The notes under the pieces were generated by a model. It did not search any database. It was not told the DNA's origin and saw only the letters and a list, made by a program, of their open reading frames with translations. A stretch of 64,000 nt of DNA. It comes from Hydra vulgaris (taxonomy: Eukaryota; Cnidaria; Hydrozoa; Anthoathecata; Hydridae). Below are positions 1 through 64,000 of the stretch, piece by piece (within the stretch, counting starts at the first letter, position 1; each line of letters starts with the position of its first letter). The stretch covers positions 5,850,001 to 5,914,000 of the forward strand of contig NC_088931.1 of the NCBI RefSeq assembly GCF_038396675.1. The letters run 5' to 3'. Made by a program: the position numbers and the translations under genes.

Positions 1-2313
1 GACTAAAAATGGCTGAAAAAATCGATGCTATACTTATTTAATATTTATTTACTCAATTCTTAAGTTATGAAATTTATTTTTGCAATTTTTAATTTAATTA
101 TTGTTTATGCATTATTTATTTTTGGTATGTATTTATTCATTCAATATTTAAAAGCGTTAAAAAGCATCTGCGCAAATAATCACAATATTTATGTTTTAAT
201 AAATATTTTTTTATCTTAATAAATATTTTTTATTTTTATGCATTTTTTTTTTTAAATAAATATGCACTTTGTATATAATTTAATTAGGAAGTTAGTAACT
301 TTTTTTTTTTTAAATGAAAAAAGGTTTTTTAATATTAAAATTTCATTTTAAGAAAAAAACCAAAATAATCGGTTTTGAAATCTAAAACCGAATTGCAATT
401 AAAATTTCAATTATTTCTTGAAGATTAAATAATAGTAATAATGGCAAGGCGACCTCTGTCCTTTTCTAAGTTATTCATCACACTGTGTACAATGACTACA
501 AACAATAAGTTTCCGTTATTTTCTAATTCTAATATTCTTTTTAATGCTTCTAACATTAAAAAGAATATAAATGAAAGCAGAATGTCGTGGAACTTATAAC
601 TTATCTCTATATAAACAAACTTTCACAAACATTTTTACGTGTTAATTTAATAAAAAAAAAGAATACTTATAATTAATGACTTAATATTAATACTTTTTAT
701 TTAGTAAAAATCTCTTGGAAAACCTTCTATATTGAAAATATTTTTTTCACGAGCACAAATAAATATCTCGCAATACAAGACAGTTTGTAGCTTTACCAGC
801 TGCACTCACGAATAAAAATGAATTACCGCATTCAACCTGAAATATAACGCGCAAAATTCGCATCTGATAGACCGCGCGGCCGGCATTCAGTAGTCCAATT
901 ATATATGTAGCCAATCTGATTACCCAATAGTACCATGTAGAAACTTTTTTTCATTTTTGACCACTCTTTCAAGAATCTAATCCATAGTGGGACTCTTTAT
1001 GTCGCTTATAACGCTGTATTTTTATTTTTTTATTTTTTTGTATGTGCGTTTTTGAAATGACAAAGATTTTTACGATAGATTTTCTAGAATTGCTTTTTTT
1101 TTTCATTTTATAAGCGCGGGCTTTTACATTGCACATTTCGAAAATGGCAAATTTGACAGAGTTTACTTGAAAAAATATTTACGCGCCTAAGATCCACTTA
1201 CTATTGAAAAACTGTTGAGAATATATTTAATATAAACAAGAGAGTATAATTAATAAGAATAAAATACTTAAACAATCAATAATAAATAACACGTGATCTG
1301 ATTACACAACCAACAAGAAAACAAGTCGTTAGTTAAAAAAAAAATCTTTAAATAAAAAAAGCAAAACAAAATAAGGCTACAAACTGTCTTGTCTTCAAAG
1401 GTATTTGTATTTTATCGTTTAAAATCAATGATTGTTTAGTTTTTATCTTATAAAAAAATAATAATAAATAAATAAAGCATTTTCTTAAACTTAAAAAAGT
1501 ATTAACATTAAAGATAAAAGATATAATTCGAATATCATCAATTTCAGCCCCAATATCCAAAGAAAATCATATTTGCATCCATTCCGAAATATATTACACC
1601 CTAATTGTAACTGTTGACCAATTGCTCTAATTTTTGTTATTTTATTAGTCAGAGATTTAAACGTGCTTTATGAAAGATGTGTAAAAAAAAAAAAAATACA
1701 ATTAATGTTTATTTATTTTCTTAGCCTGTACACCAAGTTAAATTGAATTTAAAAGTTTACCTGGTAATGTAGTTGTTTAATTGATTTAGTGACAGCATTT
1801 GTATTTTATGAAATAGTAAACCCGCTTTCATCATGAAACATAATTAAAGTTTATGATCTTTTTATAAAAAAAACCCGTTTTCTATTTACACAACTGCAGT
1901 CCATGAATGTTACTTGTTTTAAAAAAAATTAGAAAAGTATCACACAAGATTTGTGATGTATCTCTTCAGCCAATCATATAATTGCTGTAAACCCTTCTTT
2001 ATATTTTGTGAAAAGTATCGATCATAATTAAGAAATGATTGTAATAATGATTAAAAGTTGTTTGTTAATTAAATAATTTGATTATATTCATTTTTTTCAA
2101 AACCTACAATGTCAAATATTTGTGCAAGGGAAACCAAGCATTACACTAGCACCATCGGAACAATATCCAATTAAATTTGATTTATACAACATAGTCTATA
2201 TTATACACACATAGTTTATGTCGAATCCAACGTTATATATAATCTACAACGTAGCCTTGTATATGGTTGCACCATTTTTTTAATTTTTTATTATTATTAT
2301 TTTTATTTTTTTT
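1..2313. other. AT-rich non-coding stretch
   Basis: I see no supportable gene. The sequence is AT-rich with many homopolymer runs. Short ORFs lack recognisable domains and probably arise by chance. A small GC-richer patch near 850-890 (around a CGCGCGGCCGGC string) may be a mobile-element remnant but could not be delimited. Confidence 0.6.
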
Positions 2314-2404
2314 GGTGCCCCAAGAAGTCCTTACGGCCTTATCACAGAGCACCGCGGAAGAGCATTTGAAAGGAAGTTCACGCCTCCTTCCTTACTGATG
2401 TTGT
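2314..2404 (-). repeat. SINE 3' half (tRNA-derived family), minus strand
   Basis: On the minus strand this matches the 3' half of the SINE seen complete at 28,981-29,154. Shared blocks include the 'gtaaggaaggaggcgtgaac' region, 'cggtgctctgtgataaggcc' and the terminal 'cttggggcacc'. The pol III promoter half is absent, so this is a 5'-truncated copy. A T-rich tract lies beyond its 3' end. Confidence 0.7.
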
Positions 2405-2559
2405 ATAACTTGCGCATTAAAATTTTCAACTTTTAAATAGATTATTAGTAGAGATTTACTAGATGTAGTCCAAGCTTCATCAACTACAATGCAATTTTTT
2501 AAATCTTTTGCAATTTTTTTATTTTTTAATTTTTTCTTTTTATTGACGCCTGTCATCAA

Positions 2560-3245
2560 CTATTTTAACAGCAGCTTAGGGAGAATGAAGTCCTATATCC
2601 ATGTTCAACCTGTTTTTAACTTTTAGTTCAATCTCATTTTAGAACGTTTCTTTCAATATTGATGCAATATCAGCTTGCAGGTCTTCGATAGGTTGCGTGA
2701 CTTTATTGGCATTCATCATGTACTGGACGAAGTTTAAACCAAGTGTGCTGCAGGTTTCAAATACTTCATTTGTAAAGAACTTTTTATTCTGTATTGCCTG
2801 TAATTGATTGATTATTAGTAAATAGCAAGTTTGTTTTTTCAACAGCCTGATAAAAAGATTGACTATGTTCCTTAGCAGAATAGTTGAAATATCCTCTATT
2901 TTAAAAAATCGAATGTAGGTAATTTTTGCTGCACTTCGAGGTACAGAAAAATGATTTTAAGACTGCTCTTTTAACAGCGTCTACTTTGCTAAGAAAACTA
3001 ATATCATATTTGCATAGCTCAAGTCCATAAATAAGCTTCGGCAATTGTACAAGTGAACTATTGTTGACGACTAGCGGTAACGAATCCCACTGTCGATTAG
3101 AGCTATTGCAACCGATTAAAACTGAGATATACGCTCATTTAAATATGTTTTTTGAAGTGTTGCAACTTTGTTTTCACTAGTATCCCATTGGAAACCCAGA
3201 TGTTTTAATATATTTCGAATTAGCTAAAGTTGGCGACTCTTCTTC
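2560..3245 (-). pseudogene. Decayed non-LTR retrotransposon C-terminal region
   Basis: Minus-strand translation in shifting frames gives a run that resembles the C-terminal region of cnidarian LINE polyproteins: 'LGFQWDT', then 'LPKLIYGLELCKYDISFLSK', 'VLKSFFCTS', 'HSIFKIEDISTI' and 'NLFIRLL'. It continues into a 67-codon open stretch at 2639-2842. The catalytic RT motifs are not in this piece. Several stops and frame changes are present, so it is dead. Assignment rests on general resemblance only, and the family is not determined. Confidence 0.45.
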
Positions 3246-3591
3246 AGCTGTTTATAAAATAATAATTAATTCTTCGCGTGTAATAATTAAAAACTTGTTG
3301 CCAAAGCGCTTCATAACGGCTGAAATAATACTGAGAATTTACAAAGAACTGCTAATATAATTAAATTTAAAATCAATTTAACGTTACCTAATTTATTACA
3401 TCATAAAATAATTTAATAAATTGCTAAATAAACTTTTATCCAATTGTTAATATAAACTTTTATCCAATTGTTAATATAATTTTTTATCCAATACACTTTC
3501 ACAAACACTATTTTTAAACAACTTTCGCAAGATACAAAATTTGCGACCACAGTAAAGAAAGTTTTATATAATTAAGTTCTTGTAATTGTAA

Positions 3592-3593
<2 letters not shown>

Positions 3594-3686
<93 letters not shown>
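3594..3686. repeat. (TA)n microsatellite
   Basis: Nearly pure TA dinucleotide run of about 90 bp. Confidence 0.97.
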
Positions 3687-3687
<1 letters not shown>

Positions 3688-3821
3688 GTAACTGTATATA
3701 TATGAATAAAGAAAATATCTTTATATTATCATGTATAATATTGTATACTTGAAAAAGTGCTCAATAGATAAACTAGAGCTATATAGTATATATATTACTG
3801 TTTTACTACTTGCTTGATGAT

Positions 3822-3952
<131 letters not shown>

Positions 3953-4034
3953 CATTAGGTTATAGTATATATTATGTAGCCACAATGCTGATGCACAGGC
4001 TTTCAATTTTTAAGGTAAAAAATCATATAAATGT

Positions 4035-4063
4035 AATTCTCGTTTCGGCCGGAACGAGAATTA
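4035..4063. repeat. Short palindrome, possible MITE end
   Basis: The core 'ctcgtttcggccggaacgag' is almost perfectly self-complementary. A second 'ttccggccggaa' palindrome follows near 4110-4122. This local CG-rich foldback in AT-rich DNA suggests the remnant of an inverted-repeat element; its borders were not found. Confidence 0.45.
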
Positions 4064-4122
4064 TACTTATTTTTACAAAATTATTTTATTAACAATTCCG
4101 GCAAATCCGGTTCCGGCCGGAA

Positions 4123-5949
4123 TACAGAATTTCAAATCCGATACCTTACTAAAAACTAAATATTACAAAAAAAAAATTTTAATTGTATAAAAATAAAATT
4201 GTAAAAAAGGTGAAATGCTTTTCAAGTCTTATTACTTTTATTTTGTAAACATTCAGATATTGATGTGGCACGGAACTATATTGATGGAGCACGACTTCAT
4301 GTTAATGGGGTACGTAATTAGTTATTTAGAAAGTAAGAGATATATATTTTTCCTAAGTGAAAGTTGTGACTGGAATTTGAATGCAGATTGTATTTCTTAG
4401 AAAACTTTTTTATATTTTTTCGGAAACATTTTTTATATTTTTTTGAAAACTTTTATATATTTTTTATAAAAATTTCTTATATTTTTTAGAAAACTTTTTT
4501 ATATTTTTTAGAAAACTTTTTTATATTTTTTAGAAAACTATTTTTTTATTGTTAAATTATAAAAATGCCAAATACAAAATAACTTAGTTCATGCAAAAAC
4601 TGAATCTTTAGTTTTTTTAGAACAGTCTAAAGCATGGATTTTTTAGGCAAATACTTTTAAACCTAATATATGGTTAATACCGGCCATTCCAACACCAAAA
4701 CGATAAAAAAACTTTCAGACTAGTTGAGCACAAAAATTATTAGCGGAAAGAAAGAAATTATCTAAAGTAATCACATTTTCAAAAACTTCTTTTTTTAAAA
4801 AGAAAATGTCACGGCAGCAAAAAACGCACTCGTTGTTCATTTCAAGAATTTGGTTGGACAATCAATATGCATTTATTGAAAAGAAATACTCGCCTCGATT
4901 AATGACTTGATCATTTCATAAAGCATGTAAATGTTGGTGAAGGATTGTTTTAGAAAATGAATCTTGTTCTTATTTACAAAATAATGGAACTTGTTAATTC
5001 ATCTATCTCTAAAAAAATTCAAACCTGTTTAAAAATTCAACACTTTTAAGAAACAGAGGTTAAAAAATTTTGCAAAAGAAGTTTGCAAAATTTTTTAACC
5101 TCTTATAACGGATTATGCAAAGCTAATTATTCTGATGCAGTCATTTCGCTGAGATCAATTTGCCGCGAATGAGCGCAGTAACTTTATAAAGAATGTTAAG
5201 ATACTTTAAACAATTTAGAAAAATCTGCGCATTATTAGCTATAAGCTTTTATAAAACTGAGTTGAGCTGTTTAAATACGCTTTATTTCATGCTTTGACCA
5301 AACTCGAGATAACAGATACCTGATTTAAAAAAAAATCCGTTCAAAATTTATAACTTTTTAGATCCGTTCAAAAATTATACATTTTCTTGCCATTCATAGT
5401 GACTGCTAAAGCACATGCTTTTTTTTACCATGTTCATATTTCATTGAACGTCATGGCATTTCACCTGGATTTTTATTTATTTATTTTTTTTTTATATCTA
5501 TTTTATTTTTCCGTTTTACAAAAAATTTACAAAAAAGAAATTACAATAATAAAAAATCCTGGCCGAAGCAAGAAGAAGACAGACTTATCTTGTCACCGAG
5601 TCCCGTTACATTTCGAACGTTTTAAAAAATTTACATAACTAATAAGTGATAAATAAAACAGTATAAGTACATACAAAACACCAGCAATAAATTTTTTTAA
5701 CAATTTTCCAGCGGAATAATTTAAAAAAATTAAATAAGCTGAAAATGAGATAATAGTGAAAGTTATCAATCACAAAAAATTCTGTTAAATTTTATTGAAA
5801 ATAATGTAATATAAATAAGTATTTAGGGCTGATTAATAAATATCAACAAAAAAATAAAACAAAAAAGGAAAACAATAGGTAAAAAAAGCTAAATAAAATG
5901 TAATGGTTTTAAATGATTTATTTAATTTAAAACCTTTTAAATTTTTTTT
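4123..5949. other. AT-rich stretch without recognised gene
   Basis: Holds short tandem repeats at 4400-4540 (reiterated 'ttatattttttagaaaactt' of about 22-28 bp) and low-complexity AT DNA. Near 5045-5100 there is a small inverted repeat (two 'gaggttaaaaaattttgcaa'-type arms). No coding sequence is supported. Confidence 0.55.
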
Positions 5950-7080
5950 AATAAAGATAATTAAAATCTAGTATATCGAAGTCCATGTTTAGTAAATGCC
6001 GTTTTGAATCAGCCTTAAAACTTTCCAAAGTGCAGTTTAAAACAAAGTCTTGTTTTTCATAAAACATGCGAAGAAAATTTTTTCAAAGATAATGTCCCCG
6101 ATATTGAGTTTGGCACAGCCTAATTTAAGATTTGTTTATGGGAATAGCAAAGTTGTTCTCTGAAGATTTGGTAGGATATTTATGAGAGATTTCATTAAAG
6201 TAAAATTAAAATGTTACTTGAGATGACCCACATTTTGCTTTAAATATAAATGTTACTTGATGAATATTAATCTTATAAATATATAAAGCTCTAAGCTGAC
6301 GTAAGAGAGGTTTGCGATATAAGTTCCTGTTTGCTCCAAATATTACTCTGCAAGTATGTTTTTGTTTGCTTTGAAATTTTTTGGAGTTTAGTACGACTAG
6401 TGCTACCCCAGGCAAAGTTGCAGTAAGAAAGATAGGTGTGTATAAAAGAAAAATATATTTTTTTATTGATTCATTTTTAAGAAACGGTTTTGTTCAATAT
6501 AACACGGAAATACAGTTTTGAGATCTTATTTTTTATATATGTTTATTATGGAATTTCCATGACAATTTTTTATCTAAAAGCACTCGTAAAAAGTTTATAG
6601 TCAATTTCCATTTTACTTATTATGTTATTGATAACAAAATTAGAAAATTTAAGAGGAATATTATTAGCTTTACTAGGTTCATGGAATAGGATAAACTTTG
6701 TTTTATCTACATTTAATGAAAGTTGGTTACTTATAAACCACTCGTTGTGGTTTATAAGTAACTGACTTTCATTAAATTTAGATGAAACAAAGTTTATTCA
6801 TTCCATGAACCTAGTAAAGCTAACTAGACTTTACTAGATTCATGGAATACGACTTTCATTAAATTCAATTAAAATCTTATTTAATTCTTCGATAAAAATT
6901 AAAAAAAAACAACAATATTATCTTATGTGAGAATAAAATAAATTAGTTTTATCTGCAAATAAGATAGTGTTTAATATTTTTGATGCTAAGTATAAGTCAT
7001 TTATATAAAGTAAAAATAATAGTTGTCCTAAAATAGAACCCTTGGGTACCCCACAAGGTATAAAGTATTTATTTAATTTT
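5950..7080 (-). pseudogene. Rearranged CR1/jockey-like LINE reverse transcriptase fragment
   Basis: Minus-strand translation gives RT motif B 'CGVPKGSILGQLLFLLYIND' near 7030-7065 and motif C 'LFADKTNLF' near 6960, where the usual second Asp of ADD is Lys. Later blocks are 'SLNVDKTKFILFHEPSK', 'YLSYCNFAWGST' and 'KLHFGKF'. These follow the order of a CR1/jockey-type C-terminal half. The copy has many stops and frame changes, and a roughly 75-bp segment has been duplicated in inverted and then direct orientation (6668-6880). Motif A, the endonuclease and the 5' half are missing. Not functional. Confidence 0.75.
6668..6825. repeat. Inverted duplication inside LINE fragment
   Basis: Left arm from 'agctttactaggttcatgga' to 'taaaccactcg'. 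The right arm repeats it in reverse complement from 'gtggtttataagtaactgac' to 'ccatgaacctagtaaagct'. Arms are about 75 bp and nearly identical. A third, diverged piece in the original orientation follows at 6829-6875. Confidence 0.9.
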
Positions 7081-7480
7081 ATTTTTAGTTTTTATTTAAT
7101 TTTTGTTTCGTAGTCGACTTCGACAGTAAACACATGTGAACTCATTGTAGAAGAAAAAGCTTTTTTTATTTCTTTCTAATGATGCTAAAGATTTCATTAA
7201 AATCTTGAAAATTAAATTTTCTAATAAAATAATAAGATATTGATACTTTGTCTTGTTACTTTACCATAAGTATATACTCATGCTTTCAAAGAGTTATCTT
7301 TGAAATTTTGAGTTATTCATATCACAATCACTAAGCATTAATCATAAAAATTAAAGAACGCACCCTCCTTATTAAAGTTTCTACCTAAAATAAAATAAAA
7401 AATACATTTACTAAATATGTTTTACAAAGCTATTGAGCTTCATAATAATTTTTTTAATTACACAAGTTTAGAAAAAAATG

Positions 7481-7603
7481 GTCACAAAGCACCTCAGAAG
7501 AGCATTTCACTAGGAAGTTCGTGTCTTCTTCTTTACAAATGTCGCTAACCATGGACCTTTCGATTGCAAAGCGAGCACTTTAACCACTTTGCTTAAGCTA
7601 CTC
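7481..7603 (-). repeat. tRNA-derived SINE copy (minus strand)
   Basis: Read on the minus strand it begins tRNA-like ('agcaaagtggttaaagtgct', then 'tttgcaatcgaaaggtcc'), as in an A-box plus anticodon-arm region. It then passes to the family 3' blocks 'cttcctagtgaaatgctctt' and 'gaggtgctttgtgacc'. The B-box region is degenerate. Same family as 28,981-29,154. Confidence 0.65.
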
Positions 7604-7871
7604 ATTGAGTTCAATAAGGTTCTACTGAAGCTTAACCTTTTATTTAGGTTAATCAATTTTATTTCACGTGCTTGATGTTACAGTCTCACAGTTTGGAGCC
7701 ATTCTGGTTCACAACCGGCATAAGAGCATTTTTTATACATGACTGTCAAAACGTAACTGTGATAAACGCGACTATAATCTAAAACTTATCCATAGCTAAA
7801 ATTTTCATAAAAAGTTTTAAATATTTAAACTTTATTAAAAAGATTTATAAATCTGTGATTCATTTTACTTT

Positions 7872-8033
<162 letters not shown>

Positions 8034-8110
8034 CTCAATATTTAAGAAAATATATATTTTTTCAAAAACAGAGCGTTTTATACTTAAATTTTAGAAAAAA
8101 CAACTTTTAA

Positions 8111-9040
8111 TTTTATAAAAAGGCCGACCCAAATCTAAAGGATTTGGTAAGTAAAGAATGTAAGCAAATTTTGACAAATCACGATATTTTTAATAGAATC
8201 GAGAAAAACGGAACTGCCGATTGTTTTATAACTTTAAAAGATCACAAAGCCAACTTCATAAACAACCCTACTGTGCGTCTTTTAAATCCTGCAAAGAATG
8301 AGGTAGGAAGATTGTCCAAATTTATTTTATCCAATATCAATTCTGAATTAAGAATCAGGCTCTGTTTAAACCAATGGCAAAATACGCAGAATGTGATAAA
8401 TTGGTTCCGAAAGATTGATGATAAACACCTTTGTAAATTTTTAGTAAGTGACATAAAGGATTTTTATCCGTCAATTGATGAAAACATGCTAAATAACGCA
8501 ATTGCCTTTGCCGAACAACATATAATTATAGACGAGCAAAGCAAATCCATTATACGTCATGCAAGAAACTCTTTCATTTTTAACGGTGGCATATCATGGA
8601 TTAAGAAAAAAGCAGGATTGTTTGATGTTACCATGGGAGCCTATGATGGCGCGGAAGTTTGCGAACTAGTTGGGATTTTTCTTTTAGGTCAACTTTCGCA
8701 GTTTTACAACAAAAATGATTTTGGTTTATATCGGGATGACGGGTTAGCTGTTTTTAAGAACAAAAATGGCCATCAAATGGAAAAAATAAAAAAGCATGTT
8801 GTTCAAGTTTTCAAACGTAACAATCTCAACATCTCTATCAATTGCAATCTTAAAATTGTTAACTACCTTGATTTAACTTTTAATCTTACTCAAAATTCTT
8901 TTCAACCATACTGCAAGCCTGAAAATAACCTAAGTTATGTGCATGCTGATTCTAACCATCCACCTAGCATAATAAATAATCTTCCAAAAAATATCGAGCT
9001 AAAGTTGTCTGCCAACTCATCAAGTGAAGCTATTTTTTAA
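8111..9040 (+). pseudogene. Reverse transcriptase domain of Penelope-like element
   Basis: Open from 8111 without its native start (first residues FYKKADPNL). RT landmarks in order: 'FITLKDHK' and 'NPTVRLLNPAK' (fingers); motif A 'SDIKDFYPSI' with catalytic Asp; motif B 'TMGAYDGAEVCELVG'; motif C 'FGLYRDDGLAVF' with the catalytic Asp pair; then 'VNYLDLTFNL' and 'SNHPPSIINNLPK' in the thumb region. Motifs B (GAYDGAE) and C (YRDDG) differ from the usual PLE forms, but I recall this variant from many cnidarian and fish repeats. The frame is lost after 'SSSEAIF' by one extra base; the downstream frame continues the same protein. Not functional as it stands. Confidence 0.8.
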
Positions 9041-9041
9041 A

Positions 9042-9812
9042 TCGACACAACTTTATGAAGACGGATTAAAGCAATTGGGATACACTTATAAGTTGACACA
9101 TAAACCAAGCACAAAAAATGTTCCAAAAAATAACCATAAACAAAATATAAACTGGTACAATCCTCTATTTAGTAAAAATGTTACAACCAAAATTGGTTAA
9201 CGCTTTTTAACCCTAATTGACAAGCATTTTCCTAAAAACCACAAACTACACAAAATATTTAACAGAAACACAATTAAGATAAGCTACTCCTGTATGCCAA
9301 ACATCAAATCTATCATCAACTCACACAAGAAAAATATTTTATGTGGTGATGTAAAATTATCAGAAAAAGCCTGCAATTGCATTAAAAAATCTGTTTGTCC
9401 ACTGAACAACAATTGCTTGTCTAACAACATTGTTTACCAAGCCACCGTAAGCTCAAATAAACCTCAATACAATGATAAAGTGTACATTGGGATAAGCGAA
9501 ACCTCATTTAAGCTACGTTATGCGAACCATCAAAAATCTTTTAACATAAAAAAATACAAAAACGAAACTGAGTTGTCTAAGGAAGTATGGGGATTAAAAG
9601 AAAACAATTTCACAACTTCAATCAAATGGAGTATTATTAAACACTGTAAATCATACAACCCTGCGTCAAAAATTTGTAAGCTTTGTTTAAATGAGAAATT
9701 CGAAGTATTATTTTACAAAGGAAACAATCTACTAAACAAAAGAGGCGAATTAGTCTCTAAATGCAGACACAAAAATAAATTTCTCCTTTCATTATTGGAT
9801 AGCGGAGATTAG
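9042..9812 (+). pseudogene. RT C-terminus and GIY-YIG endonuclease of the same element
   Basis: In the +1-shifted frame the protein continues 'STQLYEDGLKQLGY', 'INWYNPLFSKNV', a TAA at 9198-9200, 'LIDKHFPKNHKLHKIFNRNT' and 'ISYSCMPNI'. From 9294 the frame is open. A Cys cluster (CNCIKKSVCPLNNNC) forms the zinc-finger-like linker seen before PLE endonucleases. The GIY-YIG core follows: 'IVYQATV', 'KVYIGISE', 'FKLRYANHQKSF', 'ELSKEVWGLKE', 'CKLCLNEKFEVLF' and 'LLNKRGEL'. These supply the Tyr/Gly, Arg and Glu positions expected in the family. In life the nuclease would nick target DNA to prime reverse transcription. Confidence 0.8.
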
Positions 9813-9835
9813 TTTTCCATTACGTCTTCTTGTAC

Positions 9836-10603
<768 letters not shown>

Positions 10604-10605
10604 TA

Positions 10606-11178
10606 GGGGAGAGTGGGGTAATGGCGAACGCGGGTTAACTCCGAACATGGTCAAAGCAGCATTGTAAAAAAATAAATTCGACAATTTTTTTTTACCTGCT
10701 GAGAAGGGATCCTATGCTCAGTTCCAGACGTGCAGTAGTATAATGAAGCTGCGGATGTTGTTCACTATAATTTGATTTTAAATTTTTCTGATAATTTTAT
10801 GCAACTTTTTTCTTGAGTAACACTCTGTTGTAGCTTCTATGGAAATAAAGTCACTCCTTTTTTTTGTTTTTGTTGCATAATATAGTTTTTAGACTTAGTT
10901 ATTACAATTAGCTTTTTATTCGCTATTACACAACAGTGCTTGTGATTGCCCCCCAATGTGTTCGGAATTACCCCACGTAGGCAGGGTAATTCCGAACACC
11001 AATGGTTTTATTTCTCGCATAAATTTTTATTTTATAATAAGATTTTTAAAAATTCCTTTTGAGAGTTTGTGACTGAGTAGTTAAACTAATTGATAAGCAA
11101 TAAATATGATCAATTTTGTATAACTGGTGTCTTTAATTCGCATTCCGCTTAGGTGTTCGCCAATACCCCACTCTCCCC
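10606..11178. mobile_element. Non-autonomous TIR element, TA-flanked
   Basis: Left end 'ggggagagtggggtaatggc' (to 'gaac') and right end 'gttcgccaataccccactct' (to 'cccc') are inverted repeats of about 24 bp with one mismatch, flanked by TA on both sides. Inside, at 10,950-11,004, a second inverted pair ('tgttcggaattacccca' and 'gggtaattccgaacacc') forms a hairpin whose sequence echoes the ends. No transposase is encoded, so it would depend on one supplied elsewhere. Confidence 0.8.
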
Positions 11179-11306
11179 TACTTTATGAAATTCTTCTATA
11201 TTATTTTCCTTAGCATATTTATTATGTTTAGCTCTCCATATGAATTTGATTTCTTGTTTTATGTTTTCTAAGATTTTTTTTGATGGTATCTCTATTAGGT
11301 CTTTGT

Positions 11307-11549
11307 ATTTCGTGCTTCTCGCCCGCCATGGTTCTGTCGTTATAATATTTCGTGTTTCTCGCCCGCCATAGTTCTGTCGTTATAATATTTCGTGTTTCTC
11401 GCCCGCCATAGTTCTGTCGTTATAATATTTCGTGTTTCTCGCCGCCATAGTTCTGTCGTTATAATATTTCGTGTTTCTCACACGCCATAGTTCTGTCGTT
11501 ATAATATTTCGTGTTTCTCGCCCGCCATAGTTCTGTCGTTATAATATTT
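11307..11549. repeat. 40-bp minisatellite, about six copies
   Basis: Unit of 40 bp containing 'tatttcgtgtttctcgcccg' followed by 'ccatagttctgtcgttataa'. Copies differ by few substitutions and one single-base deletion. It is CpG-bearing and GC-richer than its surroundings. The minus-strand ORF across it shows no recognised domain. Confidence 0.92.
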
Positions 11550-11882
11550 GTTAGTGTGGTTATAAGTAGAGTAACTTTATCATTTTTTCCTAGATGTTCA
11601 CAATTTGTAAAGAATATATTATGAACGATATTAAAGGCCACATCAGGTTGAATTTTTTCGTAGGTACTCGTCCTCCCTCATCCATTTCGGATTTTGAAAA
11701 AAACATTTACAAAAGTACATAGCCAACGTTCTTTAAAAAATTGCGAATGTCAACTTTATTAAGGAAAAAGACAGCCGAAAATATTATCTGAATATACACC
11801 AATATTTGTCAATGTGGAATACTCCCCTTCCTGACATTCCAGCTTCTAAACGAACTCTGGACATACTTTCGCGTCACGCAAA

Positions 11883-11903
11883 GGAAGGAGGCGTGAGCTT
11901 CCT
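11883..11903 (+). repeat. SINE scrap split by LINE insertion
   Basis: The string 'aaggaggcgtgagcttcc' is the family block seen in the other SINE copies. It ends exactly at the T tract (poly-A on the minus strand) of the LINE at 11,904-13,720, suggesting that the LINE inserted here. Confidence 0.45.
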
Positions 11904-12125
11904 TTTTTTTTTTTTTTGTTCTTTATTACAATATTTATGATACAAATACAAAAATATAAAAAAAAAAAGAAAAATTAGCAAGTCAATATATCGTTAAGAA
12001 ATAAATAATAAAAATAAATATAAAGAACGCGGATACTCAAAGAAGACCGTCAGGTCTTGTCACAGAGAAACCGCTATTGAAAATATTAGAACGTTTTTTT
12101 TTAGTTTTTTTTAATTTTTTAATGG

Positions 12126-13208
12126 TTATTTCTTTTTGTTATGGTGTTTACGTGCATCAATTAAATTACAATGTTTTCCGAACATTTGTTTAAAAGAATC
12201 AAAATTACATTCTTGAGAAAAATCTTTAGAAGTATTTAGAACTATACTATTCCATAAAAATGGTCCGCGAAATAAAATAAAAAATTTCCCAAAATTAGTT
12301 TGAGTAAATGGTTGTTGAATTAAATTATCGTTCCTTAAAATATATTTATTTCTATCTCTTTGTAAATACAAGTTACGAAAAGAAACGGGTGATAGATGGG
12401 TCTTGCATTTATACATAAAACAAAGAATATTAAAAACATTTAACTCATATATATTGAGTGCTTTCATATCATATAAAAGAGGCTTGGCGTGAGCAAAACG
12501 GTCCTTGAAATTTATAAGGCGTGCTACATTCTTCTGTTGCCGATAGAGAGGTTTAAGTTTACTTTTATAAGTGCTACCACAAGCAATGTTTGCATAATTA
12601 ATATGGCAATGAATTAGCGAATAATATAACTGAGTTAAGGTATGTTTATCTAGAAAGTTTCTTATTTTGTATAAAATGCCTATACTCTTTGAAATTTTAT
12701 TGCACAAGTTAGCAATGTGGCTTTTCCAATTAAGATTTTCATCGATATATACACCTAAAAATCTTGTCATTAGAACTCTTCTAATAATTATGTTATCGAC
12801 AAAAAGAAAGGGTAAGTTGCAAGGCAGCTGGTGCTTTTTACCATAAGGATGAAAAAGAATCGATTTAGTTTTATCAATATTTAATGATAGTTTGTTTAAT
12901 CTAAACCATTCGGAAATTTTGGCTAGTTCAATGTTCATTTTGCTAAAAAGTGTAAAAACGTTTTTATGAGAAAGAAATAAGTTAGAATCATCAGCAAACA
13001 TAATTGTCATTAGGTTAGAAGCTTTTGGTAGATCATTAATATATATTAAAAATTGGAGGGACCCTAATATGGATCCTTGAGGAACTCCACATGAAATATT
13101 TAATAAATTAGACGATAAGTTATCATCCGCATAAACAAATTGTTTCCGATTATTTAGGTAACTTTTTAGCCAAATTAATATATTTCCAGTAATTCCGTAC
13201 CACTCCAA
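12126..13208 (-). pseudogene. LINE RT palm/thumb and C-terminal region
   Basis: Continuation of the RT after the frameshift near 13,210, beginning 'EWYGITGNILIWLKSYL'. Motif B is 'SCGVPQGSILGSLQFLIYIN', motif C 'IMFADDSNLF' with both Asp present, then 'EWFRLNKLSLNIDKTKSILF' (motif D region) and 'RFLGVYIDENLNWKSHI' (motif E region). The CR1-type C-terminus follows: 'YYSLIHCHINYANIACGST' and 'NFGKFFILFRGPFLWNSI'. There is no native initiator, because this was the middle of a larger ORF2. The 360-codon open stretch suggests a fairly young copy. Confidence 0.9.
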
Positions 13209-13210
13209 CT

Positions 13211-13714
13211 AAAAAGAATTTTGTCAATGAAAACACCTAAATTAAATTGAGAATTTTCAAATGAGTCAGATATATATCTTGTAAATTGTAGAACGGCATG
13301 TTTAGTGGAATTGTTTTTTTGGAATCCATATTGATTGCTGTATAATAAATTGTTTTTAGTAAGATGATTATAAATTTTATTGTACAAAATTCTTTCTAAA
13401 ACTTTAGAGAATACAGAAAGTAGAGAAATTGGACGATAGTTACTTTTATTCTCGATGTCACCACCTTTTAATATTGGTATGACTTTTGCTAATTTTAGAG
13501 CTTGTGGAAAAACTCCGTGTTTAATTAATATTGATAAAATCTTAAAGAGTATATCTTTTAAAACATCAAATGAACTTATAATAATGTTGCTTTTAATACC
13601 ATCAGGGCCTACTGTTTTGTTAGATTTTAACATTTTAAAGACAATTTCAAACTCTTCAAAAGATAATTCAAAAGAGTTCAAGTAAGAGTTTAGAGGGAAA
13701 CATAGATCATTCAT
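13211..13714 (-). pseudogene. LINE RT fingers region; motif A deleted
   Basis: Encodes the N-terminal part of a non-LTR RT: 'MLKSNKTVGPDGIKSNII', 'KVIPILKGGDIENKSNYRPI' with the conserved RPIS block, 'VLERILYNKIYNHLTK' and 'YSNQYGFQKNNSTKHAVL'. After 'NLGVFID' the frame passes straight to 'KILF'. About 30 bp that should encode the motif A segment after FID, including the conserved LSKAFD, are missing. A one-base frameshift follows, and the ORF runs into an unrelated frame. The catalytic centre is therefore destroyed. The rest of the RT continues in the frame at 12,126-13,208. Confidence 0.85.
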
Positions 13715-13720
13715 TAAACT

Positions 13721-14212
13721 GTTTGTTATAGGATTTTTTTTTGCAAGATTTGGTCCTATTTGAAATCCAAATGTTTATTTTAAGTTCTGCACCAAAGTCA
13801 AAGCCGAAGTCAACTTCGTCTTAAAATTAGTTTCGTAATCCGAAATATTAACGAATATTTGCTGGTCAGTATTGAATATTTACTGGTACAAATATTTGCT
13901 GGTACAGTAAAACTAAAATTGGTCCTATGATTATTTCTTTGGGCGCACCACAAGTTATATGTTTTTCGGCTTTATTTTTTAAAAATTATTTACAGCGTTT
14001 ATTCGACAGGTAACCAAATTCCAACATAATTTCTTTTTCTTCTTTTTTTTTTTTTTTTAACTTTTACCTTGTGAAAGTATTGTAGATGATTAAGAAAATA
14101 ATAATAGTAACATATTTTAGCGTTAATTTATTAGTTTATTTTTGTCAGTAAAAAAAAATACATTCATTACTGTTCTATACAAATAGTATATACATGACCG
14201 AGGCAAAAGGAA
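13721..14212. other. Spacer without recognised gene
   Basis: AT-rich. Contains a short direct repeat ('atatttgctggt' and 'atatttactggt', near 13,853-13,905) and a poly-T tract at 14,041-14,060. Nothing codes convincingly. Confidence 0.5.
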
Positions 14213-14349
14213 AACAATGTTTGTCTTATCACAACGCTACGTAAGCTGTGACATGCTTTCGTTGTAAAGCTTGTCTTACGTTAGACACGTTTTACAATGA
14301 AAGTACGTCACAGCTTACGGAGCGTAGTGATAAAGCAAACTTTGTTTGT
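14213..14349. mobile_element. Foldback element (MITE-like)
   Basis: Two arms of about 55 bp are near-perfect reverse complements: left 'cttatcacaacgctacgtaa' to 'tttcgttgtaaa', right 'ttttacaatgaaagtacgtc' to 'gtagtgataaagcaaac'. The loop is about 20 bp. No coding capacity. Confidence 0.85.
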
Positions 14350-14485
14350 AGTAATTACATTCATTGTAACTAAAGTTGTTAAAAGGTAAAAATACAATTA
14401 CTTCATACCATAAAAAAATTATATACAAGTATTGTTAAGATTAGTTACTAAGTTATAAATAATATTACTGTAATATCTAATTAGG

Positions 14486-14585
14486 TGTCGTTCACAAACT
14501 TCGTCGCGTGATAAGGAGGAAAGGTTAGTGACTGTGTGATGAATTTTTATAAAGGGGAGGAGACACTCTACGGTGACTCTTCTTG
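14486..14585. repeat. Probable single terminus of a TIR element
   Basis: The string 'ggtgtcgttcacaaacttcg' followed by G/A-rich sequence looks like one end of a widespread invertebrate TIR element. No matching inverted end was found nearby. Confidence 0.35.
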
Positions 14586-14673
14586 TTTAAATCAATTAGT
14601 TTACGCAGAATCCGCTGTACTTACTCACAGTTAGCTATATCATCCATAAAAAAATAGTTACTGATAATATAAT

Positions 14674-14802
<129 letters not shown>

Positions 14803-14846
14803 TATTACAATTATAAATAAGACCACAGTTATAAAACAAAAACTAG

Positions 14847-16912
14847 TTAGCCGGAACAGTATTTTTCAAAGTCGATAGAGTTAATTTTAATTTTGAAGCT
14901 CTTGATAATTTTGGCGTTCACGACGTCAGACGGCAAGTTATTCCAAATATTAACAACCCTGAGTGAGAAACAGTATTTACGGACATAGAGTTAATATTTT
15001 AGTTTGCGTAATTTGAAATTATGTCCTCGAGTGTAAATATAGCTGTTAATTAAAAAGAAACTTGATTTATTTTGACAAACTAAATTGTTCAGAATTTTGT
15101 AACTTGTAGTCATGTCTTGCTTAAGGCGAAGAATTTCTAGTAGTTCCAAACCAAGAATTCTAAGTCTATTTAAATATGAAAAGTTATTTGGGTTAGCAAA
15201 CCTCTTGGTAAAACGTCTTTGCACTCTTTCCACTGCTTTATTCATTTCAGTGCGATTTTGCGACCAAACAGGAGAGCAATATTCTAAGATCGGTCTTATA
15301 TAGACAGTGTAGGCTTTTACAATAACACATAGATCACGACTTTTAAAACACTTTAGGATTAGATATCCTCTAACGTTTGATGCGCGGACGATATTTGAAA
15401 TATGATTATTGTAATTTAAGTAAGAATCCATGGTCACACCAAAATTTTTTAGATTGGTAGACCAGGTTAAACTATGATCTCCTAATTGATAGTTGTAATT
15501 TATATCTTTACAAAATTAAGTAGGTGCTATTCTATGTGTAAAGCACTTGATATCGGCTACTTTTAACTGCACTTTTTTTGACCAGAGCATAAATGACAAC
15601 AGCAAGATCGTGACTGTAATCGGTATCCTTAAATGAACTACATCGCTTGATATCTGAAGTAGATCCTTTTTAAAAATAGGTGTAACCGAAGCTTGAAGCC
15701 ACTTTTTTAGTAACGAGCTTGACGTAAAACTTGATTCAAATATATATGAAAGCGAAATACATGTTATATGTGCGAACTGTTTTAAATGTGTATTTGGTAT
15801 ACCGTCAGGTCTAAATGATGTGCTAGGTTTTAGATTTTTTACTTTTTAATGAACTATCTTTGCCGAAAAATCTACGAAATCCATTTTAATATGTTCACTA
15901 ACAAAAGTATTTATTTTAGGCAAATTTCGTCATCTAGATAAAAACAATTCCAAAGTGTTTGTTAAATACTTCCGCGATTTCAACATTGCTAGTAGTAAAG
16001 TTGCTATTGGCTTTTAGAGGATATATTTTTGGGGGTTGTTTAGATTTTTATTTACGTAACTAAAAAACTTACTTGAGTTATTTTCTTTAACCAGTTTTAG
16101 TTCCACATTTTTGTGGTGTGTGGATAAGGCTTTTTTACATTTTGATGCACATTGGATAAATGTCTTTTTGTGCAAGATGGTCTAAGTGATCGACCAGTTT
16201 TTCCATAAAAATGATTTGCGAATTAACATTTTATAAATATACTTTGGATAGGAATGACTTTTTTTTTTATGGTATATTGTTCTGATTGGAACAAAACGAT
16301 CAATACCTTTACGAAAATGATCAGAAAGATGTTCCAATATTCTTCAGTTGTATAAACAAAAGAAAAATCGACGTCCCAACATATTTTTGATAAATGAGAA
16401 ATAAAACCAATTACATCTGTATTATCAAAATCGTAAAAAGATTCAGAGTTTGTTTCGGGCTAATAATAATCAATGGTGTTTATATGAAAAAGAATTGCGT
16501 TATGGTCGCTTGTCCTATATGGACACTCAACAGAAATATTATTTAATAGGGAAATGATATTTGAAAGAACAAGATCAAGAATATTATTTTCTCGAGTGGG
16601 CTCCAAAACATATTGGTGCATACCAAGACTTACTTTAGATTTACTAAAGTTAAAAAAAGGTGATGACATTTCTCATTTGGCGAAACGTAGTTAAACCAAT
16701 CAATTTTCGGTAAGTTGAAATCTTCAACAATGACAAACTGAGGAATAGATTCACAGAAATTGCTAATTATTGAAATCATTGATTCAAGATATAATCATCT
16801 AAAGAATAGGACGGTGAACAGTAACAAGTAATTAAGCGGAGTTTACTAGACACCCAAAGATAAATCAACACAAATGATATCGATAACTATGTCAGTTAGA
16901 GTAAGGGGCTGC
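14847..16912 (-). pseudogene. Decayed CR1-like LINE (endonuclease to C-terminus)
   Basis: Minus-strand fragments follow LINE ORF2 order. The APE endonuclease part is at 16,912-16,460: 'IVIDIICVDLSLGV', 'LITCYCSPSYS', 'FVIVEDFNLPKIDWF' (the GDFN block, here EDFN) and 'CPYRTSDHNAILFHI' (the SDH block). Degenerate sequence follows to 15,440. The C-terminal region at 15,437-14,991 has 'NNHISNIVRASNVRGYLI', 'YTVYIRPILEYCSPVWSQN' and 'VERVQRRFTKRF'. After one in-frame TAA at about 14,991 it continues 'VRKYCFSLRVVNIWNNLPSD' to a final stop at 14,847. Most of the RT palm is unreadable. Not functional. Confidence 0.85.
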
Positions 16913-17045
16913 CCATAATTACGTCAAAAATTTTTTGACAATTTTTACCTCCCCCTCCCCCTTGTCAATAACTTGTCAAACTTTCAGAGACCTCCCTATA
17001 AAATTACGTCAACAATTAATTTACCCCCCCCCCTCCCCCTTTCTT
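16905..17045. repeat. Partial TIR element ('cataattacgtca' end)
   Basis: Contains 'ggggctgcccataattacgt' followed by pyrimidine-rich DNA and a second 'aaaattacgtcaa' block. This resembles a terminus shared by many invertebrate MITEs. The opposite end was not identified. Confidence 0.4.
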
Positions 17046-17611
17046 ATGTAAAAAAAAAAAAAAGAAAAAAAATTAAATATTTTTAAGTAGTAGTGATAAC
17101 AGTAGTTTACAACTTAAATAAAAAGTGTTTAAAAGTAAAATGTTTAGAAAAAAAACTTAGTTCAACTTTTAACTTATAAACAAATTTTAAATATATATAC
17201 CCATTTAAAATTACAAAGGCTTGCTCTAAACAAAAAGTGAATAAGAGTAAAAGTGATTACTTCATGCAACACTAGGGGTTTAAACTTCTTTCAGTGCATG
17301 ATAGAATGTAAAAAAAATTAAATTCACTCAACTTATCAAAGAACTGCAAGTCGATATATTAATAATAAATAAAATCGTTCCAGTTATGGAATTTAAAAGA
17401 ACAAAGAGAAATATTAAAACTTTGATGGAGGAGAGTGTTCCTCGATGTTTTCCAAGATTCTTACTATGATAAAGAAATCGTAACTATTGAAATTTTTGAT
17501 AAGATCTTCAAGATCTTACTTTACAAAACAAGTTTATATTTTTAAGTTTTTATATTACGATTAATAATTGCAAACTTAAAAAATATATATAATTAATTTG
17601 AAAGTTATTAA
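17046..17611. other. Spacer without recognised gene
   Basis: AT-rich sequence with poly-A and no domain-bearing ORF on either strand. Confidence 0.55.
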
Positions 17612-17615
17612 ATAC

Positions 17616-17694
<79 letters not shown>

Positions 17695-17698
17695 TATA
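17612..17698. repeat. (TA)n microsatellite abutting hAT 5' end
   Basis: TA run with CA interruptions, ending exactly at the first base of the hAT terminal repeat. Confidence 0.95.
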
Positions 17699-20600
17699 CA
17701 GGGCCGTTTTTGGAGCGCCGTAGGCTCTAGGCACTTTGCATAAAAGTTTAGCTGTAAGCCTTTTTTTCAATTTAAATGTCATGTACACGTTATTCAATTT
17801 ACATTATTTTTTAATTTTTGTACGTAGTCGTTAATGGGCCTAAAGTCGCTGTTTGTTTGATTATTCTGTATCTGTACACATGTTATGCCTTAAAGAAATT
17901 AAATTTTAACCATTTCATTAATTGTATTTCTCTCACTATCATTACTTTAGTTATGATCATGAAAAGCCATTAAAAATTCAGCAATCTATGGTTTGTTATT
18001 TGTTTTAAACGTTTCTTTAAATTTATCAATAGTTTACATTTATTTAAAAATGAAATTCTCAGAATTCCACGTATTATTTTAAAAAGTACGATTTTATTTG
18101 GTAGGTATTTTATTAGTTATGATTACGTTTTTGTAACTTATTAATAAGTTTTGTTAAATGTAATGTTTTATGGAATATATTTAAATGTTTTCCCCCTCTT
18201 TAAATGGGTTAACATATTTTATTTTATTTTTATGTTTTATGTCTATTCTATACTGAATATTTATTATGATTTTCAGAAATTCAAGTCATGTCCGATGGCG
18301 ATGGGTACAAGAGAAAGCACGAGTCTGGCTATATTAAACGGCAGAAAAAGCAAAGGAAAGAGGATGCATTAAAAAAAATGAAAGGTTCTTTGCTAAAAAT
18401 ATGTTAATAAAGTAGATGCTACTTCTGGCAATGACACTTCAATAAACTCTTTCGTTTTATTATGCAGAGAATATCCCATTACAGAATTTGAAATCTGATT
18501 TAAGCTTAAAAGGTAGACAATTTGGTGAAAAGATTAGATATGTACGCAGGGAATATTTTATAAGAAAACTGGTAAATAGAGAAATTGTCAGCAGGGATTG
18601 GCTCATATATTCGACCTTAACTGGTAAAGTGTTTTGTTATATTTGCAAGATATTTGGTTGCAAAACTGGCAGTGCTTGTACTAATAATGCACCAAGGAAT
18701 CAACTTATAACTGGTTTCGATGATTGGAAAAATGTTATTGCTAGGATAACCTCACATGAAAAATCAAAAGATCATTTTGGTGCTGTGTCGATGATGATGC
18801 AATACAAAAAGTCTACTCGAATTGATGTTGAACTTCAGAAGGAAAATGAGAAGTCTTGCAAATACTGGACTGAAGTCTTGAAGAGGGTTGTTGTAGTGAT
18901 AAAGTTTCTTGCTGAAAGGGGATTAGCTTTTCGTGGTGACAATCAATTGCATAACTCTCCTAACAATGAAAATTATCTTGGTTATATTGATCTGTTAGCT
19001 GAATTTGATCAATTTCTTAGAGAACACATTCAAAGATATGGAAATCCAGGAAAGGGAAATGTATCATATCTTTCAGCAAACATATGCGATGAATTCATTA
19101 ATATGAATTCATCAGGCAAAGTTTTGAAACAAATAATTTCTGAAATCAAGGATACTAAATATTATGGAATTAGCATCGATTCAACCCCTGATATTAGTCA
19201 TGTAGATCAGCTCACACTTGTTATTCGCTATGTACTCAAAAACAGAAATGTAGTAGAGCGATTTCTTCAATTTATTCCAATTGAACACCATGATGGAGAA
19301 TACGTATTTAATCCTGTGGTTGGTATTCTTCAGTTTCATGGAATAGACATCAAAAATTGCCGATCACAATTTTATGATAATGCCAGCAATATGAGTGGAA
19401 TATATTCTGGTGTGCAAGCTAGATTCAGAGAGATTAATCATTTAGCAGAATGGGTTTCATGTGCTGCCCACAGCCTAAACTTAGTTGGTTCAGCTGTCGT
19501 GGAGTGTTGTTCAGCAGCTGTAAATTATTTTGTTGTCATACAGTCAGTTTATAATTTTTTCTCAGCTTCAACGAAGAGATGGTCAACTCTTAAAGAACTT
19601 TTTAAAGAAAACGTATTTGTTTTACAAAGCTTATCAGAAACTAGGTGGTCCTCTAGAAGTGATGCCGCAAGAGCTTTCTATGCAAATTACTTACAAATTT
19701 GTCAAGCATTATGTGAAGTCACTAACAGCAAACATCAACCACCAGCAGCTGTTCATGAAGCGAAACCACTGGTTAAACATTTAGACTACTTTAAAAATGC
19801 GTTTATGTGTGTGATTTGGAAAGATTTACTTCAAAAGATGAATATTGTCAATAAAGCCTTACAGGAGCCGGGTATTGAGCTGTGCACCATCATTAAACTG
19901 TACGATGGTCTCATACAGTATTTTCATGATACACGCAGTAAGTTTGAAACATTCGAAGGCCAGGCAAAAGATCTCACAGAATCTGATTACAAAGAAGCTA
20001 CACAACGCAAGCGAATACGGAAGCGATTTGATGACGAAGTTATGGATACAAGTAGTCCCAGTTTAAATGTTAGTGCCAGTGATAATTTCCGTATTCAACA
20101 GTATTACGTTATCATAGACATACTTAATAATGAGATGGAAAAACTCAGAGCAGCTTATAAAGTATTGTACGAAAGGTTTAACATTCTTCTTGACAACAGA
20201 TCTTTGTCGAGTGAGGAAGTAGTGGCTAAAATCAAGGCACTAATTCAGTTGTATCCATCAGACCTCGAAGACGAATTTATCGATGAGTTTTTGCTGTTTT
20301 CTCAAAATGTTTAGTGATGGTAAATCGGTGTCTGATAAGATTAAGCTGCAAATAGACAATAAACTAGTTGCAAGTTTTCCAAATGTTAATATCGCTTTCA
20401 GGATTTATCTCTCTATATTAGGCACGAATTCAGAAGGTGAACGTTCTTTTTCAAAATTAAAACTGATAAAAAAATCTGCGTTCAACTATGGGGCAAGCCC
20501 GACTATCCTCCATGGCACTGCTATCAATTGAAAATGAAGTAATGCGGGACATGACATTTGAAGATGTTAGAGTTGATTTTGAAAATATCAAAAGTCGAAA

Positions 20601-20805
20601 AGTTAATGTCATCTAACTATACTGTTTGATTATAAACATTTTTATCAATTATGAATATTATGCTGCATCTGTATGATTGTTTTATTAATGAAATGATAAA
20701 AACACTTTAAAATTTCTTTTTTTTTATTTCTTTTGTAGGCCCCTTTTGTAGATTCGTAGGCTCAAGGCACAGTGCCTATAGTGCCTAATGGATAAGATGG
20801 CCCTG
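17699..20805 (+). mobile_element. hAT-superfamily DNA transposon
   Basis: Ends are 'CAGGGCCGTTTTTGG' on the left and the reverse complement of 'CAGGGCCATCTTATCC' on the right, the CAGGGC-type terminus of hAT elements. Subterminal blocks 'cgtaggctctaggcac' (17,718) and 'cgtaggctcaaggcac' (20,755) recur in direct orientation and may be transposase binding sites. A single hAT transposase gene fills the centre. No 8-bp duplication is visible: the left flank is TATATATA and the right flank AACGTGAG. One flank has probably been replaced, by microsatellite growth or by the adjoining MITE. Confidence 0.88.
18288..20616 (+). pseudogene. hAT transposase (ZMYM1-like), frameshifted
   Basis: The protein starts at ATG 18,288 (MSDGDGYKRKHESGYIKRQ), just after an acceptor-like 'attttcag', so a 5' non-coding exon is possible. 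A TTF-type zinc-finger region (residues 'VFCYICKIFGC') is followed by the RNase H-like core: first Asp in 'GISIDSTPDISHVDQL', second in 'FYDNASNMSG', then 'CAAHSLNLVG' and 'ETRWSSR'. The C-terminal dimerisation block 'GERSFSKLKLIK' carries the conserved Glu/Arg-Ser-Phe. The main open stretch is 18,488-20,314. Frameshifts near 18,400 and 18,470 split off the N-terminus. One near 20,305 and one in the A7 run near 20,470 split off the C-terminus, which ends at 20,616. The core is intact but the gene is broken, so this copy is inactive without a source elsewhere. Confidence 0.9.
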
Positions 20806-21083
20806 AACGTGAGGGTAACAAGTTGATAAAAAAAATTTGTACTTCTTTCGACTAGATTTATATTCATCGATAAATTTTAAGTTACATAGTATTATCTCTC
20901 AGCGTCCAAAAATTATGACCATATAAAATTTGTAACCCCTCAAGTTGAGGGGGTTTTAAGCTTTATATTGTCATATTTTTTGAACGCTGAGAGATAATAC
21001 TACGAAACTTAAAATTTATCAATAAATATAATTTAGTTGAGAATAGTACAAAAAATATTTTATTTATTTTTTGCCCTTACGTT
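20806..21083. mobile_element. Palindromic foldback MITE
   Basis: Left arm ('acgtgagggtaacaagttg', then 'gataaattttaagtt', then 'tagtattatctctcagcg') and right arm ('cgctgagagataatacta', 'aacttaaaatttatcaat', ending 'cccttacgtt') are inverted copies of about 110-130 bp each. The centre holds 'aacccctcaagttgaggggg'. It shares motifs with the foldback sequence at 60,206-60,596 and the window's right end, so it is probably the same family. It starts exactly at the hAT 3' terminus. Confidence 0.85.
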
Positions 21084-21677
21084 TGAGGATGATGGGGGGG
21101 GGGGGGGTTGGAGGCGGATTTAACTTATTTTTATAATATATAAATTATAATTTTTATATTATTTTTATAGTTTATAATTTATTTTTATTATAATTTTTTA
21201 TCGATTTTAAAAACCAATTTAATTTTTTCTTTTATAAGTATTTGTAAATTTTATACTTGATGTTTTCTTTTTTTGTTAGAAAATGGAATTGCGTTTATTT
21301 TTTTTTATTAGAAAATGGAATTGCGTTTTTATGTTAATCTTATACTAATAAAGAAAAAACACCACTATCCAAAATAATCAATAGAACTTGTTTTAACATC
21401 ACTCACAAAATAAACTTCTAAACAAACCTTCTAAAAGTCATGATAACCAAAATTTGAAAATGGAATTTTAATTAAAAAGCGGCTTTAACTTATTTTATTG
21501 ATTGCTTTACTTTTATTTATTAACATTTTATGTCAGAAATGTTAATCAATAAAAATAAAATAAAGCATTAAAAACATACAAAGTCATCTTTTGTACTCTA
21601 ACACTAGATGTAATTATATAAAAGTATATAACAATACAATAATAAACATTCAAAATTGCATTTTCTTGATTCCCTAC
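21084..21677. other. AT-rich spacer with G tract
   Basis: Begins near a run of 14 G at 21,094-21,107 and contains a short direct repeat 'gttagaaaatggaattgcgt' / 'ttagaaaatggaattgcgtt' (21,278 and 21,308). No gene seen. Confidence 0.5.

Positions 21678-21737
<60 letters not shown>
21678..21737. repeat. (TA)n microsatellite
   Basis: Pure TA run of about 60 bp. Confidence 0.97.
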
Positions 21738-21738
<1 letters not shown>

Positions 21739-22059
21739 CAATATGAACTTGTCATGCTATATAATTTTAAATTTATTATTAGCTTTTATCACTTACACTT
21801 TTTCAGCATTCCCTACACATATCCTTTGTTTTATAATTAGCTCTCTTAAGTCAACCTCTTGATGGATGACATTGAAGATTGATCCAGTTATTATCAAAGT
21901 AAGTTATTTTAGAGATTGTTATCATTTCTATAATATTTACCTGGAAAAAATTAACATTGTATTAACAGAAATAAAATCATACGTTTCAATAAATTTATAT
22001 ATTTGAAAGGTATGTAACAAACTTTAGGTTATAATATAATAGCAATCATATTTTATTTA

Positions 22060-22196
22060 AAAAAGAGATTTTTTTTCCTTGACTTTTGGGAAAAAAAATT
22101 TGAAATTCCTGACTTTACCCTAATTTCCCTGACTAGAAATAATTTCCCTGACTTATCCCTGATTTCCCTGATTTCCAGTTGGCTGGCCACCCTGTA
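22060..22196 (-). repeat. Partial TIR element with reiterated 'tttccctga'
   Basis: Ends 'gttggctggccaccctg' and contains five to six repeats of 'atttccctgactt/atttccctga'. This looks like the end of a widespread animal MITE, the complementary strand starting CAGGGTGGCCAGC. No opposite terminus was found. Confidence 0.5.
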
Positions 22197-22271
22197 AATA
22201 TATAGTTATGAAGCTTTATAAAGTATGCATACAGATCAACCGGTATGAAGTTATGTCTGGGTACGGCACTG

Positions 22272-22529
<258 letters not shown>

Positions 22530-22659
22530 TGCTTAATGCAAAATTTACATAATATTGCTCATTACTTTGAAAAAAATGAACTAATAATAAGTTGTAAAAG
22601 TGAAAAAGTTGAGTGTAAGTTGAAAAATCAGAGTTTCTTACGTAGGTTCTTTACGTAGG

Positions 22660-23800
22660 TTCTTACGTTTCTTACTTAGAATTTTTCACAAAATTTTTTA
22701 ATTTAAACTTGCTAAAGCCCGTATAGTGACTCTATGAAAAGATTGTGATGGCTTTAGTTATACTTATCTTTTTTAGGCCTAGTCTGTTTTTATAAGTCTT
22801 CTTCTTTAAGCGCCTATTTTTATAAATCCTCTTCTAAAAGCGCCTATCTGCTTTTATAAATCCTCTTCTTTAAGCTCCAGTTTATTTTTATAAATGTTCT
22901 ACTTGAACAGTGAAATAAGGTAAAATGGGGTTGAATAAAATATTTCAATAAGTTCTTTTTCCTGGAAAAAGTTTAAACTGTTTTTAAATTTTAGAGAATT
23001 TTGAGCTGCATTTAAATGTTTTAAAAGTCAAATAATTTTTTATTTTGAACTTTTTTAAAAAACTATATTTAGTTAGAAAATTTTTTTTATTCTGCCCTTA
23101 CATTTGAGGAGAATAAAATATGCAAGTCAACGGGCAATTAAAAGTACACTCAATTTAAAGAAGCAACCAATGATAACAATTTAATGAAGCAACCAATGAT
23201 AATTTGAAAAGCAACAATTAATAACAGTTAAAAAATAAACATTTAATAAACTGGTTTATTTTTTATTCTTGTAATGATGTTGAGTCCTTGAGAGATTCTG
23301 ATGGTTGTGTTGAGTTGTCACTTGCGAGGCACTTGTTCTATATAAGCAAAATAAAATATGAACGGAAATTTGATAAAACAGCACATTCTAAGAATGGGAA
23401 AATTTTAAAAAATTGTACACAACTCAAGTCATGTGATTTTTGAGATCTTTTTCTAAAATATAAAAAACTTTAAGTAATATAAAAGAGTAAAAAAAGCATA
23501 CAAAAATGCAAAAAGAAATTAATTCTAAATTTTTAATTTTGTACAAAAAGTATTGTAAATGTAAAAATCATTGGTTTCTTGGGCCGTCTACCTGTATATA
23601 CATCTTTGTCTTTTACTCGGTACATTTTTGGAGATCGTCTGTGTTTTATCAAAACGTTCTTGTTTTATAAGATTTTTTATTCCGTATTTTAAACACACAC
23701 AAATATAGCTTTAGAGTGAAATTTGATCTTTCATTACTTTCCTTTAGCTGCTGTCTAAACATTTTATTGGATCTATACCTATTGGTCAGTCAATTTTCTT
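22660..23800. other. AT-rich stretch with short repeats
   Basis: At 22,790-22,890 there are three copies of a roughly 35-bp unit containing 'tttttataaatcctcttct' and 'taagcgcct'. At 23,092-23,112 'tgcccttacatttgagg' resembles the right end of the foldback MITE at 20,806. Between 23,160 and 23,230 'aagcaaccaatgataa' is repeated. No gene seen. Confidence 0.5.
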
Positions 23801-23970
23801 GTCGTGGTGTGGTAGTTACAGATCTGGTTTCAGAACTGGAGGTCCGTAGTTCCAAGCTAGCTCTGACTATATTTACAGCATTGGTAAGGAAGGAGGCGTT
23901 AGCTTCCTGGCTAAATACTATAAATTCCTGGCTAAAGACCGTAAGAACTTCTTGGAGCATCTAAATCACT
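23801..23970 (+). repeat. tRNA-derived SINE copy
   Basis: A-box-like 'gtggtgtggtagttacag' and B-box-like 'gtagttccaagctagc' are followed by the family blocks 'taaggaaggaggcgttagct' and 'taagaacttcttggagcat'. An internal duplication of 'ttcctggctaaa' sets it apart from the copy at 28,981. Confidence 0.7.
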
Positions 23971-25800
23971 AAAAAAAATCTACATTATGATGTACCTATC
24001 GGTCAATCAAAGTTTGTAATATTTTATTAAAAATAAAAAAAAATTAAAAAAAAAATTATTATTTCTTTCTTTAATAGTTTGAGTAGTAATTAAACTCATT
24101 GCCATTTTTTTACTGCTTCCAGTACTAAAAAAATGCTTTTAAAATTCTTGTACTAATCTTGTTACTAAATGTTGTTTGCAACATTTTTTGTATAAATCAA
24201 ACATTTTAAAAACGCTCATGTTTTTGATTTTCTGAAACTTTCCATTAATTTTAGTATATATTACCAAAATCAAAGTTCCGTTCTATTTTGGTTTTACTTG
24301 TGTTTTGAAACTTTTTTACTCGTAGCAATATTACTAAAAATTTTTGTAAAAATTTTTATGAAGCATAATTTACATAAAGGATAATATTTCTTGTAATTAA
24401 AAAAGTCTTTTAATTTGCCATTTTAACGTTCAAAAGATGTCTTTTTTAGGCTAAATTCCCGGAAGGAGGATTCTCCTCAGTCCGAAAGTTTGATCATCAA
24501 ATAAGAACCTGTGTGTAAATTGCATCATAGTTATCATTATTGTTAATTGTCGTTCGGTTTATTTATAAATCACATTTTAAGTTATTCAATTATATATGTG
24601 ACATTTAAAGTTATTCAATTATATATTTGACATTTAAAGTTATTTAATTATATATTTGACATTTAAATTTATTTATATATATATGTGACATTTACATTTT
24701 TGTGACTTTTTTTTTCTGCATTCCAAGGTCATAAATATTGCATTACCTACGGCGCAGTAGTCCACATTGAATATTTTCTTGTAATATCAAAAATTTAGTT
24801 TAAATATAAAAAACTACAAGAAGAAATACATTTTCTTGTTATATATTTAAATACATAACGAGATAATGAATTTGAGTATCCGTTTAATAATATTTGGTTT
24901 TTTATTTACCTTATTTTTACATTTATTATTATTAGCTATTAAGTTAAACATTTTTGTTTAAATAAATACCTATTTATTTATTATTAATAATAATAATTAT
25001 TAAGTTAAAAGACTAAAATCTTTCTACTTCTTTTAATAAAAATGGTGCTTGATCTTTTGTGTGTATTTTGATCTTTTGTATTTTTTTGATCTTTTGTATT
25101 TTTAAATGCTCCTGATCATTGATAATCTTAAAAGTGAATTTTATTTATAGGGTTTTGGCCAGGACATCAATTTTTTTTCAAGAAAAAAAAAGGACAACAT
25201 AATGCGTAGTTTTTTTACAGACTAAAAAGACTTTGTATTGTATAAAACACTTATTATTGTTGTTTTATGAATCTCTTTAAATATTAAGGTAAAAATACAA
25301 ATAAATAAAAAAATTAAATTAATAAAAAAAATAGTTCAAAATCCAGCAAGTGTAAAAGTAGATGAAAAATAAATTTAAAAAAAAGACAGGAATATTTTTT
25401 CAAAAGTATTTTTGAAAAATGCTCACTGTTGCTTTGCATTTCAAATTTGAACTGCTTGTACTAAAACTAAAAGAGTATCTTCAGAAATTACATTATCTGA
25501 ATTTCTAATTTTTATTTTCCACTTAACCAGCATCACTAATGACCATCACATGACCAGTATTAAGTATTTTATACTCAGTCTATGAGTGTTGCGTAATTTT
25601 TTTATACCATTTAAAAAAATGTGTTAAACTAAATAGTAATTAAGCTGGGAAGTTATGATTTTAAAAGTTACATTATTGTTTAAAAGAGGTTTAAAAAGAT
25701 TAATTTTGCTTTGCTTTATATAAGCTGACTGAATTTTTAAAGTCTGCAAGTAAAAAACAATACTCAGAGACAAATAATACACCATTTTAAAATATATATA
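23971..25800. other. AT-rich stretch; tandem repeat at 24,569-24,695
   Basis: Within it, a 28-29-bp unit ('gacatttaaagttattcaat' plus 'tatatattt') is repeated about four times at 24,569-24,695. Near 25,045-25,105 'gatcttttgtatttttt' is repeated. No gene is supported. Confidence 0.6.
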
Positions 25801-26420
25801 GACGACTGTAAAATTTTTGGAGTTATCGAATCGAAGAAGACATAATAAAACTCCAAGACGACATCAACGAAACAATGAAGTGGTCATACACATTATGTTT
25901 TTTAATTTAGATAAGTGTAAAGTCGTGCTCACCGGTCGCAACAACAACAAAAAATTTACAGCAATCTGTACAATGAACGACACTGTTAATCAACTGCATC
26001 AGCTACTTGGCATAACATCTGAAAGTGATCTAGGCGTTGTAATAACTAATGATTTAAAGGTCAGTACACAAGTATTCACGGCCACATCAGGTGGCAACCA
26101 TATGCCATGCATGCTTAAGAGTGCTTTTCAAGATCGTAGTCTTGTTTTATAGCGCACATTGTAAATTTCATACGTTTGTCCACACTTGGAATTTGCAGCA
26201 AAAGCCTTACCCAGTGTACTCGACCAAGTTCATCTTATTGAACGATATAAAATCGATAGCAAAATTGACATAATTAATTTCGCGACACACCATAGTCATA
26301 AAAAAAATAGTCGAGAAACGCAGGCCGTTTCTAATAGTTTTCATTGTTCAAGTTGAAAACCGGGTGGTCCGTCGTAATAAGGTGCAAAACAAACTCTTCA
26401 TGGCTGAAAGTTCAGAAGAT
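25801..26420 (+). pseudogene. LINE C-terminal fragment
   Basis: Frames joined in order give a LINE RT tail: 'DDCKIFGVIES', 'LQDDINETMKWSYTLCF', 'NLDKCKVVLTGRNNNKKF', 'DLGVVITNDLKVSTQV' and 'LFYSAHCKF', then degenerate sequence. Non-LTR retrotransposons use these blocks just after motif C (residues D-D-x-K-I). At least three frameshifts are present. The fragment lacks the catalytic Asp motifs upstream and a visible 3' tail. The same LINE group is represented on the minus strand at 53,094-53,475. Confidence 0.7.
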
Positions 26421-26516
26421 TTTGTGAAAGTCCTGGAAAAAGTTTTGCTCTAGCTGAATCTATAACAAAACTTATTGCATATTTATTTAAAACAATATTT
26501 ATAAATATTATTAGAA

Positions 26517-26526
26517 ACACACACAC

Positions 26527-26580
<54 letters not shown>

Positions 26581-26612
26581 GCACGCACGCGCACAGAAAC
26601 ACACACTCAAAC
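26517..26612. repeat. (AC)n microsatellite with GCAC variants
   Basis: CA-rich run with 'gcac' interruptions toward the right. Cys-Val ORFs on the other strand are artefacts. Confidence 0.95.
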
Positions 26613-26700
26613 GCACGCCGGGGTTAGTTGGCACGCCGGGGTTAGTTGTAATTTTTGCGCACGCCGGGGTTAGTTGTAATTTTTGGATTTGCGCATGCGC
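26613..26700. repeat. Short tandem repeat of 'gcacgccggggttagttg'
   Basis: Three copies of 'gcacgccggggttagttg', the last two with 'taatttttg' appended. CpG-rich against its surroundings. Confidence 0.9.
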
Positions 26701-26726
26701 TTGGGAGATATTGGGATTTATGTGTT

Positions 26727-26867
26727 CAGGGCTGACAACACGGGTTTCGAAATTGGGGGCGCATTCACAATCATCAATTTTTAAAAAAAGTCCTCCATAT
26801 CTAGATTTTTCTTAATAAAAAAAAAAAAAAGGTTAGGCCCCCCGGCCCCTCGGTGTTGTCGGCCCTG
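26727..26867. mobile_element. 141-bp MITE with TGTGTT flanks
   Basis: Ends 'CAGGGCTGACAACAC' (left) and the reverse complement of 'CAGGGCCGACAACAC' (right). It is flanked on both sides by TGTGTT (26,721-26,726 and 26,868-26,873). The CAGGGC ends resemble hAT termini, although hAT duplications are normally 8 bp. Non-coding. Confidence 0.85.
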
Positions 26868-26989
26868 TGTGTTTTTTGGACAAAAACGTAACTTTTCGAA
26901 CATTGCTTTCTTTTTACTTTACAAAGAAAATAGTTATCCGTATAAAAAAAAATTGTTGTAAAATTCTAGTCACAATTAGTTTACTATTT

Positions 26990-27115
26990 CCGACGACACG
27001 GGTTTCGAAGTGGAGGGGCACAATTATCTATTTTTAAAAAAAGTCCTCTATATCTAAAATTTTCTCCAAAAAATAAGAAAAAAGATCCTTTAGAAAAAAA
27101 GTGGGGGGCATATAC
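26990..27115. repeat. Degenerate second copy of the 141-bp MITE
   Basis: 'gacacgggtttcgaa' and 'tttttaaaaaaagtcctc' match the element at 26,727 in the same orientation. Its ends are eroded. Confidence 0.6.
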
Positions 27116-27235
27116 ACAACTTTATTGCTATGCAATAAAGCTGTGCTTATTTAGAGAACCGGCTTGAAAAGTATTGATTAATTGCAATTGGTATAAAATA
27201 TTTATAAAACAGTTTGTTTTTCCATTACATGCACA

Positions 27236-27300
27236 ACTTCGATAGATCTGTGGTTTAATGCGCAGTCATCCATGTTCAAATCCGTCCCTTGACACAATAT
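27236..27300 (+). repeat. tRNA-like SINE fragment
   Basis: A-box-like 'tagatctgtggtttaatgcg' and a B-box-like 'tgttcaaatcc' sit at tRNA-like spacing. The sequence does not fold as a full tRNA by eye, so I call it SINE-derived. Confidence 0.45.
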
Positions 27301-27756
27301 ATTTTCAAATTTTTCAATCTAGCGTATATATTTATAGCAAAAAAGACTTTTAATTGTTAAAATAAAATTTTAAAGTTTTGCTTGCTTCGGGCAATTTTTT
27401 TTTCTTTTTAGCCCCCATAAAAGTACCTTCTGGATTAGAAGGACAAGCTTGTTAATTTTTTTCTTTACTAAGTTTCAGACCATGCATTTTTTTCAGACCA
27501 TTTGCAGCTTATTAAAACTAATTACTTGACTACATTAATAACATAAATATCTCTATCATGACAAATGCGCAACAAATCTCTACCGGTGTTTTAATGTTTT
27601 TAGAAATTTTAAAGTTTTTTAAAAATTCTCTCCCGTCTTTTTTTTGTTATATATATAATATTCTTATATATGTTATGTATATAATATCTATGAAACTTCA
27701 AAAATGTTGTGTTTTGTATTTTAAAAAATCGGAAAAAATTTTAAAAAAATAAAATG

Positions 27757-27840
27757 CAAGCGTTGGGATTTGAACCACGGCGATTCATTTCAGAAACGCT
27801 GAGAGCTAACGACTTTAGCCACTAAGTGCTTATTGTTCGA
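27757..27840 (-). repeat. tRNA-derived SINE body (minus strand)
   Basis: Minus strand: A box 'tagtggctaaag', 'gttagctctcagcgtttctg' and a perfect B box 'ggttcaaatcc', then 'caacgctt'. The acceptor stem pairs only partly, and a T-rich tail follows, so it is more likely a SINE or tRNA pseudogene than a working tRNA gene. Confidence 0.6.
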
Positions 27841-28700
27841 TAAAAGTTTCAACACTAATATATAAACAAAACGTTTTATCAAAAGGTAAATAATTTTTTT
27901 ATAAACAAAATTAAGAAGATATCACCGCAATGCAGTTTTTAATTATAAGTAAAGCTGTAAAAATTGATATATGTTTTAACATTACATAATTTGAAGTTTA
28001 CACAAGTTAGACATTTGCATACACTTTCGTTCACATTTTCTTATAACAAAAAGTGCTGCGACTCTTTTTCGTCATCACCTCGGTTGCAATTACTGCCAAG
28101 AGTTTCGTGTGAAACACGCTCGAATGGGCACTACTACTACTAAAACTACTACTATTAAGTTCGGCGGTAATATTAGGAGGTGGCTATGGACACACTAAAC
28201 AACTCAAAGCACAATTTGTTGGAAACTGCGCGAAAAGAAACATATTCTTTATTAACTCCGTGGTCAAACCATAGAATACTTTAAAAATACCCAAAACGCG
28301 GTCAATTCAACAAATATAAATAACTTCAAACATGAACTATCATTATTATAGCCCTTAACTGTAATTTGAAAGCTAAAGACTATTTTCATTTGAAAGCTAG
28401 ACTGTATTTTCATCACGAGGCGACCTGGCGTTTCGCTCTTCATCAATAATTTGTAAATCTTACTGATGTTGAATAAATTAAATTAAATACGATCTATTGT
28501 ATACGTTTTCTTTATTTAGAAACTTATGGTAATTTATAAAGACGCGCCTATATTAATTGATGTCTAATTCAGTTAAAGATGGTCTGATTCCATGATTTGG
28601 TTGCCTGCGCCACTTTTAAAAACTTCAAACATACGGATTTTAAAATAGATAACACACTATTTTGTAATTTGCAGATATAGGATTAATAGGAAAACTTGTA
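27841..28700. other. Spacer without recognised gene
   Basis: Mixed-composition sequence with no domain-bearing ORF. It contains a near-duplicate 'atttgaaagcta(a)agac' pair at 28,363-28,395. Confidence 0.5.
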
Positions 28701-28715
28701 TACGAATTATATACG

Positions 28716-28920
28716 GTTGTCAGATTTACGGTTTCCTCAAGGAGGACATAGAAAAGCCAAAAAGAGGACATTCTTAATTTTAGTAATACCTAATAAAAGA
28801 AGGTTTTCAACATTTAGGGGCGCTGATGGTCTTTTTTATGATGGGGAGAGAGACTCCGACTCTCTAGTCACGGTACTAAAACTAGACGAGGATAAACAAC
28901 AAAGTATATACCTTTAGTGT
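28716..28920 (+). repeat. Partial TIR element ('ggttgtcagat' end)
   Basis: Starts 'ggttgtcagatttacgg' and carries 'aggacata' and 'gaggacattct' blocks. It resembles, in opposite orientation, the end at 36,880-36,948 ('gccggacatctggcaacc'). Probably termini of one MITE family. Confidence 0.4.
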
Positions 28921-28980
28921 TATAGAAGAAATGTTATTTAAAATGCTTACGTTGCTTCAGCTGCGTAGACTTTCTACAAT

Positions 28981-29154
28981 GAGCAGCCGTGGTGCAGCTG
29001 CAGGGCATTTGTCTCAAAAAACAAAAGATCCTTGGTTCAAACCCCATTCTGGGTAATTTTTTGCGACATCGGTTAGGAAGGCGTAAACTTCTAATTAAAT
29101 GCTCATTCGCGGTGCTCTGTGATAAGACCATAGGATTTCTTGGGGCACCTAAAT
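28981..29154 (+). repeat. tRNA-derived SINE, near full length
   Basis: Best copy of the family in the window. The pol III promoter has A box 'tggtgcagctgc' (about 28,990) and B box 'ggttcaaaccc' (29,033-29,043). A 3' body follows with 'ggttaggaaggcgtaaac', 'gcggtgctctgtgataag' and 'cttggggcacctaaat'. Transcription would be by RNA polymerase III, and reverse transcription would depend on a partner LINE. Other copies lie at 2314, 7481, 11,883 and 23,801. Confidence 0.85.
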
Positions 29155-29249
29155 AAAATTTAAAACATAGAGTTTGAGTTTTAGGTTGAAAAAAGGACGT
29201 CAATTTATTATATGACACTGGCACATTAAGTTTTTATGTTTCTTGCTGT

Positions 29250-29431
29250 TAACATGGCGATCTAAGTCTACATGGCGATCTAAGTTAACATGGCGATCTA
29301 AGTTAACATGGCGATCTAAGTTAACATGGCGATCTAAGTTAACATGGCGATCTAAGTTAACATGGCTAAGTTAACATGGCGATCTAAGTTAACATGGCGA
29401 TCTAAGTTAACATGGCGATCTAAGGCGATTT
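29250..29431. repeat. 18-bp minisatellite
   Basis: About ten copies of 'aacatggcgatctaagtt', one of which lacks 'gatc' and neighbouring bases. It lies just upstream of the LINE. Confidence 0.95.
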
Positions 29432-30185
29432 ATTGTCAGATCAGGTTATCATGCTACTGGTAACATGTAACCCAGTACAATCTGCTTCATGTCCTGCTGC
29501 CTTGTAGGATACGCCCTTTTAGGCAAAGGCTAGGAGATGCCAACTCCGATTTAAAACACCCCCTGCCTTGGGGCTCTTGGTTTAGTAAAGGCTAGAGATG
29601 GTGTCTCGATAAAAATACCCATCTTGGGCAGATGTTAAATGCACCCAGCTACTGTCTTGTAGAAGGCCTCCTAGGCAAAGACTTAAGGGGTAAACAGATT
29701 CTATCTGTTGACCAGCCTCCCACCCCTTCTTCATCTATTAGGCTGGCGCAGATGTATTTTTAATACATTGTTCCCAGTTTAGGATGTTGAATGCTGGATC
29801 TTCTTGACTCAATGCATGGGTTTGCTTGTGTCACTGTTTTTATGACTAGGCAACTCATTCTATTATCTCCTAATGAGGGTACAGCTCTAAAACTCAGTTT
29901 TATGGTTCTGAGGCCGGCTGGTAGTCAGGTTTCCCGAACTCTGTGGTAGCTCTCAGAGAGACTGATTCCATCAACAGCTGAAAAATATCAAAGTATTAAC
30001 AGTGCCATGTTGCGCATGGATGGTGTCCCTGTTTGTACTTTTGGTGTGCATTGCGGAGGCCACATTTGGAGCTCTTTGTTACGGCTTAGGGTTTATTAGT
30101 AGTAGTGAGGCAATTGCTTGGGGTATTAAACAGTGTTCTGAGTACTATCTATGCTTTGAGTCAAGTTCTTCAATCTAATTTTAAA

Positions 30186-31920
30186 ATGAATAAAGTACCA
30201 AAAACCATCTTCAAATCAAGTTCAAAAACAAAAAACCATCTTCATCACCAAGTTCTCTAAACCTATCATTCACTAATATTCGTGGTCTTCGAAGTAATTT
30301 TTCTTCTGTTGAGTCTTATCTCTTGCAAAGTTCACCAGACCTACTTGCTCTTTGTGAGACTAATTTGAGTTCGGCTGTCTCATCTTGTGATCTTAGTGTT
30401 GATGGTTATCTTCCTCTGATTCGTAAAGACTCCAATAGTCACATGCTTGGCCTGGGCATTTACATTCGTAAGAATTCACCTGTTTGTCGTGAAACTAGGT
30501 TTGAATCCACAGACTATTCTTTCATGTGCTTTCGTTTAGCACCACTTCCTCTATTGCCTTTCTCTTTGTTCTATATCGCTCTCCTTCATCTCAAGATTGC
30601 ACTCTTTTTGATGTTATTTCTGATCATATTGACCAAGCCCTCTCTCTTTATCCATCAGCTAATATAGTTGTTATTGGTGACTTTAATGCTCACCACTCTG
30701 TATGGCTTGGCTCTAGTGTCAGTGATTCTGCAGGCTTTAAAGCCCACAATTTTTGCCTTTCACAATCCCTAACTCAAATAGTCAACTTTCCAACTCGCTT
30801 TCCAGACAACCCGAATCATTTACCTTCTCTACTTGGCTTATGTCTTGTTTCTGATCCTAGTCAGTGCTCAGTCTCTCCACATTCACCCTTAGGTGCTTCT
30901 GATCACAGTTTGATCTCTCAAAAACTTATATCTCATTCTTCTTCATCACCTGAATCATCCTATTATCATACCTCTTACAACTACAGTAAAGCTGACTGGG
31001 ATTCTTTCGGTGATTTTCTTCGTGATGGCCCTTGGGTAAAAATCTTTCAACTTCCTATCGATAAATGTGCTTCTTACACAACTTCGTGGATTCAGGCTGG
31101 CATGGAATCTTTTATTCCCTCTCGACGATTCCAGGTCAAGCCTCACTTTCCTCCATGGTTTTCTTCACACTGTGCTGCTGCGATTGCCAATCGAAACCGT
31201 TACTTCCATATTTATCAGCAAAAAAATTCTCCAGAAAACAGACGTCTGTTTATTACTGCTAGAAACAACTGTAAAAAGGTTTTGTCTAACGCCAAAACCT
31301 ATTCTCAGGTCATGAAATCTCGTATTTCATCTCAAAAATTAGGCTCTCGTGACTTCTGGAGAATCTTTAATAATATCAATAATAAGGGCAAATCTTTAAT
31401 TCCACCTATCTTGTATGGCTCAAACTTTGTTACCTCACCTAAAGACAAAGCCGAATTGTTTGTTAAAAACTTTTCATCAATATCATCTCTCGATTCCACT
31501 AGTTGCGTTCTACCTGATATTGCCAACAAACAGGTTGATCCATTGCTTGACATTCGTATCACTCCAGCTTCTGTATCTAAAGTGATTTCCTGCCTAGACT
31601 CTTCTACAGCTTGTGGCCCGGACAACATACCTGTTATTGTCTTGCAGAAGTGTTCTCCGGAGCTGTCGTCTATACTCTCAAAACTATTCAACATGTGCTT
31701 ATCAGAGTCTTGTTTTCCAGCCTGCTGGAAAGTGGCATCTGTTATCCCTATCTTCAAAAGTTCTGGGGAGCGATCTGATTCGTCTAACTACTGTCCCATA
31801 AGTCTTCTTCCTATCATAAGCAAGGTTTTTGAATCTTTCATTAACAAACACTTAATTTCTCATCTTGAATCTAATAACTTACTTTCTGACCATCAATATG
31901 TTCTACAGCTGATTTGCTAA
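30186..31920 (+). pseudogene. LINE ORF2, endonuclease and RT fingers
   Basis: Begins at ATG 30,186 (MNKVPKTIF), with a one-base slip in an A-rich run near 30,220. APE endonuclease blocks: 'SFTNIRGLRSNFSSVESYL', 'LLALCETNL' (catalytic Glu), 'GLGIYIRKNS', then after a frameshift near 30,540 'VLYRSPSSQDC', 'IVVIGDFNAHHSVWLG' and 'GASDHSLI' (catalytic Asp-His). The linker is followed by RT fingers: 'SRDFWRIFNNINNKGKS', 'STACGPDNIPVIVLQKCS', 'WKVASVIPIFKSSGERSD', 'NYCPISLLPIISKVFE' (usual RPIS is CPIS here) and 'LLSDHQY'. A deletion after HQY (31,899-31,901) removes the GFR block and shifts the frame, giving the stop at 31,918. Confidence 0.9.
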
Positions 31921-33086
31921 CAGTAATAACTGACAGGTTTTATCGTGCATTAGATGAAGGTGGAGAGGTTAAGGCCATCGCTCTTGACATTTCAAAAGCG
32001 TTTGATAAAGTTTGGCATGCTGGTCTTCTCCATAAGCTTTCTTCTTAAGGTGTATCCAGCAACATCTTTAAGATCATTGAGTCCTTCCTTTCCAATCGTA
32101 GCATAAAAGTTGTCCTCGATGGACAACACTCTTCTTCTTATTCTGTAACTTCAGGGATTCCTCAAGATTCTATCCTTGGCCCTATACTCTTTTTAATTTA
32201 CATTAACGATCTTCCAGATATTCTCACATCTAAGGTGGCATTGTTTGCTGATGATACTACCATTTATTCTTGTCGTGATAAGAAACCAACACCCTCTGAT
32301 TGCTTGGAAGGGGCATTTGAGCTTGAAAAGGATCTCACTTCCGCTACAGCATGGGGCTCACAGTGGCTGGTGAACTTTAATTCAGATAAAACTCAATTTT
32401 TTTCAGCTAATCGTTATCGCAATAATTTAGATCATCCTATATTTATGAACGGTGATGTACTCGATGAGTCACCTACTCTTCATCTTCTAGGATTAACTCT
32501 TACTTCCAATCTTTCTTGGAAACCATATATCAAATCGGTTGCAAAATTAGCATCTGCTAAGGTTGCATCTCTTTATCGAGCTCGCCACTTTCTTACTCTG
32601 GATTCTATTCTCTATCTCTATAAATCTCAAATCCGGCCTTGTATGGAATACTGTTGCCATATCTGGGGTGGATCTTCTAATGATGCCCTTTCTCTTTTAG
32701 ACAAGGTGCAAAAACACATTGTAAACATAGTTGGACCTGCTCTTGCAGCCAACCTCCAACCATTATCACATCGTTGTAATGTTGCTTCTCTTTCTCTTTT
32801 CTACAAATACTATAATGGGCACTGCTTTAAAGAGCTAGTGTCTCTTGTGCCATCTACTAAAATTCATTCTCGTGTTACTTGTCATTCAATTAAGTCTCAT
32901 CCTTTTTCTGTGACTGTTCCTAAGTGCTCCAAAAACGCTTTTTCGTATAGTTTTTTTCCTCGAACATCAGCTCTTTGGAGTTCGCTTCCTTCATCTTGCT
33001 TTCCTGATTCATATAATTTGCAATCTTTTAAATTGTCCGTCAATCTTTATCTTGCTCTACAATCTTCATCTTTTCTCTTACAGTAA
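31902..33086 (+). pseudogene. LINE ORF2, RT palm to C-terminus
   Basis: In the frame after the deletion: 'STADLLTVITDRFYRALDEG', motif A 'AIALDISKAFDKVWHAGL' (catalytic Asp present), a TAA at 32,046-32,048 replacing a codon before 'GVSSNIF', and motif B 'SGIPQDSILGPILFLIYIND' (usual PQG is PQD). Then come motif C 'LFADDTTIYSC', 'WLVNFNSDKTQFFSANR', 'LHLLGLTLTSNLSWKPYI' and the C-terminal 'YKSQIRPCMEYCCHIWGG' and 'SFFPRTSALWSSLPSSCFPD'. Both catalytic Asp motifs are intact, so the copy is relatively young. Confidence 0.9.
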
Positions 33087-33181
33087 CTTCCAACTTTAAT
33101 TAGTGGCTGCTTGCAGCCTTGATGGAAGCGAAGATGTTTAAAAAAAAAAAAAAAAAGTCAATAGCTATTTTGTTACCGACG

Positions 33182-33210
33182 CACAGTGGGCCAGTAGGTG
33201 GACAAAATGG
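33182..33210 (+). repeat. Left terminal repeat, RSS-like (13-bp spacer)
   Basis: Heptamer CACAGTG at 33,182-33,188, a 13-bp spacer beginning with the shared 'ggccag', then a nonamer-like 'ACAAAATGG' at 33,202-33,210. The vertebrate consensus nonamer is ACAAAAACC. The shared block 'ggacaaaat' also occurs at the right end. Confidence 0.75.
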
Positions 33211-33472
33211 GAAAAATTTTAGTTGTCTAATCTTGAAAACCTATTTAATTTTAGTATCTACATATACTAGGAGAAATCTATTGATAATTTATTTATATTA
33301 AATCCCTTAGTTACCAGGACTCTAAGCATTTGAATATTGAGATAAAATAAAAAAATAAAAAAATTATAAATAAGTAATTAACGGTGACATCAACGTTGTG
33401 TTATATTTCAATTACATCTACGTTTTTGAAACAAAAAACTAGTACATGTTTTTCTAGAGTATTTAGAGATAA

Positions 33473-33638
33473 GAAAAACCAATGTGTGCAATAAATTTGT
33501 CATAGCATGTTATCTCAGTTATACTTTGAAAATTACAGATTAAAAAAAAAAATTTTTTTGAAAAACCAATGTGTGAAATAAATTTGTCATAGCATGTTAT
33601 CTCAGTTATACTTTGAAAATTACAGATTAAAAAAAAGA
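33473..33638. repeat. 87-bp tandem duplication in the RAG1-like element
   Basis: Two copies of a unit starting 'gaaaaaccaatgtgtg' and containing 'ttgtcatagcatgttatctc', with period 87 bp. They differ at few positions. Confidence 0.9.
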
Positions 33639-34146
33639 AACTTATTTTTTGCCGCACAATAACTAATAATTACCACAATTTGCCATGTGTTGTCTTATAC
33701 TTATTTGAGCTATATGATGCTTCAATCGAGTTTTAATTGATTGCTCGTCCCCTTAAATCCCCGTTCAGATTTTATGTATGTTTTAACTTGGTTGCTATGG
33801 TACTAAATTTTGCATAGCAACAACTTATTTTTACATTAACGTTGTTTTAACAGTATTTTACTTGCGCTAAATACACAATATTGGGGGTATGTATTAAAAT
33901 GAGATTCAGAATTCTTATGAGGTTAACTTTTTTTGGTTACTATGAATACCTTACTTTGCATAACATATTTTCGGTAGTTGTTAGTAAGTTAATTACTAAC
34001 ATTGACAGTAATTTAATTACTTTTAATTTTAATTACTAACACTTGTAGTAACTTAATTACTAACAAGTATTAGTAGTCCAGGCGGCATATATATTATAAC
34101 ATTTTACTTTTAAATACAAAATACTTGTTACAATAATTATTTAGAT

Positions 34147-36117
34147 ATGGTTTTGTTAAACTTAGACATTCATAATTTTCTCCAAAAAAACAATCTTAGT
34201 ATTTCAAAACAAAATATTACTGAAGATATATTAAAATTTATTCAGCCAAAATTTGCTGATTTTAAAGACGTTGATTTTAGACATGCTGTTCAACGATTTG
34301 TTTACTTGTATAAAAAAAAGTGGAAATCTGCAAACTATACTGTGAAAAGTTTTGAAAAGAAGTTTGTGAACTGGCTTAATGAATATTTAATTGTCAGAAA
34401 AAAAGACAATGAATCAACTGCAAGTAGACGTGGTCGAAAACCAGTTGCATTTGATAATAGTTCTAATAAAACTAAAAAACGGCGTGTATCTTGTTTAATT
34501 GAATCTCATTCTTCCAATGAATTATTTTTTGCTGCTAATAAAAAATTTAGAGATGAATCTGTTGTTATTGCTGCCAAGAATGTTTTAAATATATCAAATA
34601 CAGATAAAGCAACTAAATATTCAGCAGACGAAGCACTGGCTTTAATAATTGATGCAAGTCTGACAAAAGCTTCCTATCAATTGATTAGAAGCGGAGCCTT
34701 GGAGAAAGAATATAACATCTACCCCGCTTACAATGATGTCAGAGATGCAAAATTGAAATGTTATCCTGCAAACATAACAGTGGAGGACTATTCAGCTTCA
34801 GTTCCTTTAAAAGATTTAATGACTCATACTTTGCAAAGAATCTGTGCAGTTCAGGAACCTGTGCTAAGGCACTTGATATTGAACGACAAAGAATTAAAAA
34901 CAATGACACTAACGTGTAAGGCTGGTTTTGATGGTGCTACTGGCTAAAGCATTTATAAACAAGTTTTATCAGAACCCGACATTAACAGAGATTTAAAGCG
35001 TGAAGAATCATTATTTATTACTTGTCTTGTCCCATTGGATTTGACTGGATTTAACAACAGCAACGAAAAGGTGCCTATTTGGAGAAATCAAAAGTCGTCC
35101 TCCACAGCCTATTGTAGATCCATAAGATTTGCATACAAAATGGAATCCAAGGAATCTGTGATTGAAGAAGATCAGTACATTAAAAGTGAGATAGAAAGCT
35201 TGGGTATGATTTTATTAGAGGTTTGCGGATCTTCTATTGAAGTGAATTGTATTATTGAACTTACAATGATTGATGGGAAGGTTCAAACAATATTATCTGA
35301 AAAAAATAACTCATACCAATGCTGTTCAGTGTGTGGTGTCTCTCCAAAAAATATGAATAGTCTTGATATCCTTAATATAGATTATACTAACAGAGAGTTC
35401 AAATATGGTCTTTCCAGTCTTCATGCATGGATTCGATTTTTTGAGATGTTATTGCACATTACATATAAAAAAGAAACAAGAAAGTGGCAAGCAAGATCTA
35501 AAGAACAGGCATCTGTAGCTAAACAAAAGATTCAGACTGATTTTATGAACAAAATGGGACTTGTTGTTGATTTCCCTAAAAGTGGTGGTTCTGGAACAAG
35601 TAATGATGGCAATACCTCAAGGCGTGCTTTTGCAGCATATGAACAAACAGCTGAAATTCTGGGTATTGACCAAAACCTTATATTCAGATTTTACATTATC
35701 TTGGTAACGCTCTCTTCAGGATATGAAATAGACTGCCTAAAGTTCAAGGATTATTGTTTTGACACTTTTAGACTATATGTGTCCCTTTATCCATGGTATT
35801 ACATGGCTCAATCAGTTCACAAAGTATTGATACATGGACATGACATAATTAAAAGCCTTACATTACCCATCGGACTTATGTCAGAGGAAGCTCAAGAGGC
35901 TAGAAATAAAGACTTTAAATCTTATCGCGAAAATTTCAGCCGAAAAACATCCAGAAAAGCAACAAATACTGATCTTATCAATAGACTCCTAGTTTCCAGT
36001 GATCCTGTTATTTCATCATTGCGTAAATCAATATCACACCAAACAAATCATAAAGCATTTCCTTCAGATGTTTTACAATTACTTAAACAATCTTCAAACG
36101 ATATTATTGTTTTATAA
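34147..36117 (+). pseudogene. RAG1/Transib-superfamily transposase, one internal stop
   Basis: A 657-codon frame from ATG 34,147, interrupted once by TAA at 34,945-34,947 (codon 267). The RAG1 core order is seen: first Asp in 'GFDGATG' (262); 'SSTAYCRSIRFAY' matching the RAG1 segment before the second Asp; second Asp in 'TMIDGK' (376); zinc ligands 'CSVC' (393/396); 'SSLHAWIRFFE' and 'GTSNDGNTSRRAF'; zinc His pair 'VHKVLIH' (558/563); and catalytic Glu in 'EAQEARNKD' (584). RAG1 has the equivalent D600, D708, C727/C730, H937/H942 and E962 in the same order. A basic stretch 'RRGRKPVAF' with 'KKRR' precedes the core and could bind the ends. There is no RING domain. The enzyme family cuts by nick-and-hairpin chemistry. 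The family assignment is strong; the subfamily is not determined. The stop leaves the first Asp apart from the rest, so this copy should not make active enzyme. Confidence 0.92.
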
Positions 36118-36306
36118 TTTTTTGATGTAATTTAAAATTGATAACATTTTCTTGCACTATTTTTTGCTTTTATTATTCCTAAAACATTATTTACCTAAAT
36201 ACTCAATTTTTATTCAATATAGGTGGGTCAAAAATCCGATAAGATATTCAAATATCAATTTACCATTTTGTAACTAAGGAAAGTAACCGGTAACTAAGCA
36301 ATATAA

Positions 36307-36543
36307 GTATCCATAACAACTAAATTTAAAAAATTATCACTTTTGTAAGAAGTGTGATCTTATATTGGTACTCATGCCAAATTTAGTGAATATAGCACTT
36401 ATAAAATATCTGCAGATAACAAAAGTAGGTTGTTGCTAAGCAAAATAAAGGTATCCATAGCAACGAAATAAAAAAATATTACCTTCATAAAAAGCGCAGA
36501 CATCATATTAGTACTCATACTAATTTTAGTGAATATAGCTCTA
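36307..36543. repeat. Tandem duplication (period about 144 bp) near the right end
   Basis: Copy 1 at 36,307-36,399 and copy 2 at 36,451-36,543 share 'gtatccata.caac' at the start and 'tttagtgaatatagc' at the end. The block 'ggtatccatagcaacg' also recurs inverted near the left end (33,933-33,953, 'gttactatgaatacc'). Confidence 0.75.
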
Positions 36544-36559
36544 ATATTAAATTAGTTAT

Positions 36560-36597
36560 GAATTTTGTCCAGTAAAAGTGCATTCTGGCCCACTGTG
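36560..36597 (-). repeat. Right terminal repeat, RSS-like (22-bp spacer)
   Basis: Read inward on the minus strand: CACAGTG (36,597-36,591), a 22-bp spacer starting 'ggccag', then 'ACAAAATTC' (36,568-36,560). The extra 9 bp relative to the left end make the two termini asymmetric. Confidence 0.75.
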
Positions 36598-36602
36598 CGA
36601 CG

Positions 36603-36879
36603 GATAAGTAACCATTACATAATGCACACTTTAAGTAAAGCATGAATACTTATTTTTGTAGTCCTTGAAAATTTGTGTTTTCTCTTTGTAGAAAGTCATT
36701 TTAATAAAGAAAGTTGCAATTCAATTTAAGTGCTGTTGTTGCTATAAGAGCGTAATCGAAAACTGAAGAAGACAAAATGTTAAAAACTTTCTAATTAAAA
36801 AAGAATAGACCTATAGGTCTATTTTATGTTTTTTAATTCTTTTACCATTCTATAAATCAACAAAAGAACGCGCTAATTA
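36603..36879. other. Spacer
   Basis: Contains a small hairpin 'aatagacctataggtctatt' (36,806-36,825). Nothing else recognised. Confidence 0.5.
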
Positions 36880-36948
36880 TTCGCCTGCCGGACAGAGGAC
36901 AATGGAGGACAAAGGAAAACATGTTCTCCTTTTGCCGGACATCTGGCA
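36880..36948 (-). repeat. TIR-element end ('ggttgccagatgtccggc' on minus)
   Basis: Contains 'gccggacatctggcaacc' and 'cggacagaggacaatgg'. It matches, inverted, the terminus near 28,716. The partner end was not found locally. Confidence 0.45.
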
Positions 36949-39900
36949 ACCTAGATGCAAGAGATCTCTGTCTTAAAATCAATTTAATTCAAAATCAAGT
37001 CATTTTAGAGAAAAAATATATAATACTTGCTCTACTTTTTTTTGCTGAAAGAGGCAATACGCAACTTAGTAACTTGACCAAGATACGCAACTTAACTAAG
37101 GTAACTTTTTTTTTTTTTTTGAGTTTGGAATTCAATAAAAATTTTCATCAAGATTCCTTGTTTTACTTGTATTAAAATATATTTTTTTTAATTATTTAAG
37201 ACTAGATAAAAATTTTTTTTGTAAATATCGTTATTTTAGTATTAGATAGAATTCTTTAAATTAAAACATGAAATGTTACTGTATACATTTTTTTGCAAAT
37301 ATTTTATAAAATCCTTTGTTGTGAGACCTTCTTTACTTCATTTTTTTTTAATTCAATGAAAATTCAATTCAATGAAAAAACCAAATTTTTTCAGTTTTTA
37401 ACCATAATATACAATTGTAGAGGTTTTAATTTTTTGAGTTAGAAACATAGAAAAACATATACATTTTTTTTTTATAGTATTTTTGAATATTTTTGTTGTT
37501 ATATCTGTTATATCTATTATGTTGTTATATATTTTTGTTGCCGAATATTTTTGTTGTTGTAAGAGTTAAAGTCCATGAATTCAAATATCTAATCATAAAA
37601 ATTTATTAATAAATAAAAAGTTAATTTATGTATACAATAATTTTTGCTAAATGAATGTTATAAAGCAGTTTTTAAAATGTTAGTGGTTATAAGGTTATGG
37701 TTATACAAATAATTAAGACACTGATGTTCCAGAGAAATAGAATGACATTTTGTAAATCAAATAAAATGTAATACATACTTAGAAGGAATCAGGTTTGATC
37801 ATGCTGAAAATTGGAATCCAGAATCAGAAGTGTTTCATTTTGTGTATTTTTTATATTTCCAACCAGAAAAAACTTAAACTTTTTTTATTTTATTTTGCAA
37901 TTGACCAAATATGACAAAATATGTTTGTTTATTTTTTGTTTTTTTTTATGCAATTCAAACTAAATTTATATTCATTAATAAATTTTAAATTTCTTTTAGC
38001 AATTTTTTTCAGTGAAGTTTTATTTTATTTTTTACTGGTTTTAACTCCCCAAGGCTGAGTGACTAATACAGTTGAGGAGATTATTTTTTTATATGTATAT
38101 TGTTGCTGTTATCCTCTTTCAACAGCAAAACATAAACCTTAAAGGTAACTGCGTGGAGAAACAAGTCAATGTTGTTTAAATTTCCTATCAGTGTGGTTTT
38201 TTTGCAAAACACTTTTAATTTGTCATGGGTATGAACATAGTTTGGAGCTTACTTCTTGTCTTTATATTAAGATATCGTGTAAAAACTTCTTTATGATTCT
38301 GCTTTTACATGGTCTTAGAAACTGTGATCACTAGAAAATATTGTTTAATTTTTTCCCAAAAAAGAAACTTTCAAAAAAAGAAGATTCAATTACCATATCA
38401 AATTAACTTGTCAATTTTAAAGTTGAAGTTACATTAAACCTTTAATGAAGTTATATTTTCAGACCTTTAAAGTTTACAAATTCACCATAAAGCATTAAGC
38501 AATTTTCATGAGAAAATGAATTTTAGTAAAATTATTAGATGTCTTGAAAAAAGGATGTATGACTGAGGTATTAATGTTAACTTTGAATTTTTTATAGCAC
38601 TATAGACTTATAGTTTTTCAAAAAATAGTTGTATATTTTAGTTTGTTTTGTAATCACCAGGCCATCCTGTATTAAATACAAAGAGAGAAGTATATATATT
38701 TTTTAATCTTTAAACTTTGGTGCTTGGTATGGTCACTATTAAGTTTATTATTCTTTCTCGTTACAATAAAGTTGTTGTAAATAGGGCTAAAATGTGGGAT
38801 TGCTGAAATTTAACTGATGAAGTGCGGTTATAATATACAGAAATAGGATTAGGAGCTTGGAGGCTTCAGCTGCGGCAGTGATATGGTTAGGGTTAGGAGA
38901 AATTGTATGCACTTTATTCCTGCATTTTACCTGTGTCCTTATATATAGGGTCAAATCATTATATTTCAACCAACGGCCTGTGGGACATCATCTCTGATTT
39001 TCCTCATTTTTACAAATAATTATGTGCATTATGTAGATAGGTTAAATTTGAAATTTCAGACTTCCAAGTACAACAGTTCAGAAATTATAGCCTTATAAAC
39101 TTGATACCGTGGCCCTCCTTGATTTACAAATGGGCAAAACAGACTACTTTAGAGTCTTATAACTTTTTTCTCGTATTCAACAAGTATCTCATTTTTTCTA
39201 GAAATATTTTCTGGATAGATATCTGGATGGATATTTCTCTGTTTAAAAATGGGTTTTTTATCAACTTCTATTATTTTTGAGAAAAATTATGACCTCCTCA
39301 ACTTAGGAAAAAATTCAAAAATTGCTAAAATATGCCAAAATGAACTGAACTGTAGCATTTTTCTATTCATCCACAAGTCTTTACAGTTAAGTTTTCTGAT
39401 TAGCTACTACTGTTTGCAATAAATGGGCAAAATATAGACAGCTTGTTGCAGTTCAGAACTCAAATATATCTAAAAGAAAAATGTCCATTCCCCTAAAAAG
39501 TTTAATTTTCAGCCATTTTAAGATGCTTGTAAATTTTTCTAACACTTTATTTTGATCTAAGATTAACAGCATATAAGACCATTAGACCCAACTATCTGAA
39601 AGTGAAAACATTATAAACTAGTCAAATTCACACCAAAAATGCCAGCATTTTTAAATAACCCTTTTTTTAAATTATCAATCGTTGAATGTGTTATTGGAAA
39701 CCAGTGCCCCTCTAATCCGCCTACTGCCTATTTTATAGAGTAGGGAACCAACTCTTAGTAATTTAATTAACTTTTGTTAACAAGACAATAACATTGTATA
39801 TTTGCTGGAAAATATGGCATACACACAGTCAATGTTAGTCACTATCAACATTTGAATCATATGGTTAAAGCATGAAAAAATGCAATAAGATCTGATGGCC

Positions 39901-41268
39901 TTAACTGTATATTCCTTAGAAAATGAATCATGTATGTTTCATGTAAGAAAATGAAAGTATGTATCTATGTAAGTTGGTTGCCCTCTCCCCTCCCTCTTTT
40001 ACAGTATTTTTAGAAAAGGAGTGTATTGAGTTAATTTGTTAAATTTTGTTTTATATTTGTGAATAAAAAATTTTAAAACAACAGAAACATTTTTGACCAT
40101 ACCTAATCAACCCTCTCCCATCCCCTCTCCCCATTCATTCATCAAATGTTGAAAATTTGTATAAAAGAAAATAAATATTGCCAAATAACTTAATATTCTA
40201 CATGAACACAGAAAATGAATGAAAACAATTTATAAAACTTAAATTACTTTTCTAATAAACTACAATCTATACATTAAAAATACTTCGTTATGTTTTGAAT
40301 AAACCCATTATAAACTGTTTTTCTTTTTTTTCTGTTTCAGAATTTTTTTTAAATTAAAAAACATCTATTAGCATTTGGGGCTTAATTTTGTCCCAAATTT
40401 ATGAAACTTCAGACTTAAGATAATGAAATATAAGTTGATATTGAATCAAGAAAAAAAAACAATATTTCGAAAACAGGTTTTAAAGAATGTTTTATTTATG
40501 TTACGAAAGTCTTAAAAAATTTTATTGTAAAAATTTATTGTTTCACTTCTTTTTTGTCAGGTTGCCGAAATTTCTGATAGTTAAAAAAAAATTTTCAGGT
40601 TCCCGAATATCCTGATAGTTGTTCTACTGATAACATCATGCTTTAGTACTTATTTTGCCGTAGAAATGTTTAGTGGGTATAACTTTTTATAATTCATGCG
40701 AGTCTTTTATCAACAATCAATCATCAGTTTACAACTTGCATCTATATATTTTGCAGTTATTCAATGTTGAAGTTGAACTAGCCTTATAAGAATGGAGAAA
40801 TCGAAGCAATATCTTGGTTTCGACTTATAGATGCGCTATAGGGAAATTATATTGAACTTTTTGACAAAGAACAAATTGAATAATCTTGAACATTGTTAGA
40901 AATTACGTGCCTTTGTGGCACGTTTGATATCTCATTTGAAAGAAGTGGAAAAGCAGGGAACCAAAAATAACATTAAAAAAAATGATTTATGTTATAATAG
41001 TTTTAAAACTATTTAATATTTTATCTTAACGAACATATTTTATATAACTTAGACTTTTTACATAAATTACATTATTAATACCATTTATATTGTAATTAAT
41101 AATTTATCTATTTAATTATTGTTATACCATGTGCAATGAAAATGTATGTTATATGCAAAGTTATGAAATACATATATAGATAGATACTAACGGCACCAAA
41201 ACTGTTTTTTGATTTTAATGATTTTCAACTTTCGGGCACGGAGTAAACTCCAAACAAATATGTATGTG
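36949..41268. other. 4.3 kb of AT-rich DNA without recognised gene
   Basis: Both strands show only short ORFs without domains. Sequence near 39,000-39,700 resembles the non-coding interiors of long-TIR transposons (A/T-rich with 'tgacctcctcaacttagg'), but no inverted partner was found. At 40,558-40,620 'ttgccgaaatttctgatagtt' recurs with changes. A host intron or untranslated exon cannot be excluded. Confidence 0.5.
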
Positions 41269-41802
41269 CAGGGGCATATCCATGATTTTTATTTTTTGTA
41301 TTTTAGTTAAGTTCCGGGTAAGTTGTGAACTTCAAACTTTCATAAATATTCATACTTATGTCTTATAGCAATGTTTTGCTGAAAATTGCGTTAATTAGCC
41401 TCGAAACAAAAGTTCCCTAAAACGAAGGCATCGCCTGCCTAAATATAAGAGAATTGGTTTTTCAAAAGACTGACATAAACATATTTGAAATTTCATTTAT
41501 AGTATGTTTATAAATTAAAAAAAGAATTGTCCGGCGTTCAAAAGTTATAACTATTTAAAGCTTACAACAGTTTCAAAACAATTGTAAGTTTTACACCGGT
41601 ATAATTTATAAACAATCTTTTTTTTTAAGCGAATTTTAAATCTTTAAATAAATTTTTATCTAGTTTAAAATATTTGAATTTAAATTTTAAAAAAGTAGTT
41701 CCCCTCACTGGCGTTGCGTATAGGTAAAAACATGAAAAAAATTGAATTTTAGAATTTACCTGTAAGCTACTTAAATACTAAAAAATCCTGCATCCGCCCC
41801 TG
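41269..41802. mobile_element. Non-autonomous hAT-like element
   Basis: Left end 'CAGGGGCATATCCATGATTT' and the inverted right end 'CAGGGGCGGATGCAGGATTT' match at 16 of 20 positions. 534 bp, non-coding. No clear 8-bp duplication (TGTATGTG left, ACATTCTT right). Confidence 0.65.
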
Positions 41803-41951
41803 ACATTCTTATGTTAAATGAGTATGTTTTTCAAAAAATTGCAATGTTAAGAGTATGGATACAAAATTAAATATTCGGTCCCATTATCTTAAATGTGGTG
41901 GCAATTTTATAAACTTATAAAATCAATTTAAAAAAATAGTTTTTTTACGTA

Positions 41952-42134
41952 GGGAATATTCCGTAAATTACGCAACGCTAATTTTGACTGATAAAAACAA
42001 TAGATCAAAAGATTTCCCTCGCAGAATCTTTAATAAAATCAAGTATATAAATAGGCCGTAAAAATCGCCGCGTAAAATGATCTTCTACTTTTCTTTTTAA
42101 ATAAGTTGGCGTTGCGTAATTTATGGACGATCCC
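41952..42134. mobile_element. MITE with 'gtaaattacgcaacgc' termini
   Basis: Left 'gggaatattccgtaaattac' (then 'gcaacgc') and, inverted, right 'gggatcgtccataaattacg' (then 'caacgc') form TIRs of about 28 bp around 180 bp of non-coding DNA. Target duplication unclear. Confidence 0.75.
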
Positions 42135-42560
42135 ATTGCAGCTGAATTTATGCATTTCTAACAAAAATTATATGTTGTATATTTAACAAATATAAAATAT
42201 ATTTTTATACATAAGTTGTATATATTAAATATTAAATTAGTTATTTATTAAACATTAAATTAAATCATAAATGAATTTATCATGTACTCTTGAAACAAAT
42301 AAATCTCTTTTTTTTTTAAACAAAGTTTTTAAAGTTAAAAACGAAACAAATAAAATAAACTTATACAATTTTATATCCATTATGCAAAATTGGATATCCG
42401 TTATATATCCGCAAAATCGGATATCCGTCCAAAAAACTTTTAAAAGTGCCCGAATTTAATTTTTTTTTTCCCCATTATAGTGTTTGTATACTATGTAAAA
42501 AAATATTTTAACAAATTATAATAACTATCCTAGAGCCCTTTCAAAGCCTTTAAAAATATT
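42135..42560. other. AT-rich spacer
   Basis: Contains a short repeat of 'ggatatccgt' (42,391-42,429). The 62-codon ORF has no recognisable domain. Confidence 0.5.
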
Positions 42561-42726
<166 letters not shown>

Positions 42727-43840
42727 AATGCATGTATGTATATATTGGAAAATAAAATAAAAACAACCTTGTAGAACTCTTTTTTTTCATTTTTAGTTAA
42801 AAAATATTATTATCTTTGCAGTAAAAACTTTTTTTATCAATATTAGAACATTCTGTGGTAAAAAAAATTTTTTACATTACGCAAATTCTAGACTGGAAAA
42901 AAATAATAATTTGGGTGGTTTTAAAATTTTCTTATGTAGTGGACACCTCTTATACTATTTATAGTGCTACTTTTTTTTGTCAGAAGACTAAAATATATAA
43001 ACTTTTTAAAATTTTTAATGTTGTACTAAAATTTACTATAGGAATTTTACGTATCAAATTATTAATATAAGTGTGTAGTGGTTTAATACTTTCAAAGTTT
43101 CTTTTTTTAAAGTTACAAATAGTTTGTACTCTTTGTGTGGCCAGTCCGAAATCGTTGTGTTTCAAAGGATACTGTCTATTAAACATTTTACTACATCCCA
43201 CAAAATATTGTTTTTCTAGATAAGGAAGTACTTTGCAGATTTTGATTTAGGATGATAGGACATGAGAAAGCAGTAGTTTGATTGTGTACATACCATTTGA
43301 AGTTGTGTTTGAATAAAATATGCAGGTGATTTAGATAAGTTCGACAAAAGTTCTTTTGATTTTTTTCATCTGACTCTTATTTTAAATAACAAGTTTGGAG
43401 TTAGCAAGGCATTAGAACTCAAACCATATTAGTCATCTTCTGTAAAAGTAAAGAAACCACATTTACTACATTTACTTCACATTTACAACCGCATTTAATA
43501 AAGACTGGTTTAGAAAAAATAACAGTGCTTCTTTTTTAAAGAGGCGACCTTGACGGAAATTTTTAAAAGTTTCAAAATTTTTTTTACCATGTACGCCAAA
43601 CAATGCTGGAAGTCGACTGCCAGTTATTAAGTTTTTTTTTTATGTTTAGCCATGAATCTGTGCTTAGCTCAAAAATATTTATAATTAAATAAGAAATTTA
43701 ATAGGATTGGTAGGGTACATGTTTTGAACGTTAGTATTTATTTTTGTTGCATTTATTTTTCTAAATGTTGTTGAAACTATTGCTAATAAACTATGAAGAT
43801 AGAAAATTGTTTTCATCGGTTGTAGATGTATCGTTATTAT

Positions 43841-44123
43841 TTATATTTGTTTAACAAAGAGTATTTTCTTTAGTTGATTTTGTAGAGATGGATTTTTGTT
43901 TTTTAAAGTACTTGTTGAATCATTATCTAAATTATTTTTAGGAATAGCAAAAAATTTTCTTTCCATTACACAAGTAATATTATACTTTATTGTGGTTAAC
44001 TTTTTAAGTTCAGAAGAAACAAGGTCAGTTTTGTAAGCTGACCTATTATTATTGTATTTAAATAAAATTACAGCAGGATGAATTTGTTCTTCATGAGATT
44101 TTTTAATGATTAAAAAAACATTA
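43841..44123 (-). other. Coding-like minus-strand stretch, unrecognised
   Basis: About 90 codons are open, reading 'KKSHEEQIHPAVILFKYNNN', 'AYKTDLVSSELKKLTTIKYN' and 'VMERKFFAIPKNNL', then a stop at 43,841. The composition looks protein-like rather than random AT sequence. I cannot match it to a family. It could be a transposon remnant or an isolated exon. The minus-strand ORF at 42,980-43,201 ('YPLKHNDFGLATQRVQTICN') may belong to the same decayed unit. Confidence 0.3.
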
Positions 44124-46180
44124 ATTTTTTTTTAAATTTTAAAATACGCAAATACTTTATGTAAATCCTATTCAAATTAAGGTGGCGTTATAGTGAAATA
44201 AAAAAGTCCTTTTACAAACAACGTATTAGATGAACTAAAATCCTTAAAAAGTGCCGACTGCTTTCTAAAATAAAAATAAAAGTCCTTAAAACTATAAATC
44301 ACCCTACTGAAATGTGTAAAATCCCTGATTAAGCAACTATATTCCTTAAATAACCCACAATGAATTTATAATCCCTTTTTCTTTTTTTATCTTTTTTTTT
44401 TCTTTTTATGGTTTGGGGGGGGGGGGGAATGAGTGTAGCACCCCCTCGTAGAATCGCCCCTGTATATTCATGGCCGTTAACAAGTGACGCACACACTTTT
44501 TGTTTTGTTTGCGCCTCTAAATATATTTAAAAACAATTTGAAAATATTTATAAAAATTTAGTTTTTTTAATATCTATAGAAAAGTATTTTGTTTCTATAA
44601 TTAAGTAGAACTCGCTGAATAGAAGTCATTAAAACATTGTATTGAACTCGTGTTTATAAAAGGCGATTTTTAAAAAAAATTAATTTGTATTTTCCGTTTT
44701 AGTTTGTTTGTTTTGTGGTTTATTTCGAGTTGCTTTTAAGTTAGAAAAAGTCTTCCAAGAATTTAATATTTAAATTTATATATTATTAGATAATTTATCT
44801 ATCAGTTTGCAAAAAAGAGCGATAACGGGCCAAAAACGTTTGTATTTGCTTTATTTACTATTTATCGCATATATTATTTACTATTTGTCGCATTGTATTC
44901 TAAAAATATTATTTGAAGCTATTTAAATGTTATTTATGCAAAGATTTATAAAAAGTTTGTTATAGTTGTAGTACTTTTGTAAGTGTTTTCTATAATTTAC
45001 TTCAGTGATTTGTTTGCCCTTCCTTTTTTTTTTTTTAACTTTCCGCATTACGTACTATTTGAAATCATTAAAAACATTTTTAAATAATAAATTACTACAC
45101 GAGCCATATGTAAAATTATGAGAAATTACGTGAAAAAATAGGAAATGGTGCTAATGATCCGTTGAGTAACTTAACTTATATAGAAATGTTCTAAACATTA
45201 TTCGATTTATGTAATTGTACTTATAATTTTTAAGCAATGTGCATCCCGCGTACAACGTACCTATTCATGGGGCCGTAGATAAACTGATCTTCCATATAAA
45301 CGTTTGAATCTCCTTAGGTTTAAATTTTTTAATTTTTTTTTATTTGAAAAGAGTTATAGTATGTGCAATACAGCTACGAATACAGAATATTTGACACTTA
45401 AAGATATATGGATCCCTTGAAAACATACTATATCGCTCTATGCATAAGATGTAGCATGGCCTCCTAAATTGTTGCATTTTCCGTAAAAAATTTAGAGGCT
45501 AGCTTTTTTACAGCTCATGTATAAAAACTTGATTTTTGTTATGGTTAAGAGTCGTGTTTGCTCTACAAATGTTTTATTCTTATTTTATTAAAATGTTTAA
45601 ATAATAGTTATATATTTTTTAAGTAAGTTTGCTGGATTTTTCGCTAACTGATTGCCTGCTTCTGCTTATTTTAATAACACAGAATATTGAAATAGGCTTT
45701 CAGATAACTAAATCAACATGCTACTAAAAATAACCTTACATGTTGCTAAAACTTCCCACAACTCTCCATTGAAAACGATTTTAGAGGTTTGTAGTTTTGT
45801 ATTTATTATGATTGCAAATTAGAAATAAAACGTAAATTTTTTTTAAGAATATTTACATTGCAAAATAATGTTTTGCAATGTACTCTATTATTTTGCATGT
45901 TTCAAACATATGGTATACTATTTGAATTATCATTTTAAAATTAAGATATCATAAATATCCATAATGAAATATAAACTCAATGAAAACATTTCTTCCCTTA
46001 ACCACTGCATAAATATAAAAAAAAACTAACCATCTAAAGAACAATGTTGTGTATAAGAATCCAACTCATGCACATCTCATCCTCATCAATTTCTATTCAC
46101 TCTCTTGTACACACAGGAGTTGCATTTGTGTTCAACTTATAGATAATATAACAATATAACAATTAATAATAATTATTAAA
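44124..46180. other. AT-rich stretch without recognised gene
   Basis: Includes a G12 tract near 44,416 followed by 'ccccctcgtagaatcgcccctg' (44,442-44,463), a probable single MITE end. No domain-bearing ORF and no clear splice-bounded exon seen. Confidence 0.5.
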
Positions 46181-46210
46181 ATGCAACAAACCAGGCCATT
46201 TACTTACAGT

Positions 46211-46472
46211 AGGTCAAGAAATATCAAGCATACCAACTGTTTTGGAAGAAATATCAGACATACCAACTGTTTTGGAAGCAACATCAGACATACCAACTGT
46301 TTTGGAAGCAACATCAGACATACCAACTGTTTTGGAAGCAACATCAGGCATGTCGCGAAACAAAACACCCTCCATCGCAGTTAAAATTTCAATAAAAAAC
46401 TTCAAATCATGCTTTGAGGATTATGAGCAAGGAGGTAGATTTACAGCGACCATAGTTTCTAAGAAAACGTAA
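46211..46472 (+). CDS. Possible exon encoding DIPTVLEATS repeats (unrecognised)
   Basis: Directly after an acceptor-like 'tttacttacag' (ending 46,210) the plus frame reads 'GQEISSIPTVLEEI', then three DIPTVLEATS units, then a non-repetitive tail 'GMSRNKTPSIAVKISIKNF' and 'KSCFEDYEQGG', ending at TAA 46,470-46,472. The tail has mixed, protein-like composition. No family is recognised. It lies 690 bp upstream of the VIAAT-like gene in the same orientation. It may be the last exon of an upstream gene, part of a repeat element, or chance. No initiator in this frame is needed if it is an internal or terminal exon. Confidence 0.35.
46229..46350. repeat. 30-bp coding-compatible minisatellite
   Basis: Unit of 30 bp containing 'cataccaactgttttggaag', about four copies, nearly identical. 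Period 30 keeps the frame open, with peptide unit DIPTVLEATS. Confidence 0.93.
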
Positions 46473-47158
46473 ATAGTTGAGAACAAGAAAAAGTCAGCAT
46501 GTCTCAAAGACTATATTGTTTCTTATTACAAAATTATTCGTCAAGTCGCAGTTTTTTATGATTTTTATGAATTAATTCTTATGAATTTAAAAAAAAACGT
46601 TTTATAATTAAAAAATAAAATATTTTTAAACTCCACTTTTTTGGTTCACTACACCGCCATCTTAATTGAACAGGATTTACTTTGATGTTGTAGCTCCTTG
46701 TACAAATACATAAAGCATTTGCGTATTTTAAAATTAAAAAAAAAATAGTTTTTTAAATCATTAAACATATCAAAACTTGTAAAAAGATTTTTTGAGATTA
46801 TATAATTATAAACCCCCAAAAAATTAAGATTTGAAAATTAAAGTATATAACATATATTTTATTTTTAACAATAACATCATCTTAAATCACAGAGGTTTTA
46901 AAAAATAAATTTTAGGACTTTAAATATCTATGTGACATAAAAAATCGTTTTGAATTTAACCATTTCTGTTTAAGACTTACTTTCAAAAATGTCTTAATAT
47001 GCTCAAAATGAAAAAACCAATCAAGTGTGCAATATGATGCTCACTCTACCTTGCGCTTGTTCATCCTTTTTTTTTTCTGGATCTGCAGATGCCTAAATCC
47101 GAAATATTGTACATTTAAGACAATGACTATTTATAACTAATTTTTTTATCTGCTTCCA

Positions 47159-48508
47159 ATGGTCTCGGAAGAGCGACAAGCTTTAATACACAATGATGAA
47201 TTACTGAGAGTAACAGATCCTGAATTTAATGGAGTTAATGCTTCTGGATCGGAACAATGTGAGTCCTCACCACGAAACCAAAATGAAACTTCGGTCAAAC
47301 AGGAAGACTTAACAACAGTATGTGAAACATTTTGGAACATTTGCAACACTATTCAAGGTCTTCCTATTCTTGCAATACCATATACGTTTAAATCAGGAGG
47401 TTGGTGGTCTCTTTTGACACTTGTGATTGTTGCTGCTGCTTCAAATTATACAAGCATCATACTTGTTAGGAGTTTATACGAAATACGAGATGGAGTAAAA
47501 GTTCGCGTAAGAAGTAGTTACATGGATATAGGAGAAGCATTCTGGGAAAAAGGCGGGAGGCTTATGGTGATGATTATTATGGTGATTGAATTAGTTTTTG
47601 TTGCCACTATGTATCCCATTTTAGTTGGTGCAATGTTTAATAAATCATTTCCAGATATAAGCTTGCCGATTTGGGCTTGGACAATGATAGGAGGAATAGC
47701 ATTGTTACCAAATACTCTTTTAAAAAATTTATCTCAAGTAGCCTGGACTAGTATATTAACTGTTTCCAGTGCCATTATTATATTTGTTAGCATAGTAGCA
47801 TACAGCATAGCTAGGTCGAGTGAATGGCAAGTTTCTAACATGAACAATTTTGAACCAAACGAGTTCCCTGCAGCACTTGGCATTCTTGTTGCTTGTTACT
47901 TAGCCCAACCGTTTGTTCCGTTCATTGAATCAACAATGAAAAGACCAGAAAAATTTGAATCAACTCTAAATTATGCTTTTATAGCAATGTCTATTATGAG
48001 TGTTTTGGTGGGAATATTCGCAGATTTAACATTTTATCCTGACACAGACGAAGTAGTAACAAATAATTTACCGGTTGGTGCTGTACGCCAAATTGTAAAC
48101 GCAATGGCTGCTATTTTAGCTTTTACTTCTTACACTTTGCCGATGTTTACAAGCTTTGATATTATTGAAAAATCTAACTTTCCGTGTTTTCCCGCAGATT
48201 TTGGTAATAATGTATATAGTCTACCAGTTCAAATGATGAGACTACTATTAGTATTAGCTACGATATTTATGGCTGCATTTATTCCACGGTTCACATACTT
48301 ACTTGCACTTATTGGTAGTATTACTGGCATTGCATTGGAGTTTATTTTCCCAGCTCTATTTCATATGAAAATTTATTGTATGCACCTTAGGTGGTATGAG
48401 TTTGGGATTGACATACTTATTGTATTTATCGGAACTCTCACAATGACAATAAGTTTAATAGTGTCGTGGATATCTTTATATAATTGTTTTGCCTTTCAAA
48501 ACTGTTGA
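47159..48508 (+). CDS. Vesicular inhibitory amino acid transporter-like protein (SLC32/AAAP)
   Basis: An intact 449-residue single-exon ORF. Residues 1-55 form a hydrophilic N-terminus (expected cytosolic), followed by about ten membrane segments, starting with 'FWNICNTIQGLPILAIPYTF' (58-77) and 'LLTLVIVAAASNYTSIILV' (85-103). VGAT-like landmarks are the N-IQG-----PY motif in TM1, 'VRVRSSYMDIGEAFW', 'IELVFVATMYPILVG', 'LLPNTLLKNLSQVAW', 'FIESTMKRPEKF', 'VVTNNLPVGAVRQIVNAM' and 'SYTLPMFTSFDIIEKS', in the same order as in VGAT/SLC32A1. The family loads GABA and glycine into synaptic vesicles using the proton gradient. Substrate here is inferred, since invertebrates have several divergent paralogues. 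It is shorter than vertebrate VGAT (about 525), mostly at the N-terminus. ATG 47,159 is the first in frame. An upstream coding exon is not excluded. Confidence 0.9.
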   Translation: MVSEERQALIHNDELLRVTDPEFNGVNASGSEQCESSPRNQNETSVKQEDLTTVCETFWNICNTIQGLPILAIPYTFKSGGWWSLLTLVIVAAASNYTSIILVRSLYEIRDGVKVRVRSSYMDIGEAFWEKGGRLMVMIIMVIELVFVATMYPILVGAMFNKSFPDISLPIWAWTMIGGIALLPNTLLKNLSQVAWTSILTVSSAIIIFVSIVAYSIARSSEWQVSNMNNFEPNEFPAALGILVACYLAQPFVPFIESTMKRPEKFESTLNYAFIAMSIMSVLVGIFADLTFYPDTDEVVTNNLPVGAVRQIVNAMAAILAFTSYTLPMFTSFDIIEKSNFPCFPADFGNNVYSLPVQMMRLLLVLATIFMAAFIPRFTYLLALIGSITGIALEFIFPALFHMKIYCMHLRWYEFGIDILIVFIGTLTMTISLIVSWISLYNCFAFQNC

Positions 48509-49216
48509 AAGGAGTGTATATATTATAAATAGATTTAGTTTTATATAGAAGTAGATTCTATTTTTTATTTATTTTATGCAGCTTTTTGCATGCCAAACTA
48601 ATTAACCATATGCCATTGATTAGCAATGAATGATTTACATGACACTATATTAAAGACTTAACTGTTCAAAAATGATCATTACTTAATTGTATGACAACCA
48701 AGGATCCACAACAATTTTATAACTATAATTTTTTGGGGCACTATCCAAAGGTTACGAATTTTTTCGGCACCATGTCAACAGAAGGCAAATATCAACAATG
48801 TGTCATTGTATGAAAGTTTTGCTTATTAGTTTTTTTATTTTAATTTTTTTATTTCTTGATACATGCAGGTCATTGCATGTAATCGTGCAAGTAAAGTATT
48901 AAATGTAAATTTCATTTTAGGCTAAATAAGTAATATCATATCATATAAAAAATCATATTGTAAAAGTATCAGCAATTTAACTAGATATTTAAAGTTGAAA
49001 AAAGTTAAAAAATATTAAATTTATACTTACAACTCATTGGTCTTGTGGATAAACTTAATCACAACATTTAGAATAAAAAAGAAACAGAAAACTGGAAAGG
49101 TGAAACTACTCAGCTACTTTTTTATTCCAAATATTGTATATACAAATACAAAGTATTAACAAATGCTTTGTTAATACTTGCGCTACTAAATAATAAATAT
49201 CTTAGATTTAAATACG
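48509..49216. other. 3' flank of the VIAAT-like gene
   Basis: AT-rich; the 3' UTR probably ends within the first few hundred bases, but I see no unambiguous polyadenylation signal. No other gene. Confidence 0.5.
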
Positions 49217-49493
49217 AGAGACGGCTGAATAAGTGCGAATTTTATAAGTGCAAACTGGCATAAGTGCGAATGGCGTAAGTGCGAACTGGCGTAAGTGCAA
49301 ACTTGCATAAGTGCTAACTAGCATCAATGCGCCAAAAGAATTTGCTTTTATGCCAATTTGTAGTTATGAATGTTCGCATTTATGCCAATGTTTACAAACT
49401 CTTTTGGTTCACTTATGCTAGTTCGCACTTACGCCATTTGCACTTATGCCAGTTTGTACTTATGAAGTTCGCACTCATTCAGTCGTCCCCTTG
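49217..49493. mobile_element. Foldback element with reiterated 'cataagtgcgaactgg'
   Basis: Left arm 'gagacggctgaataagtgcg' and, inverted, right arm 'ggggacgactgaatgagtgc' form about 100-bp inverted halves. Each is built from five to six copies of a roughly 16-bp unit ('ggcataagtgcgaact'). The right half carries the units in opposite orientation. Non-coding. Confidence 0.85.
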
Positions 49494-49847
49494 TAAACAC
49501 GGCGTTTTATAAAATGCTAAAAATGTATAAATAAAAATATGATCAACTAAAAATTTAGTCCGACTAAAATTTAATATGTAATCTCTGGCAATCATATGCA
49601 TGATTTTCGAATCATTTGGTTTGCTAGTTATCCAACTAAAAGCATTTTTATACAATTTCTTTAATTGCATGTTTATGCAATATATGTAAATAGTCCATTA
49701 CAAGATAGACGTCTTGATTATAAATTGTACTTTTATATTACTTGTCTATGTCGAGAAAAAATTTCTGCTCGGGATTTTTTTGAAATAGGCGAAATCTGGA
49801 TGTTTTTACTATGTGTGTATACATATAATAAAAACATCCAGATTTAC

Positions 49848-49848
49848 A

Positions 49849-49920
<72 letters not shown>
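49848..49920. repeat. (TA)n microsatellite
   Basis: Pure TA run, bordered on the left by an inverted repeat ('catccagattt', 49,834) of upstream 'aaatctggatg' (49,792-49,802). Confidence 0.96.
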
Positions 49921-49923
<3 letters not shown>

Positions 49924-50380
49924 GTCCCTGGCAGTACCGCGCTCAACTTGTTTATTCGCGTAGCGGCTTTGTTCGTCAAGGTTCGTGTTTCGGAGTTATA
50001 GAGTTGGGATAGGGTTATAACCACATGTAGCCTCAATTGTAGTGGCATTCTTGGCCTTGGGAAGGTGAATTACACAAAAAAAATGTGTATATATATGTAT
50101 ATAACAAATATATTTGTGAAGAAAAAAAGATATGTAAAATTAACATTGAATTGTGAAGTTATATTTATAATAGTTTAAATTTTATTGTTGTTTTGTTGCT
50201 GTTGCTTCAAAAGGACCATGAAATATTTAAATTTTCGACGGTGTTTTAAAAATTCAATAAATTGGAAAATAAACACCTGCCAACGTAACTCCCTTCCATA
50301 AGTATGCACCTCATTAGTTGTAAAGAATTAACAATAATTTAAATAAAATTATAGATATTTTTAATTTTTGTTTATGTAGC
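49921..50380. other. 5' flank of the ANKRD40 homologue
   Basis: Non-coding, AT-rich. It ends with a pyrimidine-rich acceptor-like 'tttttgtttatgtag' one base before the ATG. Confidence 0.5.
50365..50380 (+). promoter_or_regulatory. Splice-acceptor-like site before ANKRD40 ATG
   Basis: 'tttttgtttatgtag' followed by C and ATG. The U-rich tract and AG fit a 3' splice site. Because only one base separates it from the start codon, the 5' UTR must come from an upstream exon or a trans-spliced leader. The latter is known in Hydra; its use here is inference. Confidence 0.45.
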
Positions 50381-51001
50381 ATGGAGTGGTTGGAAAATCC
50401 TGAAGAAAAACTTCGAGAAGCGGCTTCTACCGGAGATAAAGATTTACTGAACAAGCTTATTACTAATGGGGCACAAATCAACTCTCAAAATAAAATGAAT
50501 GGATGGACAGCTTTGCACTGGGCATCTAAGAGAGGGCACTTTGAATTAGTTTGTATTTTACTACACCATCGCGCAGAACCCTCTATTAAAAACTTTAATG
50601 GTGAAACAGCAGCTGACGTCGCATTTAATGAAAAAATAAAACAGTTTATAATCTCCAAAACAACCAATATCTGTTTCCAAAATTTCACTGAAGACAAATA
50701 TGTTCAAACAGAAGCTTCGCATAATAACGAATTAATGTCTGTTATTACCACCAACGTCATCAGTTCCCCGGAACTAGTACTTAAGATCAAAGAGGTAAAG
50801 CAAACTGATTTTATAGAAATTGAGTTAGACTTGAGTAATTTAACATATCAAAATTTGATAGATACATGTGCCTATGAATTGAAATTAAAATCTAGTCTCG
50901 ATATTTCAAAAGTTCGAAAGCTTCCGAATACGATTATTAGGAAAGACAAAGACGTAAAAAGACTTAATCAATTCCAGGAAATCGAGATTGAGACGAATTG
51001 A
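50381..51001 (+). CDS. ANKRD40: Ankyrin repeat domain-containing protein 40 homologue
   Basis: An intact 206-residue single-exon ORF. Residues 1-40: 'ENPEEKLREAASTGDKDLLN' and the first ankyrin repeat with 'GAQINSQNKMNGWTALHW', which runs into a second repeat ('ASKRGHFELVCILLHHRA', 'EPSIKNFNGETAADVAF'). A variable linker (about 85-130) is followed by the ANKRD40-specific C-terminal region: 'DFIEIELDLSNLTYQNLID', 'ELKLKSSLDISKVRKLPN' and 'IRKDKDVKRLNQFQEIEIE'. The C-terminal 'RKLPNT-hydrophobic-RKDKDV-RL-FQE' string identifies this family rather than a generic ankyrin protein. The molecular role is poorly known. Human ANKRD40 is longer, mainly in the linker. The ATG at 50,381 sits one base after an acceptor-like AG, so the mRNA may begin with a spliced 5' exon or leader. 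Confidence 0.93.
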   Translation: MEWLENPEEKLREAASTGDKDLLNKLITNGAQINSQNKMNGWTALHWASKRGHFELVCILLHHRAEPSIKNFNGETAADVAFNEKIKQFIISKTTNICFQNFTEDKYVQTEASHNNELMSVITTNVISSPELVLKIKEVKQTDFIEIELDLSNLTYQNLIDTCAYELKLKSSLDISKVRKLPNTIIRKDKDVKRLNQFQEIEIETN

Positions 51002-53093
51002 AAATCGAATAATATAAAATGTGTTCTGTCAGCGTATGAATTTTAAATTTGAGAACCTTAGGACATAAAATAGTTGAGGAATCCGCGTAGGTTCTGAGTA
51101 AAAAATGGAAAAAAGTTATAAATTTTCAAAATCGCTTTTTAATCAGTTGAGCGTTAAAACAAACAACCATTATTCAACTAATAATAATGACTAATAATGT
51201 TCTCCCATAAAAGTTTTACCAATAAAAAAAGGTTATAGGACTGGTCCGTTGGTAGTTTTAAACTAGCTCATAATGTTAGTGTTAACACAAAAGGTTCTGT
51301 TGCGTTTAGTTTTCTGCATTCTTTTCCAATTCAAGAAAAATATAATGTAATGATTTTTGAAAAATATTTTAAAAGACGTGTCGTAAACTTTAGCTGTTAC
51401 TTTAAATATGTGAACACATTCACTAAATTTTCTTTGGTTGACTACCTTAACAAGTTCAGTTGACATAATATCATGCCTTTCTCGTAAGTTTTGATGATCA
51501 AGCTAAATAAAGATTTCTGATGAGTCTCAATTGATAAACACTGTGTAAAATAAAAAAATTATTAAAAAAAAAATTGATAAGTGATTTTCTACTAAATTGA
51601 TATGGCTCTGTTTTAACAGTATTACCTAAATGTGTATAAAAGAATATATATTTTAGAAGAACCCTCCAACTTTTACATGTTAAGTAGTGCCTTAATATTA
51701 ATTTTGGGGTTCATTTCGCTTAATCGTTTTTTGAAGTAACGAACTTTTATAACCGGGTTCAGTCGTTTAACAATCTTTTATCAAAAAATTTATTCGATGA
51801 AAAATCTTGATTGAGAACTGGTTTGCTCTTTCCCCAACCCTCATAAACTTAATTGGGTGCACGCATTAAGGCTGTAAAGTCGTTGGTTCGGCAACCTAAC
51901 TGAGTTTTTGTATTTTTGCAGAAGCTTTGTAATCTTGATTTAGCTGCCAGTCAATTGAATTACGTAAAATCTTTAGTGAAGTTGATTTAGTCATTTAAGT
52001 TCATCGGCTTGACTTCTGCTTCAAGGTCCTTCAAGGAATAAACTTTGTCAATGTCTTGATCTCGTTCAATTAGAAAACTTCTCCTTAGATGATGAAGTGA
52101 AACTTATAAAGACTTTTATTGAGGATCGCACCAGGCTGCAATTTTCTTGGTCAAACTTTATTAGTAAAACATATTTATTGACTTCGGTCTAGCATGTTAT
52201 GGTTTTCAAATAGATTTTGTCCAAATGAGGACGAGGGAGGGGGAAATTTTTAACAGGGAAGCCAGAAAGCAAACAAAGCTCATTTCTACTAGAACATAAA
52301 AACATTTTAAGGTGAGCGTAATCAACATTGTTCTTGATGTTTTTATTCAAAAGATGCAAACCCTTAACGTCACTTGAAATATACGTGAATAAAAAGGAGT
52401 AAAGAAACTCATTAAAAAAATTCGTTATTAGGATACTCTGAAGCACGTCAATCTTTTTGGTCTAATTGCAAAAGATGAGCGGCTCAATTAAGAGAGCACA
52501 AAGATCTACAGTGAACCTCAACCAACTCATCAATCTTTTAACTATTTCTATTGAGCATGGTCATGCAAAACATCTGTGCTACTACAAATCCAGGACAAGT
52601 TTCCTTTTGAGCGAAGCTTACAAAGTCAATTTTTTTAAGGCAGACTGTCGCCTAGTAAACTTCAGTTACTGGCAATATCTGAATGTTTAATAACTGTGGT
52701 TCTTATTTATGCGTACTAATGTCAGTTTTTGTATTGACATTAGTATACAATACGTAAACGTATTGTCATTTGTTTATTGATGTTGGTTTAGTTTGATAAG
52801 AATGTATATATCTTGTAGACTTAATCAGACCTTATAAATTTTTTTTTTCATTTGTTTAGTGATCAAAAACAAATACAGTAAATCTAATTATAGTTTGATA
52901 AAGAGGTGCTGCACCAGGCCCTCCATGGTGATGAAAATAAAAACATAGAACCTACAGACAAAGAAGCAATTGTGTCTCTAAAAGTTACTTTTTATGCTGT
53001 CTTTGATTGACGGAGCGTTCACTGCTATTTGGGAAAGCGCACAACGACTCTATTTGAAAAAAAGTTATATAGTTTTTCACAATTTCGTACAAG
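51002..53093. other. 2 kb without recognised gene
   Basis: Mixed AT-rich DNA. Short ORFs at 52,189-52,446 (minus) and 52,466-52,690 (plus) have no recognisable domain. A 'ctgatgagtctcaattgata' string at 51,516-51,535 superficially recalls a ribozyme core but does not complete one. Confidence 0.5.
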
Positions 53094-53475
53094 CTAACGT
53101 TCTAGTTTTTTGTAGTTCGAGTTGACGTGTGATTTTAAATTGCTTGATGCTCTTTTACGGCGTTCTTCAAGTATTGTTAGACCGAGCTGTTGGAGTTGAT
53201 TTTCATAGGACAGGTGTTTAATAGATGATATTGTTTTTGTTGCTCGATGTTGGACTTGCTCGAGGAAAACAATGTCGAACGGACACACCAAAGTCTCGTT
53301 CGATTACAGCCTTTTTGAGTGGATAACGCGTGCCGTCAAGGTTAGCCATCGAGTACTCGTGCGTCAATTTGTTGCATGCGCGACCGACATGCATTACTTT
53401 GCATTTTTTAAATGTTGAAATGCATGTGCTAAATATGTGACCATTTGACTGCTCTGTTAATGTCAGCTTGAAGAC
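53094..53475 (-). pseudogene. LINE C-terminal fragment
   Basis: On the minus strand from 53,430 the frame reads 'KCKVMHVGRACNKLTHEYSM', 'ANLDGTRYPLKKAVIERDFG', then a second frame 'DIVFLEQVQHRATKTISSIK', 'HLSYENQLQQLGLTILEERR', 'KRAS'. These are the CR1-like post-motif-C blocks (KCKVMHVG; ERDLGV) and the C-terminal 'EQVQRRATK...LSYE.RL..LGL..LE.RR' block. The segment between ERDFG and EQVQ is deleted or scrambled. Dead fragment. Confidence 0.8.
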
Positions 53476-54096
53476 TTAATTTCAGAGTTAAAAAACACGT
53501 GTTTTTTGATAAATTTTTTAATTGATTATAATGAAAATCCATTTTTTGTATTAAACTTAGATATTATCAACTTAATGATATAATAAATCAATTAAAAACC
53601 AAGAAACGCCAAAAAAAAGTTTTTGCCTAATGGTTTTTTCTTGTTTAATTTAAGCCGCAAAGGTTAATGGATTGAATTATGTAACTACAGAAGTAGTCAG
53701 TTTTTTATTTGATACAAATTTTATGCAAAAAATCGACTTTTTAGGCGTAAAAAAATATTCTAGCTACCTCTGTGTTGTAAGATACTTTACTTTAATTTTA
53801 CGGGTGTTAACTGTTTAGAGAACCGACTCAAAATATTTTCTTAAAACCTTTGTTATTTATTGTTATGAAAAACAAAATGATACAATAAACTGACAGACTA
53901 TAATGTTAAATGAAATAACTACCGGTCTACAACTCTTTGTTACCGGACGTAAAAATTGTGAAAAAGTATTTCAATATCGATCACATTAGGGACAAAAAAC
54001 TTTTAAAAATAATGTAAGATTTTTTGTTTTGACCTATTTTTATTATTATTATTATTAGTTTCATTATTGTTTATTATTATCATGATTTATTTATTT
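53476..54096. other. AT-rich spacer
   Basis: No recognised gene. It leads into a TTA trinucleotide repeat. Confidence 0.5.
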
Positions 54097-54098
54097 AC

Positions 54099-54186
<88 letters not shown>

Positions 54187-54187
54187 A
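54097..54187. repeat. (TTA)n microsatellite
   Basis: About 30 copies of ATT/TTA with one terminal interruption. Shorter TTA clusters lie just to the left. Confidence 0.97.
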
Positions 54188-54730
54188 TTATTATTTATTA
54201 CTAATAACATCTACCATGAATACCTAATTCAAATCTTAGTATAACTATGTCAATAATTTTCTATTAATTTTGAAATATTAATTATAATAATCATTATATT
54301 AGACGTCAAATCATCTGGAAATATTGGAATATATGGTTACAAAAATATTGTAATACACAATTAAAAAATTCTAATAACTTTGTATCCATGTTGCGATCAT
54401 TATTTTACAGGAAAAGAGTGTGTTCTTTTACAAGAAGGAAGCGTGTGTTTCACAAAGTGCAAAAGATTAATCAATTTCTTCACATTAAATTTTTGGTGTT
54501 CTTTACATTTATTTCTTAACAATTCCTCAACAATTAGGTTATAGTGAAATTTCTCTAATAAGAACCTATAAATGTTAGTTTATTGGTACATAACAATGTT
54601 TTATTCATTTTTTGTGTTTTATTTCAAGGATTTATATTTTTGTATTTAATATTTTTGACAGATTTACTTAAAAGTAATTCTCCAAATATGGATTCTTACT
54701 TTAGCAGTAACATATTTAGACAGTGTGTTT

Positions 54731-54805
54731 ATGGCTGACTATTGGAAATCAACTGGTAAGAGATATTGTGATTTTTGCAAATGTTGGACAGCTGACAATA
54801 AAGCT
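54731..54805 (+). CDS. WBP4: WBP4 (FBP21) first coding exon
   Basis: ATG 54,731 opens 25 codons, [20 protein letters not shown] then ADNKA, ending at a consensus donor (GCT|GTAAGT, GT at 54,806). The string MADYWKS...K.(F/Y)CD(F/Y)CKCW.ADN is the conserved N-terminus of WW domain-binding protein 4, carrying the first cysteine pair (C13, C16) of its U1-type zinc finger. WBP4 is a spliceosomal B-complex protein that uses WW domains to bind proline-rich splicing factors. The intron is phase 0. No later exon is recognised in the remaining 9.2 kb, so intron 1 spans at least to the window's end. It contains the microsatellites, minisatellite block and two transposons downstream. Acceptor-like AGs (for example 'atttagacag', ending 54,723) precede the ATG. 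Confidence 0.85.
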
Positions 54806-54824
54806 GTAAGTTTTTTAAAATAAT

Positions 54825-54966
<142 letters not shown>

Positions 54967-55025
54967 TAAATTATATTATAAACATTAGTATTTAGCTAAT
55001 TCCTGGTACTGCGGGTAACAGTAAC

Positions 55026-55640
<615 letters not shown>

Positions 55641-55730
55641 CAGTCTATCAAGTAACAAAAAAAAAAATTCTGGTCTTGCATTTTAATTTTTACTTTTTGT
55701 CAACAAAACTTTCTGACAACCAGCTAGGAG

Positions 55731-55950
<220 letters not shown>

Positions 55951-55973
55951 TCTATATCTATATAGATCTATAG

Positions 55974-56460
55974 TTTGTTGTCTTTGGGAAGAGCGGAAGG
56001 AAAAAAGTGATACTTATGCCAACACATACGTCACTTTTAATTACTTTTGACTTTCGTCCAACATTTGCGTGTTGGACGAAAGTAAAAACCATTAATTTAA
56101 TTACAAATAAATCGTTTTTAAAAAAAAACACAAAAACGCAAATTTAATCGACCAGAATATTTTAAAAACATTCTGAATGTTTTTAACAATATAAACAATG
56201 TTTTTATTTTTATTTTTTATAATAAAATGTTTTTATTTTTAATTTTTTTAATAAAATGTTTTTATTTTTATTTTTTTTTACTGTAAATCATGTGCGGAGT
56301 GTTGCTACATCAACCATCTTATAGCCTGACTCGCAAGGGAGTGCTGCTACATCGACTGACAAATAGCCTCACTCGCAAGGGAGTGTTGCTACATCAACTG
56401 ACAAATAGCCTGACCCGCAAGGGAGTGCTGCTACATCTACTATCTTTTAGCCTGATAATT
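55974..56460. repeat. Duplicated block, copy B, with 43-bp minisatellite
   Basis: Starts 'tttgttgtctttggg' and parallels copy A throughout ('ttatgccaacacatacgtca', 'aaaccattaatttaattaca', 'gaccagaatatttt'), ending in four minisatellite units at 56,290-56,450. Identity looks high but with several indels. A TA microsatellite precedes each copy. Confidence 0.88.
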
Positions 56461-57439
56461 TTTTAATTAATAATTTGATAATTTTTTTTATATTTTATAG
56501 GGTTTATGAAAATTAAGAAAATCTGAAATTTAGAACCTCCAACCCCTTACGCTTCTTGAGATATTCAGAATTCAATTTTTTTATTTATGCTGACTCAGCA
56601 TTTTTTGCAAAATACTTTTTTGTTGTTAAATAGCAATATTTTATGAACCAAATGAGGTATCATCCTGAAATTTTGTGCATAGACAATTTTCCACATGGCA
56701 GATACAAATTTCAAATTAAAATTTTTTTTTTGACCACCATAACTATATGTAAATTAAATAATAAAGGCATATATTTTGGGGTATTTTGATGGTCAAAAAA
56801 TGGTGATGTCACTTTGATCATTTTTTGAGGCATTGTTATAACTTGCAATATAGGTATCAAACATCACTATTAATAAAAAATATATTACTGTATTTTTCAA
56901 CTTTTCAAAATGCAGCCTTTTTAGTAAAGCTTATATATATGCTGAGTCAGCATAAAATTTGTTGCTAAATTATTTATGACAAAACTTGCTATATCTTAAT
57001 TTTATATTGTAAAAAGATATTATTAAAGTCTTTTTGAGGCAATAATAAATTTGAAATTTATTTATATTTTTTTGTGTGCCTAGGGTAGGGTATATTTCTT
57101 TTATAGATAAAACCTTTTATTTCCTCATTATTATATTATTGCTTCTGATTTCATGTTGTAAATATTAGTTTCCCGTTACTATGCAGAATTTTTATATTTA
57201 CTTAACCAATTAATAAATGTTAAATAATTACTATATGATCTGTAACTAAAATAAAAATTAATTACCCTTTAATCATGTATAAGAGGATATTATAATAAAA
57301 TGTATAAATAATTTACCATAAACTAAATAATGTTAATGGTATTTCTAAAAAATATTTATTTTGTAAAATATTTGAAAACTAGATTTTTTGAATAAATTTA
57401 AAAGTTGGAAAATATGTAAAAATGTTCTATTTTGTTAGA

Positions 57440-59427
57440 ATGTAATGTTGACTGTCACTAGCAAGGTTTAACAAGAAGACAAAGTCTTTTAGACCTATCA
57501 ACATTTTCAAATGATAAAAAACATGAGTTATTATTGAGAGCTGGTTTATTTGATTGTGGAAAATTGTTTACAACAGTTTGCTATTATCATAGAGAACACT
57601 TCGGAGTTGCATTTGAAAGAAAATTTCAGAAATGCTGTAATCTATATAAAAAACATGGAAATCAAAAGAAAAATGTAAAAGGTAATTTTGATATTATTTT
57701 GAGGATTACAATGTTTTGAATAGTAATTAAATAAACTAAAAAAATAATAAGACAACAAAATTCTTTTTTAAGAAGAAAATTCAAATATTTTTATAAATTT
57801 AAAATTTAATTGTTTTATAAATTAATAAATATACTTATATGTTCTTTACAATGATGCTTAGTTGATATTAGTTTTTAGAAATGATTGTTTCTTTTTTTTT
57901 ATAGGAAATGTGAAGATATCGCTATCAATAGCAATAACTCAAGATGTTCCTGTTGTACATAAGGTTACCTTATACGAAAGGCTAGAAAAGCTAAAAAATA
58001 ACATGTATTTTGTATAAACCATCATCGAAAAAAGGAAAGTCGCTTTCCTATGAAATCATTGATCTAGTTCATAGCTTTTATCAAAGTGACGAGTACACAC
58101 AAATGATGCTTGGAAAAAAAAGATTTTGTCAGTATAGAGTACAGGCAACACATGCAAAAAAGACTAATATTTGATGATGGGAGTATTTTGATTAATTTAA
58201 AAAAACTCCATGTAGCATTTAAATCTGAACACTAATTTAAATGTTGGATTTTCAAAGTTTTGCAGCCTTTGCCCAAGATAGTGTGTAACCACAAACTTGT
58301 CTGGCACTCACAGTGTTTGTGTCTGTATCTATCGTCAGAATGTTAAGTTGTTAACTGATGCTCTTAATATTGACAAAGACTATAGGGATTTAATGGGAAT
58401 GGTTGTTTGCAATCGGGATAATCTAGAGTGCATGTTACATTTATGTCTTCTATGTCCTGGTATTACTGCTTTAAAAGAATTCTTAACAGGTAAATTTGAC
58501 TACAGTGAAAAAGAAATAACAGTTAATCAATGGGAAGGTACTGATAGAACTACACTGATCAATCAAAAAATAAATCTTGAAGATATTATTGACCTTATAC
58601 AATAAAATAGATGAACTTACATCTCATTCACTTTTAACTAAAAGTCAGGCCAAGTACCTCAAAGACTGTAAAGAGTTTTTATATCACAATGAGTGTATAA
58701 TAATGGATGACTTTGCAGAGAACTTTCAATTTATTGTTCAGGATGAGGTGCAAAGTTACCGCTGGAATAAACCAAAATGTACTCTTCATCCTATTATTAT
58801 GTACTATAAATCAAATGGTAAACTGATATCTTCATTTCATCTATCAGCCATTTTGCTTTCTTTTTGATAAAGTTGAATATGATGTATACTTTGTATATAA
58901 AATACAACTGCTCATTATCAATTACATTAAAGCAAAAGTTCTACAAATTGATAATATTAAAAACTTCACTAATGGATTTGCAGCACAATATAAAAACTTA
59001 AAGAAGTTTTATTAATCTTTGCCATCACAAAGAAGGCTTTGATATTGATGCTGAATGAGTTGTTTTTTTTGCCACAAGCCATGGTAAATCTGCTTGTGAT
59101 AGTATTTGGGGCACAGTAAAAAGACTAACTGCACAAGCCAGTTTAAAAAGGGCAATGACTGGACAGATTTTAGATGTAGACAAGATGTTTGAATTTTGTG
59201 TAACCAATATCAAAAACATTCAATTCATTTTGGTTTATAAAAAAGAAATAAATGAAGTTCGACCATCATTACAACAGTTTACTATGGGAAGAATCTTGCC
59301 AGGAACAAGATGCTTCCACTATTTTATACCAATTAATAAATATACAATTTTTTTTGAAAGGATGAGTCAACAAACTGATGCTCAGACATTTAACCTTGTG
59401 CAGATACTAAATGAGCTGGTTGTGTAG
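57440..59427 (+). pseudogene. Multi-exon transposase-like gene of an invertebrate repeat family
   Basis: Exon 57,440-57,679 reads 'GLTRRQSLLDLSTFSNDKKH', 'LLRAGLFDCGKLFTTVCYYH', 'KFQKCCNLYKKHG', with Cys/His spacing suggesting a zinc-binding N-terminus, and ends at a GTAATT donor. The 57,894-57,904 acceptor 'ttttttttatag' opens the next exon ('GNVKISLSIAITQDVPVVHK'). Later fragments: 'MMLGKK', 'SGTHSVCVC' (58,295), 'MVVCNRDNLECMLHLCLLCP', 'TDRTTLINQKINLEDII', 'HSLLTKSQAKYLKDCKEFLY', 'IIMDDFAENFQFIVQDEVQS' (candidate first acidic residue), 'FTNGFAAQYKN' (58,962; family form has DG), 'FFATSHGKSACDSIWGTVKR' and 'GTRCFHYFIPINKYTI'. I know this order from many cnidarian and insect repeats but cannot name the superfamily. 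At least four frameshifts and several stops make it non-functional. Confidence 0.65.
57680..57904 (+). other. Probable intron in the transposase-like gene
   Basis: Donor 'aaaaggtaattttg' and acceptor 'tttttttttatagga' bracket AT-rich DNA, and the protein similarity resumes at the acceptor. This shows the gene was not copied through an mRNA. Confidence 0.55.
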
Positions 59428-60205
59428 CAGGTTATTTATAATCAAATAGATTATGTAGCTTGCAAGTATGAAAATTTTTGGTGATTTGGAATTATAACTA
59501 AAAAAGATGAAAGAAATTGAGATTATAAAATTCAATTTGGTCCCAGCCCAAGTTTTGTTTGGTTCGCACCAAAAGATATGTGTTGGGTCCCATCGAATCA
59601 TGTTTTATGTACCATTAATCCGCCATCTACAACAAATGGTCACATATATAAAATTTCAGAAACTGAGTTAGATGAAAAAAATATGTAGTATAAATATAGA
59701 AATTATTGAAAAAAATAGTAAAGATTTATAGAAAAACTTCCAATGCATTTTTTTTTTTTATATTTGTATGTTATTTTTTCAAATTCAGTTAAGTTACAAC
59801 TTTATGTGAGTATGTGTAATTGGCACTCTTTGGCTACAAAGTTCTCCTAGTCACTTTTCTTTATGTTTTTAACACACACAAAAAAGAAGGGGGGCTGGTA
59901 AAATGCTTAATTACCCCCCTACTTCCTCCTCTTTAGGCCATGAGCCCTCCCCAGGCACAAAAAGAAAATAAAGTATAAATTTTTTATTGCCTCAAAAAGA
60001 CTTTAACAATATCTTTTTACAACATAAAATTAAGATATAGCTAGTTTTGTCTCAGCATATATATAAGCTTTATATATAACCGTAAAGGGTTGGAGTTTCT
60101 AAATTTCAGATTTTCTAAATTTTCATAAACCCTATATCATATAAAAAAATTATCGAAATCCAAAACATGGGGTGACATTTTATGTTTTTTTCTGCTGATT
60201 TGACA

Positions 60206-60596
60206 TGGAATTACCCAGAATGATTGGAGCCTGAAAATAAAAAAGCCCTTTAAATTTTTCTCCTGCTCTTAAGGTGAGAGTATCAAGTTCCTAAATTTTT
60301 TTTTACTGATCTCAACTAAAATAATATCAGTTTAAAAATTTTAAATTTTATGTAAAAATCTTTCAGTGTTCAAGAATTATGGCTATATTAAATTTGTAAC
60401 CCCCTCAAATTGAGGGGAGTTAGAACTTAAAATGGTTGTCATTTTAATGCACGAAATTTGAAATTTCTCATTGAAAATGATCGTAGTTAAGAATACTTAA
60501 AAAAATAATTTGTTAACTTGGGCTTATGGGCAGAGGGGGAAATTTTTTTTTTTTTTTTTTTTGTTCCCAGGCTCCAATCATCCCAATATTTTGCAA
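60206..60596. mobile_element. Foldback MITE / left terminal region of the second transposon
   Basis: Left 'gattggagcctgaaaataaa' and right 'ttcccaggctccaatcatcc' are inverted, with a central palindrome 'accccctcaaattgagggga' (60,401-60,420). The same palindrome and flanking blocks occur at 20,806-21,083. The right two-thirds recurs inverted at the window's right end. Confidence 0.8.
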
Positions 60597-60700
60597 AACA
60601 TCTTTATTTGACATAAACATATAAATATTTGAAGTTTACCTTGTCTGAGAGTTTGCTTTCTCAAACACCAAAAAATGCTGAATTAGCCCCTGTCTCAACT
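60331..60700 (+). repeat. Left long inverted repeat of the second transposon
   Basis: Reverse-complement match to 63,650-64,000. Shared blocks include 'tgtaaaaatctttcagtgtt', 'caagaattatgg', 'aaataatttgttaac', 'tgggcagag', 'caatattttgcaaaacatct' and 'tttgagaaagcaaa' on one strand or the other. At least 350 bp. Confidence 0.85.
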
Positions 60701-60838
60701 ATCTAAATACTTGGAATATCTCTAGAATGAAACAATATAGAGACAAATACAAAGTAATAATTTTTACAGACATTTTTTATTCATGATTACTTCTTATATT
60801 TACAACCGTGCGATATTTTTTACTGCATAATAAAATAT

Positions 60839-63040
60839 TCACATCCTCATACTAGAGTAGGTTACGGCCATTTTATGAAGCTTTTCTCCTTTGCTATTGC
60901 TTAGCTCCAAAGCTGCTAGTCTTTTCATTGTCTTGTTAATATTTTTGTGAACAGGTTCACAGCTTTGCTCACTGAAAATTCCCAAGGGATTGTTTTTTAT
61001 TTCTAGAAACATGATGAGGTGTGACTGTATGATGTAAAATTTCCAACCTAGGCTAATCTTGTGTGTCGTGTATTCTATCAGATACTGATGCATGTTGCAC
61101 ATTTCTGAGACAAATTCCTGAATATCTTTGCTGAATTCAAGGGAAAGCTTCATTCCAAAACATCCTTATGTCACTAAAATGAACAAGTTTAAAAGAAATA
61201 TGTTTATAAAAACTAATAAATATAGTATATACTATAGGTGAAAAAAAATTAACTAATTTTGTACCCTTTTTGAATTTCCTTAAAGTCTCAATACAAGGTA
61301 TCATTAACAGAGGAGCAATAGTTATAAGTTCATCCAAGCAAGAAAGTACTTTTTGACAGTTAGGTCCATCAAATCCTACTCCATTGTAACCGTGCCTTGT
61401 TACAGTTTTACTGATTAAGAACCTTTTAGTTGAGTCCTCAGCCATCAGAACATCTGTTATTTGTGTAACAATATGTTCAAACAAATGTAATTCAGGAGGC
61501 GGAACTATATCAATCACAAGATTTTCTTCAGACTCCTCAATTAGGCATAATCAAACAACATTTTTATAGTTTTTCATGTCCTTATAAAGTTCAACATCCT
61601 CAATAAATTTCTGATGCCAATTAGTCAAACTTTAAAAAGACGTCACTTTCCATTTTTGTCATCTTTTTCTCCTTCACAATAACAGCAAGCATACTTTCCC
61701 TCAGGTGCCTTTAAGTGTTAGTATTAAAAAAGACCATATTAAAATATTAATTTTAATATTGATAAAATAATAAAAAGCAATCACTTTTTATAAATTATCA
61801 TGCAATTACACAAAGTAAAATGTTTAACTTACAGAAATGCCCAGTAAACAATTAACAAGCTTCAGGTCAGTTGCTACTGTGTATTTTAGCTCATTCAGCT
61901 TAAGTAACTTAATAAGCCTCTCTAAATTATAATTACTTTCTTTTACTCCACGTACAAGACCTAAAATAAGAACTGCATTAACCTCTGTATTTTTCATGTT
62001 TCTTTTCTCTAATTGTAGCTCTTTTGGGTTGAAGATGTTCATTATGACTTTCAGTGAACCTTGACTCCCATTGGTACCAACTCTTATTAAGCAGTTGTAG
62101 GGATTAAGTTTTCTGTGTTCACAAATCTCTTTTATTAGTTCCTACGGTTCGGGAACAAATACAACATCTTTCTGAATTGTATCTAAAACCTTGCTGTTTC
62201 CATTGTTGTGTGTTGAAAACTGCATGATACTACTTCATAAAATTGATTTAACCAGAAAGATTTGTCCTTAATACTTTTTGAGGCATTAGGTTTGATAACC
62301 AGCAAATAATACGAGAATAATTTATAAATATGTAATTAATATAAATATATGCAAAATTAAGTTCATGTACATTATTGTAACCTCCACGAACCAAATCTTT
62401 ATGTATCTCAGTCATTATACAATCCATTGCTGACATGGGAAGATCCATTTTCTTATTTATAGTAAATAGTGATCTAAAAATATTTCTAAAATAGATTTAT
62501 GCACATCTTCAGAGTAGAGAGTAACATGAAGTGCTTTACCACCTACAAAATATATTTCTTAAGACAAATGTTCTAATTACTAATGTTTGACTTTGATATG
62601 CGTATCTATATTTATTATTATAAAATTAATAATAAATTTAGATAGATAGAAAAATATAAATACACATTTACCAGTTGCTATAGTTAATTCTTTATTGTCA
62701 GATATTTTATACATATCTTTTATTACAGAGGAATAACTTGTTGGGAGGTTTTTGAGTCTTGAGAAAGATTGAGCTCATGTAGATTTTGTACTATTGCAGA
62801 TTTTGTGCAAGGGTGTCTGATACCTTTACCTATCCTTTGGCAGCAATCTGTGCAAAAAGATGCATTATTCACATCTGCAGACTCAGGCTCTTTACTAAAA
62901 TCCTCAATAAACTCAGAAAGGTTGATTTTTTAATGACTCCTTTTCTTTTTTGCAATACAGCAAATGGAACATACGCATAGACCAGTATCCTTTAATCTAC
63001 ATAGTTTATGCAGTGATCTTCTTCCAATCTTCCACAAATC
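60839..63040 (-). pseudogene. Second transposase-like multi-exon gene, unnamed family
   Basis: Minus strand, in order from 63,040: 'RRSLHKLCRLKDTGLCVCSI' with CxxC pairs, 'NLSEFIEDFSKEPES', 'ASFCTDCCQRIGKGIRHPC', then 'MDLPMSAMDCIMTEIHKDLV' with 'RGGYNN' (62,448), 'RVGTNGSQGSLKVIMNIFNP' (62,080), 'VLILGLVRGVKESNYNLERL', 'KYTVATDLKLVNCLLGIS', 'APEGKYACCYCEGEKDDKNG' (zinc-like CCYC, 61,690), 'IDIVPPPELHLFEHIV', 'ISKTVTRHGYNGVGFDGPNC', 'FYIIQSHLIMFLE' and 'IFSEQSCEPVHKNINKTMKR'. This block order recurs in cnidarian and insect repeats that I cannot name. ATDLKL, the VPPPELHL segment and SEQSCEPVH are candidates for the catalytic core. Introns and frameshifts split it, and the open pieces are 60,839-61,153, 61,137-61,517, 61,824-62,042 and 62,248-62,448. 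Its position between long inverted repeats supports a transposase role. Confidence 0.6.
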
Positions 63041-63226
63041 TTCTATGTTTTGAAAAATATTCACTTCAGTCTAAAATTGTTTTACAGTATAAGTTTATAT
63101 ATATTTGCATTTTCATGTATCATCAATAAATCAGCAATAATCACAAACTTTTGTTTAACCTTTTTAAATGAAGATATTTTTTACATGTTGAACAAACTCC
63201 AGATGGTAGAGAGTTGGTTTCCAAAC

Positions 63227-63356
63227 TAAACCCTGCATCCACATATAAACCACATACAAGGATAAACCCTGCATCCACATATAAACCACATACAAGGATA
63301 AACCCTGCATCCACATATAAACCACATACAAGGATAAACCCTGCATCCACATATAG
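63227..63356. repeat. 36-bp minisatellite inside the second transposon
   Basis: About 3.6 copies of a unit starting 'aaaccctgcatccacatata' and ending 'ccacatacaaggat', nearly identical. The period is a multiple of three, giving a 12-residue repeat on either strand (minus: 'YMWMQGLSLYVV'). Confidence 0.93.
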
Positions 63357-63649
63357 AATAATGAGTTCTTGTAGAGCTGGGTTAATTTATGACATTTTAC
63401 GTCTTTATTTAGATGGCAAAAACAAACAATATTCCTGTTTCCTTTATGAAACCTTTGTCTTGTTAAGCTCATTTTGACCCAATACTGGGAGTTATTTGAT
63501 GAATCTTTAGCAAATTTTTTAAATTTTAATACCTAAATGTAAAGTAAATTTTTAAATAGCCTTAATGCTTTTCAGGTCCAAAATAACGCTTAAAAGAACA
63601 ACAAAAGCATATTTTTTTACTTTATTTTTATACTATTTATATACCTAAG

Positions 63650-64000
63650 ATAGATTCGGGTTCTGCATTTTTTGGTGTTTGAGAAAGCAAATTCTCAAAC
63701 ATAAGGTAAACTCCAAACATTTATATGTTTATGTCAAACAAAGATGTTTTGCAAAATATTGGAATAATTGAAGCCTGGGAACAAAAAAACCCAAAAAAAA
63801 TTTTCTCCTCTGCCCATAAACGTAAGAGCAACAAGTTAACAAATTATTTTTTTAAGTATTTTTAACTATTATTTTGTGCATTAAAATGATGACCATTTTA
63901 AGTTTTAACTCCTTTAAATTTGAGGGGGTTACGAATTTAATATTGCCATAATTCTTGAACACTGAAAGATTTTTACATACAATTTGAAATTTTTAAAATA
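63650..64000 (-). repeat. Right long inverted repeat of the second transposon (cut by window end)
   Basis: Inverted partner of 60,331-60,700. The match continues to the last base of the window, so the element extends beyond it. Confidence 0.85.

Follow-up and report, generated by a model that had tools for sequence, protein, structure and literature searches.

The 64-kb stretch of Hydra vulgaris DNA analyzed here (the window) contains a copy of a known kind of transposon that is genuine, broken, and bounded as first described. Its ends have a 12/23-like architecture, in which a heptamer and a nonamer-like motif are separated by a short spacer at one end and by a long spacer at the other. Judged by both its identity and its transposition history, this copy is very probably a disabled member of a Transib family that moves by cut and paste, was active recently, and is present in many copies. 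It is not the ancestor of the V(D)J recombinase.

The window contains a bounded, interrupted Transib copy

The element, assigned to what we call family A, occupies positions 33182 to 36597 on the plus strand (3416 bp), as delimited by its terminal inverted repeats (TIRs) and the flanking duplication. Motif searching placed the 13-bp repeat CACAGTGGGCCAG at 33182 to 33194 on the plus strand and at 36585 to 36597 on the minus strand, the sole matches in the window, and at both ends its first 7 bases are the RSS heptamer CACAGTG. When up to 2 mismatches were allowed, the 64-kb window again gave two matches (0.12 expected), a number reached by 1 of 100 shuffles. Directly outside the repeats lie the two copies of a perfect 5-bp target-site duplication, CGACG, read at 33177 to 33181 and at 36598 to 36602. 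Both the inverted ends and the duplication had been reported in a first-pass annotation and were borne out. Within the element, repeat comparison revealed an 87-bp tandem duplication (33473 to 33646) with two units that are 94% alike. A 20-base word of this repeat occurs twice in the window copy; of the 23 other family-A copies, 12 have a single exact match to it, 11 have no exact match, and none has it twice. An Rfam search of the window gave no match.

The transposase gene, defined by its open reading frames and by alignment with HzTransib, spans 34147 to 36117 on the plus strand (656 codons). It is cut by one in-frame stop, a TAA at codon 267 (34945 to 34947, plus strand), which was apparent in both the ORF listing and the protein search and lies five residues past D262. 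Because this stop splits the frame into ORFs of 266 and 360 codons, the description of the element as complete, with one ORF, had to be dropped. These two halves are the only ORFs of at least 80 amino acids inside the element; a second gene, RAG2-like or other, is absent at that threshold, and the claim that the element has no RAG2 partner holds.

The catalytic residues of RAG1 are D600, D708, and E962, and its zinc ligands are C727, C730, H937, and H942. The DDE triad and zinc ligands of the Hydra transposase follow the RAG1/Transib order. D262, D376, C393, C396, H558, H563, and E584, found at the positions first assigned to them, align with identical letters in HzTransib, and we take D262, D376, C393/C396, H558/H563, and E584 to be the equivalents of the RAG1 residues. 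A single-sequence structure model of the transposase had a mean pLDDT of 33.

Spacers of unequal length separate the heptamer from a nonamer-like motif

The RSS consensus consists of CACAGTG and the nonamer ACAAAAACC, with 12 or 23 bp between them (PMC8289069, available in part). In the window element, ACAAAA begins 13 bp past the 5' heptamer and 22 bp past the 3' heptamer. The nonamer-like sequences read at these places are ACAAAATGG (33202 to 33210, plus strand) and ACAAAATTC (36560 to 36568, minus strand). Both ends also carry the motif TGGACAAAAT beyond the 13-mer, after 4 bp at the 5' end (33199 to 33208, plus strand, where it contains the start of the ACAAAATGG region) and after 13 bp at the 3' end. 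On both strands of the window, the pattern CACAGTG-N9..27-ACAAAA was found at the two element ends only; at the frequencies of the window, the chance that an ACAAAA falls within this 19-bp range is about 2.8% for each end. This asymmetric layout, the most RAG-like feature of the element, was missed by the first-pass annotation.

A genome-wide search (911.5 Mb, 15 contigs) for CACAGTGGGCCAG returned 1986 matches, 1007 and 979 by strand, and a reversed-pattern control returned 0 on each. We studied the ends at 99 of the first 100 listed places, which all fall within the first 33 Mb of contig C1 (C1:3327243 was left out); individual loci carry L numbers. Together with the window copy, 31 elements fetched whole make up 32 TIR pairs, comprising 24 of family A, 2 of family B, whose protein is 52% identical to that of family A over the part read, and 6 of family C, whose elements are shorter (1.3 to 1.9 kb). 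A further set of 20 copies was sampled by gene (the best-scoring rows 2 to 21 of a protein search).

Among the 32 pairs, 24 of which are one family (A), the spacers measured 13/22 in 28 and 13/24 in 2, one motif was lost in 2, and none was symmetric. The gene-sampled copies likewise included no symmetric pair; 15 of 20 were 13/22, and 5 were unreadable at one or both ends. The 99 ends were selected by their 13-mer, independently of the ACAAAA motif, and family A with its close relatives makes up most of the counts. In these ends, the first ACAAAA lay at 13 bp (35 ends), 22 bp (37), 24 bp (2), or 10, 12, or 15 bp (1 each); it lay at 28 bp once, in a nested insertion, and was not found in 21. 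Another type of end, with AAAAAAACC at about 19 bp, accounted for 5 of the 99.

Counted by independent family, the short/long layout was present in five of the seven families or single elements with both ends seen, namely, A, B, C, D, and the L044 family. In family B, the nonamer-like motif ACAAAACCT follows after 13 and 24 bp. Family D (L040) is 15/22; its long end carries ACAAAC in one copy and is rearranged in the other. The L044 family is 12/22, with ACTAAA in L044 itself and ACAAAA in an end from a sibling; the pair of L044 ends lacks a duplication. The remaining two are L050, a palindrome of 316 bp whose ends both have 13-bp spacers, and L052, a 539-bp stretch that has no duplication and measures about 19/24. 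In families A, B, and D and in L044, the transposase lies downstream of the short end. Measured against the RSS, the match is partial: the spacers are 13/22 or 13/24 and not exactly 12 and 23 bp, and ACAAAATGG, ACAAAATTC, and ACAAAACCT each agree with ACAAAAACC in part.

N-terminal to the catalytic core, a GR(K/P)...KTK.R stretch is present in families A, B (as GGRP), and D and in L054; L045 has a weaker version of it. In the window copy it reads RRGRKP...KTKKRR (residues 94 to 113; 34426 to 34485, plus strand), a RAG1-NBD-like motif that, if equivalent to the RAG1 NBD, is a candidate nonamer-binding segment. An NBD with GRP positions has been described in both Transib subgroups (PMC9435367).

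The unequal spacers may bias the pairing of ends

The single gene encoded a Transib-clade DDE transposase. By analogy with RAG and HzTransib, a transposase dimer would hold one short and one long end, the N-terminal GR(K/P) segment would contact the A-rich nonamer-like motif, the DDE site would cut at the outer border of CACAGTG, and the released ends would attack the target with a 5-bp stagger. Unequal spacers would bias synapsis toward one 5' end and one 3' end, and the stop-bearing window copy could move only if served in trans. That the spacers do bias pairing in this way, as a forerunner or a parallel of the 12/23 rule without RAG2, is a possibility to which we would give at most an even chance.

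Common descent also has a claim on the asymmetry. The long ends of families A, C, and D and of L044 and L048 resemble one another and are recognizably homologous, which suggests that the asymmetry may be inherited; the families seen have the 13-mer in common, having been found by it; and symmetric ends are attributed to most Transib families (PMC8289069, available in part). An ordinary Transib that needs its 13-bp ends alone, and whose unequal spacers are a functionless relic, would fit these observations and is a credible alternative that falls somewhat short of even. However, spacer length has been kept while sequence has changed, with 13 bp in families A, B, and C despite differing spacer sequences, and the 24-bp long spacer of family B is of unrelated sequence. 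Symmetric spacing was seen in 0 of the 32 pairs, although 24 of these are of one family, and the core of the motif is kept with single-letter changes in family D (ACAAAC) and L044 (ACTAAA). These points speak against a relic.

Family A copies are abundant and closely related, with mostly exact target duplications

The 23 family-A pairs found in 33 Mb extrapolate to roughly 600 genome-wide, if an even spread is assumed. Pairwise identity among the 24 family-A copies averaged 98.5% (range, 97.6 to 99.1%), and each copy lay 0.4 to 1.3% from the plurality. A frame of at least 640 codons was present in 1 of these 24 copies, which were chosen by their ends, and most copies are therefore dead. In a protein search of the genome, 67 of 9289 candidates were scored, all 97 to 100% identical; these are the best-scoring places and not a random sample. 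Among them, 40 full-length places were stop-free, open over 654 to 656 aligned residues, and 27, including the window copy, had at least one stop. CMC-Transib is one of 14 TE families described as putatively active and enriched in the AEP strain, and it lies outside the most expressed TE families (PMC12220107, available in part). Autonomous Transibs are described as usually present in one or few copies (PMC4411706, available in part), a statement with which the high copy number here contrasts.

Exact 5-bp duplications flank 26 of the 32 TIR pairs, with a one-base difference in 3 and no match in 3. The gene-sampled set contained 13 exact duplications in 20 copies, 1 with a one-base difference, and 6 in which an end was missing, altered, or nested. 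With L047 and the L040 element, the two sets yield 41 exact duplications. Their first base is C in 36 and their last base is G in 36; 31 fit CNNNG, 22 fit CRNYG, 11 fit CANTG, and 1 fits CGNCG, against window backgrounds of 2.2%, 0.5%, and 0.3% for the first three patterns. A C directly before the duplication is favored (10 of 26 pairs and 6 of 13 gene-sampled copies), as is a G directly after it (14 of 26 and 7 of 13), and the target motif thus leans to CCANTGG. This is the target motif given for Drosophila hopper and transib2, which also make 5-bp duplications (PMC3276498, available in part); it resembles the C-R-N-Y-G lean of the Hydra family, although the host differs and the Hydra motif is drawn from 41 sites.

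The first-pass annotation had also proposed a check for empty target sites. A comparison of 26 joined-flank sequences with the fetched loci yielded gapless paralogous empty sites for 3 copies, L012 (96.9% over 194 bp), L021 (93.3% over 195 bp), and L036 (94.0% over 116 bp, within a family-C end and with 16 bp only on one side). A fourth match, gapped and short, was left uncounted, and the joined flanks of the window insertion had no empty site among the fetched loci. Two doubled ends were examined separately. The head-to-head ends CACTGTG-CGAG-CACAGTG of L040 were considered as a signal joint and rejected, since CGAGC flanks both sides of one element (L040:412-4410), which marks a nested insertion. 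The doubled end of L036 is likewise an insertion into the end of another copy.

The description of the element as recently mobile stands for the family, as judged by its identity, its exact duplications, and its empty sites; the window copy itself is not intact. A fossil family, long inactive and recent in appearance only, could account for the single long frame among 24 end-sampled copies and for the stops in 27 of the 67 best-scoring places. We consider it unlikely in view of the 98.5% mean identity of 24 copies, the 40 open places, and the exact duplications in most pairs examined.

Among PDB proteins, the transposase is most similar to HzTransib

A single-sequence search of the PDB with the transposase matched HzTransib only (E = 3.5e-100), a protein of Helicoverpa zea. 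The homology spans transposase residues 155 to 646, including the DDE, CxxC, and HxxxxH positions. With a four-sequence profile, HzTransib scored 375 bits (E = 4.9e-111), whereas the RAG1L chain of ProtoRAG (6b40) scored 13 bits (E = 0.19); a bacterioferritin matched at E = 0.71. Vertebrate RAG1 chains were absent from the PDB profile matches up to E = 10. Pfam gave one sub-threshold match, to the unrelated family PF23341 (E = 0.023), and NCBIfam gave no match to the transposase.

On this homology, the element is a member of the Transib superfamily. It has the homologous transposase, the DDE/zinc order, CAC-heptamer termini, a GC-leaning 5-bp duplication, and a single gene, and it lacks the RAG1L-type core and RAG2L gene of RAGL elements. 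The absence of an intact autonomous gene is a defect of one copy and not a superfamily criterion. Closeness to HzTransib suggests placement in Subgroup II of Transib in the scheme of Tao et al. 2022 (PMC9435367), in which the alpha11-alpha12 region and the CTT type tell the subgroups apart. Of the initial designation as RAG1/Transib type, the Transib part is upheld and the RAG1 part is not; similarly, the proposed kinship to the V(D)J recombinase ancestor holds, on sequence comparison, at superfamily depth only. Membership in the RAG1/RAGL branch, with direct kinship to the V(D)J ancestor and loss of RAG2L, would agree with the RSS-consensus heptamer, the RAG1 order of catalytic and zinc residues, and an end layout (13 bp, 4/13 bp, and 10 bp) equal in lengths to that of AanRAGL (PMC9435367), but it is rejected as highly improbable on the profile scores, the lack of vertebrate RAG1 matches in the PDB up to E = 10, and the absence of a second gene.

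Discussion

Both Hydra Transibs and asymmetric ends in Transibs have been published before, and the layout described here is of a known kind. In a study that includes Hydra vulgaris Transibs, asymmetric ends are stated to be universal in Subgroup I, and both kinds occur in Subgroup II; figure 1g of that study may show Hydra ends (PMC9435367). HvuTransib-7_HMp and -9_HMp (PMC9435367), named in Repbase style, belong to the same superfamily and host, and family A may well be one of these named families. Among the listed Transib papers, as judged by their titles and the openings of their abstracts, we found none on the spacer statistics, the sister families, or the Hydra target motif.

The known systems share different parts of this architecture. 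HzTransib (PDB 6pqn and five further entries) has a homologous transposase and, like the Hydra element, ends with a clear likeness to the RSS heptamer, but its ends are symmetric with little or no nonamer similarity, whereas the Hydra element is 13/22 (PMC8289069, available in part). Among insect Transibs, Drosophila Transib5 and Anopheles Transib2 and N1 to N3 show 12/23 asymmetry within 1 bp (PMC8355894, available in part); the Hydra case differs in comprising several diverged families of one genome, at 13/22, 13/24, 12/22, and 15/22. AanRAGL of Aureococcus anophagefferens has a 13-bp element, 4/13-bp spacing, a 10-bp element, and a 5-bp TSD (PMC9435367), but it carries both RAG1L and RAG2L, and its end sequences are unlike those of family A. 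The 12RSS and 23RSS of vertebrate RAG1/2 have in common with the Hydra element the heptamer CACAGTG, the ACAAAA that begins ACAAAAACC, and one short and one long spacer (PMC8289069, available in part), whereas the Hydra element is mobile DNA without RAG2 and with spacers of 13/22 or 13/24.

Two views bear on the origin of the 12/23 rule. RSS asymmetry has been argued to derive from Transib ends (PMC8355894, available in part), and invertebrate RAGL is expected to be fairly insensitive to asymmetry (PMC7204232, available in part). We tentatively propose, as a reading that is rather less than probable, that a one-protein cnidarian Transib enforces a 12/23-like rule, its ends functioning only when a short-spaced signal is paired with a long-spaced one, and with a GRP-type segment reading the nonamer; asymmetry and its enforcement would then predate RAG2 and the immune system and would survive in a family that has many copies and, among them, many open genes. 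Transgenic lines have been made in Hydra (PMC12220107, available in part). The worth of the find lies in the abundance of the family, its many open relatives, and its 12/23-like ends. Because its ends are unequal in the manner of the RSS, its recent copies are many, and its open genes number in the dozens, the family may permit a direct test in Hydra of the origin of the 12/23 rule.

Other genes and repeats in the window

Two host-like genes, at 47159-48508 and 50381-51001, encode a transporter of amino acids (Aa_trans, E=1.8e-66) and a protein with ankyrin repeats. An ORF of 608 amino acids at 18488-20314 matched DUF4371 (PF14291, E=6e-15), a domain that is common in hAT-like transposases. 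The ORF at 22245-22658 consists mostly of an IY repeat that arises from simple TA-rich sequence and is probably not a gene. Pieces of non-LTR retrotransposon sequence were found at 30526-33086, where the endonuclease domain Exo_endo_phos_2 was accompanied by a weak match to RVT_1 (E=0.00022, under the Pfam cut-off). After these pieces comes a poly-A run, which stops some 20 bp short of the Transib insertion.

Unusual Transib ends at other loci

Transib ends in atypical arrangements were observed at loci elsewhere in the genome. At L040:412-4410, one Transib, with CGAGC on each side, sits in the extreme edge of a second Transib and carries an odd inverted repeat within its long end. Two Transib ends were contained within a 316-bp near-perfect palindrome (L050:6186-6501; 88% self-complementary, ungapped); both are short-spaced, an exception to the short/long pairing of Transib ends. 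At L103/L104 (C5:27035027-27038563), the right end of a Transib copy passes directly into GGCCAGAATGCA from another end, as if a heptamer-to-heptamer joint had some bases missing.
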